Shown here: piece after piece, positions 1 through 64,000 of the stretch
Numbering within the stretch: position 1 is the stretch's first letter
Layout: every line of letters starts with the position of its first letter
Origin: Lachnospiraceae bacterium
GTDB taxonomy: Bacteria; Bacillota; Clostridia; Lachnospirales; Lachnospiraceae
Length of the DNA: 64,000 bases
Assembly (NCBI GenBank): GCA_017622845.1
Contig: JAGAQJ010000006.1
Location: 1-64,000 of the forward strand
Direction of reading: 5' to 3'
The notes under the pieces: generated by a model
Databases searched by the model: none
What the model was told of the DNA's origin: nothing
What the model saw: only the letters and a program-made list of their open reading frames with translations
Translations under genes and position numbers: made by a program

Positions 1-13
1 CTGCCGCCCTTCT

Positions 14-297
14 GTGTACTGACAACTGTTCCATTTTATGGTTTCACTGAACAGAAAATGGCAGATAGTATCCCGTAGACTGCCCGGTGAAGAATGGTGA
101 TATTTTCTTATACGATGATAAATACACAGGAGTAAATTTGCATGGAGGCAAATTTAGGCGAGACGGAGGCATGGACGCCGACTCGAGTCGGCTCCGTCCT
201 CATTAGAAAGTCTTCCTCATCGTATTAGGAAATTCCCATTCGGAATCCATGGCAGCCGGAGGGATACTATCTGCCGTTTTCGTCCGGTTGTCAATAT
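14..297. repeat. Large imperfect inverted-repeat element, strongly folded
   Basis: The two ends are mutually complementary: GAAAATGGCAGATAGTATCCC-like sequence around 55-76 pairs with GGGATACTATCTGCCGTTTTC around 261-281 (one mismatch), and outer arms near 14-24 and 285-295 share TGACAAC/GTTGTCA. TACGATGA near 112-119 pairs with TCATCGTA near 217-224. Inside lie an AAATTTGC/GCAAATTT hairpin and a perfect 16-bp palindrome (177-192, centre CTCGAG) flanked by GACGGAG and CTCCGTC. The outer left end contains GTGTACTGACA, the same string that begins the terminal inverted repeat of the element at 46857-47022. No reading frame is convincing. It is either a MITE-like element or a structured RNA; the fold is seen, the nature is inferred. 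Confidence 0.6.
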
Positions 298-345
298 CTG
301 AAAGGCTGAACTATTACACTTTGTCAGGAATTTACTGTCAAAACC

Positions 346-374
346 TTGCAAAATACTTGTCAAGTGTGTAAGAT
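346..374 (+). promoter_or_regulatory. Candidate sigma-A promoter upstream of the first gene
   Basis: TTGCAA (346-351), a 17-bp spacer and TAAGAT (369-374). It would give a leader of about 260 nt containing the 393-528 repeat before the aminotransferase at 638. Both hexamers are imperfect, so this is a moderate call. Confidence 0.35.
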
Positions 375-392
375 AAAATGGTATTGACCGTT

Positions 393-528
393 GTAACAGT
401 TCAGCCCAGAGGTTTGCACTTGCTGCAAACCTCGTGAGAAAACGTCGCGGCTGAAGGACTCAAGGCACCACGAAGTGGCTCTGCATGCCTTGAGTCCGGT
501 AACAGGAAGCCGAAGGCTGAACTGTTAC
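393..528. repeat. Dispersed hairpin repeat (copy A) bounded by 14-bp inverted repeats
   Basis: GTAACAGTTCAGCC (393-406) and its exact complement GGCTGAACTGTTAC (515-528) bound the element. Inside are a hairpin AGGTTTGC/GCAAACCT (about 410-432) and a longer one, GGACTCAAGGCA paired with TGCCTTGAGTCC, with CCACGAAGTGG nested in it (about 457-498). The same two-hairpin plan recurs near 4279, 24398 and 46769. A further GGCTGAACTATTAC lies at 304-317. The element is non-coding and lies in the leader of the first gene. Confidence 0.65.
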
Positions 529-637
529 TGACAGTTACAACAAGGAAGCCGTAAGACAGAACTGTTATGTGCAGATATCCAATCTGCTGCGTAGTGCCGT
601 GTATTTTGGCGCGCAGGCAGTATTAAAGGAGGATTCT

Positions 638-1768
638 ATGATTAATTTTAACGTACCGCCGTACACAGGGCGGGAACTCGAATATATAAAGCAGGCTGTC
701 GAGAATCAGAAAATATGCGGAGACGGTCCTTTCACGAAAAAGTGCAGCGAATGGATTGAGCAGCAGACAGGCACGAAGAAATGCCTGCTGACCCCTTCCT
801 GCACACATGCCACAGAGCTTGCGGCATTTCTTGCAGGGATTCAGGAAGGCGATGAGGTCATCATGCCGGCGTTTACCTTTGTGTCTACTGCAAACGCTTT
901 TGTCTTAAGAGGAGCGAAGGCGGTGTTTGTCGATATCAGACCTGATACGATGAACATTGATGAAAAGAAGATAGAAGCTGCCATCACTCCGCGGACAAAG
1001 GCGATTGCTCCGGTGCATTATGCGGGAGTCGGCTGTGAGATGGATGAGATTATGGCGATTGCAAGAAAGCATAAGCTTTTTGTGATTGAGGATGCCGCAC
1101 AGGGAATCATGGCTTCTTATAAGGGACAGGCACTTGGCGCAATCGGTGATTTCGGCTGCTTTTCCTTCCATGAAACAAAGAACCTCAGCATGGGGGAGGG
1201 AGGCGCACTCCTGATTCAGGATGAGAAATACATTGAGGAAGCTGAGATTATCCGGGAGAAGGGAACAAACCGCTCGAAATTCTATCGCGGACAAATTGAC
1301 AAGTACACATGGGTGAACTATGGTTCCTCTTATCTGCCAAGTGATATGAATGCTGCTTATCTGTGGGCGCAGCTTGAGCTTGCAGAAGAAATCACGCAGG
1401 CAAGACTTGCCAGATGGGAGCAGTACAATACACTGCTGCAGCCGCTAAAGGACAGAGGAATCCTTGAGCTTCCGACGATACCGGAGGGCTGCGTGCACAA
1501 TGCGCATATGTATTATGCCAAAGCAAAGGATATTGAGGAGCGGACAAGGCTTCTGGATTTCCTTAAGGAAAACGGAGTATGGTCCGTATTCCACTATATT
1601 CCGCTTCACACAGCCCCGGCAGGAGAAAAATTCGGCGTATTTTATGGAGAAGATGTCTATACGACAAAGGAAAGTGAAAGACTGTTCAGACTTCCGATGT
1701 ATTACAGCTTAAAGGAGTCTGATGTTGATTATATTGCAGATAAGGTGAAGGAGTTCTATCACGTATGA
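638..1768 (+). CDS. wecE: dTDP-4-amino-4,6-dideoxygalactose transaminase (WecE/RffA family)
   Basis: This is a PLP-dependent DegT/DnrJ/EryC1/StrS aminotransferase of 376 aa, expected to convert dTDP-4-keto-6-deoxyglucose to dTDP-4-amino-4,6-dideoxygalactose in the cytoplasm. From memory of E. coli WecE the resemblance is close along the whole length: CGDGPFTKKC, LLTPSCT, MPAFTFVSTANAFVLRGAK, VDIRPDTMNID, VHYAGVGCEMD, and SFHETKN carrying the PLP lysine (K181). The ATG at 638 is chosen because AAAGGAGG lies seven bases upstream and it starts where WecE starts; the frame is open 23 codons further upstream without a good ribosome site. It overlaps the next gene by ATGA. The GNAT protein at 3707 could acetylate the product, as WecD does. 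The dTDP-sugar supply genes are not in the window. Confidence 0.88.
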   Translation: MINFNVPPYTGRELEYIKQAVENQKICGDGPFTKKCSEWIEQQTGTKKCLLTPSCTHATELAAFLAGIQEGDEVIMPAFTFVSTANAFVLRGAKAVFVDIRPDTMNIDEKKIEAAITPRTKAIAPVHYAGVGCEMDEIMAIARKHKLFVIEDAAQGIMASYKGQALGAIGDFGCFSFHETKNLSMGEGGALLIQDEKYIEEAEIIREKGTNRSKFYRGQIDKYTWVNYGSSYLPSDMNAAYLWAQLELAEEITQARLARWEQYNTLLQPLKDRGILELPTIPEGCVHNAHMYYAKAKDIEERTRLLDFLKENGVWSVFHYIPLHTAPAGEKFGVFYGEDVYTTKESERLFRLPMYYSLKESDVDYIADKVKEFYHV

Positions 1769-3654
1769 TGGATGACCGCACAGAGAGAAAAGCATACAAA
1801 GTGTGCGGTGCGGCAGCCCTCACACTTTTGCTTGTGCTGTTTTTGGCAGTTGAGTATGATTACTATTATGATTTGAATGACGATACCATGATAAAGGACA
1901 TCTTATCAGGAGCCTATACCGGTACGCCAAGCGGCTACTGCATTCAGATGCTGTATCCTTTAGCATGGGTTATTGCGCTTTTTTACAGAGCCATTCCGGC
2001 AGTTCCGTGGTATGGCTTGTTTTTGTGTCTGTGTCAGTTCGGCGTCTTTGCATTGATAACACTGCGGCTGCTTTGTATCATGCGCAGCAGAGGGACAAAA
2101 CTGATGGCGCTTGTTGCTGTAGGAAGCTTAGTGCCCGGCTTGTTTTTGAGAGAGCTTGTCATCCTCCAATACAGTGTTACGTCGGGAATCTGTATGACAG
2201 GAGCCGTATTTCTCTTTCTGACGACGCCGCAGACACAGAGGGCGTCCGTATTTCTCAAAAGAAATCTCGTACCGCTGATGCTGGTCGTGTTATCCTTTCT
2301 GATTCGAACGGAAGTCTGCCTGATGCTGATGCCTTTTCTGCTGCTTGCAGGAATGGTGAAATGGTGCGCTGAGGAGAAATTTTTTACCGGAACAAATATG
2401 AAAAAATACCTGACGCTTATCGCTACGGCATTTCTCTTCATGACAGCCGTGTATTCTATAGATACCGTAGCATACCAGGGAAGTGATTGGAGGAGCTTTC
2501 GCGCTTTTTTTGATGCAAGGACGAAGCTCTATGATTTTTACGGGCTGCCGCAATACGAGGAGCATCAGGCGTTTTATGAGTCCATAGGCTTGTCAAAGGA
2601 GTCCTATACGCTTCTTGAGAATTACAATTTCGCGTTGGACGAATCGATTGATACATGGAGTCTGGAGGCAATTGTTGATTATCAGGAGCAGCTTGCAGCA
2701 GAAGGAAAGGGGTTAAATAATACCTTTGGATTTGTCAGCAAAAACAGTGCGGCAGAGGCAGTATGGTGTTATAAGAATCAGCTTGTGTCGGATATGAAAG
2801 CCATAAAAGGTGTTTTTATAAATGGGATTTCTTCCGGAACGCTTGTCCGCCTTGCAGTGATGGCGGCATATCTTTTGTATGCAGGACTTTGTATTGTGCC
2901 TGCAAGGGGTAAGATGCGCGCCCGGGCAGTTATGAAGATAGTATGCCTTATGATTATCCGGGGGATATTGTGGCTGTATCTGTATATGGTGGACAGGGTG
3001 CTTGACAGAGTGACAGTGCCGCTGCTTATGATGGAGCTGACGATGCTTGCAGGATTTATGATATGCGATGTGCAGAGTCTTCCGCTTTATGAGGAGGGTG
3101 CTTGTAAAGAAAAAGGCAGAAAAGTCCGTATCATGGCAGCAGCGTTGTATTTGCTGTGCATAGCCGGCGCGCTGGCAGGATTCCATGCAAATATGCGTAC
3201 AGTACAGGCAGAGTATGACAGCAGAGCGGCAGCCGATGCAAATTGGAATCGTTTGATGGATTATTGCAGAGAAAATGGAAATAATTATTATGTAATTGAT
3301 GTATATTCCTCCACTTCCTATCAAGGTGCCCCTTATTCTGAAAAAATATTTCAACATGTGGATAACTCCTTCAAAAATTTTGATATTTGTGGAGGGTGGG
3401 CAGCAAAAAGTCCGCTTGCAAGGCAGAAATTAGCACGCTGCGGCTTTAAGGACATTCAGAGTGCGCTTGTCAGCACACAAGGGAAAAAATCCGCTAAGGC
3501 TTATTTTGCCGCAAATACAGGAAAAGATTTGGAATGGCTCGTGCAATACTATCAAAAGCGCGGCATTTTAATAGAGCCGGAACGGGTGGAGCAGACCGCA
3601 GTATTTGATATTTATGCGCTGACACCCCGGACAAAGAGTAACGGGAATCCGTAA
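1765..3654 (+). CDS. Large polytopic membrane protein, GT-C-like, unknown function
   Basis: 629 aa with roughly ten hydrophobic segments: one at about residues 12-29, a run between 60 and 250, and another between 350 and 480. A hydrophilic, probably extracytoplasmic C-terminal domain of about 140 residues follows. An acidic cluster YDLNDDTM just after the first membrane segment is where GT-C glycosyltransferases keep their catalytic Asp/Glu, so a polyprenyl-phosphate-sugar-dependent transferase is a reasonable guess, but I do not recognise a named family. It begins inside the stop codon of wecE (ATGA), so the two are translationally coupled. The stop is followed at once by a degenerate copy of the GGCTGAACTGTTAC motif (3655-3668). 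Confidence 0.6.
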   Translation: MMDDRTERKAYKVCGAAALTLLLVLFLAVEYDYYYDLNDDTMIKDILSGAYTGTPSGYCIQMLYPLAWVIALFYRAIPAVPWYGLFLCLCQFGVFALITLRLLCIMRSRGTKLMALVAVGSLVPGLFLRELVILQYSVTSGICMTGAVFLFLTTPQTQRASVFLKRNLVPLMLVVLSFLIRTEVCLMLMPFLLLAGMVKWCAEEKFFTGTNMKKYLTLIATAFLFMTAVYSIDTVAYQGSDWRSFRAFFDARTKLYDFYGLPQYEEHQAFYESIGLSKESYTLLENYNFALDESIDTWSLEAIVDYQEQLAAEGKGLNNTFGFVSKNSAAEAVWCYKNQLVSDMKAIKGVFINGISSGTLVRLAVMAAYLLYAGLCIVPARGKMRARAVMKIVCLMIIRGILWLYLYMVDRVLDRVTVPLLMMELTMLAGFMICDVQSLPLYEEGACKEKGRKVRIMAAALYLLCIAGALAGFHANMRTVQAEYDSRAAADANWNRLMDYCRENGNNYYVIDVYSSTSYQGAPYSEKIFQHVDNSFKNFDICGGWAAKSPLARQKLARCGFKDIQSALVSTQGKKSAKAYFAANTGKDLEWLVQYYQKRGILIEPERVEQTAVFDIYALTPRTKSNGNP

Positions 3655-3668
3655 GCCTGAGCTGTTAC
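3655..3668 (+). repeat. Degenerate GGCTGAACTGTTAC motif
   Basis: GCCTGAGCTGTTAC differs from the recurring 14-mer at two positions and lies directly after the stop codon of the membrane protein. Confidence 0.4.
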
Positions 3669-3706
3669 GACAAAGAAGCAATAACGATGAAATAGGGGAG
3701 GTTTCT

Positions 3707-4246
3707 ATGAGACCGATGAGCAACGATATTATCAAGGGACAGCAGATTTATCTAAGACCGATTACCGCGCAGGACACGGAGCTTGTCGTACAGTGGCGCA
3801 ACAGTGCATCGGTGGTGGAGAATTTTATATACAGAAAGCCAATCAGCGCCAAGGAGCATATGGAATGGTTTGAAAATAAGGTTTTGAAGGGACTGGTACA
3901 CCAGTTTATCATATGCCGCAGAGAAGACGGCATGCCGCTTGGCTCTGTTTATCTTCAGAATTTTGAGGAGGAGCATAGCAAGGCTGAGGAGGGGATTTTC
4001 CTCGGTGGAGAGCAGGCGCATGGAAAAGGAATCGGAACAGAAGCGGCAAAACTGATGCTGGACTATGCGTTTGGAGAGCTTGGACTGCATAAGGTTTCTG
4101 CAAGAGTCTTAGCGTACAATAAAGCGAGCATACGCATGCATGAGAAGGCAGGCTATGTGCAGGAGGCATATTTTAGGCAGGAGCTTTTTCTGAACGGAAA
4201 ATATGAAGATTTAATCTTTCTCGGAGCAATCAATCAGGTTGCGTAA
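3707..4246 (+). CDS. GNAT N-acetyltransferase (RimJ/RimL-like), possible amino-sugar acetylase
   Basis: 179 aa, the usual size of a single GNAT domain. The acetyl-CoA pyrophosphate loop reads AHGKGIGTEAA (about residues 103-113), followed by LGLHKVSARVLAYNKASIRMHEKAGY, the standard RimJ/RimL-type tail. GGGGAGG stands a few bases before the ATG. RimJ/RimL-like GNATs in glycan loci include PseH, which acetylates a UDP-linked 4-amino sugar. Given the aminotransferase two genes upstream, acetylation of a nucleotide 4-amino-4,6-dideoxyhexose is the best guess. The sequence does not exclude acetylation of a protein or other amine. Confidence 0.7.
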   Translation: MRPMSNDIIKGQQIYLRPITAQDTELVVQWRNSASVVENFIYRKPISAKEHMEWFENKVLKGLVHQFIICRREDGMPLGSVYLQNFEEEHSKAEEGIFLGGEQAHGKGIGTEAAKLMLDYAFGELGLHKVSARVLAYNKASIRMHEKAGYVQEAYFRQELFLNGKYEDLIFLGAINQVA

Positions 4247-4254
4247 CAGGAAAG

Positions 4255-4390
4255 CCAAATTGTTCAGTACAGCACTGCGCACATGCTGCGGAGTGCGTGA
4301 GAATGCGTAAATTGCATTTGGCATCAAGTCACCAGGAAGTGGTTTTGCATGACTTGAGGACGTAATTATGAGGGTACTGAATCGTTACAG
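4255..4390. repeat. Dispersed hairpin repeat (copy B)
   Basis: Positions 4279-4365 match 46769-46856 at all but about eight to ten positions, including GGAGTGCGTGAGAATGCGTA and the CCACGAAGTGG-like hairpin (here CCAGGAAGTGG). The ends TTGTTCAGTAC (4260-4270) and GTACTGAA (4374-4381) are inverted repeats. It occupies nearly the whole gap between the GNAT gene and the next glycosyltransferase and contains no gene. Confidence 0.7.
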
Positions 4391-4417
4391 TCAGAAAGTT
4401 GAAAGGGATAGGGAACG

Positions 4418-5380
4418 ATGAGTAAAGTAAGCTTTGTTATCCCCTGCTACAGAAGTGAAAGAACACTCAAAGGGGTCGTGGCGGAAATAAGAAATACCAT
4501 GCAGACACTTCCGGAATATGAGTACGATATCTTTCTGGTGAATGACTGTTCGCCGGATAATACATTTGAAGTGATTGCATCGCTTTGTGAAAAATATGAC
4601 AATATTTCAGGAATCAGTCTTGCAAAAAATTTTGGACAGCACGCGGCATTAATGGCAGGACTGCGCAGGTCTGACGGTGATATTGTCGTATGTCTTGACG
4701 ATGATGGGCAGACGCCGGCTGACGAGGTGGGGAAGCTGCTTGAGGAGATTCATAACGGAAGCGATGTGGTCTATGCAAGCTATGAGCGCAAAAAGCACAG
4801 CGCATTTCGTAATTTCGGAACATGGATGAACGACCTTATGACGAGAGCCATGCTCGGAAAACCCAAAGAGCTTCATATTACAAGTTACTTTGCAGCAAAG
4901 AGATTTGTTGTGGACAGCATGCTTGAGTACGAGAACAGCTATCCTTATATTATCGGTCTTGTGCTCCGCGCAACCAGAAATATCACCAATGTTCCTGTCA
5001 GGCACAGGAGCCGTGAGGTAGGAACTTCCGGCTATACTATGAAAAAGCTGCTGGGGCTGTGGTTTAACGGTTTTACGGCATTTTCCATACTGCCGCTGCG
5101 CGTTGCTACAGTAACAGGTGTTGTTTTTGCAGGGGCAGGATTTCTTTATGGTATCTATACAATTATCAAAAAGCTGATAAATCCTGCAGTGCCGCTCGGA
5201 TTCAGCTCTCTGATGGCAGCCATTGTCTTTATCGGCGGCATGCTTATGATTATGCTTGGACTGATTGGAGAATATATCGGAAGAATTTATATCAGCATTA
5301 ATAATTCCCCGCAATATGTAATCCGTGAGGAAATCGGGGCAGCCAAAGCTGCTGAAAAGGAAGAAGGAAGCGAAGGCTGA
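4418..5380 (+). CDS. Polyprenyl-phosphate glycosyltransferase, GT2 (GtrB/ArnC/DPM1-like)
   Basis: 320 aa. The N-terminal GT2 domain shows VIPCYRSE, a VNDCSPDNT nucleotide-binding motif and the metal-binding LDDDGQTP (about residues 92-99). Two C-terminal transmembrane helices (about 230-260 and 268-295) end in LGLIGEYIGRIY, the hallmark of GtrB-type enzymes. These make undecaprenyl-phosphate-linked single sugars at the inner membrane face as donors for GT-C enzymes, and several GT-C-like proteins are encoded nearby. AAAGGGATAGGGA precedes the ATG. The last codons and the stop are shared with a copy of the GGCTGAAC motif (5375-5388), so the repeat supplies the stop codon. Confidence 0.85.
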   Translation: MSKVSFVIPCYRSERTLKGVVAEIRNTMQTLPEYEYDIFLVNDCSPDNTFEVIASLCEKYDNISGISLAKNFGQHAALMAGLRRSDGDIVVCLDDDGQTPADEVGKLLEEIHNGSDVVYASYERKKHSAFRNFGTWMNDLMTRAMLGKPKELHITSYFAAKRFVVDSMLEYENSYPYIIGLVLRATRNITNVPVRHRSREVGTSGYTMKKLLGLWFNGFTAFSILPLRVATVTGVVFAGAGFLYGIYTIIKKLINPAVPLGFSSLMAAIVFIGGMLMIMLGLIGEYIGRIYISINNSPQYVIREEIGAAKAAEKEEGSEG

Positions 5381-5388
5381 ACGGTTCA
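5375..5388 (+). repeat. GGCTGAACTGTTAC motif copy overlapping a stop codon
   Basis: GGCTGAACGGTTCA; the TGA at 5378-5380 is the stop of the GT2 gene. Confidence 0.4.
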
Positions 5389-5392
5389 TTAC

Positions 5393-5421
5393 TTGTATTC
5401 ATATATAGATTGTGCTATACT
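5393..5421 (+). promoter_or_regulatory. Candidate extended -10 promoter before the polymerase/ligase gene
   Basis: TTGTAT (5393-5398), 17-bp spacer, TATACT (5416-5421) preceded by TGC, which gives an extended -10. It would produce a leader of about 150 nt with a GCATGC-rich palindromic stretch near 5470-5491. Confidence 0.6.
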
Positions 5422-5581
5422 CTAAACGCGTATATTGAGGCAGCTTGAGGACAATGCATACTGTATACATGCATGCAGCATAGCGCATGCGTGGTTTTCA
5501 TAGCGTTGCGGGCAGTCCTGATTACAAATGGATTGAGCAGTTCTTTTTTATAGAAATAACGGGAAAGGGCAGGTTATTGGA

Positions 5582-8257
5582 TTGTATTTTTTTAGACAGA
5601 TCAGGCAAAATCGAGTGATTGCATATATCGGTGATGTGATGGCCTGCATATTTTCTGACAGTGAGCAAGCAAGAAGGTGTGCGAAAAGAAACGCTGTGAT
5701 TCAGATTTTGGCGGCAACGGCTGCTTTTGTGCTGCTGGTGCGCATATATCCGATGGGCATGGTACAAAGCCATACTATTTCAAAGCAGCAGGCATTTGAT
5801 GTGTCTGCAAGGGACGAGCTGACAGGCGATGTGTTTACCTCTAAGGATAAAAAGCTGCAGACCGTTTATTTTGAAAAAGAACACATCTATCAGATAAAAT
5901 TGTATTTACAATGCACGGTTGAAGGCGATGCACAGCGGATATTGTTCCGCCTGTATGATGACGCCTTCTCCTGTATTTATGAGGAGGATATTGACAGTAA
6001 ACAGATAGAAAAAAGGGGCTTCCTTGCCGCAACGCCGGATATTGATGTGGAGACCGGAAAACCATATTATTATGAAATTCTGATACCAGAGGACAGTCAG
6101 GCGGTTTATATGCTTCCGATTGCGGACAGAGGTGCATTGGCGCAGACGGAAAACAGCACGCTCTACATTGATGGAATTATCAATGATGAGGTTAGTTTGA
6201 TTGCAGATTTTGACTATTCCAGGCCGCTTTCGATAGCAGGCATTTTTGCATATGATATTTTGATATTGGCGTCAGCAGGCCTGATTTATCTTTTTTTGGC
6301 GATTCTGATATGGGAGTATGACCATCGTCTGTCACAGTATTCTGCGGCGCTCGTCAAATATCTGAAAATAGGCACAGGTGCGGCAAGTATTGCGTCAGCA
6401 GTTGTGTTATTTGTCTATTCTGTAATACTCAATAAATTCGGCGGAGAATTATGGGACAGGCTGTTTTTTGCAGCAGGAATTATTGTATCACAGCTCTGGA
6501 TACTCGGTGCATTGCGGTCTGCCGGGAGGTCAGTAAGTTCCAAGAAGCAGTTCTCATTGTCGGCAGGAAGTAAGATTTGCCTTGTGTGGAGAAATTACAT
6601 ACAGACAGTGAGCTTTGGACTGCTGTTTTATGCATTGTGTCAGTATGTCAATGCAGACAGAAACTTTTATCATTACACCAATACCCGTTGGATGCTGATT
6701 TTTCTGGCTATTGCATTTCTTATGAATTATAACGAAAAACAGTTTGTAAATAAGTTCAGTGCAGTATGGCTTGTACTTGGCGCTGCAGGGTCTGTGCTTT
6801 ATTGCAGTACAGCAGAGGGAGATGACAATGCAGTACTCCTTGCCCGGCTTACATGTGGCGTTGTTGTGGCATGGGGACTTTTGATCGGAAACATCATTCT
6901 TTATCAGCTTCGATATCAGCGCTTGGACATTGCAGCAGTCAGGCAGAACATTCAGCAGAATAAGCAGCGGACTGTGTATATTGGATTGTGGCTTCTGTTC
7001 TGTATCTTAATGTATGTTTACCGATATGAAAAGGTGTGGGTTTTTACGGCGACGCTGCCGTTTACTGCCATGTTTTTTACCAAAAATACAATCGCTTTTA
7101 AAAGCAGGTTCCTTAAGAATTTTACCAACGGAATCCTCCTGAGCTTTGCAATGGTGATAGTATTTTGTCTGGCACACAGACCGCATCATTACTGGATGCT
7201 CTACAGATATGGCGGTATTTTTCACACGGTTGCCTGCACCGGCATGTATCTCGCCGTTGTGCTTGGCGCGGCGCTTGCAAAGCTGTATGGTAAGCTCAAG
7301 AATAAAAAGCAGATATTTTTCAGCTGTTACCTTGAATATTTTGCAGCGGCATGTGCGACAGGGTTTATTTTGCTTACCATGTCAAGAACGGCGATGCTTA
7401 CAACCGTTGTGACGGTTCTTGCGATTGTCCTGCTGACAGCTGTTACATTTCATAAAGATATCAGACGGATTGTGTCGGAGCTTGGAATCCTTGCAGGCGT
7501 GTGCCTGCTTAGCTTTCCGATGATATTTACGGCAGTCAGAATGGTGCCGGCTGTTGTCAATGATCCGGTACGCTATGATATTGAATTTCAGGACAGCAGC
7601 TTTATGATTTATGAAGGGGACCCGATTGATTCGGACAAATATATGACTGTCGGGCGCTTTTTTGCTACATTTTTTGGGAGATTTCAGACACAGGAAGAGG
7701 AGCAGGCGGCGGACGCGAGGCTTGCAGTACAGGAAAAAGGTCTGCTTGCTTATGCAGGCTATGACTTTGCCGGGATTGATATGAGGACGATTGAGGGTGA
7801 AAATGAAGGAGCGCCGGAGGATACGGAGGAAGACTCTGATATTTCTAATGGCAGATTTGCGATTTTTCAGGCGTACCTCAAGGCGAGCGGATTAAAGGGA
7901 CACCCGAAGATGGGACCGGAAAAAGAAGATGGAGAGGAGTATCCCCATGCACATAATTCCTATTTGCAGATAGCGTATAATTTTGGTATGATAGCAGGAG
8001 GAATCTTTCTCATTTTATGTGGAATGACTTTATGGAGGGCAATCAGGCTTTATATGGAGAACAGCGCCAGATACAGTATCTTTCTCGTGCCGTTTGCACT
8101 GGTTGTTGTATTCGGATTTGTAAGCCTTACGGAATGGGCGTTTCATCCATGCATCCCTGCCGGATTCAGCTTTATGCTGATGCAGGCGCTCATCATGCAC
8201 ACGGGCACCGAGAAGAAGAATGTCAGCAGAGCTGACGGGTGCCCGGCGCGCAAGTAG
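5582..8257 (+). CDS. O-antigen polymerase/ligase family membrane protein (Wzy/WaaL-like)
   Basis: 891 aa, much longer than ordinary Wzy. There is one membrane segment near residues 41-60, then about 150 hydrophilic residues that look like a small extracytoplasmic beta domain (65-210). About a dozen membrane helices run from 215 to 650. A large external loop (about 665-780) ends in HAHNSYLQIAYNFG, the motif of the Wzy_C/O-antigen ligase family, and final helices follow. It would polymerise lipid-linked repeat units or transfer glycan to an acceptor on the outer face of the membrane. The start is TTG at 5582 with GAAAGGGCAGG upstream; an ATG at 5639 is an alternative. The promoter at 5393 fits independent transcription. 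Confidence 0.7.
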   Translation: MYFFRQIRQNRVIAYIGDVMACIFSDSEQARRCAKRNAVIQILAATAAFVLLVRIYPMGMVQSHTISKQQAFDVSARDELTGDVFTSKDKKLQTVYFEKEHIYQIKLYLQCTVEGDAQRILFRLYDDAFSCIYEEDIDSKQIEKRGFLAATPDIDVETGKPYYYEILIPEDSQAVYMLPIADRGALAQTENSTLYIDGIINDEVSLIADFDYSRPLSIAGIFAYDILILASAGLIYLFLAILIWEYDHRLSQYSAALVKYLKIGTGAASIASAVVLFVYSVILNKFGGELWDRLFFAAGIIVSQLWILGALRSAGRSVSSKKQFSLSAGSKICLVWRNYIQTVSFGLLFYALCQYVNADRNFYHYTNTRWMLIFLAIAFLMNYNEKQFVNKFSAVWLVLGAAGSVLYCSTAEGDDNAVLLARLTCGVVVAWGLLIGNIILYQLRYQRLDIAAVRQNIQQNKQRTVYIGLWLLFCILMYVYRYEKVWVFTATLPFTAMFFTKNTIAFKSRFLKNFTNGILLSFAMVIVFCLAHRPHHYWMLYRYGGIFHTVACTGMYLAVVLGAALAKLYGKLKNKKQIFFSCYLEYFAAACATGFILLTMSRTAMLTTVVTVLAIVLLTAVTFHKDIRRIVSELGILAGVCLLSFPMIFTAVRMVPAVVNDPVRYDIEFQDSSFMIYEGDPIDSDKYMTVGRFFATFFGRFQTQEEEQAADARLAVQEKGLLAYAGYDFAGIDMRTIEGENEGAPEDTEEDSDISNGRFAIFQAYLKASGLKGHPKMGPEKEDGEEYPHAHNSYLQIAYNFGMIAGGIFLILCGMTLWRAIRLYMENSARYSIFLVPFALVVVFGFVSLTEWAFHPCIPAGFSFMLMQALIMHTGTEKKNVSRADGCPARK

Positions 8258-8301
8258 AGGAGAAGGACGCTCCCCTGCTTGATTGCACACGGGCACCGAG
8301 A
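8197..8301 (+). repeat. 17-bp direct repeat pair across a gene end
   Basis: GCACACGGGCACCGAGA occurs at 8197-8213, inside the end of the membrane-protein gene, and again at 8285-8301 after its stop. GCACACGGGCA recurs at 18534-18544. Between the copies, GTCAGC/GCTGAC and GGTGCCCG/CGGGCACC can form hairpins. Confidence 0.5.
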
Positions 8302-8347
8302 GGAAGCCGAATCTCTAAATTTCACACAGGAAGGCGGGAGTGATATT

Positions 8348-10216
8348 ATGAAAGTGTTAAATCGTATCAACACACAGCTTTTACAGAGACGGGTCGTGCT
8401 TGTTGTCATTGATATTATGACGGTATGCGTCGCAAGCATTGCGCCGCTGTGGTTTCGTTTTGAACTGAGTTACACAGATATTCCCGAGGTATATCTTAGC
8501 TCGGCATGGAATTTTATGATTATAAATGTAATTATGACGCTTGTGGTTTTCTATGTGTTCAAGCTGTACCACAGTCTTTGGACGTTTGCAGGCATGGCTG
8601 AGGCACAGAATATCCTTGCAGCATGTTTTTTGAGTGCAGTGCTGAATTTTGGCGGAATGAGGCTTCTTGACTATCCGATTCCGCGAAGCTACTACTTTCT
8701 GTATGCGATGGTGCTTACGGCCTTGACCGTTATGAGCAGATTTTCTTACCGGATTATACGAGGCATGCACCACAAGGCACAGAACAGGAAAAACGGTACA
8801 AGAGTCATGATCATCGGTGCCGGAGATGCCGGAAATACCGTAATCAAGGAAATCACCAACAGCAATTACAGCACCATGACGATTAAGTGCATTATTGATG
8901 ACAATGAGAGCAAATGGGGCAGATTTATTCAGGGCATCAAGATTGTCGGGGGACGTGATAAAATCGTGGAGTACGCCGCTTTGTACGGGATTGATGAGAT
9001 TATCATTGCCATACCGTCGGCAAACCGTGCCACAATGAAGGCTTTGGTTGAAATCTGCAAGGAGACAAGCTGCAAGCTTCGTACCCTTCCGGGAATCTAT
9101 CAGCTGGTAAACGGAGAGGTCAATGTCAGCAAGCTTAGGGATGTTGATGTGGAGGATTTGCTTGGACGCGACCCGATTAAGGTTGATTTGGATTCTATCT
9201 TAAATTATGTCAAGGGTCGGATAATCCTTGTCACAGGAGGAGGCGGTTCTATTGGAAGCGAGCTGTGCCGCCAGATTGCAGGGCATCAGCCGGCAAGACT
9301 GATTATTGTCGATATTTATGAGAATAATGCTTATGAGATACAGCAGGAGTTGAAATATAAGTATCCTAATCTTGATTTGGTGGTGCTGATTGCTTCTGTC
9401 AGAAACACAAACCGCATAAATAGTATCATGAAGGAATATCATCCGGATATTATTTACCACGCCGCGGCGCACAAGCATGTACCGCTTATGGAGGTCAGCC
9501 CCAATGAGGCGATTAAAAATAATGTCTTTGGCACATGGAAAACGGCGCAGGCGGCAGTGCAGAACGGTGTGAAAAAATTTGTGCTGATATCAACAGATAA
9601 GGCAGTCAACCCCACGAATATAATGGGGGCGAGCAAGCGTATCTGTGAGATGATTATACAGACCTACAACCGCCACTATGATACGGAATTTGTTGCAGTC
9701 CGTTTCGGAAATGTGCTCGGAAGCAACGGAAGCGTCATTCCGCTTTTCAAAAAGCAGATAGCGGCAGGCGGTCCTGTGACGGTAACACACCCCGATATTA
9801 TCCGGTATTTTATGACGATACCGGAGGCGGTATCGCTTGTATTGCAGGCGGGCGTATATGCAAAGGGGGGAGAAATCTTTGTCCTTGATATGGGTGAACC
9901 TGTCAGAATCCTTGACCTTGCAAAGAACCTGATTCGTCTGTCGGGTTACAAGGTTGATGAGGATATCAAGATTGAGTTTACCGGCTTAAGACCCGGTGAA
10001 AAGCTTTATGAGGAGCTTTTGATGAGTGAGGAAGGACTTACGGACACGGAGAATAAGCTGATTCATATCGGTAAGCCGATTGAGTTTGACGAATCCCGGT
10101 TTTATGTGCAGCTGAACAATCTGAAGCATGCAGTTGAGAATGAGTGCGAAGATGTCCGCCCACTGATACAGGAAATTGTACCGACATATATACCAAACTC
10201 CCATGCTAAATTTTAG
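8348..10216 (+). CDS. Membrane nucleotide-sugar 4,6-dehydratase (PglF/WbpM/CapD family)
   Basis: 622 aa. Four N-terminal membrane helices (about residues 15-125) are followed by a first Rossmann-like domain (VMIIGAGDAGNTV). The catalytic SDR domain begins VTGGGGSIGSELCRQI, continues with AAAHKHVPLME, and has STDKAVNPTNIMGASKR, whose Met-x3-Lys is the variant triad of large membrane dehydratases. It is expected to convert UDP-GlcNAc to UDP-2-acetamido-2,6-dideoxy-4-hexulose, the first step toward bacillosamine or QuiNAc/FucNAc-type sugars. The ATG at 8348 has AGGCGGGAG upstream; the open frame starts 23 codons earlier inside a repeat. The aminotransferase that would use the product is next. 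Confidence 0.88.
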   Translation: MKVLNRINTQLLQRRVVLVVIDIMTVCVASIAPLWFRFELSYTDIPEVYLSSAWNFMIINVIMTLVVFYVFKLYHSLWTFAGMAEAQNILAACFLSAVLNFGGMRLLDYPIPRSYYFLYAMVLTALTVMSRFSYRIIRGMHHKAQNRKNGTRVMIIGAGDAGNTVIKEITNSNYSTMTIKCIIDDNESKWGRFIQGIKIVGGRDKIVEYAALYGIDEIIIAIPSANRATMKALVEICKETSCKLRTLPGIYQLVNGEVNVSKLRDVDVEDLLGRDPIKVDLDSILNYVKGRIILVTGGGGSIGSELCRQIAGHQPARLIIVDIYENNAYEIQQELKYKYPNLDLVVLIASVRNTNRINSIMKEYHPDIIYHAAAHKHVPLMEVSPNEAIKNNVFGTWKTAQAAVQNGVKKFVLISTDKAVNPTNIMGASKRICEMIIQTYNRHYDTEFVAVRFGNVLGSNGSVIPLFKKQIAAGGPVTVTHPDIIRYFMTIPEAVSLVLQAGVYAKGGEIFVLDMGEPVRILDLAKNLIRLSGYKVDEDIKIEFTGLRPGEKLYEELLMSEEGLTDTENKLIHIGKPIEFDESRFYVQLNNLKHAVENECEDVRPLIQEIVPTYIPNSHAKF

Positions 10217-10246
10217 CATATGAAAAAAGTGGGTGGAGTTTGGTAT
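10190..10246. other. Perfect long-stem hairpin over the dehydratase stop codon
   Basis: ATACCAAACTCC (10190-10201) pairs exactly with GGAGTTTGGTAT (10235-10246), and an inner ATGCTAAA/TTTAGCAT pair (10203-10219) spans the stop codon at 10214-10216. No U-run follows, so it is not a classical terminator. An mRNA processing or stability structure between the dehydratase and aminotransferase is more likely. Confidence 0.6.
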
Positions 10247-10345
10247 CAAATGCACACAATCAGCAAAGGACACGCTGATTGGCGCCGGAAGAAACCGGTG
10301 AGATGCAGCGCTTGAGGTTACATGATTAGAAAAGGAGTGATAGCG

Positions 10346-11614
10346 ATGTTTAATCCACAGGAGAATTTGACCGCATTTGAAGATAAAGTCTGGCTTGCCA
10401 GTCCGACCATGCATGGTGAGGAGCTTGACTATGTCAAGAAGGCATATGAGACAAACTGGCTGTCGACAGTGGGCGAAAATATCAATGAACTGGAGCGTCT
10501 TGTCTGTGAAAAAGCAGGCTGCGGTTATGCAGTCGCGCTTTCGTCAGGAACGGCGGCGCTTCACCTGGCTGTAAAGCTTGCAGGCGTGAAGCCGGGCGAT
10601 AAGGTGTTCTGTTCCGACATGACCTTTGACGCTACGGTAAATCCGGTGGTTTATGAGGGAGGTGTGCCTGTGTTTATCGACACGGAATACGACACCTGGA
10701 ACATGGACCCTGCTGCATTGGAAAAGGCATTTGCATTATATCCGGAGGTAAAGGCAGTCGTAGCGGCGCATTTATATGGCACGCCGGGCAAGATAGACGA
10801 GATAAAGGACATCTGCGACAGACATGGTGCTGTAATTGTGGAAGATGCGGCGGAATCCTTTGGCGCGTCCTATAAAGGAAAGCAGACAGGAACTTTCGGC
10901 GCATACAATGCCATTTCCTTTAACGGCAACAAGATTATCACAGGGTCTTCGGGCGGAATGTTCCTCACGGACGATAGCGAGGCGGCAAACAAGGTCCGTA
11001 AGTGGTCGACACAGGCAAGAGAGAATGCACCGTGGTATCAGCATGAGGAGCTTGGCTATAATTATCGCATGAGTAATGTTATCGCGGGCATTGTGCGCGG
11101 TCAGATGCCCCATCTTGAGGAGCACATCTCGGCGAAAAAGGCAATTTATGAGCGTTACCGCGATGGGCTAAAGGAGCTTCCGGTATCGATGAATCCGTTT
11201 GACGCAGATAATTCCGAGCCAAACTTCTGGCTTTCCTGCATGATAATTGATGAAACGGCAATGTGCAGGCAGGTGCGCGGTGAGTGTGACGTGCTTTATC
11301 AGCCGGAGCATGGTAAGAGCTGCCCGACAGAGATATTGGAAACGATTGCGAAATACAATGCCGAGGGCAGACCTATCTGGAAACCGATGCATATGCAGCC
11401 TCTTTACAGAATGAACGGTTTTGTCACACGCGAGGGCGACGGAAGGGCGAAAACAAACGCTTACATAAGCGGAGGTTCATTAGGGCGCGATGGAATGCCG
11501 CTTGACGTCGGCATGGACATTTTCCACAGAGGCTTGTGCCTGCCTTCCGATATCAAGATGACAAAGGAACAGCAGGAACTTATCATAGAACTGATAAGAA
11601 GCTGTTTCGATTAA
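10346..11614 (+). CDS. UDP-4-keto-sugar aminotransferase (DegT/DnrJ family, PglE-like)
   Basis: 422 aa. Motifs run LASPTMHGEELDYVKKAYETNW, SSGTAALHLAV, VVAAHLYGTPGKIDEI, VEDAAESFGASYKGKQTGTFG and FNGNKIIT, whose lysine (K196) should hold PLP. This is the PglE/WbpE branch of DegT enzymes, which aminates the 4-keto group of the product of the upstream dehydratase to give a UDP-4-amino-4,6-dideoxy-HexNAc. The ATG at 10346 has AAAAGGAGTGATAGC upstream; the eight extra codons before it include that ribosome site and are not used. Length and order match the pgl pathway. Confidence 0.88.
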   Translation: MFNPQENLTAFEDKVWLASPTMHGEELDYVKKAYETNWLSTVGENINELERLVCEKAGCGYAVALSSGTAALHLAVKLAGVKPGDKVFCSDMTFDATVNPVVYEGGVPVFIDTEYDTWNMDPAALEKAFALYPEVKAVVAAHLYGTPGKIDEIKDICDRHGAVIVEDAAESFGASYKGKQTGTFGAYNAISFNGNKIITGSSGGMFLTDDSEAANKVRKWSTQARENAPWYQHEELGYNYRMSNVIAGIVRGQMPHLEEHISAKKAIYERYRDGLKELPVSMNPFDADNSEPNFWLSCMIIDETAMCRQVRGECDVLYQPEHGKSCPTEILETIAKYNAEGRPIWKPMHMQPLYRMNGFVTREGDGRAKTNAYISGGSLGRDGMPLDVGMDIFHRGLCLPSDIKMTKEQQELIIELIRSCFD

Positions 11615-11646
11615 AGCAGGATTTCCGCTATTTGAGCCGCCGGGGC

Positions 11647-11739
11647 ATGGAGGAGTAGTGTGAAACATAAATTTTTCACACGGCAAATTTGTGCTTGCGC
11701 CCAAATTCGCAGGTGCATCAAGAATGGAGGAGTAGTGTG
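11647..11739 (+). repeat. Duplicated translation-initiation segment with hairpin
   Basis: The 16-mer ATGGAGGAGTAGTGTG occurs at 11647-11662 and 11724-11739. The second copy supplies the ribosome site and GTG start of the sugar transferase. The first could start a 38-codon frame (11660-11776, recoded relative to the gene) and is followed by a GTGTGAAA/TTTCACAC hairpin (11658-11681). Confidence 0.5.
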
Positions 11740-12414
11740 GAGAGACACAGACAAGGTATTTACCCCAAATATATAAAAAGATTGCTGGATATTGTGATAT
11801 CACTGACAGCATTGGTGTTATTAAGCCCCATACTGCTGGTTGTGGCAATTCTTGTGCGTGTCAGGCTTGGTTCGCCGGTAATCTTTCATCAGGACAGACC
11901 GGGGTATCATGAGAAAATTTTTGGCTTATGCAAATTCCGTTCCATGACAGATGAGAGGGACGGGAACGGCAATCTGCTGCCGGACGAGGTACGGCTTACC
12001 AAATTCGGAAGACTGCTAAGGTCCACAAGCTTAGATGAGCTTCCCGAGCTGTGGAATATTTTAAAGGGCGATATGAGTCTCATCGGACCAAGACCACTGC
12101 TCGTAAGCTATCTTCCGTATTACACCAGGGAGGAGCAGCTTCGCCATACAGTCAGGCCCGGACTTACCGGATGGGCGCAGGTCAATGGGCGCAATCATGT
12201 CGACTGGGACAAACGAATCGCACTTGATGTGGAATACGTCAGGAATATGTCATTTGTCATGGATTTAAAGATTTTCTTCCTGACAGTGAAAAAGGTCTTT
12301 GTGCGTGAAAACATTGAAGTGGACACGAACAAGGCGGAGGGGAATTTTGCTGAGATTCGAAAGGCAAGATTAGAGAATCAAAAGGCTTGTAACGGGAAGC
12401 CGAAAGAAAGGTAA
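11737..12414 (+). CDS. Undecaprenyl-phosphate sugar-1-phosphate transferase (PglC/WcaJ-type initiating enzyme)
   Basis: 225 aa, the short PglC-like form with one N-terminal hydrophobic segment (KRLLDIVISLTALVLLSPILL). The conserved core reads IFHQDRPGYHEKIF, KFRSM, STSLDELPELWNILKGDMSLIGPRPLL (containing the Asp-Glu dyad) and RPGLTGWAQVNGRN. It transfers a HexNAc-1-phosphate to undecaprenyl phosphate at the inner membrane face and so starts the lipid-linked repeat unit. The start is GTG at 11737 with GGAGGAG upstream. Its place after the 4-amino-sugar genes suggests that this sugar, or its acylated form, is the first residue. Confidence 0.9.
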   Translation: MERHRQGIYPKYIKRLLDIVISLTALVLLSPILLVVAILVRVRLGSPVIFHQDRPGYHEKIFGLCKFRSMTDERDGNGNLLPDEVRLTKFGRLLRSTSLDELPELWNILKGDMSLIGPRPLLVSYLPYYTREEQLRHTVRPGLTGWAQVNGRNHVDWDKRIALDVEYVRNMSFVMDLKIFFLTVKKVFVRENIEVDTNKAEGNFAEIRKARLENQKACNGKPKER

Positions 12415-12422
12415 GGATATGG

Positions 12423-13388
12423 ATGAATCTTCTTATTTTAAGCTGTGGAACCAGAGACAAGGTGGTACAGTATTTCAAAAAAGCTTTCGAAGGATACGGC
12501 GACATTATCGCAACGGACTGCAGCCCGTATGCTCCGGCACTGTATGAGGCTGACAGACATTATATCGTACCAAGGATAACAGAGCCGGGGTACATGGATG
12601 TTATTTTTGATATCTGCAGGAAAGAAAATATAAAGGGTGTGCTGTCACTGATAGACCCGGAGCTGTCGCTGATTGCAAAACATCATAAAGAGTTCGAAGA
12701 ACTGGGCGTTACCGTGATTGAGTCCTCCTATGAGCTGTGCGAGCGGACGCTGAACAAGTGGGAAATGTATCTTTGGATGAAAGAGCATGGCTATCCTTGT
12801 GCCAAATCCTATATCCGGCTTGAAGATTTTCAGGCAGCAGTCAATGCAGGAGAGGTAAGCTTTCCTGTATTTGTGAAACCGTCAAAGGGAAGCGCAAGCC
12901 TTCAGATCGCGAAAGCAGAGGATATGGAAACGGTAGAGCTTTTGTACCATCATGGTGACGACATGATGATTCAGGAATTGATGCAGGGTCAGGAGATAGG
13001 AGTAGACTGCTATATTGATTTGATATCCGGCGAGCTGGTGTCTGTCTTTGCCAAGAAAAAGCTTGTAATGCGTGCAGGCGAAACAGATAAAGCAATTTCC
13101 TTTGCCGATGAGCAGTTATTCGAACAGGTAGAACGATTCGTAAAGGAAAACGGATTTAGAGGCCAGATTGATATTGATATCTTTGAGAACAATGGCGTGT
13201 ATTATTTCTCCGAGGTCAATCCAAGATTTGGAGGAGGGTATCCGCATGCATACGCCTGCGGAGCAGACCATATGACGCTTATCAGAAATAATCTTGCAGG
13301 AATCGCAAATACTAGAAATATCGGAAATTATGCAGTCGATAAGGTAATGATGAAATACAATGAGATTATGCTTATTGATACTGTATAA
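12423..13388 (+). CDS. ATP-grasp ligase, possible amino-sugar acylating enzyme
   Basis: 321 aa. An N-terminal pre-ATP-grasp domain (about 1-100, LLILSCGTRDKV) is followed by the ATP-grasp fold: FPVFVKPSKGSAS binds nucleotide, MIQELMQGQEIGVDCYID and FSEVNPRFGGGYPHAY carry the Mg-binding Glu/Asn. Such CarB-like enzymes join a carboxylate to an amine. In the Campylobacter pgl locus the acetyltransferase PglD works between the aminotransferase and glycosyl transfer; here no PglD is present and this ligase stands in that place. I infer, without proof, that it links an amino acid or other acid to the 4-amino group. It is separated by only 8 bp from the sugar transferase. Confidence 0.8.
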   Translation: MNLLILSCGTRDKVVQYFKKAFEGYGDIIATDCSPYAPALYEADRHYIVPRITEPGYMDVIFDICRKENIKGVLSLIDPELSLIAKHHKEFEELGVTVIESSYELCERTLNKWEMYLWMKEHGYPCAKSYIRLEDFQAAVNAGEVSFPVFVKPSKGSASLQIAKAEDMETVELLYHHGDDMMIQELMQGQEIGVDCYIDLISGELVSVFAKKKLVMRAGETDKAISFADEQLFEQVERFVKENGFRGQIDIDIFENNGVYYFSEVNPRFGGGYPHAYACGADHMTLIRNNLAGIANTRNIGNYAVDKVMMKYNEIMLIDTV

Positions 13389-13444
13389 TGCGGCAGCCTG
13401 GCAAAGGAAAGGTTACGTTCCGGCAGCAAGGAAGGACTTAAGAA

Positions 13445-14557
13445 ATGAAAAAAAAGATACTGATACTTGCAAATTCTGCAAGCGGGCTGTATGATTTTAG
13501 AAATGAGCTGCTGTTAGAGCTTTTAAAAGAAAATGAAGTGCATGTGAGCCTTCCTGATGAGCAGCGGTGTCCCGAATTATCAGACGAGGGCTGTATTGTG
13601 CATCATACGGACATAGACCGGAGAGGGATTAATCCGATAAAAGATATCGGTCTTATCCGGTCGTATCATAGACTGATGAAGGAAATCAAACCGGAAGTGG
13701 TTCTGACCTATACCATAAAGCCCAATATTTATGGAGGAATCTGCTGCCGGTTTCGAAAAGTGCCTTATATTACCAATATTACCGGACTTGGGTCTGTGTT
13801 TGAAAACGGCGGAATCATACAGAAAATCGTTGTGTGCTTATACCGAATGGCATTAAAAAAGGCGGCATGCATTTTTTTCCAAAATCAAAGCAATAAGCAG
13901 ATATTTGAAAATTTTCGAATCAAAGGAAAATCGGCGCAGCTTGTGCCCGGTTCCGGTGTAAATCTTGACAGACACCGTTTTGAGGAATATCCTTCTATTG
14001 AGGAGCCTGTCATATTTCTCTACGCAGGAAGGATTATGAAGGAAAAAGGGATTGATGAGCTTCTGTATGCAGCCGGGCGGTTAAAGCAGCAGTATCCTGA
14101 TGTCGTGTTTGAAATTATCGGCAAGTACGAGGATGATTACAAGAGCACGATAGAGGAATATGAGCAGAAGGGCATCATACGTCTGATAGAATATCAAAAG
14201 GATATGCACCCTTATTATCGTTCCGCGTGGGCGGTACTGATGCCAAGCTATCATGAGGGAATGTCCAATGTGATTCTGGAAGCGGCGGCAACAGGAAGAC
14301 CTGTGATTGCTTCCGATATTCCGGGCTGCCGCGAGGGCTTTGAGGAAGGGCGTACCGGATTTGGCGCGGAGGCAGGAAATAAGGAGTCGCTTTATCAGGC
14401 GTTAGAGCGGTTTATGGAGCTTCCATATGAGAAAAAGGCGGCTATGGGACAGGCTGCCAGAGAAAAGATGAAGGCTGAGTTTGACAGGGAAAAGGTTGTC
14501 AAAGCTTATCTCTGCCAGATAAATAAGAATAGGAGATACCAAAATGAGTTTATATGA
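13445..14557 (+). CDS. GT4 glycosyltransferase, PglA-like second-sugar enzyme
   Basis: 370 aa, GT-B fold. The N-terminal domain has [14 protein letters not shown] and [12 protein letters not shown], a pair of signatures characteristic of the PglA/CapM/WbpY-type branch that adds HexNAc to undecaprenyl-diphosphate-linked 6-deoxy-HexNAc. The C-terminal donor domain has [16 protein letters not shown] and the E-x7-E motif EGMSNVILE (about residue 277). AAGGAAGGA precedes the ATG. It overlaps the dehydrogenase by 14 bp. The acceptor assignment is by family and position only. Confidence 0.82.
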
Positions 14558-15860
14558 TGAGATTTTAAGTGGAAAAGAAAAATTGTCACTGGTTGGATTA
14601 GGCTACGTCGGAATGCCGATTGCCGTGGCATTTGCCAGAAAGATTCAGGTAGTAGGCTTTGACTTAAATGCGGCTAAGATTGAGCTGTACAAGTCCGGCG
14701 TGGACCCTACAAACGAGGTGGGCGATGAGGTCATCAAAAATACAAAGGTAGAATTTACCGCTGATCCTTCCAGACTGAAAGAAGCAAAGTTTCATATCGT
14801 GGCAGTTCCCACACCGGTTAATGACGACCATACGCCGGATTTGACTCCGGTTGAGGGTGCAAGCCGTATCTTAGGACAAAATCTGACAAAGGGTTCCATC
14901 GTTGTATTTGAGTCAACCGTTTATCCCGGTGTTACAGAGGATATTTGTGTGCCGATTCTTGAGAAGGAATCCGGCTTAAAGTGCGGCGTTGATTTCAAGA
15001 TTGGTTACTCTCCTGAGCGTATCAATCCCGGTGACAAGGTGCACCGTTTAGAGACAATTACAAAGATTGTTTCCGGTATGGACGCTGAGACGCTTGATGA
15101 GGTGGCAAAGGTTTATGAGCTTGTTGTGGAAGCCGGTGTATACAGAGCCGAGTCCATCAAGGTAGCAGAGGCTGCGAAGGTTATCGAGAACAGCCAGCGT
15201 GATATCAACATCGCATTTATGAACGAGCTTTCCATAATCTTCAATAAGATGGGAATTGACACAAAGTCTGTGCTGGAGGCAGCAGGTACAAAGTGGAATT
15301 TCTTGAAGTTCCAGCCGGGACTGGTAGGCGGTCACTGTATTGGCGTAGACCCGTATTATCTTACTTACAAGGCAGAACAGCTTGGTTACCATTCACAGAT
15401 TATCCTTTCCGGACGCCGTATCAATGATGACATGGGCAAGTATGTAGCAGAGAATCTTGTCAAGAATCTGATTAAAGCGGATATCCCTGTAAAGAGCGCA
15501 AAGGTAGCAATCCTCGGATTTACCTTTAAGGAAAACTGCCCTGATACGAGAAATACAAAGATTATCGATATCTATAATGAATTAAAGGAGTATGGCATTA
15601 CTGCTCAGGTGACTGACGACAATGCAGATGCAGCCGAAGCAAAGCGTTTATACGGCATTGAGTTTACACCGATGAAGGAGATTCGTGATTGTGACGCTGT
15701 GATTCTTGCAGTGGCGCATGAGTCCTATAAATCTCTTGGCATGGCTGATTTGGATGCGCTTTATGCAGACAATGGCAAGGCAAAGGTTCTCACGGACTTA
15801 AAGGGAATTCTGGATAAAAAGGCATATGTTGATGCAGGCTATATTTATTGGAGACTATAA
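14544..15860 (+). CDS. UDP-N-acetylhexosamine 6-dehydrogenase (WbpA/TviB/WbpO-type)
   Basis: 438 aa nucleotide-sugar dehydrogenase. The NAD domain begins [16 protein letters not shown]; the middle domain has [14 protein letters not shown] and [10 protein letters not shown]; the catalytic cysteine is C265 in [12 protein letters not shown]; the C-terminal domain has [27 protein letters not shown] and [11 protein letters not shown] mark the HexNAc branch rather than UDP-glucose dehydrogenase, so the product is UDP-GlcNAcA or UDP-GalNAcA. AGGAGA stands 8 bases before the ATG, inside the preceding gene. Together with the 4-epimerase at 17558 it forms a TviB/TviC-like pair that makes HexNAc-uronic acids. 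Confidence 0.92.
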
Positions 15861-15944
15861 AACGAGAAGATTTTCTAAGACATTCAAAAACAATGTCTAA
15901 TAAAATCTAAATCTCGTTTCGAAGAATCCGCTTGCGGATTCTTC
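15861..15944. other. Two adjacent hairpins after the dehydrogenase gene
   Basis: The first (15861-15918) is a long interrupted stem: AACGAGA/TCTCGTT, AGATTTT/AAAATCT and AGACATT/AATGTCT. The second (15921-15944) is a perfect 10-bp stem, GAAGAATCCG and CGGATTCTTC, with a CTTG loop. Neither is followed by a proper U-run. They may be mRNA-processing or stability elements, or a weak terminator. Confidence 0.6.
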
Positions 15945-15967
15945 AATACAATTGGAAGGAAAAGAAA

Positions 15968-17362
15968 TTGAGCGATAAGCATTTGAAATTTGACAGAGCG
16001 AATCTGATTTTTGCAGGTATATTTACGGTATTCTTTGGTTTCCTGCTCGTTACAGGCGAGCCACTCTATACCAACGATACCTTCCAGTATGAGAATCAGA
16101 TGGTCATGCGCGAGCCGGGGTATGCGCTGTTGATACAGTTTTTGCGTTTTTTATCTCCTGAGCATCACTATCAGCTCATTATCATTCTGCAAAATATACT
16201 GGCGGTGGCGGCAAATACAGCATTTCTTGCATTTATGCGAAGACGCTTTCAATTAAGACTGCCGATGTCCCTGCTGTTTACCGCAATCCTTCTGTCGCCG
16301 CATATTATGACGCCACTGCTTTCCAGCTCGCATTTAGTGCTGACCAATTCCCTGATGACAGAGGGCATCTTGTTTTCTCTTTATCCTTTCGCAGTCATGA
16401 GTCTGCTTGATGCCATGCAGAGTATGGAGTTTTTGGGAAAGGCGAGCATACGGACCATTGTTTTATTTCTGATACTATCGCTGATTCGCGGTCAGATGAT
16501 GGTGCTGTTTGTGGTATGGCTTATCGTTATGGGCGGTATCGCGGTGATGAATGCATGCAGGGATAAACAGTCTTCACGGAATAAAAAGGCTGTAACAATT
16601 ATCGGAAAATGCATGGTTCTGCTTTTGCTGTTTACAGCTGCCTTTGTGGCAAGGACAAATCTGGTAAGGGCATATAATTACTTTGAAAACGGACTTTTTG
16701 TGGACACGGCATCAGGAAAAGCAATGTCATTTGCCAATGTCCTGTATGTGGCTGACAGAGAAGACGGGGAGGCAATTCGCGACGAGGAGCTGAGGGCGCT
16801 TTTCTATGAGATGTATGATACTGCGGACGCAGACAAGATGAACTATCAGTATGCACCTGACGGAATATTGAAGAAAGCGGCATATCATGAGAAATGCCAT
16901 GATGAGCTGAATTTCACCTATTTTGCGGAACCGGCAAAGCGGTATGTGGGAGAAAAGCAAGGCATTTATACAGACCGCTATCAGGAGCTTATGATTGCCA
17001 TTGACAAGGTTGCTGCAGAGCTTATGGCAGAGCTTATGCCGCAGGTAATCGGCAGATATGCATTGAATTATATCAATGTGATTGCTTTGGGATTTGTAAG
17101 GACAGTGGCTTATGAGTATCCGGTACTGGCATGGTATGCGCTGTTTCTCTACATTGCGGCAATTGTTCTGACCATACTGCTGTGGAGAAAAAATCATGCG
17201 AGTATGGCGGCTGCCTTTATGGCAGTTGTGCTCTTGACAATTGCAGGAAATGTATGCGCTACAGCGCTGATGATTCAGTGTATTTCAAGGTATATGATTT
17301 ATAATCTCCCGATGTTTTATATGGCAGGCTTGCTGGAGCTTAAAGAGTTTATTAAAAAATAG
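15968..17362 (+). CDS. Polytopic membrane protein, GT-C-like (paralogue of the gene at 23054)
   Basis: 464 aa with about ten predicted membrane segments and one hydrophilic external loop (about 235-360). After the first helix it reads TNDTFQYENQMVMREPGYALL; the protein at 23054 has the matching EDAASYINMQSDREPGYCLYL, and both end with a similar C-terminal helix pair. The acidic residue after the first helix is where GT-C enzymes place their catalytic base, but no named family is recognised. The start is TTG at 15968, with GGAAGGAAA upstream; the earlier TTG at 15932 lies inside a hairpin and has no ribosome site. Confidence 0.6.
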   Translation: MSDKHLKFDRANLIFAGIFTVFFGFLLVTGEPLYTNDTFQYENQMVMREPGYALLIQFLRFLSPEHHYQLIIILQNILAVAANTAFLAFMRRRFQLRLPMSLLFTAILLSPHIMTPLLSSSHLVLTNSLMTEGILFSLYPFAVMSLLDAMQSMEFLGKASIRTIVLFLILSLIRGQMMVLFVVWLIVMGGIAVMNACRDKQSSRNKKAVTIIGKCMVLLLLFTAAFVARTNLVRAYNYFENGLFVDTASGKAMSFANVLYVADREDGEAIRDEELRALFYEMYDTADADKMNYQYAPDGILKKAAYHEKCHDELNFTYFAEPAKRYVGEKQGIYTDRYQELMIAIDKVAAELMAELMPQVIGRYALNYINVIALGFVRTVAYEYPVLAWYALFLYIAAIVLTILLWRKNHASMAAAFMAVVLLTIAGNVCATALMIQCISRYMIYNLPMFYMAGLLELKEFIKK

Positions 17363-17407
17363 TAACTGCATGGATTTTTGCTCGTAATTATGAAGATACG
17401 GAATAGA

Positions 17408-17476
17408 TACCCTCAGTTTACAAGAGCACACACGGTCAGAGCAGAGTAAATTTTGTGCTTTTGTAAACTGGGGGTA
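17408..17476. other. 23-bp near-perfect inverted repeat upstream of the epimerase gene
   Basis: Positions 17408-17430 and 17454-17476 are complementary over 23 positions with only two exceptions, both of which become G-U pairs in RNA. The loop is 23 nt. A-rich sequence follows, so it is not a plus-strand intrinsic terminator. It would sit in the leader of the epimerase mRNA. Confidence 0.65.
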
Positions 17477-17557
17477 CAAAAAATATAAATAATTGTTCGA
17501 AACAGCAATTGCAGAACTGTAAGAGTGCCGGACAGTTATTTGGAAAAGAGGATTAGC

Positions 17558-18532
17558 ATGGGATATAAGGATTTGAAATTTGACAAGGACAGCGTATTTT
17601 TGGTGACAGGCGGAGCAGGCTTTATCGGCTCTAATCTCTGTGAGGCGCTTACCGATATGGGATATCAGGTAAGATGTCTGGACGATTTGTCTACAGGCAG
17701 GGAAGAAAACGTTAAGATGTTTCTGGACAGACCCAATTACACCTTTATCAAGGGCGATATCAAGGATTTGGATACCTGCATGAAGGCATGCGAGGGTGTT
17801 GATTATGTTCTGAATCAGGCAGCATGGGGTTCTGTGCCGCGAAGCATCGAGATGCCTTTATTCTACGAGCAGAATAACATCATGGGAACGCTTAATATGA
17901 TGGAGGCAGCAAGGCAGAACGGCGTCAGGAAGTTTGTGTACGCGTCAAGCTCCTCTGTGTACGGCGACCACCCTGTACTTCCCAAAAAAGAGGGACAGGA
18001 GGGAAATCTGCTGTCACCCTATGCACTCACAAAGCGCACAAACGAGGAGTATGGAAAGCTATACAAGCGTCTCTACAATCTGGATACCTACGGTTTGCGT
18101 TATTTTAATGTATTCGGACGCAGACAGGACCCGAACGGCGCCTATGCGGCAGTAATTCCGAAGTTTATCAAGCAGCTTCTTGACGGAGAAGTGCCTACCA
18201 TCAACGGAGACGGTAAGCAGTCAAGAGACTTTACTTATATCGACAACGTAATTGAGGCAAACCTCAAGGCATGTCTGGCGCCAAGTGAGGCAGCAGGACA
18301 GGCATTTAATGTTGCTTATGGCGGCAGAGAATATCTGATTGACATTTATTATGACTTGTGCAAAGCGCTTGGAAAGAATGTTGAGCCAAACTTCGGACCA
18401 GACCGCGCAGGCGACATAAAGCACTCTAACGCCGATATCTCAAAAGCAAAAGAGCTGTTAGGCTACGATCCTGAATATGATTTTGAGAAGGGAATCGCGC
18501 TGGCTATCGACTGGTATAAGGCGAATCTTTGA
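17558..18532 (+). CDS. UDP-HexNAc(A) 4-epimerase (WbpP/TviC family)
   Basis: 324 aa extended SDR. VTGGAGFIGSNL binds NAD, LDDLSTGREEN is typical of the WbpP/Gne branch, the active site is ASSSSVYGD with the YALTK Tyr-x3-Lys pair, and YFNVFGRRQDPNGAYAAVIP is the substrate loop of UDP-GlcNAc/UDP-GlcNAcA 4-epimerases. With the dehydrogenase it would interconvert GlcNAc- and GalNAc-configured (uronic) donors. The ATG at 17558 has GAGGATTAGC upstream; an earlier in-frame ATG adds 11 poorly supported residues. Confidence 0.88.
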   Translation: MGYKDLKFDKDSVFLVTGGAGFIGSNLCEALTDMGYQVRCLDDLSTGREENVKMFLDRPNYTFIKGDIKDLDTCMKACEGVDYVLNQAAWGSVPRSIEMPLFYEQNNIMGTLNMMEAARQNGVRKFVYASSSSVYGDHPVLPKKEGQEGNLLSPYALTKRTNEEYGKLYKRLYNLDTYGLRYFNVFGRRQDPNGAYAAVIPKFIKQLLDGEVPTINGDGKQSRDFTYIDNVIEANLKACLAPSEAAGQAFNVAYGGREYLIDIYYDLCKALGKNVEPNFGPDRAGDIKHSNADISKAKELLGYDPEYDFEKGIALAIDWYKANL

Positions 18533-18603
18533 TGCACACGGGCAGACAAAGGAAGCATAAAAATCTTTGAATAGAAATCTTAGATAAGATTAGGAAATCC
18601 AAT

Positions 18604-19365
18604 ATGAATATTTCGATAAGAATGGATGACATCACACCTGATATGGATTGGGCAAAGTTCCTTCGGTTTAAGGAGCTTTGTGATCTGTATCAGGTTAAGC
18701 CGCTTATAGGGGTGGTGCCTCAAAATATGGACGAAAACCTCCATATCAATGAGCCGGATACGGCTCCTGTCGGGGATTTCTGGCAGTATATCAAGACCCT
18801 TCAGGAGGAAGGATGGTGCGTGGCACAGCATGGTGTGACACATATTTATGCTACCAAAAAGATGGGCTGCTTTCCGCTGAACCGCCTCTCGGAATTTGCA
18901 GGCACAGGATATGAAAGACAGTATAAGTCTTTGCAGAAGGGAAAAAGCATACTGGCAGAGCATGACATTCATACAGATATGTTTATGGCGCCTGCCCACT
19001 CCTTTGACCGCAATACCATAAAAGCGTTGAAAAAATCAGGCTTTTGCAGGCTTACCGATGGTTTTGGGGACAGACCGTATACCAGATGGGGTATGACCTT
19101 TTATCCGATCTCGTATCGCCAGAGCAGTGCATTGAAAAAGACAAAGGGTTTCACAACCTTTGTTGTGCACACAAACACAATGAATGACAAGGACTTTGCG
19201 CGGTATGAACAGCTCTTTACGCAGTATCAGGACAGGCTGATTTCCTATGCAGAACTTTTGGAAATACAGCCTAAGAAGCGCAGTATATTTGGGAATATCA
19301 AGGAATACAGCATGGCGCTCACAAAATGGATGCTTGTAACGCTGAAAGGCAGGTTAAAACCATAA
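18604..19365 (+). CDS. Polysaccharide deacetylase-like protein (DUF2334-type)
   Basis: 253 aa of the carbohydrate-esterase-4-like fold. SIRMDDITPD holds the metal-binding/catalytic Asp pair, QHGVTH gives the His-x3-His metal ligands, and MAPAHSFDRNTIKALKKSG is the usual DUF2334 C-terminal motif. No signal peptide is visible, so it appears cytoplasmic and may act on a nucleotide- or lipid-linked sugar by removing an N-acetyl group. That role is inferred from fold and context. Confidence 0.72.
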   Translation: MNISIRMDDITPDMDWAKFLRFKELCDLYQVKPLIGVVPQNMDENLHINEPDTAPVGDFWQYIKTLQEEGWCVAQHGVTHIYATKKMGCFPLNRLSEFAGTGYERQYKSLQKGKSILAEHDIHTDMFMAPAHSFDRNTIKALKKSGFCRLTDGFGDRPYTRWGMTFYPISYRQSSALKKTKGFTTFVVHTNTMNDKDFARYEQLFTQYQDRLISYAELLEIQPKKRSIFGNIKEYSMALTKWMLVTLKGRLKP

Positions 19366-19451
19366 TTATCAGATGTACAGAAAAGCAGACTGTATATAAG
19401 GATTGGCGGCAGGCTTTTATGAAAAGCAGCAGTTATCTTTACACGTATGTG

Positions 19452-19594
19452 CTGTCTGCTGATATCTGGAAAAACTCCGTAGAATCATTTTCATTGGTAA
19501 GGAGAAGGAAGCGATGAGAGGCACCGTTGACTGACGACAATGCTGTCAAATGGAAAATTCGGCAAGGAGGTTTGCCTGGATATCAGTCAGACAG
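19452..19594. repeat. Long-hairpin element with conserved core (copy 3, degenerate)
   Basis: CTGTCTGCTGATATCTGG (19452-19469) is complementary to CCTGGATATCAGTCAGACAG (19575-19594) apart from small gaps, and the intervening flanks continue to pair loosely. The apex near 19510-19565 contains GACTGACGACAATGC and GGAAAATTCGGCAAGG, resembling the cores at 53675-53734 and 46912-46971. The open frame of the downstream glycosyltransferase runs into it, one reason to place that start at 19629. Confidence 0.5.
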
Positions 19595-19628
19595 TATACA
19601 AGTACACAAAACAAGGAATGGAATCGAA

Positions 19629-20783
19629 ATGCAGAAAAATCCGGTAAGAGTATTGAATGTGTTAGGTACGACAAACCTCGGAGGTGCAGAGAGCAGAGTG
19701 ATGGAGCTGTATCGCGCAATGGATAAGAGCAAGGTACAGTTTGACTTTCTCATACACACCGACAAGGAGGGGCAGTATAGTGAGGAAATACGAAGCTTAG
19801 GCGGCAGAATATACGGTGTTCCGCGTTTTCGCGGCGTTAATCTGCCTGAGTATAAGAAAGCATTGGAGCATTTTTTCCGTGAGCATGGCGATTATGCTGC
19901 CGTACACGGTCATATGACAAGCACAGCCTCTTTCTATCTGCCGATTGCAAAAAAGGCAGGAATACCGATGACCATTGCACATGCAAGAAGCGCCGGAGTG
20001 GACAAAGGATTTAAAGGATTTGTGACAAGAGTTGTTCGATACCCGTTAAAATACCGGGCGGACTACTGCTTTACCTGTTCTTATGAGGCAGGCAAGGCAG
20101 TGTACGGGAAAAATTGGATCAAAAAAGGAAAGGTGCGGACAATCCCGAATGCGATTGATGCACAGCGTTTTGCATACAACCGTGCAGTCCGCGCACAGGT
20201 AAGAGATGAGCTTGGACTTTCTGACCGGTTTATTATCGGTCATGTCGGCAGGTTCGGATTTATGAAAAATCATCAGTATCTTGTAGATATTTTTGCTGAG
20301 CTTTGCAAAGTGAGAGAGGATGCAGCGCTGGTGCTCATCGGGAAAGGCGAGCTTGAGCAGGAAATCAAAGAGAAGGTAAAGGCACTGAATCTTGCAGATA
20401 AAGTATATTTTCTCGGAAACCATTTTGATGTGGAGCGGTATTATCAGGCATTTGACTATTTTGTCTTTCCGTCGACCTTTGAGGGCTTCCCGGGAAGCGT
20501 GGCGGAGGCGCAGGCATCTGGTCTGCCCTGTCTGGTTTCTGATAAGGTGACAAGAGAGGCAGCATTGACTGATTTGGCAGCTTATCGAAGTATTGAGGAG
20601 CCTGCCAGCCTTTGGGCACAAGAAATCCAAAAAAATGCAGCGAAGGCGTTAGAGCGTAAGGACAGAAGCGGCGAAATTGCGGCGAAGGGCTTTGATGTCA
20701 GGCAGCAGGCGGCTTTGATGGAGGAGTTTTATACTGGCGGAGGCAATCCGCCCGGCTTTGTCACAAAGCAGATAAACAGATAG
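19629..20783 (+). CDS. GT4 glycosyltransferase (EpsF-like)
   Basis: 384 aa, GT-B fold. N-terminal motif VLNVLGTTNLGGAESRVMEL binds acceptor and donor phosphates. IGHVGRFGFMKNH opens the C-terminal domain, and EGFPGSVAEAQASG is the E-x7-E motif. The family adds hexoses or HexNAc to growing lipid-linked exopolysaccharide units in the cytoplasm. The ATG at 19629 is chosen because the 34 upstream codons lie in a repeat element; AAGGAATGGA is the nearest ribosome-like site, rather far upstream. The frame after the stop stays open for 35 codons through a tandem repeat. Confidence 0.8.
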   Translation: MQKNPVRVLNVLGTTNLGGAESRVMELYRAMDKSKVQFDFLIHTDKEGQYSEEIRSLGGRIYGVPRFRGVNLPEYKKALEHFFREHGDYAAVHGHMTSTASFYLPIAKKAGIPMTIAHARSAGVDKGFKGFVTRVVRYPLKYRADYCFTCSYEAGKAVYGKNWIKKGKVRTIPNAIDAQRFAYNRAVRAQVRDELGLSDRFIIGHVGRFGFMKNHQYLVDIFAELCKVREDAALVLIGKGELEQEIKEKVKALNLADKVYFLGNHFDVERYYQAFDYFVFPSTFEGFPGSVAEAQASGLPCLVSDKVTREAALTDLAAYRSIEEPASLWAQEIQKNAAKALERKDRSGEIAAKGFDVRQQAALMEEFYTGGGNPPGFVTKQINR

Positions 20784-20920
20784 CACAGGCTGATAAACAC
20801 AAAAAAGTCAGGCAGAACTGAGGAGAAACAGACAGCATATGCCGGCAAAGAGGAAAAGCTGGAAATAACTGCAGAGAAACAGACAACATAAGCAGGCAAA
20901 CACGAAAGAGTCAGGCGAAG
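20782..20920 (+). repeat. Degenerate 51-bp tandem repeat, about 2.7 units
   Basis: Units begin near 20782, 20834 and 20885 and share AGAAACAGACA, GCCGGCAAA/GCAGGCAAA and AAGAGTCAGGC-like blocks. The repeat length is a multiple of three. The frame of the preceding gene stays open after its TAG through two units (20784-20889), which suggests either former coding sequence cut off by a stop or chance. Confidence 0.5.
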
Positions 20921-20985
20921 CGGAATTGAGCCTGTAAACGGATTTCGACAGCAAGGAGCAGGTTTGAAGGAAGGGCAGGAAACAT

Positions 20986-21771
20986 ATGATTGACATCTCA
21001 TACAAAAAGAAGTTTTTAAAAGTGAATCAGATTTGGTATCCCGACAAGGTTACGATACCGGAATTGTTAAGACAGAAGCGAAAGGCTGATATCCTGTTTG
21101 TACATGGTGCGCCCATAGAGGAAACCAAGGGGAGCTTTCGGGGCTGGCAGGAATATCATACCTGCATGAATGACCTTACCACAGCCGAGGAGGATATGCT
21201 TGCTGCTGTCAATAAAGCGGTCAGATATCAGTTTCGGAGAAGTGAAAAAGACCATATTGAAGTGCGCTTTTATACAAAAGAAGACATAGGAAAGTCTCCG
21301 GAGCTGCTTGATACCTTTGCAGATATCTATGAGAGAATGTATCGGTCAAAAGGCTCCGATACCAAGCTGAATGTGACGGCTATTCACAAATACCTTGAGG
21401 CGGACGGCATCTTGTTCTCCGCAGTATGGCATGAGGGGGAAATGATCGTTTTCCATTCGTATATCTGTGATGATAAAGATGCAAGGCTGCTGCATTCTGC
21501 CTCCTGCTTTCGCGAGGAGAGCGCCGACCAGTCTATGATTGGAAGGGCCAATAAACGCCTTCACTGGGAAGACATTCTTTATTTTAAGAAAAAAGGACTT
21601 CTACGGTATGACTGGGGAGGAATCTCCGACTTTGACAATCCCAATGGAATTGATGAGTTTAAATTAAAGTTTGGCGGAGACAAGCTGACGTATTACAACA
21701 TCTTTGTCGGAAATACGGTACTTGGAAAGCTGGCAGTTACAGCGATGAAAAAGATGAAAAGAGTGAACTAA
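20986..21771 (+). CDS. FemAB/GNAT-fold acyltransferase-like protein
   Basis: 261 aa. The C-terminal half, with LLRYDWGGISDFDNPNGIDEFKLKFGG, is the signature of the FemAB/BioF2-like branch of GNAT folds, in which members transfer aminoacyl or acyl groups to an amine. The N-terminal half (VRYQFRRSEKD, DTFADIYERMYRSKG) matches the usual peptidoglycan-bridge-like domain. Its setting among glycosyltransferases suggests acylation of an amino sugar in the glycan. AAGGAAGGGCAGG precedes the ATG. The substrate cannot be read from the sequence. Confidence 0.68.
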   Translation: MIDISYKKKFLKVNQIWYPDKVTIPELLRQKRKADILFVHGAPIEETKGSFRGWQEYHTCMNDLTTAEEDMLAAVNKAVRYQFRRSEKDHIEVRFYTKEDIGKSPELLDTFADIYERMYRSKGSDTKLNVTAIHKYLEADGILFSAVWHEGEMIVFHSYICDDKDARLLHSASCFREESADQSMIGRANKRLHWEDILYFKKKGLLRYDWGGISDFDNPNGIDEFKLKFGGDKLTYYNIFVGNTVLGKLAVTAMKKMKRVN

Positions 21772-21772
21772 T

Positions 21773-22963
21773 TTGGCAGAGAATCAGGGCAGAAAGCGAG
21801 TGATGCTCATCGTTCCCATGCTTGACCAGGGAGGACTTGAGCGCGTGTGCGCCGCGACCGCACAGCTGTTAAAAACGGAATATGAAGTACATTTGGTTGT
21901 GTTCAACACGGCAGGCATGATTTATGATGTCTCAGGGGTAGACCTGACAGACCTCAATCTTGGCGCCGTGGAGGGCAAAATCGGCAAACTGATCAATGTA
22001 CAAAAAAGAGTAAGGCGTGTCAGGCAATTAAAAAAGAAATGGGACATACAGCTTAGTTATAGCTTTGGTCCCACAGCCAATCTTGTGAATGTTTTGTCAA
22101 AGTACCATGATTTTATATGGGCAGGCATCAGAGGCTATGGCGCCCTAAGCGACAAAAGGTCTATGAAGCTGGTGTGCAGGCTGGCTGACCGGGTGATAAG
22201 CTGTACGAAGGTTATGGAACAGGAGATTTGCATGCAGTTTGCACCAAGACAGTCGGCAGTGCTGTATAATCCCTGTGACCTTGCACAGATTCAGACACTT
22301 GCCGCACAAGAGACGAGTAAGGAGTTTGACAGCTTTTTTGAGCGTGAGGGCAAAATCGTTGTCTCCATGGGAAGGGCACATGAGGTGAAAGGCTTCTGGC
22401 ATCTGCTCAAGGCAGTTTCTCTTGTAAAAAAGGAACTTTCGTCATTAAAGCTTATGATTATCGGGGCAGGAGATTACAGTGAATACAAAACGCTTGCAGA
22501 GCAGCTTGGCATGGGTGAGGATGTGCTTTTTACAGGCGTACAGACAAATCCTTTCGCGCTATTGGCAAGGTCCGATGTATATGCTTTGACTTCCGAGAGC
22601 GAAGGATTTCCCAATGCGTTGATTGAAGCGATGGCAGCAGGACTTCCCTGCATCAGCGTCAATTGTCTGACGGGACCGGCAGAGATACTGCATAACGAAT
22701 ATCAACAGTGTGCTGACAGAAATAAGACCTATTATGCAGACTATGGAGTGCTGACAGGAATTTTTCATGGAAGCAAGGACATGAATCCTGCCAATATTAC
22801 GGAAGAGGAAAAAAGCTTCGCACAGGAGTTAAAAAAGCTTTTGACGGACGACAAACAGTATCAATGCTGCAAAGACGCTGCCAAGGGGCGTGCACAGCAG
22901 TTTAGCATGGAAAATTATCTGAAAGAGCTGAAAAAGCTCATTGAGACAGATACCGCACAGTAA
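21773..22963 (+). CDS. GT4 glycosyltransferase
   Basis: 396 aa GT-B enzyme. VPMLDQGGLERVCAATAQLL begins the N-terminal domain; VVSMGRAHEVKGFWHLLKA and EGFPNALIEAMAAGLPCISVN form the donor-binding C-terminal domain. This subtype is common in lipid-linked repeat assembly. The start is TTG at 21773, two bases past the stop of the FemAB-like gene, with only a weak AGAGTGAA upstream, so expression probably depends on coupling. Acceptor and sugar are unknown. Confidence 0.78.
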   Translation: MAENQGRKRVMLIVPMLDQGGLERVCAATAQLLKTEYEVHLVVFNTAGMIYDVSGVDLTDLNLGAVEGKIGKLINVQKRVRRVRQLKKKWDIQLSYSFGPTANLVNVLSKYHDFIWAGIRGYGALSDKRSMKLVCRLADRVISCTKVMEQEICMQFAPRQSAVLYNPCDLAQIQTLAAQETSKEFDSFFEREGKIVVSMGRAHEVKGFWHLLKAVSLVKKELSSLKLMIIGAGDYSEYKTLAEQLGMGEDVLFTGVQTNPFALLARSDVYALTSESEGFPNALIEAMAAGLPCISVNCLTGPAEILHNEYQQCADRNKTYYADYGVLTGIFHGSKDMNPANITEEEKSFAQELKKLLTDDKQYQCCKDAAKGRAQQFSMENYLKELKKLIETDTAQ

Positions 22964-23053
22964 AGGACAGGATGGCGCCTGCAAAGGAGCAGTCATTTAT
23001 GCCGGCATGGACAGAAGCCTGTCTGCAGTGGGGTCGGAAATGGAGGATTTAGA

Positions 23054-24427
23054 TTGAAGAAAACGCAGAAGCAGAAGCTCACAGGCATCATATTATTTTC
23101 GGTCAGCCTGTTATTTTATTTGTTATGGTATGTCTTGGACGGTATTATCCTTACGGAAGATGCCGCCTCCTATATCAATATGCAAAGTGACCGTGAACCG
23201 GGATATTGTCTGTATCTGATGCTGCTTCGACAGCTTTTTGGAACGGAAATCTATCTTCACATAGCCGTAATCGGACAGTGCATCATAGCAGCGATAGCTG
23301 CCTGTGCCATTACGCTGAAGCTCAGGGAGCTGTTTTCACTCAACTGGCTTGGAAGTGCAGGGATTCTGGCAGGTCAGTACGGGGTGACGCTGTTAAACCG
23401 ATTTGTAGCGCAGAGACGGTACAGTTATTTTAACAGCATCGAAACAGAAGGGCTGGCATATTCATTGTGGGTATTCTATTTCTTGTGTATTCTTGGAATC
23501 CTTTATAAAAGGGATAAAAAAAGTCTGATTGGCGCTGTCGTATGGTCTGTTGTGCTCATTTCTATCAGAAAACATATGCTGATTACACTGATTATCCTCT
23601 TTTTCGTGATTTTAGCGGCATATCGGAAGGAAAAGGGCTGGATTAGGACGTTTGGCATTGCCCTGCTTGCCTGCATCATAGGATTTGCAGGCACCAAGCT
23701 TGTAGACTGCAGCTATAACTGGCTGATGCGGGGCGAATTTGCTCCTCATACGGGCGATTCGAGCTTTATCCTTGGAACAGAGCTGTATCTTGCAGACAGC
23801 GATATGGAACGGTATATCCAGGATGATGAGCATCGGGAGCTTTTCAGGGAAATCATGAAAAGAGCCGATGAAAAGCAGTATAATATTGCATATGCCGGGA
23901 AGGGATGGCAGGCAATTGAGGACCACTACAGCAGCTCCTATGACAGAATTAAATTTGATATTGTGATGGTGGTAATCAGAGAGAATCAGGAAGCGCGCGG
24001 ACTTGCCGAAGCAGACAGGGAGGCAGATTATAACCTGATAGCCGGCACCATGATGAAAGAGCTTCTCATACCATGTATTCCCAGACTGATAAAGCTGTAT
24101 TTCTGCAATGTGCTCCATGGTTTTATCACAACCATACTAAAGGTACACCCGGTATTGAACTGGGCGGCATTGCTGCTCTATCTGCTGTATCTGGGAACGC
24201 TTAGTTATCTGATGCGGCAAAGACGTCAAAGCATGGAGGCTTCTGCTGTCAGCGCCGTTCCTCTTGCATGGCTCGTTTTATTTTCGATTGCAGTAAATGT
24301 TTGCTTTACGTCACTCACCATTTACTGCCAGATGCGGTATATGCTCTACAATACAAGCCTGTTTTATCAGGCGTGGTGGATAATGATAGTCCAACCCGGA
24401 GGTTTGCGCTTACGGCAAAACTCGTAA
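23054..24427 (+). CDS. Polytopic membrane protein, GT-C-like (paralogue of the gene at 15968)
   Basis: 457 aa with about ten membrane segments. After the first helix comes TEDAASYINMQSDREPGYCLY, matching the protein at 15968, and a hydrophilic loop occupies about 225-335. GGAGG lies ahead of a TTG start. The last dozen residues (VQPGGLRLRQNS) and the stop are contributed by the start of a dispersed repeat (24398-24510), so the original C-terminus may have been altered. Function is unknown; a polyprenyl-phosphate-sugar transferase is the best structural guess. Confidence 0.58.
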   Translation: MKKTQKQKLTGIILFSVSLLFYLLWYVLDGIILTEDAASYINMQSDREPGYCLYLMLLRQLFGTEIYLHIAVIGQCIIAAIAACAITLKLRELFSLNWLGSAGILAGQYGVTLLNRFVAQRRYSYFNSIETEGLAYSLWVFYFLCILGILYKRDKKSLIGAVVWSVVLISIRKHMLITLIILFFVILAAYRKEKGWIRTFGIALLACIIGFAGTKLVDCSYNWLMRGEFAPHTGDSSFILGTELYLADSDMERYIQDDEHRELFREIMKRADEKQYNIAYAGKGWQAIEDHYSSSYDRIKFDIVMVVIRENQEARGLAEADREADYNLIAGTMMKELLIPCIPRLIKLYFCNVLHGFITTILKVHPVLNWAALLLYLLYLGTLSYLMRQRRQSMEASAVSAVPLAWLVLFSIAVNVCFTSLTIYCQMRYMLYNTSLFYQAWWIMIVQPGGLRLRQNS

Positions 24428-24510
24428 AAAAGCGTAGCGGCTGAAAGACGAAAGCCACGGTACATGGCTTTGACACCACGGAGTGTCTTTCATGGCTTGA
24501 GCCTGTTAAC
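24398..24510. repeat. Dispersed hairpin repeat (copy D, divergent)
   Basis: It starts GGAGGTTTGCGCTTACGGC, like copy A, continues GCGTAGCGGCTGAA, and has nested stems GAAAGAC/GTCTTTC and AAAGCCA/TGGCTTT around a CCACGGAGTG loop. Its first 30 bases are coding sequence of the membrane protein. Confidence 0.5.
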
Positions 24511-24565
24511 AGGAATTTGTAAGAATTTTTGAGACGGCACATTAGGGAGGTGACTCTGATTTCAT

Positions 24566-25684
24566 ATGAAAAAAATCGTATTTCACTTAAATTGTCTGGA
24601 ACGAGGCGGAGCGGAGCGTGTGGTAACAACTCTCTCCGGACAGTTTGCGGCACATGGCTATGAGGTTTATATTGCGACAGAGTGGCAGGGAGAAGATGAA
24701 TATGAGACAGACCCGCGCGTGAAGCGTGTGCATGTCGGATTTACCCAAAAGCAGGAGCGGCACAACCGTATTCGAAAATATGCGGACCGGATTGTGAACC
24801 TTAGAAGATTTTTAAAAGAGACAAAGCCGGATATTGTGATTGCATTTGCAAGAAAGGCAAATTACAGAGCGCTTACGGCAGCAATCGGAATGAAGCTTCC
24901 GGTGCTGATTTCCGTGCGCATCAATCCGATTGGCTACTATGATTTTTTGTCGGACAAGATACAGATTCCGCTGCTTTTCAGGAGGGCGGCAGGCTGTGTG
25001 TTTCAGACACCGGACCAAAGAGACTTTTTTCCGCCCTATGTGCGTAAAAATTCAAGAATTATCCTCAATCCTATTAATGATAAATTTATAGGAAATCCGA
25101 TACCGGAAAAGAGGGAAAAGGTCGTCGTTCATTCAGGGCGCCTGGTGGATTTTAAGAACCAATTGCTGTTGATTCGTGCGTTTGAGAAGGTGCATCAAAA
25201 GCACCCCGACTATATCCTGAAAATATATGGACCCGATTCGTTTGACGGCACAAAGGAGAAGCTTGAGGCGCTCATAGCAGAGCTTCATGCCGATACGTAT
25301 GTTAAGCTGATGGGAGGAAGCGCCGCGCTGGAGAAGGATATGCGCAATGCGGCAGTGGCAGCCTATTCATCTGATTATGAGGGAATGCCCAATGCGCTTC
25401 TGGAGGCGATGGCGCTGGGGCTTCCTGTTGTTGCGACGGATTGTCCGCCGGGAGGTCCCCGTATGGTGATTGCGCATGAGAAAAACGGACTGCTTGTTCC
25501 GGTTCGGGATGAGGACGCTTTAGCAGCAGCAATCAACAGGTTGATTGAGGACAGGGATTTTGCCGAAGCGCTTGGAAAAAATGCGTCTCAAATAGGACAA
25601 AAGGCTTCTTCGGAGGTTATTTTTGAAGAATGGAGAAGCTATGTTGAGGAGATATGGAACAGCAGTTCAGGCATGCAGAAATGA
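24566..25684 (+). CDS. GT4 glycosyltransferase (WbnK/PglH-like branch)
   Basis: 372 aa. FHLNCLERGGAERVVTTLS opens the N-terminal domain, VVVHSGRLVDFKNQLLLIRAF the second, and EGMPNALLEAMALGLPVVATDCPPGGP carries the E-x7-E motif. It is a close paralogue of the enzyme at 27708 (same motifs and same GLPVVATDCP-x-GGP string), so the pair may add related sugars. GGGAGGTGA lies upstream but about 14 bases from the ATG, which is long. Confidence 0.82.
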   Translation: MKKIVFHLNCLERGGAERVVTTLSGQFAAHGYEVYIATEWQGEDEYETDPRVKRVHVGFTQKQERHNRIRKYADRIVNLRRFLKETKPDIVIAFARKANYRALTAAIGMKLPVLISVRINPIGYYDFLSDKIQIPLLFRRAAGCVFQTPDQRDFFPPYVRKNSRIILNPINDKFIGNPIPEKREKVVVHSGRLVDFKNQLLLIRAFEKVHQKHPDYILKIYGPDSFDGTKEKLEALIAELHADTYVKLMGGSAALEKDMRNAAVAAYSSDYEGMPNALLEAMALGLPVVATDCPPGGPRMVIAHEKNGLLVPVRDEDALAAAINRLIEDRDFAEALGKNASQIGQKASSEVIFEEWRSYVEEIWNSSSGMQK

Positions 25685-25818
25685 CTGTACAATCCAACAA
25701 CTTATGAATGGACATGGCTGAATAGCTGTGATATTGAGGAAACATAATATAGAAATGGTTACATCAGCTGATTGCAGAGGGTACACAGGAGTGTGCCCGA
25801 ATACAGGAGGAACAGGAT

Positions 25819-27696
25819 ATGTGCGGAATATGTGGTTTTATATCAAAAAAAAGGATAACTCTGGAACAGCTTAAGACGATGAACGATACGATGTATCACA
25901 GAGGACCCAATGACAGCGGCGAGGAAATTTTTCAGGGAAAAGACGGATATGACGTGGGCTTGGCACAGAGACGCCTTTCCATACTGGATTTATCCATGCT
26001 GGGCCATCAACCCATGCACTCCTGCAATGACAGGCTTGTGATTTCCTACAATGGGGAAATTTATAACTTTCTTGAGCTGAGAGAGGAACTAAAGGATTAC
26101 CCCTTTCAATCAAAATGTGATACGGAGGTTATTCTTGCCGCATATCTGAAATGGGGAATTTCGTGCATTGACAGATTTCAGGGAATGTTTGCTATCGCCT
26201 TGTATGATAAAGAAAGCGGAGAACTCTACCTTGTGAGAGACAGAATCGGTAAAAAACCGCTGTATTACTGGCTTGAGAATGAGCAGCTTGTATTTGCTTC
26301 AGAGCTGAAACCGATTATGGAATACCCGGGCTTTCACAAGAATATCAGGAAAGATGTTATCAAAAGATATCTGTACCAGCAGTGTGTCAATGAGCCGGAT
26401 GCAGTCTTTGAGAATGTATATAAGGTAGAACCGGGACAGATTATCCGATTCCGCGCCGGTAAAACAGATAAATGGAAATACTGGGATATCGCCAAGGTCT
26501 ATCAGAAGAAAAAACGGGAAAAGGTCGGTTCCTATGAGGAGGCAAAGTCAGAGCTTAAGGATATCCTGAGAGATTCCGTAAAGAAGCGTATGATTGCAGA
26601 TGTGCCGCTTGGAACTTTTCTAAGCGGAGGCTATGATTCCTCTCTTGTGACAGCCATCGCACAGGAATTAAGTCCGGAACCTGTTAAGACTTATTCTATC
26701 GGTTTTCAGGAGGAGCGGTACAACGAGGCAAAATATGCAAAGGAAGTCGCAAGACACCTTGGAACAGAGCATACAGAGCTTTATATTGATGAGAAAGCCA
26801 TGTTTGACATGGTGGAAAGCATTCCGAAATACTATGATGAGCCTTTTGCGGACAGCTCCCAGATACCTTCCATGCTTGTATCGGGACTGGCATCGAAGGA
26901 CGTGACCGTTGTTCTTTCGGGTGACGGAGGAGATGAGTTTTTCTGCGGGTACAACATCTATGATAATGTTGCGCAGGCGCAGAAGCTGGATTTCCTTGGG
27001 CGCATGACATATGGCGTATGTCAGCTTCCGCCGTTGAAAAAGCTTGGTTTGATGGATAAGCTGCCGTTTCGCGTACAAGTGGTCGCAGGCAACCACGATA
27101 CAGAGACAAAGACACAGCTCGGCGGAAGAACTTATATCAAGGTGATTGACAAGATGCTCCCCGATAGCGGCGTACCGTTTAAGTTTCCTATCGAATCCAA
27201 ATATCAGGAAAGCAACTGGCAGGAACGCAGAATGCTGTTGGACGAGGAGACTTATCTTCCGGGAGATATCTTATGCAAGGTAGACAGGGCGTCGATGAAG
27301 TATTCCATTGAGTCAAGATGTCCGATTCTTGATGTCAATGTGATGGAATATTCATATCGTCTGCCGCACGAATATAAATATGCCAACGGTGTGAAAAAGC
27401 GTATTTTGAAGGATATCGCATATGATTATATTCCGAAAGAGCTTTTGGACAGACCCAAGGTGGGATTTGGCGTGCCTCTGGACAAATGGATGCGGGGACC
27501 GCTCAAGGATGCGCTGCAGGATTTTTGCAGCATCGACTATCTCAAAAAGCAGGGAATCTTTGATGCGCAGTATGTAAACGGGTTTGTCAATGAATATCTC
27601 CGGACAGGGGATAAGGGACCGGCTTCGGGAGCCAATTATTCCAAGGTTGCATGGTCGCTCTTTGTATTCCAGCAATGGTACGATTACTATATGTAA
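25819..27696 (+). CDS. asnB: AsnB-like glutamine amidotransferase/ATP-dependent amide synthase
   Basis: 625 aa, full length for class B asparagine synthetase. Cys2 in MCGICGF is the glutaminase nucleophile (after Met removal), RGPND and FNGEIYN-type NGEIYN bind glutamine, and the synthetase domain has the PP-loop LSGGYDSS near residue 268, SIGFQEERYNEAKYAKEVA and VLSGDGGDEFFCGY. AGGAGGAACAGGAT precedes the ATG. In glycan loci such enzymes (for example WbpS of Pseudomonas O-antigen loci) amidate uronic acids. With the HexNAc-uronate genes upstream that is more likely here than free asparagine supply. Confidence 0.85.
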   Translation: MCGICGFISKKRITLEQLKTMNDTMYHRGPNDSGEEIFQGKDGYDVGLAQRRLSILDLSMLGHQPMHSCNDRLVISYNGEIYNFLELREELKDYPFQSKCDTEVILAAYLKWGISCIDRFQGMFAIALYDKESGELYLVRDRIGKKPLYYWLENEQLVFASELKPIMEYPGFHKNIRKDVIKRYLYQQCVNEPDAVFENVYKVEPGQIIRFRAGKTDKWKYWDIAKVYQKKKREKVGSYEEAKSELKDILRDSVKKRMIADVPLGTFLSGGYDSSLVTAIAQELSPEPVKTYSIGFQEERYNEAKYAKEVARHLGTEHTELYIDEKAMFDMVESIPKYYDEPFADSSQIPSMLVSGLASKDVTVVLSGDGGDEFFCGYNIYDNVAQAQKLDFLGRMTYGVCQLPPLKKLGLMDKLPFRVQVVAGNHDTETKTQLGGRTYIKVIDKMLPDSGVPFKFPIESKYQESNWQERRMLLDEETYLPGDILCKVDRASMKYSIESRCPILDVNVMEYSYRLPHEYKYANGVKKRILKDIAYDYIPKELLDRPKVGFGVPLDKWMRGPLKDALQDFCSIDYLKKQGIFDAQYVNGFVNEYLRTGDKGPASGANYSKVAWSLFVFQQWYDYYM

Positions 27697-27707
27697 AGGA
27701 ATTTTTT

Positions 27708-28799
27708 ATGAAAAGAATAGCATTATTTATCAGCTCCCTTCAAAAGGGCGGTTCTGAGAGAGTTATGGTGAATCTTGCATCGTATTTCCGTGAGAAGAAC
27801 TATGATGTGATTCTTGTGACCCAGTATAAAAAGGAAAACGAATACAGCATTCCGCCTGAGATACGCAGGGTATATTCTGAGCCGGATGAGCATGAGCTTC
27901 AAGGGGGAAGAATCAAAAATTTCTGTGTCAGATTTCGCACACTCAGAAATATCTGGAAGGCGTACAAGCCGGATATCATTCTGTCATTTCTGGGAAAAAA
28001 CAATCTGATGGCTGTGGCGACAGCGGCATTTCTGCCCTCACGGGTTGCCGTGTCCGTAAGAGGAGAGCCGACCATGGAGTACGAAGGAAAAATGATGCAG
28101 CTTATCGCAAAGCTGGTATTTCGTTTTGCTGACGGCGTGGTGCTTCAGACAAAGAGAGCATGCGCCTTCTTTCCAAAGGCAGTCAGGAAAAAAAGCAGGA
28201 TTCTTTCAAACCCTTTAAATTCGCAGTTTTTGGACAGGGAACCTTGTGAGGACAGGGAAAACCTCATCGTGGCAGCAGGAAGGCTTGACAACAATAAAAA
28301 TCATGCAATGCTGATTCACGCCTTTGCCAAAATTGCGGAGGAATATCCTGTTATGAAGCTTGTGATATATGGTGAGGGAGAGCTTCGTACAAGTCTTGAA
28401 GAGCTTATCAGGGAAAAAGGGCTTGAGGACAGAATCTCCATGCCGGGCAGTATTGATGATGTGGCAGACAAGATTTGTAAGGCAAGAATCTTTGCACTGA
28501 CTTCTAACACAGAAGGAATGCCAAACTCTGTCATGGAGGCGATGGCGCTGGGGCTTCCTGTCGTTGCGACAGACTGTCCCTGCGGCGGACCGGCAGAGCT
28601 TATTGAGGACGGCGTGAACGGACTGCTTGTTCCGGTCGGAGATGCATATGCTTTGGCAGATGCCTTCCGCAGGATTTTGGAGGATAAGGATTTTGAGAAA
28701 AAGTTAGGGGAAAATGCACGGCAGATTACAAAGGATTTAGCACCGGAGAAGGTGAATAAGGAGTGGGAGGAGTATTTGAAGCAATTGATGAATGGCTGA
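27708..28799 (+). CDS. GT4 glycosyltransferase, paralogue of the gene at 24566
   Basis: 363 aa from the ATG at 27708, chosen because AAAGGA precedes it and the family begins MKRIALFISSLQKGGSERV. IVAAGRLDNNKNHAMLIHAF and EGMPNSVMEAMALGLPVVATDCPCGGP define the C-terminal donor domain. It lies 11 bp after the amidotransferase gene. It is the last gene of this stretch before a promoter-bearing gap. Sugar and linkage are unknown. Confidence 0.82.
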   Translation: MKRIALFISSLQKGGSERVMVNLASYFREKNYDVILVTQYKKENEYSIPPEIRRVYSEPDEHELQGGRIKNFCVRFRTLRNIWKAYKPDIILSFLGKNNLMAVATAAFLPSRVAVSVRGEPTMEYEGKMMQLIAKLVFRFADGVVLQTKRACAFFPKAVRKKSRILSNPLNSQFLDREPCEDRENLIVAAGRLDNNKNHAMLIHAFAKIAEEYPVMKLVIYGEGELRTSLEELIREKGLEDRISMPGSIDDVADKICKARIFALTSNTEGMPNSVMEAMALGLPVVATDCPCGGPAELIEDGVNGLLVPVGDAYALADAFRRILEDKDFEKKLGENARQITKDLAPEKVNKEWEEYLKQLMNG

Positions 28800-28813
28800 T
28801 GCCCCACTATTAT

Positions 28814-28842
28814 TTGATATCATACTAAAAAAGTGTTATAAT
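28814..28842 (+). promoter_or_regulatory. Strong candidate promoter P1 of the MMPL operon
   Basis: TTGATA (28814-28819), 17-bp spacer, TATAAT (28837-28842) with TGT immediately before it (extended -10). It stands just after the preceding glycosyltransferase gene. Confidence 0.75.
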
Positions 28843-28869
28843 TTTATAAACTAATTATTAAACAGTAAA

Positions 28870-28886
28870 AATGACCAAGAGTCATT
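28870..28886. promoter_or_regulatory. Operator-like inverted repeat between two promoters
   Basis: AATGAC-caaga-GTCATT, followed by a third half-site AATGAC at 28895-28900. It ends two bases before the -35 of promoter P2. The symmetric TGAC/GTCA pattern suits a dimeric repressor such as a TetR-family protein, but no such regulator is encoded in the window. Confidence 0.45.
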
Positions 28887-28887
28887 G

Positions 28888-28916
28888 TTGAAAAAATGAC
28901 GGCAGTGTACTATACT
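28888..28916 (+). promoter_or_regulatory. Strong candidate promoter P2 of the MMPL operon
   Basis: TTGAAA (28888-28893), 17-bp spacer, TATACT (28911-28916). The leader would be about 70 nt. Confidence 0.75.
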
Positions 28917-28993
28917 AGACGCCATAATGATATTATTTTGAGACAGTGAGGGCATGTTTACTGTTTTTGCTGTGTAAAGGAGAGGAAATCAAT

Positions 28994-31486
28994 ATGGACG
29001 AAAAACCCAAGAAGAACGGTGAAGATGGGGGAGCAATGATTAAAGTCGCCACCTTTATCGTTGACAGGCGCAATTTATTTTTCCTGCTGTTTGGCATTGC
29101 GCTGATTTTTTCGGTGGTATCAATGAACTGGGTAGGAGTGGAAAATGCGCTTTCTGCATATCTGCCTGATACCACGGAGACAAGTCAGGGTCTTGACCGC
29201 ATGGAGGAGCAGTTCATTACCTATGGTACGGCCAAGGTGATGGTAACCAATATCCCCTATGAGGAGGCAGACAGGATTTATCAGGAGCTGGAGGAGCTTG
29301 ACAGCATCATCATGCTGGATTTTGATAATTCCAAGGACCATTATAATAATTTCTCCGCGCTGTACAGCATTACCTTTGGATATGAGGAGACAGATGAACG
29401 TGCGCTTGAAGCGCTCGCAGAGGTAGAGGCGATGCTTGAGGGCTATGATATTTATGTGTCAACAGCGATGGGTGACGCTTCGGCAGAGCAGCTTGCAAAG
29501 GAAATGTCGGTCATTAGTGTTTTGGTAGCAATTGTTGTTGTCTCCGTACTGCTGTTTACTTCACAGACATGGGCAGAGGTTCCGGTTTTGCTGCTTACCT
29601 TCTGCTCGGCAGCGCTGATTACCAAGGGTACAAACTTCCTGATGGGAACGATATCTTTCGTGTCAGATTCGGTTACCATCGTACTGCAGCTTGCCTTGTC
29701 AGTTGACTATGCGGTTATTTTCTGCAACCGGTACAAGGAGGAGCATCAGACGCTTGGCATCAGAGAGGCGGATATCGTGGCGCTCAGTAAGGCAATTCCT
29801 GAAATTTCATCCAGCTCGCTTACGACAATCGGCGGTCTGATTGCGATGATGTTCATGCAGTTTGGTATTGGCAGGGACATGGCGCTGTGTCTGATCAGGG
29901 CGATTCTGCTAAGCCTGCTTGCAGTATTCCTGCTGATGCCGGGACTGATCATGCTTTTTGGCAAAGCGATGGATAAGACAAAGCATAAAAGCTATGTTCC
30001 GGATATTCCGTTTGTAGGAAAATTCGCATACAAGACAAGATACATCATTCCTCCTTTATTTGTTGTTGTATTGGTGGCAGCCTACATCATACAGTCCCAT
30101 TGTCCGTATGTGTACGGATATACGCAGCTGGAAACCCCGGTTCAAAGTGATGCCATGGTTGTAGATGAGATGATTGAGGAAAGCTTCGGCAGTGAGAACT
30201 ATGTGGCGCTTATTGTTCCTGCGGGAAACTATGAAAAGGAAAAGAAGCTTTTGAAGGAGCTGGATGCACGGCCGGAAGTGGACCATTCACAGGGGCTTGC
30301 AAACACTGAGGCAATGGACGGCTATATGTTGACCGACAAGCTGACGGCGAGGGATTTTTCGGAGCTTTTGGAGCTTGATTATGAGGTGGCGGAGCTGCTG
30401 TATATGGCATATGCGGTAAATGATGAAAATTATGCCAAGATTGTAAACGGCTTTTCCAATTACAGCGTCCCTCTGATTGATATGTTTATGTTCCTGTATG
30501 AGGAGGTCGATGAAGGCTATGTCACGCTTGATGACGATTTGATGGATACGCTTGAGGAAGCGCATACCAAGATGCAGATAGCGCTCGACCAGCTTCAGGG
30601 TGAGGAATACAGCCGTATGCTGATTTACCTGACACTGCCCGAGGAGGGCGATGAAACCTTTGCCTTTCTTGATGAGATGCATGAGATTGCAGGAAAATAT
30701 TATGATGTAAATGAGGTGCTTATCCCCGGCGAATCAACCAGCCAGTATGATCTTTACAAGACCTTCCAGAGAGATAATATGGTTGTCAATGTGGTGTCCA
30801 TTCTTGCCGTTTTAGTGGTACTGCTGTTTACTTTTATGTCGGCAGGAATGCCGGTACTTTTGATTGCGGTAATTCAGGGCGTTATCTGGGTGAATTTTTC
30901 GGTTCCGGCAATGCAGCAGAAAAATGTCTTTTTCCTAAGCGGTATGATTGTATCCTCTATTCAGATGGGTGCGAATATTGACTATGCCATTGTCATTTCG
31001 GGAAGATTTCTGGAGCTGAAGGACAAAATGCCGAAGCGCGATGCGATCATAGAGACGATGAACTTCGCATTTCCGACGATTGTCACTTCCGGAACGATGC
31101 TTGCGCTTGCAGGAATCTTTATCGGACAGATGTCCTCAGACGGAGCGGTGTGCGGTATCGGACAGTGCTTGGGCAGAGGTACGATTCTTTCCATCTTTAC
31201 GGTTATGTTTGTGCTTCCGCAGATACTTCTGCTTGGTGAGAAGATTATTGATAGAACTTCCTTTGCAGTATCGATTCCGCTTAAGATGGAAAGAGTCAGC
31301 GGACTGATGCGGATTGACGGAAGGGTTCAGGGGCAGATTAACGGTACGGTGATTGGTGAGATTCACGGACTTGTGCGCGGTGATGCAAACCTGTTTATCA
31401 ACATGGGCAAGCTTGTGGAAAAGGAAGATGACGGAAGCGGACTCGAGGAGCTTTTGCAGAAGGAAGAAGGTGAGACGAATGCATAA
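28994..31486 (+). CDS. MMPL/RND-superfamily exporter
   Basis: 830 aa with the duplicated RND layout. A first helix (FFLLFGIALIFSVVSMNW) is followed by an external domain (about 40-180), then a cluster of five helices. A second external domain (about 375-590) is followed by another cluster. LSVDYAVIFCNRYKEE and MGANIDYAIVISGRFLE are the paired helix-4/helix-10 motifs with the proton-relay Asp-Tyr. It would use the proton gradient to export a lipid, glycolipid or peptide. The ATG at 28994 has AAAGGAGAGG upstream; the longer frame has none. Its stop overlaps the next start by 8 bp, so the two proteins are co-translated. Two promoters upstream and a terminator downstream make this a separate transcription unit within the glycan locus. 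Confidence 0.85.
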   Translation: MDEKPKKNGEDGGAMIKVATFIVDRRNLFFLLFGIALIFSVVSMNWVGVENALSAYLPDTTETSQGLDRMEEQFITYGTAKVMVTNIPYEEADRIYQELEELDSIIMLDFDNSKDHYNNFSALYSITFGYEETDERALEALAEVEAMLEGYDIYVSTAMGDASAEQLAKEMSVISVLVAIVVVSVLLFTSQTWAEVPVLLLTFCSAALITKGTNFLMGTISFVSDSVTIVLQLALSVDYAVIFCNRYKEEHQTLGIREADIVALSKAIPEISSSSLTTIGGLIAMMFMQFGIGRDMALCLIRAILLSLLAVFLLMPGLIMLFGKAMDKTKHKSYVPDIPFVGKFAYKTRYIIPPLFVVVLVAAYIIQSHCPYVYGYTQLETPVQSDAMVVDEMIEESFGSENYVALIVPAGNYEKEKKLLKELDARPEVDHSQGLANTEAMDGYMLTDKLTARDFSELLELDYEVAELLYMAYAVNDENYAKIVNGFSNYSVPLIDMFMFLYEEVDEGYVTLDDDLMDTLEEAHTKMQIALDQLQGEEYSRMLIYLTLPEEGDETFAFLDEMHEIAGKYYDVNEVLIPGESTSQYDLYKTFQRDNMVVNVVSILAVLVVLLFTFMSAGMPVLLIAVIQGVIWVNFSVPAMQQKNVFFLSGMIVSSIQMGANIDYAIVISGRFLELKDKMPKRDAIIETMNFAFPTIVTSGTMLALAGIFIGQMSSDGAVCGIGQCLGRGTILSIFTVMFVLPQILLLGEKIIDRTSFAVSIPLKMERVSGLMRIDGRVQGQINGTVIGEIHGLVRGDANLFINMGKLVEKEDDGSGLEELLQKEEGETNA

Positions 31487-34400
31487 GGAAGGTTTGAAAA
31501 AGGGGCTGGCTTTTGCGCTGGCGCTTTCCATGGGCATCAGCCTGTGTCCGGCAGAGACGCTTAGCGCAGCAAATCAGACCCGGAATACAGCTGTCTCGGC
31601 GGAAGAAAATGCGGGGGAAGCTAAGTATGAGAGAATTGATATTCATACTGCAGAGGATTTTGTAAAATTTGCACAGCAGTGTGATATTGATTCCTGGTCA
31701 AAAAATAAATATGTAAGCCTTAAAGCAGATATTGACCTGACAGGAGTGGAGTTTCAGACGATTCCTGTATTTAATGGGATTTTTGATGGGATTGGTCATA
31801 CGATTTCAGGGTTTGATTATACGGGCGACGGGTATGTTGCAGGCTTATTTCGCTACATAGAAAGAGACGGCGTGGTCGAAAACCTTACAGTGAAGGGAAA
31901 CATCACTGCTGAAAATGAAAAAGAGTGTATCGGAAGCATCTGCGGTGTCAACTACGGCATGATTAGAAATTGTACATTCCAGGGGACGGTAAGCGGACGT
32001 GATACGGTAGGCGGCATTGTCGGCATCAATGAAAGCACGGGAACGTTGTCAGGCTGCTCCGTCAGGGGGAGAATTACCGGCTATTATTCAACCGGGGGCA
32101 TCGCAGGAATCAATCATGGCGTGCTGAATTACTGTACCAATCGTGCCGGAATCAATGATGACAGTGCGTGGGTTGAGGAAGATGACGAGATGGGCGGTAT
32201 GGGAATTATTAAAAATCTCACAACCGATGAAGAAAATGAACTGTACAGCGGAGTTGATACAGGCGGTATCACCGGCTTTTCCGATGGCGTGATATCAAGA
32301 TGCACCAATTCGGGAACAGTTGGATATGAACACACAGGCTACAATATCGGCGGTATCGCCGGACGCCAGTCCGGTGTTATCTCGCTCAGCACGAACAATG
32401 GTATTGTATATGGACGTAAGGATGTAGGCGGCATTGTGGGGCAGATGGAGCCTTTTATTGAGATTAATGAGGCGGAATCCCTAAGAGATGCCATCAATAA
32501 GCTTCATGATGACATTGAAAAGACCATCAATGATATGGACGCTGCCAAGAATGCGGTACAGGGCGATGCTGACAAGATGCAGTCTTATGCTGACAGTGCC
32601 ATAGACACGGGAGATGAGCTTGTGAGCAGCCTTACAGACTTTGTTGATGACAATATTGACGAGGGAAATTCGATAGCAGAGCGAATGGAGCATGTAATGG
32701 ACTTGCTGCCGGATATTATGGACCGTATCTCAGATGCAGATGAAGCTGTCTCTGACTTTAGTGATGCAATGAAGGAGTTAGGAGATGACCTGGAGATTCT
32801 TGACAGGGTTGATGGTTCTGCATACAATGAGACGGATTATAATCGTATCACGCTTTTATCTACAGTGGGAGGAACGCTTCTGGCAGACAGTTTAAATCCG
32901 GAGAAAGGCAGAAAGGTAACGATTACTGTTAAACCGGAAGGCAATTATCAGCTGGTTAGCACTGTGACAGTTACCGATGCAGGCGGTCAGCTTGTGGAGG
33001 TTGAACAGTCGGCAGACAATACGGATCAGTACACATTCATTATGCCTGAGAAAAATGTCAGGGTGGAAGCTGGCTTTGTATATATAGAACCGGCGGGGCA
33101 GACACCTACAGCACAGGAGCCGGCGATTATATTTCAATCCAATTTAAGCGGTGATGCTAAGTATTCCATTGATAAGGATGAGCAAAAGGTTACAATCAAT
33201 GTCATTCCAAGCGCTGTCTACACGGTTTCCGGTCTGGAGGCAGCAGACGAGTCCGGAAATAAGGCGGCAGTATCCAAAAAGCAGAGCGGAGCATATATCT
33301 ATGAACTTGATATTGCAGACAGTACAAGTACAAAATATACGGTTACGATTCAATTCAAAAAACAGGATAAAAAGCAGGCAGTCAATAAGGCAAAGGAAAA
33401 TATAGACAGCGATATTGATGCACTGAATGATGCATCTCAAAGCGCTAAGAATTCCATAGACAGCATCAGGAAAATTATGATGCCGGACGGCTCCTATGAG
33501 GACTGGAATGGTCTTTCCGATGAGGAGAGGGATCAGATGAAGGAGGAATGCTTAAATCTTGCAGGAGCGCTTGGAGATATGTCCTTGTCCGCCGCATCTG
33601 TGCTGAGCAGCTTCGCAACAATATACAATATTCTCTCTCCTTATCTTTCCGAAGCTGCTGATGATGCAGGAAATGATTTGGATGATGCAGGGAACCATAT
33701 CCAGAGCATGTCAGATGCGCTGAAAGCAGCAAACAATGGTGTCAGAGGAATTGTAAACTATATGAATGCGCAGGAGGACATCCGGTTTTCCAAGCTTGGA
33801 GATGAATTTGACAGCGCCAAGGAGAGCTTTCACGATCAGTTAAAGGGATTGTCAGACAGTATTAAGAGTCTCTCGGACAATGCCTCCGCCTATTCAGATG
33901 TCATTAACCAGGACCTCAGGGAAGTGAATGATCAGATTAATGTCGTCCTGAACCTTCTGGCAGACCGTATAACGGACACGGAACAGCTCAGCATGGAGGA
34001 CTTATATGAGGAAGTGGACGACGAGGAGCTTGAGTCCATCACGACAGGAAGGGTAGATGCATGCAGCAACAAGGGTGTCATCAAAGGTGATATTAATGTA
34101 GGAGGCATTGCAGGCTCCATGGCTATTGACGATGAGGACCTTGAGGATAGCGCGGCAGGCTCGGTAGAATATGTAATAGGAAGGCGCTTTATCACAAAAT
34201 GCCTGATTATGGGCAGCGTCAATGAGGGTTATGTCACTGCTAAGAAAGACGGAGCAGGCGGCATCTGCGGATATATGGATCATGGCATCATTGCTGACTC
34301 AGAAAGCTATGGCAGCATTGAAAGTACAGAAGGCGGCTATGCAGGCGGCATTTGCGGCGAGTCCTTTACCATTATCAAGAGATGCTATGCCCTGTGTTCG

Positions 34401-35393
34401 GTATCGGGAAATCAAAATGTAGGAGGTATTGCAGGATATGCGGACAGCCTGAAAAACTGCTATTCCATGTCAGATGTACATGCCGAGAATGGACGTGTGG
34501 GTGCGATTGCAGGTCAGACTGCTTCCTATGAAATAGCTGATACACAGGAAAACGAGGGAGAAGTGAAGGTGTCGCAGAATTATTATGTAGGCGATGATAT
34601 AGGCGGTATTGATAATATCAGCTATATTGGAGTTGCAGAACCCATCAGCTACAATGATTTGCTGACGGTCGAGCAGCTTCCTACGCAGTTTTGGCATCTG
34701 AAAGTCATTTATAAGATAGAAGATACCTATCTTGGCTCAGAGGAAATCAAATACGGCGCCGCACTGGATAATCTCAATTATCCCCAGATTCCGGAGAAGG
34801 AAGGCTTTTATGGCGTATGGCAGGATATGTCAGGCAAAAAGATGAGCGGAACGGTTGTTGTGGAGGCTGAGTATAAGGATAATGTCACGGTTGTCCAAAG
34901 CAGCATAGAGGAAAACAGCACAGGAGAAGGCACCGGGCAAAAGCCATATGCCCTTGTAGAGAACATCTTCACGGAGGATACTGTTTTAAATGCCGTTATC
35001 AGCGATATGACACCTCCGGCGGAGGCAGAAGGCAGACAGAATGTCGTGTATGAGGTTACGCTTGCGGACAGCGGCATTCAGGAAACAGATTCGTTTGCGC
35101 TGCGTGTGCTCAATCCCTATGAAGATGCCATAGTCTACGGATATCATGACGGCGCATGGACAGAGCTTGAGAGCAAAGCCAGAGGCCGGTATCTGCAGGT
35201 TGCCATGACAGGGACACAAGAGTATTTCTGCGTTGTGGAAAATCCGTCAAAGCTGATGCTGATCGTCTTATCGGCAGCGGCGGCAGCAGTTGTACTCATA
35301 CTGGTGATTGCATTGATAAAAAAAGTACATTCCCGCAGACAGCAGCGGCAGGCAAAGAAGAAGCATGACAAAGCTGACAATGGAGAGATGTAA
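31479..35393 (+). CDS. Giant membrane-anchored surface protein with GLUG-type repeats and coiled coils
   Basis: 1304 aa. A signal peptide (KKGLAFALALSMGISLCPAETLSA) leads into a beta-helix-like region with GLUG-type repeats (GGIVGINESTG, GGIAGINHG, GGITGFSDG, NIGGIAGRQSG; about 60-330). A long helical stretch follows (about 340-440), then an InlB-B/Flg_new-like beta repeat (KVTITVKPEG to FIMPEKNVRVEAGF, about 490-545), and a second helical coiled-coil region (about 640-820) like that of YhgE/Pip proteins. More GLUG-type repeats (about 870-1060) precede one C-terminal helix (LMLIVLSAAAAAVVLILVIALI) and a basic cytoplasmic tail. The ATG at 31479 overlaps the exporter stop and has AGGTGA upstream. 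It is probably the extracellular partner of the MMPL pump. Confidence 0.75.
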   Translation: MHKEGLKKGLAFALALSMGISLCPAETLSAANQTRNTAVSAEENAGEAKYERIDIHTAEDFVKFAQQCDIDSWSKNKYVSLKADIDLTGVEFQTIPVFNGIFDGIGHTISGFDYTGDGYVAGLFRYIERDGVVENLTVKGNITAENEKECIGSICGVNYGMIRNCTFQGTVSGRDTVGGIVGINESTGTLSGCSVRGRITGYYSTGGIAGINHGVLNYCTNRAGINDDSAWVEEDDEMGGMGIIKNLTTDEENELYSGVDTGGITGFSDGVISRCTNSGTVGYEHTGYNIGGIAGRQSGVISLSTNNGIVYGRKDVGGIVGQMEPFIEINEAESLRDAINKLHDDIEKTINDMDAAKNAVQGDADKMQSYADSAIDTGDELVSSLTDFVDDNIDEGNSIAERMEHVMDLLPDIMDRISDADEAVSDFSDAMKELGDDLEILDRVDGSAYNETDYNRITLLSTVGGTLLADSLNPEKGRKVTITVKPEGNYQLVSTVTVTDAGGQLVEVEQSADNTDQYTFIMPEKNVRVEAGFVYIEPAGQTPTAQEPAIIFQSNLSGDAKYSIDKDEQKVTINVIPSAVYTVSGLEAADESGNKAAVSKKQSGAYIYELDIADSTSTKYTVTIQFKKQDKKQAVNKAKENIDSDIDALNDASQSAKNSIDSIRKIMMPDGSYEDWNGLSDEERDQMKEECLNLAGALGDMSLSAASVLSSFATIYNILSPYLSEAADDAGNDLDDAGNHIQSMSDALKAANNGVRGIVNYMNAQEDIRFSKLGDEFDSAKESFHDQLKGLSDSIKSLSDNASAYSDVINQDLREVNDQINVVLNLLADRITDTEQLSMEDLYEEVDDEELESITTGRVDACSNKGVIKGDINVGGIAGSMAIDDEDLEDSAAGSVEYVIGRRFITKCLIMGSVNEGYVTAKKDGAGGICGYMDHGIIADSESYGSIESTEGGYAGGICGESFTIIKRCYALCSVSGNQNVGGIAGYADSLKNCYSMSDVHAENGRVGAIAGQTASYEIADTQENEGEVKVSQNYYVGDDIGGIDNISYIGVAEPISYNDLLTVEQLPTQFWHLKVIYKIEDTYLGSEEIKYGAALDNLNYPQIPEKEGFYGVWQDMSGKKMSGTVVVEAEYKDNVTVVQSSIEENSTGEGTGQKPYALVENIFTEDTVLNAVISDMTPPAEAEGRQNVVYEVTLADSGIQETDSFALRVLNPYEDAIVYGYHDGAWTELESKARGRYLQVAMTGTQEYFCVVENPSKLMLIVLSAAAAAVVLILVIALIKKVHSRRQQRQAKKKHDKADNGEM

Positions 35394-35418
35394 AAAAGAG
35401 AATTGAAAATGACGTATT

Positions 35419-35464
35419 AACAGCGTATTCCGGTGATTTCACAATCGGAATACGCTGTTTTCTC
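35419..35464 (+). terminator. Rho-independent terminator of the MMPL operon
   Basis: AACAGCGTATTCCG (35419-35432) pairs perfectly with CGGAATACGCTGTT (35446-35459); the loop is 13 nt and TTTTCT follows. It lies 26 bp after the surface-protein stop. Confidence 0.8.
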
Positions 35465-35893
35465 GTTGCTGTTCACACCCCTATTGCATTTTGGCGCACG
35501 ATTCCCGTTGCTCTGATGTGGAATGAACAGTAACGAACTGTTACCATAGTCCGGCTGCGAAGGCTGATATGGATTGCTTAAATTGTGGAGTTAAGGTATA
35601 ATGTTAATAGACATGGAGACTGATATCATCACAGAAGGGGCGCGATTTTCAAAACACGAATTACAGCGATATGAAACGCGTATACTCTATATGGATATGC
35701 ATGAACATGAAAGAAAATACCCTGTCTCATATATACCTGACAAAGGCTGACCTGCTTGGAAGACATGAGTGGTCAGGAAAGCTTGACTTGCTCAATATCG
35801 TTATGGTAGGCTTATCGAAGGAGTGAAAGAAAAATTGAAGAAAGGAAATCAACTGAACAAATAAATTCGTTCGCTTGAGGCTTGGTGCGGAAT
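35465..35893 (+). other. Gene-poor gap with motif copy and short ORFs
   Basis: It holds a GTAAC-gaact-GTTAC palindrome (35530-35544) related to the dispersed 14-mer, a promoter (35574-35602), and two short frames (35613-35750 with 45 codons, and 35701-35826 with 41 codons, overlapping in different frames). I recognise neither product. They could be remnants of one frameshifted gene or simply leader sequence. Confidence 0.4.
35574..35602 (+). promoter_or_regulatory. Candidate promoter for the second amidotransferase and downstream genes
   Basis: TTGCTT (35574-35579), 17-bp spacer, TATAAT (35597-35602). It lies just past the terminator of the MMPL operon and would restart transcription of the glycan genes with a leader of about 285 nt. 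Confidence 0.65.
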
Positions 35894-37783
35894 ATGTGTG
35901 GAATAGCAGGATTTTGCGGTAATCCTACGAACTGGAGAGAAAATATAGAAAAGATGAACAAAAGAATGTACCACAGAGGACCTGATGCAGGCGGTGCATG
36001 GGCGAGCGAGGACGCCAATGTGGTGCTTGGACACAGAAGGCTTTCTATTGTGGATTTGTCAGAGAACGGCGCACAGCCAATGCACTCGTCATCGGGAAGA
36101 TATGTGTGTGTATTTAATGGAGAGATTTATAATTATAAAAAGCTTAGAGAGAAGCTGTTAGCAGAAAAAAAGGTTACGGCTTTTCGCGGAACATCAGATA
36201 CGGAGGTATTGCTGGAGGCATTTGAGGCATATGGCGTCCGCGAGACGATTGCACTGTGTAAGGGAATGTTTGCTATCGCACTGCTTGACAAAAAAACAGG
36301 AAGACTTACGCTGATTCGGGACAGAATCGGTGAAAAGCCCTTGTATTATGGCTTTGTGAACGGGCATTTTGTGTTTGCTTCGGATATCGGCAGCATCAGC
36401 GTGCTTGACGACTTCAACAATGCGATAGACACGAAGGTTCTGCAATTATATTTTATACACGGTTATATTCCGGCTCCGTATTCCATCTATCAGAATATAT
36501 ACAAGCTTGATGCAGGATGTATGCTTGAAATTGATGCACCTTATCAGGAACCAAGGGTGAGTGCCTACTGGTCTGTGCGCGAGGCAGCAAAGTATGGTCA
36601 GGAGCACCCTTTCAAGGGGAGCAGGCAGGAGGCTGCTGATGAGCTGGAGCGGCTGCTGAAGGCTTCCATCCGTGAGCAGATGGTGGCAGATGTTCCGGTA
36701 GGGGCATTTTTATCAGCAGGTATTGACAGCAGTACGATTGTCGCGCTGATGCAGGCACAGTCAAGCCGTAAGGTGCGAAGCTTTACGATAGGAATGGACA
36801 ACCCGGAGTACAATGAGGCCGTCTACGCCAAGGAGATTGCAAAGCATCTGGGAACAGAGCATACAGAACTTTATATTACAGCAGAAGATGCTAAGGAAGT
36901 GATTCCGAAGCTTTCATGGATATTCGGGGAGCCGTTTGCGGATTCCTCACAGATTCCGACATACCTTGTAAGCAAAATGACAAGAGAGCATGTGACCGTC
37001 TCCTTGAGCGGCGATGCCGGAGATGAACTGTTCTGCGGCTATACGACATATTCTTCCATTAACCGGATTTGGGGAAAGATGAAGGGGTATCCATACGGTG
37101 TACGGAAGCTGTGCAGTAAGCTTCTGACAGGGAATCCGCTGATCAAAAACAATCAGCTCCTACAGACAAAAGCATACCTTTTGGGGGCAAAGAGCGCTGA
37201 GCACTTATACGAGCTGTCCAATGCACAGGAGGCATCCAACCTTCACATTGCACTGGAACGGGAGACCTATCCCTATAAGCATAACAGCTATCCCTATGGC
37301 GCACTTAAGGACACTCAGAACAGCATTATGCTGATGGATATGGAGGTGTATCATCCGGATGACATTCTGGTCAAGGTCGACCGGACTGCCATGGCAGTAT
37401 CCTTGGAGACGAGAGTGCCGATGCTTGACAAGGATGTGGTTGAATTTGCATGGACGATTCCGATGGAATATAAGAAGCAGGGAGACGAGGGCAAGCTTGT
37501 CTTAAAGGATGTGCTTTACAAGTATGTTCCCAAGGAGATGATGGACAGACCCAAAAAAGGCTTTTCCATTCCTGTCACACAATGGCTCAGGGAATCAGGA
37601 CTTAGAGACTGGGCAGAATCCCTTCTGGACAGGAACCTGATTGAACAGCAGGGAATTTTAAATGCCGATGAAGTACAGCGGATTTGGAGAGATTTTATTG
37701 ACAACGGTAACTGGCGGATTCAGATATGGTATCTTTTAATGTTTCAGAGCTGGCTGCTGGAACAAAAGAGGATTTTAGTATAA
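35894..37783 (+). CDS. asnB: Second AsnB-like amidotransferase with variant PP-loop
   Basis: 629 aa from the ATG at 35894, which places the nucleophile Cys at position 2 (MCGIAGF). The four extra residues of the longer frame would block glutaminase processing. RGPDAGG, NGEIYNYKKL and the full synthetase domain are present, but the PP-loop is LSAGIDSS rather than LSGGxDSS. SLSGDAGDELFCGY and FGEPFADSSQIPTYL follow the family. It is clearly a diverged paralogue of the protein at 25819. Two such enzymes suggest amidation at two positions or of two uronic acids. The ribosome site is weak (TGAGG some 15 bases away). Confidence 0.83.
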   Translation: MCGIAGFCGNPTNWRENIEKMNKRMYHRGPDAGGAWASEDANVVLGHRRLSIVDLSENGAQPMHSSSGRYVCVFNGEIYNYKKLREKLLAEKKVTAFRGTSDTEVLLEAFEAYGVRETIALCKGMFAIALLDKKTGRLTLIRDRIGEKPLYYGFVNGHFVFASDIGSISVLDDFNNAIDTKVLQLYFIHGYIPAPYSIYQNIYKLDAGCMLEIDAPYQEPRVSAYWSVREAAKYGQEHPFKGSRQEAADELERLLKASIREQMVADVPVGAFLSAGIDSSTIVALMQAQSSRKVRSFTIGMDNPEYNEAVYAKEIAKHLGTEHTELYITAEDAKEVIPKLSWIFGEPFADSSQIPTYLVSKMTREHVTVSLSGDAGDELFCGYTTYSSINRIWGKMKGYPYGVRKLCSKLLTGNPLIKNNQLLQTKAYLLGAKSAEHLYELSNAQEASNLHIALERETYPYKHNSYPYGALKDTQNSIMLMDMEVYHPDDILVKVDRTAMAVSLETRVPMLDKDVVEFAWTIPMEYKKQGDEGKLVLKDVLYKYVPKEMMDRPKKGFSIPVTQWLRESGLRDWAESLLDRNLIEQQGILNADEVQRIWRDFIDNGNWRIQIWYLLMFQSWLLEQKRILV

Positions 37784-37786
37784 GAA

Positions 37787-39541
37787 ATGGTTTCAGTTTT
37801 ATTAAATTGGTTTTATATTTTTATCACAGTTTTTCTTGTCGGTTTTGCAGCGTCAAAGGCAATTGAAAAACGATTTGGATGGCATATGAAGACAATGGAC
37901 AGCATTCTTGCGGCAGGAATTATGCTTGCTGCCGTATATGCGCAGTTTTTCAGCCTTTTTTACAAGGTGGGACTTGCAGCAAATGCAATGATGCTGCTTG
38001 CATGTCTGTGCATTGTCATCGTATGGCACCGGGAGATTGCAGAACGGATAAAAAGAGCATTAATCACTACTGGCGTGATAAAGGGGATAATTTTAGCGGG
38101 GCTGATTTTGATATGGTCCTACTGTACCTCACGCGGATATATGCATTATGATTCGGATTTATATCATGCGCAGAGTATCCGGTGGATTGAGGAATACGGA
38201 GTTGTTAAGGGGCTTGGAAATATCCATGTGCGGTTTGCGTACAACAGCTCCTTTTTCGCGTTGTCTGCACTTTATAGCATGAAATTTCTGACAGGGCAGT
38301 CCCTTCATACAGTGAACGGATTTTTGGCGCTTTTATTAAGCGCTGAAGTTCTGAGGCTTTTTGATATCAGAGAACGCCGGAAAATCATTATGGCAGACTT
38401 TGCAAGACTTGGCGCTTTTTATTATCTGACAATTATTTACAGAGACATTGTCGCGCCTGCTTCTGATTATGCCATTATGTGTGTTATATTTTACCTTGTC
38501 ATCAAGTGGCTGGATTTGCTGGAGACAGACAGGGACGAAATCGCGCCGTTTGCGCTTTTGTGCGTGGGAGGTGTATATGCAGTCTCGCTGAAGCTTACGG
38601 CAGGGCTGATTTTGCTGCTCCTGATCAAACCTGCAAAAATGCTGATACAACGGAAACGATGGAAGGATATTTGGATTTATCTTTTGATGGGTGCTGTCAT
38701 ATTGGCGCCGTGGCTGATACGGACGGTTGTTATTTCCGGCTATCTGATTTATCCGTTTCCGTCGCTTGATTTGTTTGATGTGGACTGGAAAATGAATGCG
38801 TCCGCTGCAGCGTTGGATGCCGCTGAGATTCAGACATGGGGGCGTGGACTGAACAATGCGGCGCTTGTGGATTTGCCAATCCGGGAATGGTTTCCGGGGT
38901 GGTTTTCCACGATGCTGCCAACGATAGGAAAGCTGTTGATTATCGCAGATATCCTTTGCCTTGTTATATTTGCGGCAATGATGGTATGGTTTCTGCTCAG
39001 GATTCTTGTCACATCAATTACGAAAAAGAATTTTGGCGCCTGCCTGAAACAAGAACCTGAAGAAGACCAGTTATGTATTTTCGGCGAATATGTACTTGTG
39101 CTTGCTGCAGTGCTTGCTTCTTATCTGTTTTGGCAGCTTTCCGCTCCTCTGCTGCGGTATGGCTACGCGTATGTGCTGCTGACGGCATTGCTGACTGTCG
39201 GTTTTATGATAACTTTATGGCAGGAGAAGGTCTTTAAAAGAGCATTAAAGCCTTTTAAATGGGGATTTGCGGCGCTGCTGTTCGTGTTTAGTGCAGTCAA
39301 GCTTTGGTCGCTTGCAGATTACATCGTTAGTGTGTCAGAACAGCCGTATGCGCTTTGCCAGCAGGACTACGGCAGCTATGAGCTGGAATGTTATGAGGTA
39401 AATGAGGTAAGCTTTTATTATCCTGTTAGCGGGGACCGTGTCGGCTATCAGTGCTTTCCGGCGATACCGCGGAAGATGGAGATTGTGTTCCGCGGAGAAG
39501 ATATCAGGGAAGGGTTTATGGATGCAGAGGGTCAGCGGTGA
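37787..39541 (+). CDS. Polytopic membrane protein, LIC_10190-like family
   Basis: 584 aa with about twelve membrane segments. The external loop after the fourth helix reads HYDSDLYHAQSIRWIEEYGVVKGLGNIHVRFAYNSS across about residues 119-155, a pattern I associate with the LIC_10190 family of putative GT-C-type glycosyltransferases (acidic residues in the first large loop). A hydrophilic C-terminal tail (about 505-584) follows the last helix. It starts 3 bp after the amidotransferase stop, so the two are cotranscribed. The family call is from memory and not proven. Confidence 0.6.
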   Translation: MVSVLLNWFYIFITVFLVGFAASKAIEKRFGWHMKTMDSILAAGIMLAAVYAQFFSLFYKVGLAANAMMLLACLCIVIVWHREIAERIKRALITTGVIKGIILAGLILIWSYCTSRGYMHYDSDLYHAQSIRWIEEYGVVKGLGNIHVRFAYNSSFFALSALYSMKFLTGQSLHTVNGFLALLLSAEVLRLFDIRERRKIIMADFARLGAFYYLTIIYRDIVAPASDYAIMCVIFYLVIKWLDLLETDRDEIAPFALLCVGGVYAVSLKLTAGLILLLLIKPAKMLIQRKRWKDIWIYLLMGAVILAPWLIRTVVISGYLIYPFPSLDLFDVDWKMNASAAALDAAEIQTWGRGLNNAALVDLPIREWFPGWFSTMLPTIGKLLIIADILCLVIFAAMMVWFLLRILVTSITKKNFGACLKQEPEEDQLCIFGEYVLVLAAVLASYLFWQLSAPLLRYGYAYVLLTALLTVGFMITLWQEKVFKRALKPFKWGFAALLFVFSAVKLWSLADYIVSVSEQPYALCQQDYGSYELECYEVNEVSFYYPVSGDRVGYQCFPAIPRKMEIVFRGEDIREGFMDAEGQR

Positions 39542-39580
39542 GGATATTGTAATAGGACGAAGGGCGGCTGTTACCCTTTC

Positions 39581-39609
39581 TTGAATATATATACATATTA
39601 TGATATAAT
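39581..39609 (+). promoter_or_regulatory. Promoter of the toxin-antitoxin module
   Basis: TTGAAT (39581-39586), 17-bp spacer, TATAAT (39604-39609), in an AT-rich stretch just after the membrane-protein gene; the leader is about 24 nt. Confidence 0.75.
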
Positions 39610-39620
39610 GTGACTATATC
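39602..39620. promoter_or_regulatory. Candidate autoregulatory operator
   Basis: GATATA-atgtgac-TATATC is an inverted repeat over the -10 and transcription start. Binding of the Phd/YefM-type antitoxin there would repress its own operon, as is known for this family. Confidence 0.5.
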
Positions 39621-39639
39621 AATGTCAGGAGGGACACAT

Positions 39640-39921
39640 ATGGAGGCAATCAGACCATCTTCAGATTTAAGAAATCATTATAGCGAAATATCCAAGCAAT
39701 GCCATGAAGAAAGGACCCCGGTCATCATTACAGTCAATGGGCATGGTGATACTGCAATATTGGGATTACAGGACTATTACCAGATGAAATCAGAACTTGA
39801 ATTGTTACGGACATTAGCAGAAGCGGAAGAAGATGCTGTTAATGGCAGAGTGGCACCAATGCAAGATACATTTGATGATATACGTAAGTCGCTTTTAGAG
39901 AGGAAATCTGATGAAGTATAG
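39640..39921 (+). CDS. Antitoxin, Phd/YefM family
   Basis: 93 aa. The N-terminal half (IRPSSDLRNHYSEISKQC, PVIITVNGHGDTAILGLQDYYQM) is the Phd/YefM DNA-binding dimerisation fold; the C-terminal half is a charged helix (LRTLAEAEEDAVNGR) that would wrap the toxin. AGGAGGGACACAT leads directly to the ATG at 39640. It overlaps the toxin gene by 11 bp, the usual arrangement. It neutralises the toxin and probably represses the operon. Confidence 0.88.
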   Translation: MEAIRPSSDLRNHYSEISKQCHEERTPVIITVNGHGDTAILGLQDYYQMKSELELLRTLAEAEEDAVNGRVAPMQDTFDDIRKSLLERKSDEV

Positions 39922-40222
39922 GATTATCAGAACGAATAAGGCGGATGAGCAGTTAAGAGAAATCATCTTTTATATTGCTGATGATTCGGGAAGCATTGAC
40001 ATAGCGTTGGGTGATTTGGATAAGATTGAAACTGCCATAAATCGTTTAGGGGAGTTTCCTATGTCCGGAACTGTTCCAAGGTACTCGATTTTGCGAAAAC
40101 AAGGCTATAGAGTTCTCATAGCAGAAAAACATCTGATATTTTATAAAGTGAATGAGTGCGAAAAGGCTGTTACCATATATGCGGTTGTGGATGGCAGGCG
40201 AGAATATAGAAATTTGCTGTAG
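39911..40222 (+). CDS. Toxin, RelE/ParE superfamily
   Basis: 103 aa. The fold is visible as YRIIRTNKADEQLREIIFYIA, INRLGEFPMSGTVPRY, YRVLIAEKHLIFYKVNECEKAVTIYAVVDGRREYRNLL; the basic C-terminal DGRREY matches ParE/RelE toxins. ParE members poison gyrase and RelE members cut ribosome-bound mRNA; the sequence does not settle which. The stop codon abuts a copy of the GTAACAGTTCAGCC repeat. Confidence 0.86.
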   Translation: MKYRIIRTNKADEQLREIIFYIADDSGSIDIALGDLDKIETAINRLGEFPMSGTVPRYSILRKQGYRVLIAEKHLIFYKVNECEKAVTIYAVVDGRREYRNLL

Positions 40223-40512
40223 GTAACAGTTCAGCCATGCAATTGGTTTCAAGCAGAACGAAGGGAGACAGTCATATGTCGGGACAGGCAATTGGACTCC
40301 GAATGCGAATTTTCTAATGGGTGATGTGTTACTGCTGTAGAATGATTTGTGATAAAGAGGTTTACCTGTTAAAAAGATTGTGTTATTATGTAAAATAATA
40401 TGTAGCGATTCAGCAGATATGGAATCGTAACCGGATATCAGGCATAAAAGCGATTATTTTTAGAAATAAATAACTAAGAAAAGAAACACGGTACTCAAGG
40501 CTGAACTGTTAC
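40223..40512. repeat. 290-bp intergenic segment bounded by 14-bp inverted repeats
   Basis: GTAACAGTTCAGCC (40223-40236) and GGCTGAACTGTTAC (40499-40512) are exact complements, the same pair that bounds 393-528. The interior has no convincing ORF and holds the promoter at 40361. The gap to the next gene (40513-40574) shows only its ribosome site. Confidence 0.55.
40361..40389 (+). promoter_or_regulatory. Candidate extended -10 promoter
   Basis: TTTACC (40361-40366), 17-bp spacer, TATTAT (40384-40389) preceded by TGT. The -35 is poor but the extended -10 compensates. It would serve the GT39-like gene and those beyond. Confidence 0.45.
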
Positions 40513-40574
40513 GAAAAGTACGGAAGCGATATGCAGAAAAATGACAAAGAAATCATCAAAGGAAGCATGGATAT

Positions 40575-42161
40575 ATGAAATTAATACAAAAAATCCGTCT
40601 GCCGGAGTGGATAACCGCCGGTGCGGCATTGATTTATTATTGGATTATGGCATTGTATAAGCTCACAGAAGCTCCGATATGGCAGGACGAGGCGATGGAG
40701 TTTTACTGCTCGATTCCTGTGAAAGGGGCTATCCGCGGTGTCACGGAGTATGCGACGATGTATGAGCGCATGGCGCATATTCAGCAGCAGCCGCCGTTGT
40801 ACAACTGGGTGATGTGCCTATGGCTTCAGGTGAGCCACGGGGAATGGTGGTATCGTCTATCCAGCGTGGTGTTTGGCTTTGTTGCGGCAGTTGGACTTTA
40901 CATGGTAATACGAAAATTATGCAACCGCTATTTAGCGGCTTTTTGTGTTGTTATCTATTCGAGCATCTATATTCTGATGTATTATATGAAAGAAGCATCA
41001 GAATATTCCCTGCTGATTATGCTTCTGTTTTGGACTATTTATTTATATCTCAATATATTGGAAAAGATAACAGTAAAAAGGGCAATCGGCTTTACGCTGT
41101 TGTGTGTTGCAGATGTTTACACGCATTATGGCGCAGCTTTTGTCATTGTGCCTATGGCGGTTCAGCTCTTGATTTACTATGCAGGAAGGAAAGAGTGGAA
41201 GGCTTTTTGGGCAGCGTTTATTTCATCAGCGATTGCAGTGGTTGGCGCAGGGATTCCCCTGGTGGTGCTGTTTTTGATTCCGCAGTCGGCTAATCCGGTG
41301 TCTACGATGGGTGTGGATAAGCCAATCGAAATTACAGGCAACAATATTATTCTTGATTTTTTTGACAGTATGATGTGGGTGCTTCGCTGGTGCATGCTTG
41401 ATTATGACAGGGATTGGGATAAGCTGACATGGGCGATATGGATTATTTTATTTCTTTTGATTATAGCTGCTGTCTGGTGTTACCGCTGTACAAAACGTAA
41501 GGAAGTTAAGATGTTTATCCGCTGCAACATCGGTATTTACCTGATTTATTATGTGCTGACCACATTAAATATCTATGCATACGGCTGGTTTGGAAACCGG
41601 TATAATCTTTTCATCTTTCCGGTGTGGTTTGTCCTGATTGCCGTGATATTGTATGAATTTCTGCAGGTTTTAAGGGAAAATAAGAGGGCGTGGATAAGAA
41701 AAATACAACCTGTTATGAAATATGCTGTTATCGCTGCAATGGTGCTGTTTTGCTGCTATGGCGTAAAGCGGATTCACAATCATTGGGCGAAGATGGACCT
41801 AAGGACGGTGGTAGCTGCATGGTATGACGAAGAAGGCTATGAGATACCGACTTATGTAAATTTCCACCAGAGATATCCGTTTGTGTATTATCTGACGCTT
41901 GATGAGGAGTATGACGAGCAGAAATGGGAGCATATATATTGCAGTCAAAATCTGGAATCGCTGGATTATTCGGACGAGGAGTGGCTGGAATTTTTGCAGA
42001 CAGAGGTTTATCCCGAAGGGCTGCCCGGGAAGCTGTATGTCGTATCCGGACAGCTTGATACGATTGCAAGTGCACTGCAGGATTATGGGTATCAGGTAGA
42101 GCCGGTCGTGGACACGACAGCAAAGCTGTTCCTGCTGACGGCACCTGACAATGTGGAGTAA
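40575..42161 (+). CDS. GT39/ArnT-like (PMT_2) membrane glycosyltransferase
   Basis: 528 aa, about eleven helices. PIWQDEAMEFYCS after the first helix is the Asp-Glu catalytic motif of the GT39/GT83 (ArnT/PMT) group, and QQQPPLYNWVMCLW follows as usual in this family. A C-terminal hydrophilic domain (about 405-528) is external. It would transfer a sugar from a polyprenyl-phosphate donor, perhaps made by the GtrB-like enzyme at 4418, to glycan or protein outside the membrane. AAAGGAAG precedes the ATG. Confidence 0.75.
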   Translation: MKLIQKIRLPEWITAGAALIYYWIMALYKLTEAPIWQDEAMEFYCSIPVKGAIRGVTEYATMYERMAHIQQQPPLYNWVMCLWLQVSHGEWWYRLSSVVFGFVAAVGLYMVIRKLCNRYLAAFCVVIYSSIYILMYYMKEASEYSLLIMLLFWTIYLYLNILEKITVKRAIGFTLLCVADVYTHYGAAFVIVPMAVQLLIYYAGRKEWKAFWAAFISSAIAVVGAGIPLVVLFLIPQSANPVSTMGVDKPIEITGNNIILDFFDSMMWVLRWCMLDYDRDWDKLTWAIWIILFLLIIAAVWCYRCTKRKEVKMFIRCNIGIYLIYYVLTTLNIYAYGWFGNRYNLFIFPVWFVLIAVILYEFLQVLRENKRAWIRKIQPVMKYAVIAAMVLFCCYGVKRIHNHWAKMDLRTVVAAWYDEEGYEIPTYVNFHQRYPFVYYLTLDEEYDEQKWEHIYCSQNLESLDYSDEEWLEFLQTEVYPEGLPGKLYVVSGQLDTIASALQDYGYQVEPVVDTTAKLFLLTAPDNVE

Positions 42162-42185
42162 TGGGAAGCAGGATAGGAGATTGAA

Positions 42186-43082
42186 ATGATTATCATACAT
42201 GTAATGGGTGGTCTTGGCAATCAGCTGTATCAATATGCCCTTTCAGAAAAATTAAAGTCACTTGGAAAAACAGTGAAGCTTGACCTGTACGCATACAGAC
42301 AGGCACAGGGAGAGGAACGAGAGTGGCGCGAGCTGGAGCTTGCGTGGCTGGAGGGACCGGAATACGAGGTCTGTACCATGCAGGAGCGCACAGACTTTTT
42401 AGATAACAGCATGAAGCTGCCCGACAGGGTGCGGCGGAAGCTTTTCGGACGGAAGAACCGTACTGTTGAGGAGACAAAGGACTATATGCCTGAGCTTTAT
42501 GAGATGGACGATGTGTACTTATATGGCTTTTGGGGCTGTGACAGGTACTATGTGGATATTCTGCCGCTTTTGCAGGAAAAGATACGGTTTCCAAAGAGCA
42601 GCAATCCGCTCAATGAACGCACAATTGCCCACATGGAGCAGGAGCAGTCGGTCAGTATTCATATCCGCAGGAAGGATTATCTGACGGTGGCTGACGGCAG
42701 GCGCTATATGGGCATCTGCACCGATGCATATTATGCGAGTGCTGTTCATTACATTAGAAATCATATTGAAAATCCGGTCTTTTACATTTTTTCGGATGAT
42801 ATTGCTTATGCAAGGGCACATTTTGCAGATGAAAACATGCATATCGTTGACTGGAATACAGGCAGGGAAAGCATGTATGATATGGAGTTGATGAGCCGGT
42901 GCAAATATAATATCTGTGCAAACAGCACCTTCAGCATATGGGGAGCGCGCCTGAACCGATATCCGCGTAAGCTGATGATTCGTCCGCTGCATCATGATAA
43001 TTATGAAACAACATCTGTTATGGAAATAAAAAGAAACTGGCAGGATTGGATTTTGATGGATTCCGATGGAAAGGTATTGTAA
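42186..43082 (+). CDS. GT11 alpha-1,2-fucosyltransferase-like glycosyltransferase
   Basis: 298 aa, typical GT11 length. HVMGGLGNQLYQYALSEKL at the N-terminus, VSIHIRRKDYL (the HxRRxDY GDP-sugar motif, about residue 156) and CANSTFSIWGARLN near the C-terminus are the three GT11 signatures. It would add fucose or another GDP-sugar in alpha-1,2 linkage to the repeat unit in the cytoplasm. GDP-fucose synthesis genes are not in the window. Confidence 0.88.
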   Translation: MIIIHVMGGLGNQLYQYALSEKLKSLGKTVKLDLYAYRQAQGEEREWRELELAWLEGPEYEVCTMQERTDFLDNSMKLPDRVRRKLFGRKNRTVEETKDYMPELYEMDDVYLYGFWGCDRYYVDILPLLQEKIRFPKSSNPLNERTIAHMEQEQSVSIHIRRKDYLTVADGRRYMGICTDAYYASAVHYIRNHIENPVFYIFSDDIAYARAHFADENMHIVDWNTGRESMYDMELMSRCKYNICANSTFSIWGARLNRYPRKLMIRPLHHDNYETTSVMEIKRNWQDWILMDSDGKVL

Positions 43083-43088
43083 CATTTG

Positions 43089-44099
43089 ATGAAGGATTTA
43101 ATTTCAATAATCGTTCCGGTTTACAATGTAGAAAAATATTTGGAACGATGCATGAATTCCATATTGACACAAACCTATACACGGCTTGAAATTATATTGG
43201 TTGATGACGGCTCAACAGACGGCTCGGCACAGCAGTGTGACCTGTATGCGGAAAAGGATAGCAGAGTCAAGGTCGTCCATAAGGAGAACGGCGGTCTGTC
43301 CGATGCCAGAAATGCGGGTCTTGCAGTGGCGACAGGGACTTATATCGGGTATGTAGACAGCGATGACTGGATTGAACCGGATATGTATGAGCGGATGTAT
43401 CAGGCATGTGCAGAGCATCAGGCACAGCTTGCAGTCTGCCGTTATGCGCAGGAATATCAGGATAAAACCGTTTATGGAGGAGACGGAGAAGTGGTTCCGC
43501 TTTCCAGGGATGAATTGCTCCGTATCTATATCAGCGGTCATGAAGATTATGTGATTTATAATTCTGTGTGGAGCAAGCTTTTCCACCGCGATCTGGTAGA
43601 AGGAGTCTTGTTCCCGAAGGGACGAAATTCCGAGGATATCATGTATACGACAAGAGCGTTCTGCAAGCTTGACAAGGCTGTTTATCTTGACGCCTGTCTG
43701 TATCATTATGTGCTTGACCGTGAGGGAAGCATTATGAACGTGGGACGCGGTGAGCGTATGTTTCGCGATGAAATTCCCTTTTGGAGAGAGCACATTGCAT
43801 GTATCAGAGAGCAGGTGTCAGAGCAGATGGGAGATTTGGCGGCGTATTATTTTTATCGAAGACTGCTGTTTTATTATGTTGATATGCGAAATGCAGGAGA
43901 TACTGGCAGGTCTTATGCGAAGCGGCTTGTATCTGAGATTCGGTCGGATAAGACTGAAATTGTACGCATTTATGGCAGTGGAATGGTATCAAAGGGGGAC
44001 AGGGCGCGAATGAAGCTTTTTTTGTTTTGTCCGTCCGCATATGCGCTTTTGGTGAGGCTGTATGAACGGCTTGTGATTCCGCTGAGGCAAGTATCCTGA
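43089..44099 (+). CDS. GT2 glycosyltransferase
   Basis: 336 aa, GT-A fold. ISIIVPVYNVEKYLERCMNS, VDDGSTDGS and YVDSDDWIEPDMYERMY give nucleotide and metal binding; SEDIMYTTRAF is the likely acceptor-side acidic motif. The ATG at 43089 is preferred over the TTG at 43086; GGAAAGG lies in the end of the GT11 gene. This subtype (EpsJ/CpsJ-like) adds hexoses to lipid-linked glycans. Confidence 0.85.
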   Translation: MKDLISIIVPVYNVEKYLERCMNSILTQTYTRLEIILVDDGSTDGSAQQCDLYAEKDSRVKVVHKENGGLSDARNAGLAVATGTYIGYVDSDDWIEPDMYERMYQACAEHQAQLAVCRYAQEYQDKTVYGGDGEVVPLSRDELLRIYISGHEDYVIYNSVWSKLFHRDLVEGVLFPKGRNSEDIMYTTRAFCKLDKAVYLDACLYHYVLDREGSIMNVGRGERMFRDEIPFWREHIACIREQVSEQMGDLAAYYFYRRLLFYYVDMRNAGDTGRSYAKRLVSEIRSDKTEIVRIYGSGMVSKGDRARMKLFLFCPSAYALLVRLYERLVIPLRQVS

Positions 44100-44166
44100 A
44101 TAATAAGCTGCTGACACCTTGGCTTGTCCAAACGGTCAGTACACCAGATTCATAAGAGGAGCAGCT

Positions 44167-45630
44167 ATGCTTTTTAATTCGTATTTATTTATTTTTGTAT
44201 TTTTTCCGCTTGTTCTATTGGGATATTACGGACTGCAGCATTTTGGGCAGAAAAAGCCTGCCATAGGCTTTCTTGTCATGATGTCCATGTGGTTTTACGG
44301 AAATGACAATATCGAGTATCTGTTTATCCTGATGGCAAGCATTGTCCTGAACTATCTGATTGTAGAAGGAATGGATAGGCTGGGGAAGCAAACTGCAAGA
44401 TTTTGCCTTTTTCTGACAGGACTTGCAGTGAACCTCGGAATCCTGTTTTATTTTAAATATTATGACTTTTTTATTGAAAATGTAAATAGCGCGCTGAAGA
44501 CGGATTTTGCACTGCTTCATCTGATGCTTCCGCTTGGAATCAGCTTCTATACATTCCAGCAGCTTTCCTATGTGATTGATTCCTATCGCCGTGACAGTGA
44601 GAAATACGGACTTTTGGAGTATGCAGCGTATGTATCGTTCTTTCCGCAATTGATTGCAGGACCGATTGTGTACCATGATGAACTGATACCGCAGCTTCGC
44701 AGGGAGCAGAACCATCACTTTCGGTTTGAGAATGCCAGCAGGGGAATTTACGCCTTTGCACTGGGACTTGCCAAAAAGGTCCTGATAGCAGATACCTTTT
44801 CGAAGGTGGTTATTATCGGATATGACAATATCGGGGAGCTGAACACAATCAGCGTTTTGGTTGTGATGGTGTGCTATTCGCTGCAGATTTACTTTGATTT
44901 CAGCGGATATTGCGACATGGCGTATGGAATCGGCTATTTGTTTAATGTAAAGCTTCCGATTAACTTTAACTCACCGTATAAGGCAGCCTCTATCGTTGAG
45001 TTTTGGGACCGCTGGCATATGACGCTGACGCGTTTTTTTACGAAATATATTTATATTCCGCTTGGCGGCAGCAGACGTGGAAAGGTCCGGACTTATATCA
45101 ATGTGATGTTTGTATTTTTGGTCAGCGGTATTTGGCATGGAGCGAACTGGACCTTTATTCTGTGGGGCGTGATAAACGGCATTGGAAATGTGCTGACAAA
45201 GCTTTTGGGACGCTTCTTCCGCTGGGTTCCGCGGACGGTGGGCGTTATCGTAACTTTTTGCTTTACGACTTTTGCATGGAGTCTTTTTCGGGCAGATTCT
45301 ATCAGACAGGCGAGGCAGCTTTGGGGGCAGCTTGGAAACTTTGGCGATGGTACCATCTATGCACCGATAACGGAGACGGTAAATGACTTAATAGAAGTAA
45401 AAATAATCAGCAGACTGGCAGGCGGCAGTATCATGGAAAGTTGTCCGTGGCTGCCTTTAACCGCGTTTATGGTTCTGGTGCTGCTTGCCTGCTTTTTCCT
45501 CAAGAACACACAGGAAAAGGCTGCTGACAACAGCTATGGCAATAAAAGAATTGTATGGATTGTGGTTTTGATGCTTTGGAGTATCTTATCCCTGTCAGAT
45601 GTCAGCGAATTTTTGTATTTTAATTTCTGA
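44167..45630 (+). CDS. MBOAT-family membrane O-acyltransferase (AlgI/DltB-like)
   Basis: 487 aa, the standard AlgI length with about eleven helices. Signatures: FYFKYYDFF, LPLGISFYTFQQLSYVIDSYR, YSLQIYFDFSGYCDMAYGIG, FWDRWHMTLTRFF and VSGIWHGANWTF, whose His is catalytic. GAGGAGCAGC stands before the ATG at 44167. AlgI-type enzymes pass acetyl groups across the membrane to an SGNH-type partner that O-acetylates glycan; the next gene encodes such a candidate. Confidence 0.9.
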   Translation: MLFNSYLFIFVFFPLVLLGYYGLQHFGQKKPAIGFLVMMSMWFYGNDNIEYLFILMASIVLNYLIVEGMDRLGKQTARFCLFLTGLAVNLGILFYFKYYDFFIENVNSALKTDFALLHLMLPLGISFYTFQQLSYVIDSYRRDSEKYGLLEYAAYVSFFPQLIAGPIVYHDELIPQLRREQNHHFRFENASRGIYAFALGLAKKVLIADTFSKVVIIGYDNIGELNTISVLVVMVCYSLQIYFDFSGYCDMAYGIGYLFNVKLPINFNSPYKAASIVEFWDRWHMTLTRFFTKYIYIPLGGSRRGKVRTYINVMFVFLVSGIWHGANWTFILWGVINGIGNVLTKLLGRFFRWVPRTVGVIVTFCFTTFAWSLFRADSIRQARQLWGQLGNFGDGTIYAPITETVNDLIEVKIISRLAGGSIMESCPWLPLTAFMVLVLLACFFLKNTQEKAADNSYGNKRIVWIVVLMLWSILSLSDVSEFLYFNF

Positions 45631-45675
45631 TAAGTGTGTAAGGCAATGGGATTTTTTGATTCAGTGGAGGCAGGA

Positions 45676-46743
45676 ATGAGGCAGAAGGAGTTTGATGCCC
45701 GAAAATGGTTTATAAAATGTATATTGGCATTGCTGGGAGCTTTATTGCTTGCATTTGTGGTTTTGTGGATATTTGATCCGTATTTTCATTTTCATAAGCC
45801 CTACTCGTTTGTTTCCTATCGGCTTTATGATGAACGTTATACGAACGACGGAATATCGCGCCATTTTGAGTATGATGCCATTATCACAGGAACGTCAATG
45901 GCACAAAATTTTAAGACAAGCGAGGCGGATGCGCTGTTTGGGATTCACTCGGTAAAGGAAACCTTTTCCGGAGCTGGATATAAAGAGCTGTCACAAAACC
46001 TTGAGAGGGCGCTGCAGCGCAATCAAGACCTGAAAACTGTTATCTGGACAATGGATTTTAACTCACTGATACGTGACAAGGATTACGACCAGTACACGGA
46101 TTATCCATTGTATCTCTATGATGATAATGTCTGGAATGATGTATCTTATGTGTTTAACAAGTCTGTATGGTATCATGGCGTGCTGCCCAATATCACAAGG
46201 ACGCTGACAGGTCGGCCCAGCATGACCTTTGACGAGTATTCCTCATGGGACAAGGAGACAGGCTATGAGTATGTGATGCAAAATTATGACCGTTGGGAAG
46301 AAAAAGCGCCAATGATTCCGGGACTGACCGCTGAAGAAAAGGAAATGGTGTATCAGAATGTCGAGCAGAATTTCGTAAAGCTTGTAAATCAATATCCGGA
46401 TACGACCTTTTATGTATTCTATACGCCCTATAGTATATGCTGGTGGGATTTTATGAATCAGGAGGGAATGATGCAGATGCAGTTTGACGCAGAGCGGATT
46501 GCCACAGAGCTGCTGCTTGAGTGTCCCAACGTAAAGCTGTATCATTTTAATGACCGGTACGACATCATTACAAATCTGGACAATTACAGAGATAAAGAGC
46601 ATTATTCAGCAGAAATCAATACCAGGATTCTTGAGTGGATGGCCGCCGGACAAGGACTTGTGACAAAGGAGAATTATCAGGAGCTTTTGGAAAAAGAAAA
46701 GCAGTATTATCTGAATTATGATTATGAAAGTATATTTGAGTAG
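45676..46743 (+). CDS. Membrane-anchored SGNH/AlgX-like partner of the MBOAT protein
   Basis: 355 aa from the ATG at 45676, which has GGAGG six bases upstream; in-frame GTG 45634 and ATG 45646 have no comparable site. One N-terminal helix (IKCILALLGALLLAFVVLWIF) anchors an external domain. DAIITGTSMAQNFKTSE resembles block I of SGNH esterases (Gly-x-Ser), and EHYSAEINTRILEWM near the C-terminus could supply the His. With the adjacent MBOAT gene this suggests O-acetylation of exported glycan. The family assignment is tentative. Confidence 0.65.
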   Translation: MRQKEFDARKWFIKCILALLGALLLAFVVLWIFDPYFHFHKPYSFVSYRLYDERYTNDGISRHFEYDAIITGTSMAQNFKTSEADALFGIHSVKETFSGAGYKELSQNLERALQRNQDLKTVIWTMDFNSLIRDKDYDQYTDYPLYLYDDNVWNDVSYVFNKSVWYHGVLPNITRTLTGRPSMTFDEYSSWDKETGYEYVMQNYDRWEEKAPMIPGLTAEEKEMVYQNVEQNFVKLVNQYPDTTFYVFYTPYSICWWDFMNQEGMMQMQFDAERIATELLLECPNVKLYHFNDRYDIITNLDNYRDKEHYSAEINTRILEWMAAGQGLVTKENYQELLEKEKQYYLNYDYESIFE

Positions 46744-46744
46744 A

Positions 46745-47040
46745 AGTAATTGTTCAATACAGTACAATGCACTTGCTGCGGAGTGCGTGAGAATGCGTAA
46801 ATTGCGTTAGGCATCAAGCCACCACGAAGTGGTTTTTCATGACTTGATGCTCGTAACTAGTGTACTGACACGCTCATTTCCGAACTAACAGTGTTGGATA
46901 TTTTGTTACTCTGCAAGGCGGAGGAATGAGGCGATGCGGTGGCATCGTCGATTGATGACAACGCAGCAGATGGCAAAATAGGCAATACTGTTAGTCTGAA
47001 TATGAACGTGTCAGTACACTAGGAGGGTATGGAATCGTTA
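46745..47040. repeat. Dispersed hairpin repeat (copy C), interrupted by another element
   Basis: 46769-46856 is about 90% identical to copy B (4279-4365). After CGTAA the match stops, resuming at 47023 with GAGGGTATGGAATCGTTAC, which matches GAGGGTACTGAATCGTTAC of copy B. The intervening sequence is the TIR element below. No gene lies in this 408-bp gap; the rest (47041-47151) has a GTAAGC/GCTTAC hairpin at 47105-47125 and the next ribosome site. Confidence 0.7.
46857..47022. mobile_element. 166-bp MITE-like element with ~40-bp terminal inverted repeats
   Basis: The left end TGTACTGACACGCTCATTT (after CTAG) is mirrored by the right end TATGAACGTGTCAGTACA (before CTAG). About 34 of 40 positions pair, and pairing continues inward through TATTTTG/CAAAATA. 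The apex (46912-46971) is the 60-nt core also present at 53675-53734. CTAG flanks both ends, and the uninterrupted copy at 4255-4390 shows the empty site, so CTAG (or TA within it) looks like the target duplication. There is no transposase; TA/CTAG targeting is typical of IS630-type transposases, which could mobilise it. Confidence 0.75.
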
Positions 47041-47151
47041 CGGGTAGAAAATAATAGGTAAAGATTTGCATGATAAAAAGTACAGTCTGGGAACAGCAAA
47101 GCATGTAAGCTTAAAAAAGGCTTACAGGACATAGGAAAGGCATGGTGTAGC

Positions 47152-48894
47152 ATGGATATTATTAAGAAACTGCGGTATATTTTGGACAGAAAGCAAAAGA
47201 TTCAGGTCTGCTTTCTGGGGGTTCTCATTTTTATAGGCGGATTACTGGAAACAGTCAGTGTCTCTGCACTTCTTCCGGTTGTATGGGTGCTTCTCGACCC
47301 GCAAAAGGCACAGGAGAATAAATATTTCCAGCTTGCAATGGAGCTTCTGGGTATTCAGGATATACAGCGTTTTATGGTTCCGATGCTCATTCTGCTGATT
47401 GTCATGTATACACTGAAAAATGCATTTCTGCTGTTTATTGTATATGTACAGAATAAATTTATATCATATAACAAAAATAAGCTGATTAGTCAGGTGCTTC
47501 GTGAATTTTTAAACAGGCCCTATGAATTTTATCTGGATGCGGACATTCCGACCGTGTTCCGCCTGACAGACAGCGATATCCCGAATGTGTTTAGCATTTT
47601 GACAGCGTTGATTTCCCTGGTATCTGAGGTGGTTGTATTTGTGCTGCTTTGCGCAGTGCTGATTGCTGTCGACTGGAAGCTGGTGCTTTTTATGGTCGTT
47701 GTGTTTGGTACGGTTTCGCTGCTGATAATGAAGGTGTTAAAGCCGCGTATGAATGTAATCGGCGCGAAGAATCAGGCAATCCAGTCAAAAATTGCAAAGT
47801 GGAGAATTCAGGCAATCTACGGCATTAAAGATGTAAAGGTTCTGCACAGAGAGGCATTTTTTGCGGATAATTATGAGAGCAGCGGAAAAATCGGCGCAGG
47901 CTACAGCAACAGTCACGCTGTCATTACGAATATCCCAAGACCGCTGATAGAGACTGTTTTTATCGCAAGTATCTTAGGGTATATTATTGTATATATCATG
48001 ACAGGTCATGAGACTTCCACCTTAGTGTCAATGCTGACAGCTTTTGCTGCCGCCGCAGTCCGAATGATGCCGAGTGTAAACAGAATTAACACCTATGTAG
48101 CAGATATTTCCTTCTTTAAGCCCTGCCTTGATTATGTATATGAGAACATGAACATGACAGAAATCAGCAAACAGTCAAACCAGACGCTCCTGCCTGTAGA
48201 CGAGTCAAAGACGATGCAGCTTCATGACAAAATCGAGTTAAAGGACATTGTCTATGCTTATCCAAACACGGACAAGCTCATTTTTGACCATGCCGATATG
48301 GTCATTCCTTATGCAAAGTCAATTGGTATTATGGGACCGTCCGGCGCCGGAAAATCGACGATTGTGGATATTTTACTGGGCCTGCTGAAGGTGCAGGAGG
48401 GGAGGATTTTGTGTGACGGTGTGAATGTATTTGACAATTATCCGGCATGGCTTTCACAGATTGGCTATATTCCGCAGTCGATTTATCTGGTGGATGAACC
48501 GATTCGAAATAATATTGCATTTGGTATTGCAGATGCGGAGATTGATGATGACAGAATATGGCAGGTTTTAGAGGAAGCACAGCTAAAGGACTTTATCAAG
48601 ACGCTTCCGGAGGAACTTGACACAGCAATCGGCGACCGCGGTGTGCGCTTATCCGGCGGACAAAGGCAGAGACTTGGCATTGCAAGGGCGTTGTACCATA
48701 ATCCTGAAATTCTTGTGTTTGACGAGGCGACCTCCGCGCTTGACAACGAAACGGAGCAGGCGGTGATGGAAGCAATCAACAGCTTCCACGGAAAGAAAAC
48801 AATGGTTATTATCGCACATCGGTTAAATACGATTGAAAAATGTGATATTATTTATAAGGTAGATGAAGGGAAGATTATGCAGACGACATTGTAG
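47152..48894 (+). CDS. ABC transporter with fused permease and ATPase (PglK/MsbA-like flippase)
   Basis: 580 aa half-transporter. Six helices span about 1-310 (LIFIGGLLETVSVSALLPVV opens the first), and the nucleotide-binding domain follows with Walker A GPSGAGKST (395-403), signature LSGGQRQRLGIARAL, Walker B ILVFDEATSALD and the His switch AHRLNT. The N-terminal pattern and size match PglK, which flips undecaprenyl-diphosphate oligosaccharides. No Wzx-type flippase is seen in the window, so this is the best candidate for exporting the lipid-linked unit. Confidence 0.85.
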   Translation: MDIIKKLRYILDRKQKIQVCFLGVLIFIGGLLETVSVSALLPVVWVLLDPQKAQENKYFQLAMELLGIQDIQRFMVPMLILLIVMYTLKNAFLLFIVYVQNKFISYNKNKLISQVLREFLNRPYEFYLDADIPTVFRLTDSDIPNVFSILTALISLVSEVVVFVLLCAVLIAVDWKLVLFMVVVFGTVSLLIMKVLKPRMNVIGAKNQAIQSKIAKWRIQAIYGIKDVKVLHREAFFADNYESSGKIGAGYSNSHAVITNIPRPLIETVFIASILGYIIVYIMTGHETSTLVSMLTAFAAAAVRMMPSVNRINTYVADISFFKPCLDYVYENMNMTEISKQSNQTLLPVDESKTMQLHDKIELKDIVYAYPNTDKLIFDHADMVIPYAKSIGIMGPSGAGKSTIVDILLGLLKVQEGRILCDGVNVFDNYPAWLSQIGYIPQSIYLVDEPIRNNIAFGIADAEIDDDRIWQVLEEAQLKDFIKTLPEELDTAIGDRGVRLSGGQRQRLGIARALYHNPEILVFDEATSALDNETEQAVMEAINSFHGKKTMVIIAHRLNTIEKCDIIYKVDEGKIMQTTL

Positions 48895-48992
48895 AGCGTT
48901 AATGGCTTCTCCTTGCATGTTTGCCCGAAAGTTTGACGAAAATGCAGATAAAGAGATAATTGAAATGATTTTTAAAAATGTAGGAGAACAAG

Positions 48993-50036
48993 GTGAGTAA
49001 GCAAATCATTGCAACCGAATTATTAAAGGGACAGGGGCTTGGCAACCAGCTGTTTTGTTATATTGCAACCCGCTGCCTTGCACTGGAGCTGGGCTGGGAT
49101 TTTAGCATCTTGAACAGGGAAATTCTTGCCAACAATATCCACAGCAATAAGGGCATGTATTTTATGGACCTGGACTGCGGTCTGGAGCTTCAAAAAGAAG
49201 ATTTCGTGAAGGTTTACCATGAAAAGGAAGACAAGATTTATCTTGGCAATTCCATGCATGATATTGAGCATGGCTGTTATATTACAGGAGTCGACGAAGC
49301 GCTTTGGCATTTTAAGGAGTCGACGCTGATTTATGGAAATCTTCAGGCGGAAGCTTATTTTGGAAAATACCGGGAACAGATTCGGGAATGGATGCGTGTT
49401 AAGCCCGAATATGACAACAACAAGTATTCCAGAGAAAACCTCTGTATCATCAATATCCGCGGCGGCGAGTACACCAGCAATCCCGAGCTGTTTCTGCGGC
49501 GGAAATACTGGCTGGACGCAATGGAGATTATGCGTGAGAAAAGAAGCGATATGGAATTTATGGTTGTAACGGATGATTTGGCAGCAGCAAAGAGGATTCT
49601 GCCGGAGGCAGAGGCGTTTCACTTCGACCTTGCAGGCGACTACACTGTGATTAAAAATGCACACTATCTGATTTTATCCAATTCAACCTTTGCATTTTTT
49701 CCGGCATTTACAAGTGAGACAGCAAAATATATCATAGCGCCGAAATACTGGGCAAGACATAATGTGTCGGACGGCTATTGGGCATCAGAGCAGAATATTT
49801 ACTCGGATTTTGTATATTTGGACAGAAAGGGCAGACTTTTTACAGCGGAGGAATGCCGCAGAGAGCTTGCAGAATATAAAAAGAACGCTAAGAAATATCA
49901 GCAGATAGGAAAGCCCTTGCAGGGTGCAAGGCTGATTGGGGCGAAGCTTCATGCAGGATACCTGATATATAAGGATTTATTTGTCAGAATGCTGCGTTCC
50001 TTAAAGCGCAGAATTTCAGATGCAGTGCGGCGTTAA
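48993..50036 (+). CDS. GT11-like glycosyltransferase, second copy
   Basis: 347 aa. The N-terminal GQGLGNQLFCYIATRCLALELG, central CIINIRGGEY (replacing the usual HxRRxDY), and LILSNSTFAFFPAFTSE fit a divergent GT11/alpha-1,2-fucosyltransferase-like fold. A basic C-terminal extension (RMLRSLKRRISDAVRR) may bind the membrane surface. The start is GTG at 48993 with AGGAGAACAAG upstream. The altered donor motif makes fucose uncertain. Confidence 0.7.
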   Translation: MSKQIIATELLKGQGLGNQLFCYIATRCLALELGWDFSILNREILANNIHSNKGMYFMDLDCGLELQKEDFVKVYHEKEDKIYLGNSMHDIEHGCYITGVDEALWHFKESTLIYGNLQAEAYFGKYREQIREWMRVKPEYDNNKYSRENLCIINIRGGEYTSNPELFLRRKYWLDAMEIMREKRSDMEFMVVTDDLAAAKRILPEAEAFHFDLAGDYTVIKNAHYLILSNSTFAFFPAFTSETAKYIIAPKYWARHNVSDGYWASEQNIYSDFVYLDRKGRLFTAEECRRELAEYKKNAKKYQQIGKPLQGARLIGAKLHAGYLIYKDLFVRMLRSLKRRISDAVRR

Positions 50037-50117
50037 TCAAATATTTTCATGCAATAGGAAATTATCACAAAGGCTGAATAAGGAAAAGTATCAGCATGAG
50101 CCGGGAGGACGGTGCAT

Positions 50118-51680
50118 ATGAAGAAGAAATTTAATATTACAGGGTGCTGCTATCCGGACAGACATTATATGGTTGACATCAGTTCGAAGCTGGAAGAAAT
50201 GAAGGAGTTGGTGGATAACGGAGAATATTTCATTATAAATCGGGCACGTCAATACGGCAAAACGACAACCTTAAAGCAGCTAAAAGGTTATTTAGAGAAT
50301 GATTACAGCATCATATCCATGGATTTCCAGCGATTTAGTTCAGCAGACTTTGAAAAAGAAGCTGCCTTTTGCAATGCTTTTATAGAAGAACTGTTATTAT
50401 TGTTAAAAAACAAAAAGAAAAATAATACCGTTTTTGATACATCACGGCTAGAAGCAGCACTTCATCAGGATTTTAGCTTATCAAGACTTTTTTCACTGCT
50501 GGGTTCAATGTGTGAGACAGCAGTAAAACCGGTCGTACTGATGATAGATGAGGTAGATAGCGCTTCGAATAATCAGGTCTTTTTAGACTTTCTTAGTCAA
50601 TTAAGAAACGGATATCTTCATAGGGACGAAATTTTTACGTTTCAGTCAGTAATATTGGCAGGCGTATATGACATTAAAAATCTGAAATATAAAATCAGAC
50701 TGGAAGAACAGCACATGTATAATAGTCCATGGAATATTGCATCTGATTTTCGAATCGATATGAGCTTTTTTGTTAAGGATATAGCAGGGATGTTAGGGCA
50801 ATATGAGAAGGAACACAACACAGGCATGAGTGTTTCAGAGATTGCACAAATCATATATGATTATACATCAGGTTATCCTTATTTAGTTTCGTATATATGC
50901 AAGCTGATGGACGAGGATATAGCAGGAAACTCCGAATGGACATATGATGGATTGTCAGAGGCAGTAAAGATTATTGTAAAAGGACCCAATATGCTGTATG
51001 ACGATATGATTAAGCATGTATTGGAATATCCGGAGCTGTATACGATGCTGAACAATATATTGTTCAAGGGTGAGAACTATCCGTATCAGGTATATGATAA
51101 ATCCGTGGATATTGGCAGAATGTTTGGATTTGTTGTGGAACGAAACGGTGCAGTTGCGATAGCAAACAGAATCTTTGAAACACAGCTTTATAATTATTTT
51201 ATTATGGTTGAACTGCAGAAAAATAATAAGCAGAGAGAAGCGCTTCCGGATAAAAATCAGTTTATTGAGAATGGCTTTTTAAATATGGATAAGGTGATGC
51301 AGAAATTTTATGAGTATTATACAAGCCTAATCAGTGAAGATGATATTCGCTTTGCAGAGCATCAGGGAAGAAAGCTGTTTCTTATGTTTCTTAGACCGAT
51401 TATTAACGGAACAGGCAATTATTATGTGGAAGACCAAAGCAGAAATAGATACAGAACAGATATTGTAGTAGATTATAGAGGGCAGCAGTATATTATTGAG
51501 CTGAAGATATGGCATGGTGAGGAATATCAACAGAAAGGTGAGATGCAGTTGGTAAATTATCTGAATGCATATCATCAAAAAAGAGGCTATCTGCTAAGCT
51601 TTGCTTTCCATCAGGGCAAGAAAACCGGTGTAAGGGAAGTTCGGATTGAAGATAAGACTATATTGGAAGTGGTAGTATGA
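50118..51680 (+). CDS. AAA-like ATPase fused to a PD-(D/E)XK nuclease domain
   Basis: 520 aa. The N-terminal ATPase has a reduced Walker A, RARQYGKTTTL with K48, and Walker B PVVLMIDEVDSA (about 140); the STAND-like middle region runs to about 330. The C-terminal domain has YRTDIVVDYRGQQYIIELKIWHG, the D-x(n)-E-x-K core of PDDEXK_9/DUF1703 nucleases. Such proteins are abundant in gut Firmicutes and Bacteroidota with unproven function, possibly defence or mobile-element linked. The ATG at 50118 lies at good distance from GGGAGGACG; GTG 50112 is too close. Nothing links it to glycan synthesis except position. Confidence 0.8.
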   Translation: MKKKFNITGCCYPDRHYMVDISSKLEEMKELVDNGEYFIINRARQYGKTTTLKQLKGYLENDYSIISMDFQRFSSADFEKEAAFCNAFIEELLLLLKNKKKNNTVFDTSRLEAALHQDFSLSRLFSLLGSMCETAVKPVVLMIDEVDSASNNQVFLDFLSQLRNGYLHRDEIFTFQSVILAGVYDIKNLKYKIRLEEQHMYNSPWNIASDFRIDMSFFVKDIAGMLGQYEKEHNTGMSVSEIAQIIYDYTSGYPYLVSYICKLMDEDIAGNSEWTYDGLSEAVKIIVKGPNMLYDDMIKHVLEYPELYTMLNNILFKGENYPYQVYDKSVDIGRMFGFVVERNGAVAIANRIFETQLYNYFIMVELQKNNKQREALPDKNQFIENGFLNMDKVMQKFYEYYTSLISEDDIRFAEHQGRKLFLMFLRPIINGTGNYYVEDQSRNRYRTDIVVDYRGQQYIIELKIWHGEEYQQKGEMQLVNYLNAYHQKRGYLLSFAFHQGKKTGVREVRIEDKTILEVVV

Positions 51681-51706
51681 TTGATGAGTAAGGGAGGTGA
51701 TGCCTG

Positions 51707-52807
51707 ATGCAGGAGTGTATTACCTATGAGGTCATGCACGGGGAAAATCCGGTCTGTAAAATATCGACACAGGGAAGCTGTACCATTTATAACGAAGCCT
51801 TCCTGCCCTACCAGCTTTATCTGGAGGAGGGCGAAGATATTGACACCAGAGTGAATAATATTACCAATTTTTATTATTGGTGCGCTACACGTGTTCTGAC
51901 ATTAGACAGACAGTTTGCAAAACAGATATTAAACAGCATCGGAGCTGTGCAGGCAGTCACGGACAAAGATAGAGCGGCGATTGCATTATCCTATCATTGC
52001 CTGACCCTGACAGACATCTATTGGGTGCGCAGAGAAGGGGAAGCGATTACTTTTGCGGAAATCAATCTGTACGATAATCATTTGGAAAATGCATTTGTAG
52101 ACATTTCACTTCGCGGTAAACAGATGACCGTTCAGAACGCACATTTGGTTGCAGATAACGCTTCAACGCCGGGAGTGTTTCCGAAGGCGTGGATTCGGGG
52201 ACAAGATGGCTTTTGGCTGTTAAAGGATGGCGGAGAGCAGGCAGTGCAGAATGAGCTTCTTGCAAGCCGTATCTGTCAGTGCTTTGACTGCCGTCAGGTT
52301 GTATATGAACCGTATCTATGGGAGGATGTGCTTGTATCAAGAAGTAAGCTGATTACAAGCAGGGAATACAGTCTTGCTACCCGGGAGGCTTTTGAAATCT
52401 ATGCACAGAATCAAGGAATACAGCCTATGGAGTATATTTTGAAGCTGGATGCTTATTCCTATTATATGATGAATATATTGGATTATTTGATCGGCAATAC
52501 AGACAGGCATTGGGGCAACTGGGGGTTTCTGATAGATAATCAATGCAATCAGCCAATACGTCTTTACGATTTGATGGATTTTAACCAGTCCTTTTTGTCC
52601 TATGACACAATAGAGGGTGCAGGCTGTCAGACAACGGCGGCATGCCAGAATATCAGCCAGCAGGAAGCGGCGGCACAAGCGGTTCTGCAAATCGGCTGGA
52701 ATCAGAACGCCAAGATACGGGAAGAATGGTTTGCAGGACGCAGGGAAGATTATGATATGCTGCAAAAAAGGATGCAGTATCTAAAGAATCTGGCAGAGAA
52801 TAAATAG
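51707..52807 (+). CDS. HipA-like kinase-domain protein, no HipB partner
   Basis: 366 aa. AWIRGQDGFWLLKDGG gives a candidate ATP-anchoring lysine (about residue 174), LIGNTDRHWGNWGFLID carries the catalytic Asp (D266) and metal-binding Asn (N271), and PIRLYDLMDFNQSF holds the second metal Asp. These are HipA-kinase motifs. A HipB-like DNA-binding partner is absent; the gene starts 26 bp after the AAA/nuclease gene with GGGAGGTGAT upstream. It could be a regulatory Ser/Thr kinase or part of a two-gene unit with its neighbour. The target is unknown. Confidence 0.78.
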   Translation: MQECITYEVMHGENPVCKISTQGSCTIYNEAFLPYQLYLEEGEDIDTRVNNITNFYYWCATRVLTLDRQFAKQILNSIGAVQAVTDKDRAAIALSYHCLTLTDIYWVRREGEAITFAEINLYDNHLENAFVDISLRGKQMTVQNAHLVADNASTPGVFPKAWIRGQDGFWLLKDGGEQAVQNELLASRICQCFDCRQVVYEPYLWEDVLVSRSKLITSREYSLATREAFEIYAQNQGIQPMEYILKLDAYSYYMMNILDYLIGNTDRHWGNWGFLIDNQCNQPIRLYDLMDFNQSFLSYDTIEGAGCQTTAACQNISQQEAAAQAVLQIGWNQNAKIREEWFAGRREDYDMLQKRMQYLKNLAENK

Positions 52808-52864
52808 ACAGAGACAGAATAGAAAAAGACAGAAAATAGAGAGATAGAGGAATGAGTCAGCGGA

Positions 52865-53626
52865 ATGAAGAAGCAAACAGAAAAGCTGAGCTTACCGCAG
52901 GTAACGCTTGTGGCAATGACAAGCGTAAATGTGAAAGCGACAATCAAAGCAATGGAATACAGCATGAGGGGAATCACGTTCGGCGACGCTGTACTGATTA
53001 CCCACAGGAAGCCCTTTGGGCTGCCTAAGAGCATACGTTACAGCCATACAAGCAGGCTGGACAATATAGACGCCTTTAATTATAAGATGGTGTATGAGCT
53101 GGGAGAGCATATCCACACGGATTTTGCACTGATTGTGCATGCAGACGGCTTTGTCGTGCATCCGGAGCTGTGGCGCGATGAGTTTCTTGATTATGATTAC
53201 ATCGGGGCGCCATGGCCGCTGCCGCCTGAGGGCGATACCACCACATACCGCGATATCAATGGAAAAATATGCCGCGTGGGAAACAGTGCCGGTATCCGAA
53301 GCAAGCGTCTGATGGATTTCCCGAAAAAAGCAAATGTTCCATGGGAGGGGGAGTACGCTTATGGAAAAATGTGGTATTATGAAGATGGATTTATCTGCTG
53401 CAAAATCAGGCATTTGCTTGAGGCAGAGGGAATGCGGATTGCACCGCTTGAGGTAGCAAAATATTACAGCCATGAGAAGATGATACCGGAGGTCCAGGGA
53501 ATCACACCCTTCGCTTTTCATAAGTGGGAGGGAACGAACGCGCAGTATCCGAATTTTATCAAACCGACAGTAAAGCAGCGTGCGAAAGCTGCTGCAAGGA
53601 AGCTGCTGCGCAGACGCCCGACATGA
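52865..53626 (+). CDS. DUF5672-family putative glycosyltransferase
   Basis: 253 aa. FALIVHADGFVVHPELWRDEFLDYDYIGAPWP is the DUF5672 signature (the H-x-D metal-binding pattern of a GT-A fold), followed by RVGNSAGIRSKRLM, EDGFICCKIR and ITPFAFHKWEG, all in the expected order. Such proteins are found in glycan loci and predicted to be glycosyltransferases, but I know of no defined reaction. It probably acts in the cytoplasm on the same repeat unit. The C-terminus is highly basic (KAAARKLLRRRPT). Confidence 0.75.
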   Translation: MKKQTEKLSLPQVTLVAMTSVNVKATIKAMEYSMRGITFGDAVLITHRKPFGLPKSIRYSHTSRLDNIDAFNYKMVYELGEHIHTDFALIVHADGFVVHPELWRDEFLDYDYIGAPWPLPPEGDTTTYRDINGKICRVGNSAGIRSKRLMDFPKKANVPWEGEYAYGKMWYYEDGFICCKIRHLLEAEGMRIAPLEVAKYYSHEKMIPEVQGITPFAFHKWEGTNAQYPNFIKPTVKQRAKAAARKLLRRRPT

Positions 53627-53754
53627 AATAAGTTGCCGGAAACAGCCTTGCGTCAAGCCTGCCGCGAAGCAGTTTGCAAGGCGGAGGAATGAGACGATGC
53701 GGTGGAGGCGTCGATTGACGACAACGCAGCAGATAGAAATTCAGGCAAGTTATT
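53627..53754. repeat. Long-hairpin element with conserved core (copy 2)
   Basis: AATAAGTTGCCGGAA (53627-53641), directly after the stop codon, pairs with TTCAGGCAAGTTATT (53740-53754) at 13 of 15 positions. The 60-nt core 53675-53734 matches 46912-46971 at 55 of 60 positions, including GCAAGGCGGAGGAATGAG and GACAACGCAGCAGAT. The arms do not resemble those of the other copy in sequence. It fills most of the gap before the GT17 gene. Confidence 0.65.
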
Positions 53755-53848
53755 GGTCTGGTTATTTACGAAATGTTGTACTGGTGCCTTGTTTTGCCAA
53801 ATATCAACGAGACAAGACACTAGATTTTAGAAAGGTATGGATATGTAA

Positions 53849-54799
53849 ATGGTATACGACTGCTTTCAATTTTTTAATGAACTGGATATCTTGAAAATCA
53901 GATTAAATGTGCTAAGCCCTGTGGTGGATAAATTTGTAATCAGTGAGGCAACAGAAACCTTTTCCGGTTTAAAAAAGCCGTTGTATTACGAGGAAAACAA
54001 GGAGCTGTTTGCGGAATTTGCAGATAAAATCATTCATGTGGTTGTTGAGGACACGCCGGAAGGAGATACGCACTACAGAGATACCTTTCAGAAAAATGCC
54101 GTAACCAGAGGATTAAAGGATTGTACGGATGAGGATATCATTATATTCAGCGACCTTGATGAAATCCCAAACCCTGACAAAATACGCGAAATCCTACAAA
54201 ATTTTCAGGATGATAAGATTTATCACTTTGCCCAGAGACTTTTTTACTGTTATCTGAACATGGAAGAAGTGTCAGGTAATCTGCTTTCCTATGCAGGAGA
54301 ATTTGAGGGCGTCGCACGCAAAAAATGGATTGGCACAAAGATGCTCAGCTATAAGCTCCTTCGGGAGCAAAATCTGCTGCTTGGCGAGCTTCGGTTCCCG
54401 GAACGGAAGGAAATCGGAATCCGCGTGGAGGACGGCGGATGGCATTTTGGCTACATGGGCGGCAAGGGGGAAAAGGATATCAAAAAGCGCGTGCAGGAGA
54501 AGGTGGTTTCCGCCGCGCATCAGGAATATAATTCCAAGCATGTGCTGTCTCAGGTTACGGACCAAATTAAGGATGGCAAGGATATCTTCGGAAGAAATGC
54601 GCAGTTTGTGCGCTGCGAGATTGATGAGAGCTTTCCGGAATATATCCGTACCCATCAGGATGAGTTTGATTTTTTGATTATGCACGAAGAAAAGGCACTT
54701 CCTAAAATTATGCGTAAAATAAAGGTTACAGTAAAAAACATATGTTATACTATTTTGGTAAGTATCAAACGATTCGGTAAAAAAGTGCTGCGGAAGTAA
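53849..54799 (+). CDS. GT17-family glycosyltransferase
   Basis: 316 aa. MVYDCFQFFNELDILKIRL opens the GT17 family (relatives of mammalian MGAT3, beta-1,4-mannosyl-glycoprotein GlcNAc transferase); FVISEATETFSG, IIFSDLDEIPNP (the DxDE metal motif near residue 106) and GGWHFGYMGG complete the pattern. It would transfer HexNAc in the cytoplasm onto the repeat unit. AGAAAGG is upstream at long spacing. A basic tail (VKNICYTILVSIKRFGKKVL) may touch the membrane. Confidence 0.85.
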   Translation: MVYDCFQFFNELDILKIRLNVLSPVVDKFVISEATETFSGLKKPLYYEENKELFAEFADKIIHVVVEDTPEGDTHYRDTFQKNAVTRGLKDCTDEDIIIFSDLDEIPNPDKIREILQNFQDDKIYHFAQRLFYCYLNMEEVSGNLLSYAGEFEGVARKKWIGTKMLSYKLLREQNLLLGELRFPERKEIGIRVEDGGWHFGYMGGKGEKDIKKRVQEKVVSAAHQEYNSKHVLSQVTDQIKDGKDIFGRNAQFVRCEIDESFPEYIRTHQDEFDFLIMHEEKALPKIMRKIKVTVKNICYTILVSIKRFGKKVLRK

Positions 54800-54899
54800 A
54801 AAGATATGTTATCAAAACCTTAAGCAACAAGATGGATAATTCCTTATTGGCTGAAAGGAATATTAACCATAAATATATTGTAGTAGATAGGAGCAGGAA

Positions 54900-55823
54900 A
54901 TGGCAGCAAGTCCAAAGGTTTCTATTTGTATTCCAACCTATAACAATGTTGACGAGGTAGAGCGTCTGCTGCAGTCAATCGACGGGCAGGAATACAAAGA
55001 TTATGAAGTAAATATTTCCGATGATTCGACAAATGACGAGATTGAGAACCTTATCAGGAAATATGAAAAGGTAAATTATATTCACAACAAAAAGCCGATG
55101 GGACATATCTTTAACTGGAATGCGGCAATCCGGATGGCAAAGGGTGAATACATCAAAATCATGTTCAGTGATGACTGGTTTACGGATGCACAGAGCCTTG
55201 GAAACTTTGCGGCGCTTTTAGATGCTGATGAGAAAGCGATGCTTGCATTCTCCGGCAGCAGGCAGGTGATGCTTGACGGGCAGAACATTGATGCAATGCA
55301 GCATGTGGCAAAGGAGCATCAAAGGTCCTCCTATGACCGCTGTGCATCAACGGAATATATAGAAGGCTTAAGGAAAGATTACAGACGGTTGTTTCTGGGC
55401 AATCAGATTGGGGCGCCAAGCGCAGTGATTTACCGTCGCGGCAGCAGTGCTGCTCTTTTTGATGAAAAGAGCAACTGGGCGTCAGATATGTTTTTGTATT
55501 TTGATTTATTGCAGAAAAGCAATGCGTTTGCGTATACAAAGGAGCCGCTCGTATCCATCGGCGTCCATGAGCATCAGTACACGGAGAGCTTTTCCGACAA
55601 GGATATGCGCATCTACAACGATTACCGCTATCTGTATACCAAATACCATTTGCAGGAGTGCCCGGAGTGTCGGGAGTATTTTGCAGAGAAATTTCTTGTA
55701 AAATATCACCAAGGTGTGAAAGAGGCAAAAGCGCTTGGCATCGAAACCAGTCTGTATCTGAAAAAATGGACAGCGGAGGTTCGCGCAAGTGTGCAGTGCT
55801 TTGTGCGAAGCAGGATGAAATAA
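54900..55823 (+). CDS. GT2 glycosyltransferase
   Basis: 307 aa GT-A enzyme. VSICIPTYNNVDEVERLLQS, NISDDSTNDEIE, KPMGHIFNWNAAIRMAKGEYIKIMFSDDWF give the nucleotide-binding and DxD-like (FSDDW) motifs, and NWASDMFLYFDLLQ the acceptor-side acidic region. AGGAGCAGGAA leads into the ATG. The sugar and acceptor are unknown; it lies between the GT17 gene and a DUF3431-like gene in a compact run. Confidence 0.83.
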   Translation: MAASPKVSICIPTYNNVDEVERLLQSIDGQEYKDYEVNISDDSTNDEIENLIRKYEKVNYIHNKKPMGHIFNWNAAIRMAKGEYIKIMFSDDWFTDAQSLGNFAALLDADEKAMLAFSGSRQVMLDGQNIDAMQHVAKEHQRSSYDRCASTEYIEGLRKDYRRLFLGNQIGAPSAVIYRRGSSAALFDEKSNWASDMFLYFDLLQKSNAFAYTKEPLVSIGVHEHQYTESFSDKDMRIYNDYRYLYTKYHLQECPECREYFAEKFLVKYHQGVKEAKALGIETSLYLKKWTAEVRASVQCFVRSRMK

Positions 55824-55838
55824 AATGTGAGGAATGTT

Positions 55839-56678
55839 ATGAATAAAACGAAAAATTTTTTTGTTATACACAATTTTAATACCGTACCGACCGATTTAAT
55901 CGAGCTGTGCGAGGGTTATGTGATTTATGACTGCTCATCAGATGAAGCCGTGAAGCAGCAGCTTCGCAGTATGAATCTGAATCTGGTAGAGGTAGAGAAT
56001 ACCGGACATAATATTACATCATATTTTACGTATTTTGTCCAAAATTACGAGAACCTTCCTGAAGTGATGTGCCTGCTGAAAGGAAATATGATAGGAAGGC
56101 ACTGCTCGAGGGAATTTTTTGAGCAGGTTTATGACAACCAGTCCTTCACCTTTTTATATGATGAGAAGCAGTATTGGGACAGGTTTTCCAAGTATGACAG
56201 CAATAATCAGAGGAATGAAGCCGGAACGACATTTCTTGCGATGGAAAATGTATATGTAGAAAAAAATGATTCGTGGTATGTCGAATCGCCCAACCACCCT
56301 AAGAGGTACTTTAATGATGCGGACGATTTGCTTAGGTTTATCTATAAAAAACCAATGATACCGCAGTACTTTATGTTTTCGCCGGGTGCATGCTTTATCG
56401 TGCGCCGCGAGCAGGTTTTAAGACATAGCAAAGCATTTTACAGCAATTTAAATAAAATTATGAACTATGGAATGAATCCAAGTTTTCCTTCCGAGGCACA
56501 TCAGATAGAGCGAATCCTGCCGATTCTGTTTACCTCATTTGGTGAAGTGAACGAGTGGATGGACGATGAAAAAGCGTTTGAGGAGAAGCTGCCGGAGTGC
56601 AGCGCTTATATCCGGTATAAGTGGGAGAACCGCCCCAGACGTTTCAAGAAAATAAGACAGTTGTTGGGGCTGATATGA
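55839..56678 (+). CDS. DUF3431-like putative glycosyltransferase
   Basis: 279 aa from the ATG at 55839 (GAGGA five bases upstream; the open frame begins with GTG 55827). ENTGHNITSYFTYFVQNYENLPEVMCLLKG resembles the DUF3431 signature of a glycan-linked unknown family, and MFSPGACFIVRREQVLRHSKAFY with SEAHQIERILPILF is the usual C-terminal part. It is probably a GT-A-like enzyme of the same assembly line, but no reaction is established. Its stop overlaps the next start (ATGATGA). Confidence 0.6.
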   Translation: MNKTKNFFVIHNFNTVPTDLIELCEGYVIYDCSSDEAVKQQLRSMNLNLVEVENTGHNITSYFTYFVQNYENLPEVMCLLKGNMIGRHCSREFFEQVYDNQSFTFLYDEKQYWDRFSKYDSNNQRNEAGTTFLAMENVYVEKNDSWYVESPNHPKRYFNDADDLLRFIYKKPMIPQYFMFSPGACFIVRREQVLRHSKAFYSNLNKIMNYGMNPSFPSEAHQIERILPILFTSFGEVNEWMDDEKAFEEKLPECSAYIRYKWENRPRRFKKIRQLLGLI

Positions 56679-57850
56679 TGGAGAAAAGAAGTACGCCTGC
56701 AAAAGCAGGTCAAATATGCTTTTGGACAGGCATATTCATTGAACTGCTTATTGTTATCATTGACAAAAGTGCATATATAAATCCTTATGAAAGCATGCTG
56801 TTCCGACTGACCTTTGTGTTGTTCTGCATTAAGATTGCTATGACAAAATATTCACGCAGCGAATGGCTATGCATGATAGCAGTAGGCGGTATCGCAGCCA
56901 TATCTTATTTTATCAATGAACGAGATGAGGCGGTGCGCGCTGTGGCGCTTGTAGCGGCATGCAAGGACATTGATTTGAAGAAATTACTCACAACCATTCT
57001 TGGCATCACAGCATTAGGGAGCGTTGTCTTGTTTGTGCTGTCAGTGACAGGGATATTTGGAAGCATTTCCGTCACGGCAAATTTCGGCAGAGGACCTTCT
57101 CCGGGGATTGTGGAGACAAGATACTGTTTTGGCATGGGACATCCTAATGCATTTCAGGGAATGCTGTTTATGATGAGCACGCTGGCGCTGTATCTCTATG
57201 CGGAAAAGATGCGGCTGGCGCATTTTGCGGCGCTTATGGGAGTGAATCTGGTTTTCTTTTTCTTTACGGATTCCAATACGGCGATATTGGTGATGACAGC
57301 AGCCATATTAGGCGTTTTGTTTATGAAATACTGTAAACCGTTTAGCGGAAGCAAGGGAATTTATATTGCAGGCGCGGTCTGCTTTATCATCATTGTGTTA
57401 TTTTCATTATACGGGGCTTCTGCCGGAACGCAGAATGCTTTCATGCATAAGCTGGATAAGCTGTTAAACGGCAGATTCCAATATGCTTATACAATAGAAC
57501 AGGCACGTCTGCAGAACTGGAGCCTTTTTGCGGATGTGGCGAATCAGGAGTATTTCGATCAGGGATTTATCCGGCTGTTTTACTGGTATGGAATTATTCC
57601 GTCGTTGGTTTATCTGTTTGGAAATCTATACCTGATTTGGCAGGCATATCGAAAAAAGGACGACTGTCTGCTGGTGATTGTCGTCGCATATGCAGTGTAT
57701 TCATTGATGGAAGCGCATCTTGTATCCGTATATCTGCTTCGAAATTATCTGCTGATATGGTTTGGATATTATTGGTATCAGCCATTTGCGGAAAGACATC
57801 AGAAGGAGTTTCACTTCTGGCAGGTAAAGAAGCTGATAGGAAAGGCATAG
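56675..57850 (+). CDS. O-antigen/exopolysaccharide polymerase (Wzy-like)
   Basis: 391 aa with about ten helices, the usual Wzy size. ETRYCFGMGHPNAFQGMLFMMSTL and the external loop with FQYAYTIEQARLQNWSLFADVA are the typical Wzy features of Gram-positive exopolysaccharide loci. It would join lipid-linked repeat units on the outer membrane face. Tandem ATGs at 56675/56678 overlap the previous stop, so translation is coupled. It is the second polymerase/ligase-like protein after the one at 5582, which suggests one is a polymerase and the other a ligase, or two polymers. Confidence 0.78.
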   Translation: MMEKRSTPAKAGQICFWTGIFIELLIVIIDKSAYINPYESMLFRLTFVLFCIKIAMTKYSRSEWLCMIAVGGIAAISYFINERDEAVRAVALVAACKDIDLKKLLTTILGITALGSVVLFVLSVTGIFGSISVTANFGRGPSPGIVETRYCFGMGHPNAFQGMLFMMSTLALYLYAEKMRLAHFAALMGVNLVFFFFTDSNTAILVMTAAILGVLFMKYCKPFSGSKGIYIAGAVCFIIIVLFSLYGASAGTQNAFMHKLDKLLNGRFQYAYTIEQARLQNWSLFADVANQEYFDQGFIRLFYWYGIIPSLVYLFGNLYLIWQAYRKKDDCLLVIVVAYAVYSLMEAHLVSVYLLRNYLLIWFGYYWYQPFAERHQKEFHFWQVKKLIGKA

Positions 57851-57853
57851 GAT

Positions 57854-58714
57854 ATGAAATTAGTAAGTGTAGTGGTATTGTCCTATCGTTCGGCAGAAAC
57901 GATAATAGAGACATTGGACAGTATTAAGAACCAAACTTATCAGAATATAGAGCTTATTGTCACAGATGATTGTTCGCCGGACAATTCTGTGGAGGCAGCA
58001 AAAGACTGGATTGAGAGAAATCAGGGAAGCCTGAGAGCATTAAAGCTTGTAACAGCAAAGCAGAATACAGGCATACCCGGAAATATCAACAGGGCGCTAA
58101 AACAGGCATCAGGCGAATATGTAAAGCTGATAGCAGCAGATGATTATATGGCACCGGAGGCAATTAAGGAATATGTGGATTTTTGTGAGAAGAATCCTAA
58201 GACAATTCCGATTGCAAAGGTACACCTTTTTTCAGAGAAGGAAACAGCTTTTCCGGAAGTGCAGCAGTATTGCAGCAGATGCTATGAATTTGCACAGGTA
58301 CGGGATTATAAGAAACAATATCATATGTTATTAAAACAGAACTGCATTGCGGCGCCTTCAGGTTCCTTTTACCCGATGCAGGTTATTCGGGAATGTGGGG
58401 GATACGACGAACATTATCGTTGGTTTGAGGATTATCCGATGAATCTGAAGGTCATGCATAAGGGCTATCGCTGCGGACTGATTGATAAAGAGCTTGTATT
58501 TTACCGCATGTCGTCAGGATCCATTACTGCCTCCAGTCAGCTTCGGTTGAAAAAAACGGAGATGAAGTTCTTCTTCCGGCAGAAATTCTGGTATATGCTT
58601 GGCGCCGGAATGGGGTGGGAAGCGGTGAAGCAGTCCCGAAGCTGGATTAAAGTTCTCTTTATGAGAGAAAATTATGAGAGAAAAGTAAGCGGAAAGGAAA
58701 TGTGTAAGCGATGA
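57854..58714 (+). CDS. GT2 glycosyltransferase
   Basis: 286 aa. VSVVVLSYRSAETIIETLDS, VTDDCSPDNS, GIPGNINRALKQASGEYVKLIAADDYM (DD metal motif) and YRWFEDYPMNLKVMHKGY define a GT-A glycosyltransferase. It starts 3 bp after the polymerase stop and ends in an ATGA overlap with the next GT4 gene, which makes a coupled polymerase-GT2-GT4-GT2 run. Sugar unknown. Confidence 0.85.
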   Translation: MKLVSVVVLSYRSAETIIETLDSIKNQTYQNIELIVTDDCSPDNSVEAAKDWIERNQGSLRALKLVTAKQNTGIPGNINRALKQASGEYVKLIAADDYMAPEAIKEYVDFCEKNPKTIPIAKVHLFSEKETAFPEVQQYCSRCYEFAQVRDYKKQYHMLLKQNCIAAPSGSFYPMQVIRECGGYDEHYRWFEDYPMNLKVMHKGYRCGLIDKELVFYRMSSGSITASSQLRLKKTEMKFFFRQKFWYMLGAGMGWEAVKQSRSWIKVLFMRENYERKVSGKEMCKR

Positions 58715-59913
58715 ATATAGTAATCATTCCCGCATTTTTTCAATCAAAGAACAGGCCGACCCTGGGAAGCTTTTTTCTGGAACAGGCGATAGCGCTCAAA
58801 AAAGCGGGCAATCAGGTGACAATTCTGTATTGTGATACGTATTCCGTAAAATGTGTCAAAGAATGGCTTGCCTATCAGGAGGAGCCGGCTTCTCAAATAC
58901 AGGGAGTCCAGATTTATCGTGAAAGATGCTTCTGCCCCTTCAAGCATGGCATGGAAGGGTATAAGGAGGCATTTGCCAAAGGAATTGCACACCTCTGGGG
59001 AAAATATATCAAAAATCAAAGCGTGGAGATAATTCATGCACATTGCTGTGTGTGGGCAGGCTATGCTGCCATGAAGCTGTCAGAAAAGACGAAGCTTCCA
59101 TATGTGATTACCGAGCATGCTACGATGTTTCAGCTTCACAGAAATGAAATCAGCAGTTCAAACAATGACGTGATGAGAGAAGTTTTTCAAAAGGCGGCAA
59201 AGGTTATCTGCGTCAGCAGGGCATTTGCAAAGCTGTTGGGAGAATATGCAAATCATATCGAAGTGATTGGTAATGTAGTGGACTGCGAACAGTTTCAAAC
59301 CTCCAAAAACAATGCAGGCGTTCATGAAGGCTGCAGGTTTTTGACTGTCTGCTATATGGAGGAGGAAGCACAGCTCTATAAAAAAGGGATAGATGTTCTT
59401 ATCAGAGCATGGGCGCAGGTAGCGCCTAAGCATCCCAAATCCGAACTTATCATCGGAGGGGGTGGAAAAGCAAAGGAAAAAGTAGTAGAATGGATAAAGG
59501 AATATCAGGTTACGGAAAGCGTAAGGCTTCCGGGCGCGTTGGAGCGTTCTGAGGTTGTGGAGCAGATGCAGTTATGTGACTGCTTCGTGCTTCCAAGCCG
59601 GTATGAAACCTTTGGGGTTGTATATATTGAGGCGATGGCATGCGGAAAGCCGGTCATTGCTGCTGCAAACGGCGGACCGGACGATTTCGTCCATGCATTT
59701 AACGGAATATTGGTTGAACCGGAGCATGAGGAAGAATTGGTACAGGCGTTGGAGAAGATGATAGAAGCAGCCGGGCAGCAGAACTCACCATACCAGCCGG
59801 ACCGGATAGCAGCTTATGTGAAAGAGAAATTTTCTTATCAGGCGATTGCAGGGCAATTGGAGGAAGTTTATAAGACAGTGATTGAACAGAGAAAATCATG
59901 GGGTGGAGCATAA
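58711..59913 (+). CDS. GT4 glycosyltransferase
   Basis: 400 aa GT-B enzyme. IIPAFFQSKNRPTLGSFFLEQA is the N-terminal pattern of a GT4 subgroup, VEIIHAHCCVWAGYAA and YVITEHATMF the acceptor region, and YETFGVVYIEAMACGKPVIAA the E-x7-E donor motif. It overlaps the previous gene by ATGA and the next by one base (TAATG), so translation is coupled on both sides. Confidence 0.82.
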   Translation: MNIVIIPAFFQSKNRPTLGSFFLEQAIALKKAGNQVTILYCDTYSVKCVKEWLAYQEEPASQIQGVQIYRERCFCPFKHGMEGYKEAFAKGIAHLWGKYIKNQSVEIIHAHCCVWAGYAAMKLSEKTKLPYVITEHATMFQLHRNEISSSNNDVMREVFQKAAKVICVSRAFAKLLGEYANHIEVIGNVVDCEQFQTSKNNAGVHEGCRFLTVCYMEEEAQLYKKGIDVLIRAWAQVAPKHPKSELIIGGGGKAKEKVVEWIKEYQVTESVRLPGALERSEVVEQMQLCDCFVLPSRYETFGVVYIEAMACGKPVIAAANGGPDDFVHAFNGILVEPEHEEELVQALEKMIEAAGQQNSPYQPDRIAAYVKEKFSYQAIAGQLEEVYKTVIEQRKSWGGA

Positions 59914-60677
59914 TGGATAAGGAATTTCAAAAAAATGAGGAGATTATGCAGGAATTATTCGTATCCGTATTAACACCATGTTATAACAGTGTAAAAACAA
60001 TAGAAAAAACGCTCAGATGCATCGAAAATCAGACATACAAAAATATTGAATATATCATCATTGACGGCGGCTCCACAGACGGAACGCTGGAGCTGATTGA
60101 GCAGCACCGGGAGAAGCTGCCCAAGCGGTTTACACTGATTTCCGAGAAGGATAATGGTATCTATGATGCCATGAACAAAGGAATCCGGACTGCCAAGGGG
60201 GCGTTAATCGGGATTGTCAACAGTGATGACTGGTATGAGGAGGACACAATCGAACAGGTTGTGAAACACTATCAGGGAAATGCCTGTGAGGTCATCTATG
60301 GAATGCAGAGAACCTACCAGAATGGCAAGGAAAAGGCAGTCTTTATCTATCATCATGATTTCCTGCATGAGCAGATGATTACACACCCGACATGCTTTGT
60401 GACAAGGACAGCGTATGAGTTACTGGGTGTTTTTGACATACAGTACCGCTCGGCGGCAGATTATGATTTGATGCTGCGTTTTTACGAATCGGGAAAGGTC
60501 GTATTTACACCAGTACTTAGAGTGCTTTCAAATTTTCAGCTTGGCGGTATGTCAGGCAGCCAGGTTGGAGTCAGGGAAAATGCAGTCATACGCTGCCGGC
60601 GCGGTTATATGTCAAAAAAGAGATATTATTTTGTCATGATAAAAAGCCATATATATCAATGGCTTCATAGAAAATAA
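59913..60677 (+). CDS. GT2 glycosyltransferase (WcaA-like)
   Basis: 254 aa from the ATG at 59913, which overlaps the preceding stop (TAATG) with GGTGGAG upstream; the ATG at 59898 is less well placed. FVSVLTPCYNSVKTIEKTLR, IIDGGSTDGTLELIE, SEKDNGIYDAMNKGIRTAKG and NSDDWYEEDT, then YRSAADYDLMLRFY, are characteristic of short WcaA/PgaC-like GT2 enzymes found in colanic-acid-type loci. Sugar unknown. Confidence 0.85.
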   Translation: MDKEFQKNEEIMQELFVSVLTPCYNSVKTIEKTLRCIENQTYKNIEYIIIDGGSTDGTLELIEQHREKLPKRFTLISEKDNGIYDAMNKGIRTAKGALIGIVNSDDWYEEDTIEQVVKHYQGNACEVIYGMQRTYQNGKEKAVFIYHHDFLHEQMITHPTCFVTRTAYELLGVFDIQYRSAADYDLMLRFYESGKVVFTPVLRVLSNFQLGGMSGSQVGVRENAVIRCRRGYMSKKRYYFVMIKSHIYQWLHRK

Positions 60678-60698
60678 GTATGAAAGAGCAATAGGAAA

Positions 60699-61835
60699 TT
60701 GAAGATAGGAATCATTTCATTAAACACAGAACCGAAAAATTTAAGCCGTTATTATAATTCACAGGCAGAAGGGCTTGCAAAGGCATTTGCAAAAGCAGGT
60801 CATGACGCAATCGTATATCATCTGGTTCCTGATTTAGAGCAGGAGTTTGAGCGTGCGCAGAGGAGCGGCATCACCGTAGAATACCGCCGCTGCAGGCATA
60901 TCGGAAAGCATGCCCTTCCTGATTTTGAAAAGCTGGATAAAGAAAGGGACTGTTACATCACTGCGTCGGACAATTATCTTGCATTTGGCAGCTTTTACAG
61001 ATGGTGTACGAAGAACCATATCGTGTGCCTTCCATATATTGGCGTGGTGCGAAGCAACAATGCCTCAGCATGGAAGAAAAGAATCGTTGATATGCTGTGC
61101 AATAATGTGCGGTATTATAAGAAGATACCAACAATTGTCAAGACACCTGCACTTGCAGAGTATCTAAAAAGTCAGGGCGCTTCACATAATATCCATGTCA
61201 TACCGGTGGGGCTTGACACAGAGCTTCTGCGGCAGGATTATGCAGAGTATGACAAGCAGGAACTTAAGAGAACATGGGGATATTCTGATGAGGATAAAGT
61301 CCTCCTTTATGTAGGACGCATGACCGCGGAAAAGCAGCCTGTGAAAATGATACAGCTTTTTGGAAGGCTGTATGAAAAGGATAAACACTATCGTCTGCTG
61401 ATGGTCGGACAAGGGGAACTGCTCGAAAGCGTCCGGCAGGAGATAAAAAACTGTTGTCTGGAACAGGCAGTCACAATTCATGAAAAAGTACCCAATGACA
61501 AAATGTGGGAGCTGTACCGCCTGTCAGACTGCTTTGTGAATCTGAATACGCATGAGATTTTCGGTATGGCGATTCTTGAGGCGATGTATTATGAAAATAC
61601 GGTAGTGGCGCTTGATGCGCCGGGACCGGCTCTGATTATTGAAGATAAGAAATCTGGCTATATCTGTTATTCAGACGAGGAGTTGCTTTGCAGGATAAGC
61701 AATCCCCATAAATCACTGATAGGAGCTGAGGCAAAGCGGCGCGTCATGGAGACCTTTACATGGGATAAATCAATCGAAAAATTTATGAAGATTATTCCTG
61801 GGATAATGAAGGACAGAGCTGCTGAAGGAGTGTAA
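60699..61835 (+). CDS. GT4 glycosyltransferase
   Basis: 378 aa. [29 protein letters not shown] opens the protein; [21 protein letters not shown] and [20 protein letters not shown] (E-x7-E) form the donor domain. The start is TTG at 60699 with AGGAAA close upstream. It is the last cytoplasmic glycosyltransferase before the membrane phosphatase-superfamily gene, 3 bp away. Confidence 0.78.
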
Positions 61836-61838
61836 AAA

Positions 61839-63860
61839 ATGAGGAGATATGAAAAAATAAAGGGGATATTTTATATATTCAGTCTGGTACTGGCGTTGTT
61901 ATCTGTATATAATATTTTAATTGGTATAGGAGATGAAACACTATTTTCCGGTTTTACTATCGCCAGAAGCGGAAATATTGCAGCTTATATATTGATTGCA
62001 GTAATTTCCATCATAGCCGGAAGCATGATAGCAGTGAAATTAAAGAAGCATCAAGCCGGCGATTATATAAGATACGCATCAGCATACTTTTTTCTCCTTT
62101 TGCTTTTTGAATACATTATATGGGGCAAAATTGATAACACGCAGCTTTTTATTACGATTCTTTTGTGTGACCTTGTATCAATATTGCCATTTTTCATGGA
62201 AAAGAGAGGAAAACTTACAAAGAGCGCGGATTTTGGCTGGAAGGATTGGAAAGAGCTGCTTCCGTATTTTTTATTATGGTTCGTTTTAACGGCAATACGG
62301 ATACCGTTTGAACTTTATATGAATAATTTAGGCGACTTCCAGTTTATGTTTTGGTATTATGCCGCAGTGCTTATATTGTGCAGTGTGATGGTTTTGGCAT
62401 GCATCGATATCCTAAGTGTATTTTTACTTAGTAAAAGACAGGCAGAGTTTGCGGCAGTTATGATATTTGCCTTCTCGTTTATGGGATATCTGCAGGAAAT
62501 GATTTTAAACAGAGGTCTGAATGTATTAAACGGAGACAAACAGGTGTGGGACAGGCAGACCGTGATTATCAACACATTAATATGGGTAATCGGCATTGCG
62601 GCAATTTTCTTTTTCTCCATAAAATATAAGAAAGTGAAAAAGCTGTATTTGATTGTAAGCGTATATATCTGCTTTATTCAGATAATCACGTCAGCTGTTT
62701 TGGTTGTTACAGGAGACACGAATAATGAAGCGGCATTTAAAACATTTACAAAAGAAGGTTCTTTGGAGCTGAATGAGAATGATAATATTATTGTATTTGT
62801 TTTAGACAGGTGTGATACTTCATATATCTATGAGATTGCAGAGGAAACCCCTGACTTCTTTGAACCCTTGAAGGATTTTACCTTTTATCCCAATAATACC
62901 TGTGAGTTTGCAAATACGCGAAATGCAGTTCCTTATATGCTTACAGGAACAAAATACAATGGCGGAAAAATGTCAGGGTATCCTGTATATGCTTGGGACA
63001 ACAGCAGCTTTCTGCAGCTGGTTTATGACAGCGGGTACAATATTGCCATGTATACAGATGAAGATTACGTAGAAGAGCCTTACCGTGGAAATATCCTCAA
63101 TTATGACGCGGATGTGAAACAAAAATGTAAGGGAATAGATACCTTTCATCAGCTAATGGCATGCTCGAAGTACAGGATAGCGCCAATTATCATAAAAAAC
63201 AGGTATCAGTATAATGGGCGTGATATCGATAATCTGATTGATGATAACGGCACATGGACAATTAATGATGATTATCCGTATTATTGTTCCCTGAAGGAAC
63301 AGGGACTTTCCGTCAGCGAAACATATAAAGGGAAAGGAACATTTTACTTTTATCATTTCTGGGGCTCACACAGTCCGACGAACTGGTCGTCTGATATGAA
63401 GCCTGTGAAATCGGACAGTGTTTCAGAGGCAGAGCAGACAAAGGCTGCATTTCAAATGCTTTATGAATACATTGCAGATATGAAGCAGTTAGAGAAATAT
63501 AATGATGCAACGATTATTATAACAGCCGATCATGGAAAACAGCTTTCATCAGATTATTATCTGGAAAACGGAATTGTGGACAGAACGACGATTCCGGTTC
63601 TTTTCGTAAAATATGCCGATGATACGCATGATGAAATCAGAGTAAACGAAGCTCCGGTGTCTCAGGAGGAATTGATACCGACCCTTTTGTCTGCAATGGG
63701 AGTTGATTATACAGATTACGGAAGAACCTTTGAGGAAATAGGCTTACAGGAAGACAGAGCCAGAAGATATGAGAGCGGTGCCGGACCTATATTTGAAATT
63801 AAAGGTGATGCGAGAAATAAAGAGAGCTGGCAGATTGCAGATTATGCCGATTATGAATAG
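61839..63860 (+). CDS. Membrane enzyme of the sulfatase/alkaline-phosphatase superfamily (LtaS/EptA-like)
   Basis: 673 aa. Seven or more helices fill about 1-300, followed by an external catalytic domain. IIVFVLDRCDTSYI holds the first metal Asp, CEFANTRNAVPYMLTG the probable nucleophile Thr, YFYHFWGSHSP a conserved His loop and IIITADHGKQ the second metal Asp-His. The layout resembles LtaS- and phosphoethanolamine-transferase-like proteins, which move phosphoglycerol, phosphoethanolamine or similar groups from phospholipid to external glycans. AAGGAGTG precedes the ATG. Substrate unknown; decoration of the exported polysaccharide is the likeliest role. Confidence 0.75.
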   Translation: MRRYEKIKGIFYIFSLVLALLSVYNILIGIGDETLFSGFTIARSGNIAAYILIAVISIIAGSMIAVKLKKHQAGDYIRYASAYFFLLLLFEYIIWGKIDNTQLFITILLCDLVSILPFFMEKRGKLTKSADFGWKDWKELLPYFLLWFVLTAIRIPFELYMNNLGDFQFMFWYYAAVLILCSVMVLACIDILSVFLLSKRQAEFAAVMIFAFSFMGYLQEMILNRGLNVLNGDKQVWDRQTVIINTLIWVIGIAAIFFFSIKYKKVKKLYLIVSVYICFIQIITSAVLVVTGDTNNEAAFKTFTKEGSLELNENDNIIVFVLDRCDTSYIYEIAEETPDFFEPLKDFTFYPNNTCEFANTRNAVPYMLTGTKYNGGKMSGYPVYAWDNSSFLQLVYDSGYNIAMYTDEDYVEEPYRGNILNYDADVKQKCKGIDTFHQLMACSKYRIAPIIIKNRYQYNGRDIDNLIDDNGTWTINDDYPYYCSLKEQGLSVSETYKGKGTFYFYHFWGSHSPTNWSSDMKPVKSDSVSEAEQTKAAFQMLYEYIADMKQLEKYNDATIIITADHGKQLSSDYYLENGIVDRTTIPVLFVKYADDTHDEIRVNEAPVSQEELIPTLLSAMGVDYTDYGRTFEEIGLQEDRARRYESGAGPIFEIKGDARNKESWQIADYADYE

Positions 63861-63922
63861 GGAGATACAGCAGTAACACGATTTTATTTCAGATTTGGAA
63901 AAATAATAAAAGAGGTATAGAA

Positions 63923-64000
63923 ATGCAGATAAAATGTAATGTCCTGGACAGGCAGTTTCAGATGTATCAAAGGGAATACGAGGAGGCAGCGCTTCGTGTG
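63923..64000 (+). CDS. DegT/DnrJ-family aminotransferase, partial (window end)
   Basis: Only 26 codons are visible. MQIKCNVLDRQF and QREYEEAALRV match the start of a DegT/DnrJ/EryC1/StrS sugar aminotransferase subgroup that usually continues into a glycine- and tryptophan-containing substrate loop. AGAGGTATAGAA precedes the ATG. If correct it is the third aminotransferase of the locus, after those at 638 and 10346, and points to further amino-sugar genes beyond the window. Confidence 0.6.
   Translation, partial: MQIKCNVLDRQFQMYQREYEEAALRV

What the first reader, a model, noticed from the sequence alone, without database searches (positions are those of the whole stretch)
46912..53734. Hairpin element family: conserved apical core on non-conserved but self-complementary arms
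A 60-nt core is 55/60 identical between 46912-46971 and 53675-53734, with a weaker match near 19510-19565. In each copy the sequences flanking the core pair with each other (46857-46900 with 46975-47022; 53627-53641 with 53740-53754; 19452-19469 with 19575-19594), yet the arms of different copies are not alike. Structure kept while sequence changes is what selection on a folded RNA, or a mobile element that replaces its arms, would leave. A fourth, more distant member may be 14-297, which has GGAGGCATG before an apical palindrome.
Basis: partly seen in the sequence, partly recalled or inferred. Interest (0 to 1): 0.75.

Follow-up and report, generated by a model that had tools for sequence, protein, structure and literature searches.

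The report
Folded hairpin jumping DNA across phyla
The repeated hairpins are copies of a small, protein-free jumping element about 165 bases long whose folded shape is kept while its sequence changes, and related copies turn up in gut clostridia, Streptomyces and other bacteria, so it lets us ask what a transposon's fold is for.

Summary
The 46,857-47,022 copy is one of at least 45 model matches in this genome. The family is a ~165-nt, non-coding, rod-shaped hairpin, commonly ending in CTAG...CTAG. Its arms differ between subfamilies but covary: 41 of 52 pairs carry double changes in a MAFFT alignment, 51 of 52 in a wider, model-fitted one. It is mobile: a Butyrivibrio insertion is absent from 8 of 10 relatives examined, which read through a single CTAG, so TA is duplicated. 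The genome holds IS630-family elements whose ends resemble one subfamily's arms. A second group has GG...CC ends and 3-bp direct repeats (14 of 22). The given strand folds better than its complement in 27 of 27 clusters found by core letters alone, and in 47 of 52, 56 of 56 and 14 of 14 in model-found sets. Conserved mismatched loops persist. Streptomyces plasmids, Frigoribacterium and a Nocardiaceae MAG hold copies. No copy tested reached an Rfam gathering score. Verdict: MITEs built round a strand-specific fold, RNA more likely than ssDNA; function inferred. The proposed fourth member is TwoAYGGAY, a known family.

The parts
46857..47022 (+). Complete 166-nt hairpin element (subfamily C); CTAG at both ends, TA presumed target duplication
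   Evidence: R1 157.2 bits (this copy was in the model's alignment); fold z -10.9; near-identical copies L010, L011 in the same genome
46857..46912 (+). Left arm, pairs with the right arm; outer ~20 nt act as terminal inverted repeat
   Evidence: 0 of 500 random pairs as strong; helices
46913..46972 (+). Conserved core: apical hairpin on a helix of single G-C/A-U pairs alternating with tandem G.A pairs
   Evidence: Conserved columns; single pairs covary in A4 (helices 6-9); the G.A reading is by inspection
46973..47022 (+). Right arm, with the internal-loop motif (TAGGCAAT here)
   Evidence: motif found, allowing 1 mismatch, in 86 of 98 copies
53637..53784 (+). Chimeric copy: family core and right arm, foreign left arm
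   Evidence: R1 69.1 bits with gaps and mismatches in the left arm; fold z -2.0
53790..53823 (+). Inverted left arm of another subfamily (that of L172), also fused to copies L019 and L028
   Evidence: sequence, by inspection
19444..19602 (+). Old, decayed copy with arms still paired
   Evidence: R1 61.0 bits; fold z -4.6

Best explanation
It is a family of non-autonomous DNA transposons (MITEs) whose whole ~165-nt body is one imperfect hairpin. Shown: copies insert at CTAG with duplication of TA (or, in a second group, mostly at TWA with a 3-bp duplication), carry matched terminal inverted repeats, and in one subfamily the ends resemble those of an IS630-family element of the same genome. Inferred: the IS630-family transposase cuts and pastes them in trans, using the outer ~20-35 bp. 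Shown: the body is kept as a fold of one particular strand, with nearly constant length, compensatory changes in the arms and conserved non-Watson-Crick loops. Inferred: the folded strand is RNA made by read-through from neighbouring genes, and a host RNA-binding or RNA-processing factor recognises the conserved rod, for instance so that an inserted copy is trimmed, insulated or tolerated in a transcript. Chimeras show that arms can be exchanged, which could let one folded body pair with ends for different transposases.
For: Multicopy: 24 core matches with 0 in the reversed-pattern control; 45 R1 matches, 150 of 1302 first-look candidates scored. Empty site: filled in L193 and L194; L211-L218 (8 of the 10 others examined) read a single CTAG in matching flanks (L218 with only 20 bases on the left); L221 has the same junction but a diverged left flank, L222 reads CCAG. 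TSD: 14 of 22 GG-type copies have identical direct triplets against 2 complementary ones. Partner: two IS630 transposases (NF033545, 1.2e-67 and 5e-64); the 25 best of 588 arm-to-end comparisons lie 5.6 to 9.6 sd above 60 shuffles of the arm, and those rows are CTAGTACA-type arms of subfamily A and its kin or slight variants of them. Fold: 93.2% of cells paired on the MAFFT alignment against 72.3% shuffled and 31-50% slid; 90.9% against 58.3% on 66 matches of the wider set; 89.1% against 55.1% on 22 matches outside the class. Strand: 27 of 27 clusters found by core letters only, arms alone 24 of 27. Length 165 or 166 in 55 of 98 and loop motif in 86 of 98, though correction to a perfect palindrome is seen in L102.
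Against: No expression data were available. Copies do not sit in one orientation to genes (37 antisense to both neighbours, 21 sense, 13 convergent, 13 divergent, of 84); the slight antisense excess is not what a cis-acting read-through RNA would predict. In the outer arm the G.U versus A.C contrast is weak (9:7 within clusters), and between clusters the arms give 85:61, p = 0.057, so the outer part may be only a DNA terminal repeat. A fold of single-stranded DNA would give the same strand bias. A partner was found for subfamily A only. The structure tested on A2 was predicted from A2, and A2's rows were chosen by hand from copies whose ends pair (60 of 68), which favours the outer helix; A3, A4 and A5 are fitted to the model. 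In A5 the inner-arm helix 3 is only 54.3% paired. 12 of 98 copies lack the loop motif as searched.
Confidence: 0.72

Rival explanations
1. The fold is used as single-stranded DNA, not RNA: one strand extrudes during replication and the hairpin helps the transposase or a host factor, as in attC or IS200/IS605 ends.
For: The strand bias fits a ssDNA fold as well as RNA; G.T and tandem G.A pairs are also stable in DNA (recalled). The slight orientation bias against gene direction (37 versus 21) could reflect a replication-strand preference.
Against: IS630-type DDE transposases act on double-stranded ends (recalled). The conserved body is not near the ends. Replication strand was not tested.
Confidence: 0.2
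2. No selection on the fold: the palindromes are terminal repeats plus template-switch correction of quasi-palindromes, which creates compensatory changes by itself.
For: L102 has its internal loop converted to perfect pairing. L019, L028 and L152 are arm chimeras or inversions. Outer arms show little G.U preference within clusters.
Against: Correction would erase the internal loop and the mismatched core helix, yet the loop motif is found in 86 of 98 copies and GA-rich cores recur outside the class. Strand-symmetric correction does not explain one strand folding better in 27 of 27 clusters found by core letters only.
Confidence: 0.1
3. A host-serving cis-regulatory RNA, such as a processive antitermination leader (EAR or LoaP type, recalled), because the window is a polysaccharide gene cluster.
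For: Among the 10 window proteins scanned are glycosyltransferases, a polysaccharide-deacetylase-like protein and an ABC transporter.
Against: Copies are genome-wide in both orientations to genes. The insertion studied is not conserved between species. No copy in the window reached a gathering score in Rfam.
Confidence: 0.03
4. HEARO/omega RNA or another TnpB-associated guide RNA.
Against: No HEARO match listed in Rfam at permissive thresholds. The element has terminal inverted repeats and TA or 3-bp duplications, which IS200/IS605 elements lack (recalled).
Confidence: 0.01

Closest known systems
RUP of Streptococcus pneumoniae (MITE attributed to IS630-Spn1; PMC2229807, passages seen)
   Same: Small, intergenic, many copies, TA target, ends like those of an IS630 of the same genome, transcript said to form stable stem-loops
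   Different: RUP is 107 bp in one species; here one folded body of ~165 nt is shared by many subfamilies with different ends and occurs in more than one phylum
Correia/NEMIS elements of Neisseria (PMC2229807, passages)
   Same: MITE of similar size with TA at the ends; RNA stem-loops proposed to act in transcripts, through RNase III
   Different: No covarying-arm family with a conserved core was described in the passages seen; RNase III action is untested here
TwoAYGGAY RNA, RF01731 (PMC2864571, one table row seen)
   Same: Dispersed in the same genome, 102 matches, 101 over the cut-off; one in the window
   Different: Separate family: no R1 match at 14-297, different core, several copies in inverted pairs
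IS630-family insertion sequence in the same genome (L146 1977-3252)
   Same: CTAG ends and end sequence like subfamily A
   Different: Encodes a 388-aa transposase; the loop motif and core were not seen in its ends (inspection)

Membership tests
MITE | Short and without a transposase gene | tested here: met
   159-170 nt in 92 of 98; 13 of 84 copies overlap a longer called ORF, the rest were not flagged as doing so
MITE | Terminal inverted repeats | tested here: met
   ends pair in 60 of 68 copies found by core letters alone; helix 1 of A2 90.7% paired
MITE | Target-site duplication / empty site | tested here: met
   TA at a CTAG site, clear empty site in 8 of 10 relatives; direct triplets in 14 of 22 GG-type
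MITE | High copy number | tested here: met
   45 R1 matches in this genome; 32, many partial, in G595
IS630-mobilised MITE | Ends match an IS630 of the same genome | tested here: met
   Subfamily A only
IS630-mobilised MITE | The same holds for GG-type subfamilies (3-bp duplication) | tested here: inconclusive
   Pattern search of one genome (G009) listed 35 ends; unpaired ends were not followed. PF01609 has no match in the own genome, whose copies were CTAG-type as far as seen
IS630-mobilised MITE | Transposition by the transposase in trans | not testable with these tools
   needs an assay
Structured RNA family | Compensatory changes above controls | tested here: met
   0 of 500 shuffles reach the observed values; slid partners far lower
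Structured RNA family | Expression as RNA | not testable with these tools
   no reads held
TwoAYGGAY (RF01731) | Reaches the gathering score | tested here: not met
   in the window only 85-248 does, none of the three copies
HEARO / omega RNA | Match to the Rfam model | tested here: not met
   (window and 28 loci)

The most novel reading that the evidence does not exclude
One folded RNA module, conserved across at least two phyla, survives by hitch-hiking inside the ends of unrelated transposons: it keeps its fold, swaps its arms to suit whichever transposase is present, and pays for its tolerance by acting on the host transcript or a shared host RNA-binding factor.
Probability: 0.35. Interest if true: 0.88.

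Novelty: new variant of a known kind. Interest (0 to 1): 0.74.

Why it matters
Bacterial MITEs are usually seen as leftovers of insertion sequences. Here the inside, not the ends, is what is conserved, across species that differ in base composition and, to judge from the target duplications, in transposase type. That makes a testable case for selection on the fold of a selfish element, and a covariance model for it would label many unannotated intergenic repeats. It also warns that arm covariation alone does not prove a host RNA gene: a mobile palindrome can give it.

Tried and rejected
Considered and rejected: HEARO/omega RNA and other Rfam families (the matches that overlap elements were microRNA or bacterial small-RNA models far below their gathering scores, which a long hairpin can give by chance); antitermination leaders, because copies are dispersed and lie in either orientation; a phage origin (no match in the phage collection; 0 R1 matches up to E = 0.1 in 15 viral contigs that hold the seed pattern). 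Led nowhere: a search of the loci fetched by then for matching inverted ends 500-3500 bases apart gave pairs of elements or short palindromes and a Blautia locus with GG-type ends whose listed ORFs include no transposase recognised by eye; a GG-type partner by pattern in G009; Streptomyces and Frigoribacterium arms in other plasmids; a Streptomyces empty site, too diverged on one side to decide. Papers: ten searches listed no title or abstract describing this family; only passages of PMC2229807 and PMC2864571 were seen, so absence from print is not established.

One search found 68 distinct copies by core letters, also using loci of that scan that were not listed; 60 pair at both ends, and A2 is 41 of them chosen by hand. 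Of 108 matches in A3, 97 were kept for (length 150-185, duplicates removed) in 52 clusters; of 66 in A4, 65 and of 22 in A5, 20 were kept. The 98 copies were a list put together by hand, mostly; 84 of them had ORFs on both sides. In one search one GG-type row (L151) is really a CTAG-type copy, and L081 among the other 76 looks GG-type. L080 and L189 are the same copy. Whole-genome tallies used stricter filters, under which the own genome showed only 19 and 7 of its 45 copies, so they are lower bounds.
Full report
Observation. The two cores are 55 of 60 identical, and the stated arm pairs are far stronger than same-spaced pairs drawn from the window (0, 2 and 0 of 500 as strong). The 46.9-kb copy folds with z = -10.9, the 19.5-kb copy with -4.6, the 53.6-kb copy with only -2.0. 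The full element at 46.9 kb is 46857-47022, from CTAG to CTAG.

Copies in the same genome. The core pattern, with up to 3 mismatches, occurs 24 times in the 3.6-Mb assembly and its reversed control 0 times. A covariance model (R1) built from 41 copies of this and other genomes finds 45 matches at E <= 0.01 (150 of 1302 first-look candidates were scored, and the model's E-values are rough). That last region holds TwoAYGGAY RNA (RF01731), which has 102 matches in this genome, 101 over the cut-off.

Anatomy. Aligned copies show an outer arm of about 16 pairs, an inner arm of 12 pairs, an internal loop (left about GCAGAAT, right about AGGCAAG), a further stem, and a core GCAAGGCGGAGGAAUGAG / GAUUGACGACAACGC around an apical hairpin. 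Read antiparallel, the core is single G-C or A-U pairs separated by tandem G.A/A.G mismatches (by inspection). The single pairs themselves covary in the wider set (helices 6 to 9), and in some copies the mismatched helix is replaced by an ordinary one (L172, L173, L205, L206), so the rod rather than the letters seems to matter. Length is nearly fixed: 165 in 36 and 166 in 19 of 98 copies.

Covariation. On the MAFFT alignment A2, 93.2% of cells form standard pairs against 72.3% in shuffles and 31-50% when partners are slid; 41 of 52 pairs show double changes. A2's rows were chosen from copies whose ends pair, which favours the outer helix, and the structure was predicted from A2 itself. On 66 matches from the same class it is 90.9% against 58.3%, 51 of 52 pairs, and on 22 matches from Streptomyces plasmids and three genomes outside the class 89.1% against 55.1%, 47 of 52, though one inner-arm helix is only 54.3% paired there; these two alignments were fitted to the model and lean towards it. 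Arms of the same copy pair at -45.3 kcal/mol on average, arms swapped between clusters at -16.1.

One strand is folded. Among 68 copies found by core letters alone, in 27 clusters, the given strand has lower free energy than its reverse complement in 27 of 27 (mean difference -12.9 kcal/mol), and with the core left out the arms still show it in 24 of 27. Model-found sets give 47 of 52, arms 45 of 52, 56 of 56, and 14 of 14 outside the class; these were found with a model of this strand, which may favour it. G.U pairs exceed A.C mismatches within clusters, 42 to 17, but in the outer arm only 9 to 7, and between clusters the arms give 85 to 61, p = 0.057. The plain reading is that the outermost part is a DNA terminal repeat and the rest is held as a fold.

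Mobility. Two genomes share an insertion (L193, L194; the genus is inferred to be Butyrivibrio because genome G134 of the same genus has a contig of the same length as the named B. hungatei record behind L080, and the same copy). Of 10 relatives examined, eight (L211-L218, the last with only 20 bases on the left) read straight through CTGCTAAACTAGATATTC, one (L221) has the same junction with a diverged left flank, and one (L222) reads CCAG. So the insertion split a CTAG and duplicated TA. Of 76 copies not sorted as GG-type, CTAG is present at both ends in 40, at the left in 52 and at the right in 44, where chance would give under 1%. GG-type copies (ends like TAAGGAACTGT...ACAGTTCCTAA) carry identical direct triplets in 14 of 22 and complementary ones in 2.

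Partner. The same genome holds two IS630-family transposases. The element on contig C33 (L146 1977-3252) runs from CTAGTACATTGAATAATAA to TTTATTTTGTACTAG with a 388-aa transposase. Its right end shares CTAGTACA and AATAACTGCC with the right arm of subfamily A, and the end of the second copy shares CTGATACATT with the left arm. The 25 best of 588 arm-to-end comparisons lie 5.6 to 9.6 sd above shuffled arms. Other subfamilies were not matched to a partner.

Arms can be exchanged. In the same genome L019 and L028 join arms of one subfamily to an inverted left arm of another, L152 joins two right halves in opposite directions, and the 53.6-kb copy has a foreign left arm; these are readings by eye. 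L102 has its internal loop turned into perfect pairing. So template switching and recombination happen, yet the loop motif is found in 86 of 98 copies.

Distribution. Among the named genomes (80 of 114 stretches listed as loci, 42 with the core by the filter) are Roseburia, Blautia, Butyrivibrio, Anaerobium, Coprococcus and Dorea. R1 finds the family in 11 of 146 genomes of the order and 25 of 391 of the class, 18 of 223 genera, both lower bounds because the stricter filters used there show only 19 and 7 of the own genome's 45 matches. Outside, BLAST finds the core in 9 Streptomyces plasmid records at 81-84% identity, whole copies score up to 74 bits, and of 24 genomes reached through loci that lie outside the class 3 hold it: Frigoribacterium sp. 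JB110 with 32 matches, many partial, a Nocardiaceae MAG with 6 and a Longimicrobiales MAG with 1, where a mis-binned contig cannot be excluded. 21 of 24 show none, and 15 viral contigs holding the seed pattern show none.

Function. Copies lie mostly between genes, in either orientation, so a fixed cis-regulatory role is unlikely. The best reading is a MITE family whose body is selected as a fold. That the fold is RNA, and that a host factor reads it, is inference. Folding as single-stranded DNA is the main rival; unselected palindrome correction is less likely because it does not keep mismatched loops or favour one strand.

Novelty. MITEs, IS630-driven MITEs (RUP) and MITE transcripts with stem-loops (NEMIS) are known (PMC2229807, passages). 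Ten paper searches listed nothing on this family (numbers in Tried and rejected). New here is a folded body shared by many subfamilies with different ends and target duplications, in more than one phylum.

Noticed in passing
window 85-248; own genome: TwoAYGGAY RNA (RF01731) has 102 matches in this genome (101 over the cut-off); six pairs examined are inverted neighbours about 100-190 bases apart, made of two different core types; Rfam types it as cis-regulatory, which the copy number does not suggest.
   Followed up: partly
window ~417-500 and ~46770-46856: A second small hairpin repeat (GCACTTGCTG...CACCACGAAGTGG...) lies beside the element; the motif CACCACGAAGTGG occurs exactly twice, and once more with 1 mismatch, where 0.02 are expected; similar sequence is fused to arms of this family in L144 and L145.
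   Followed up: no
L013, L014, L015, L017, L018, L023 (contig ends): Six contig ends of the assembly lie inside subfamily-A copies at nearly the same place, so more copies may be missing.
   Followed up: no
L283 versus L302: The same Streptomyces atratus insertion has, in another strain, an extra apical stretch of about 39 nt in the core; Lachnospiraceae copies L062, L097 and L099 carry other insertions there.
   Followed up: no
L148, L150: Very short palindromes with the same ends but no body, perhaps collapsed copies.
   Followed up: no
many loci: The CTAG at the element's edge may supply a stop codon: in 12 of 84 copies an ORF end overlaps the element by 4 bases.
   Followed up: no
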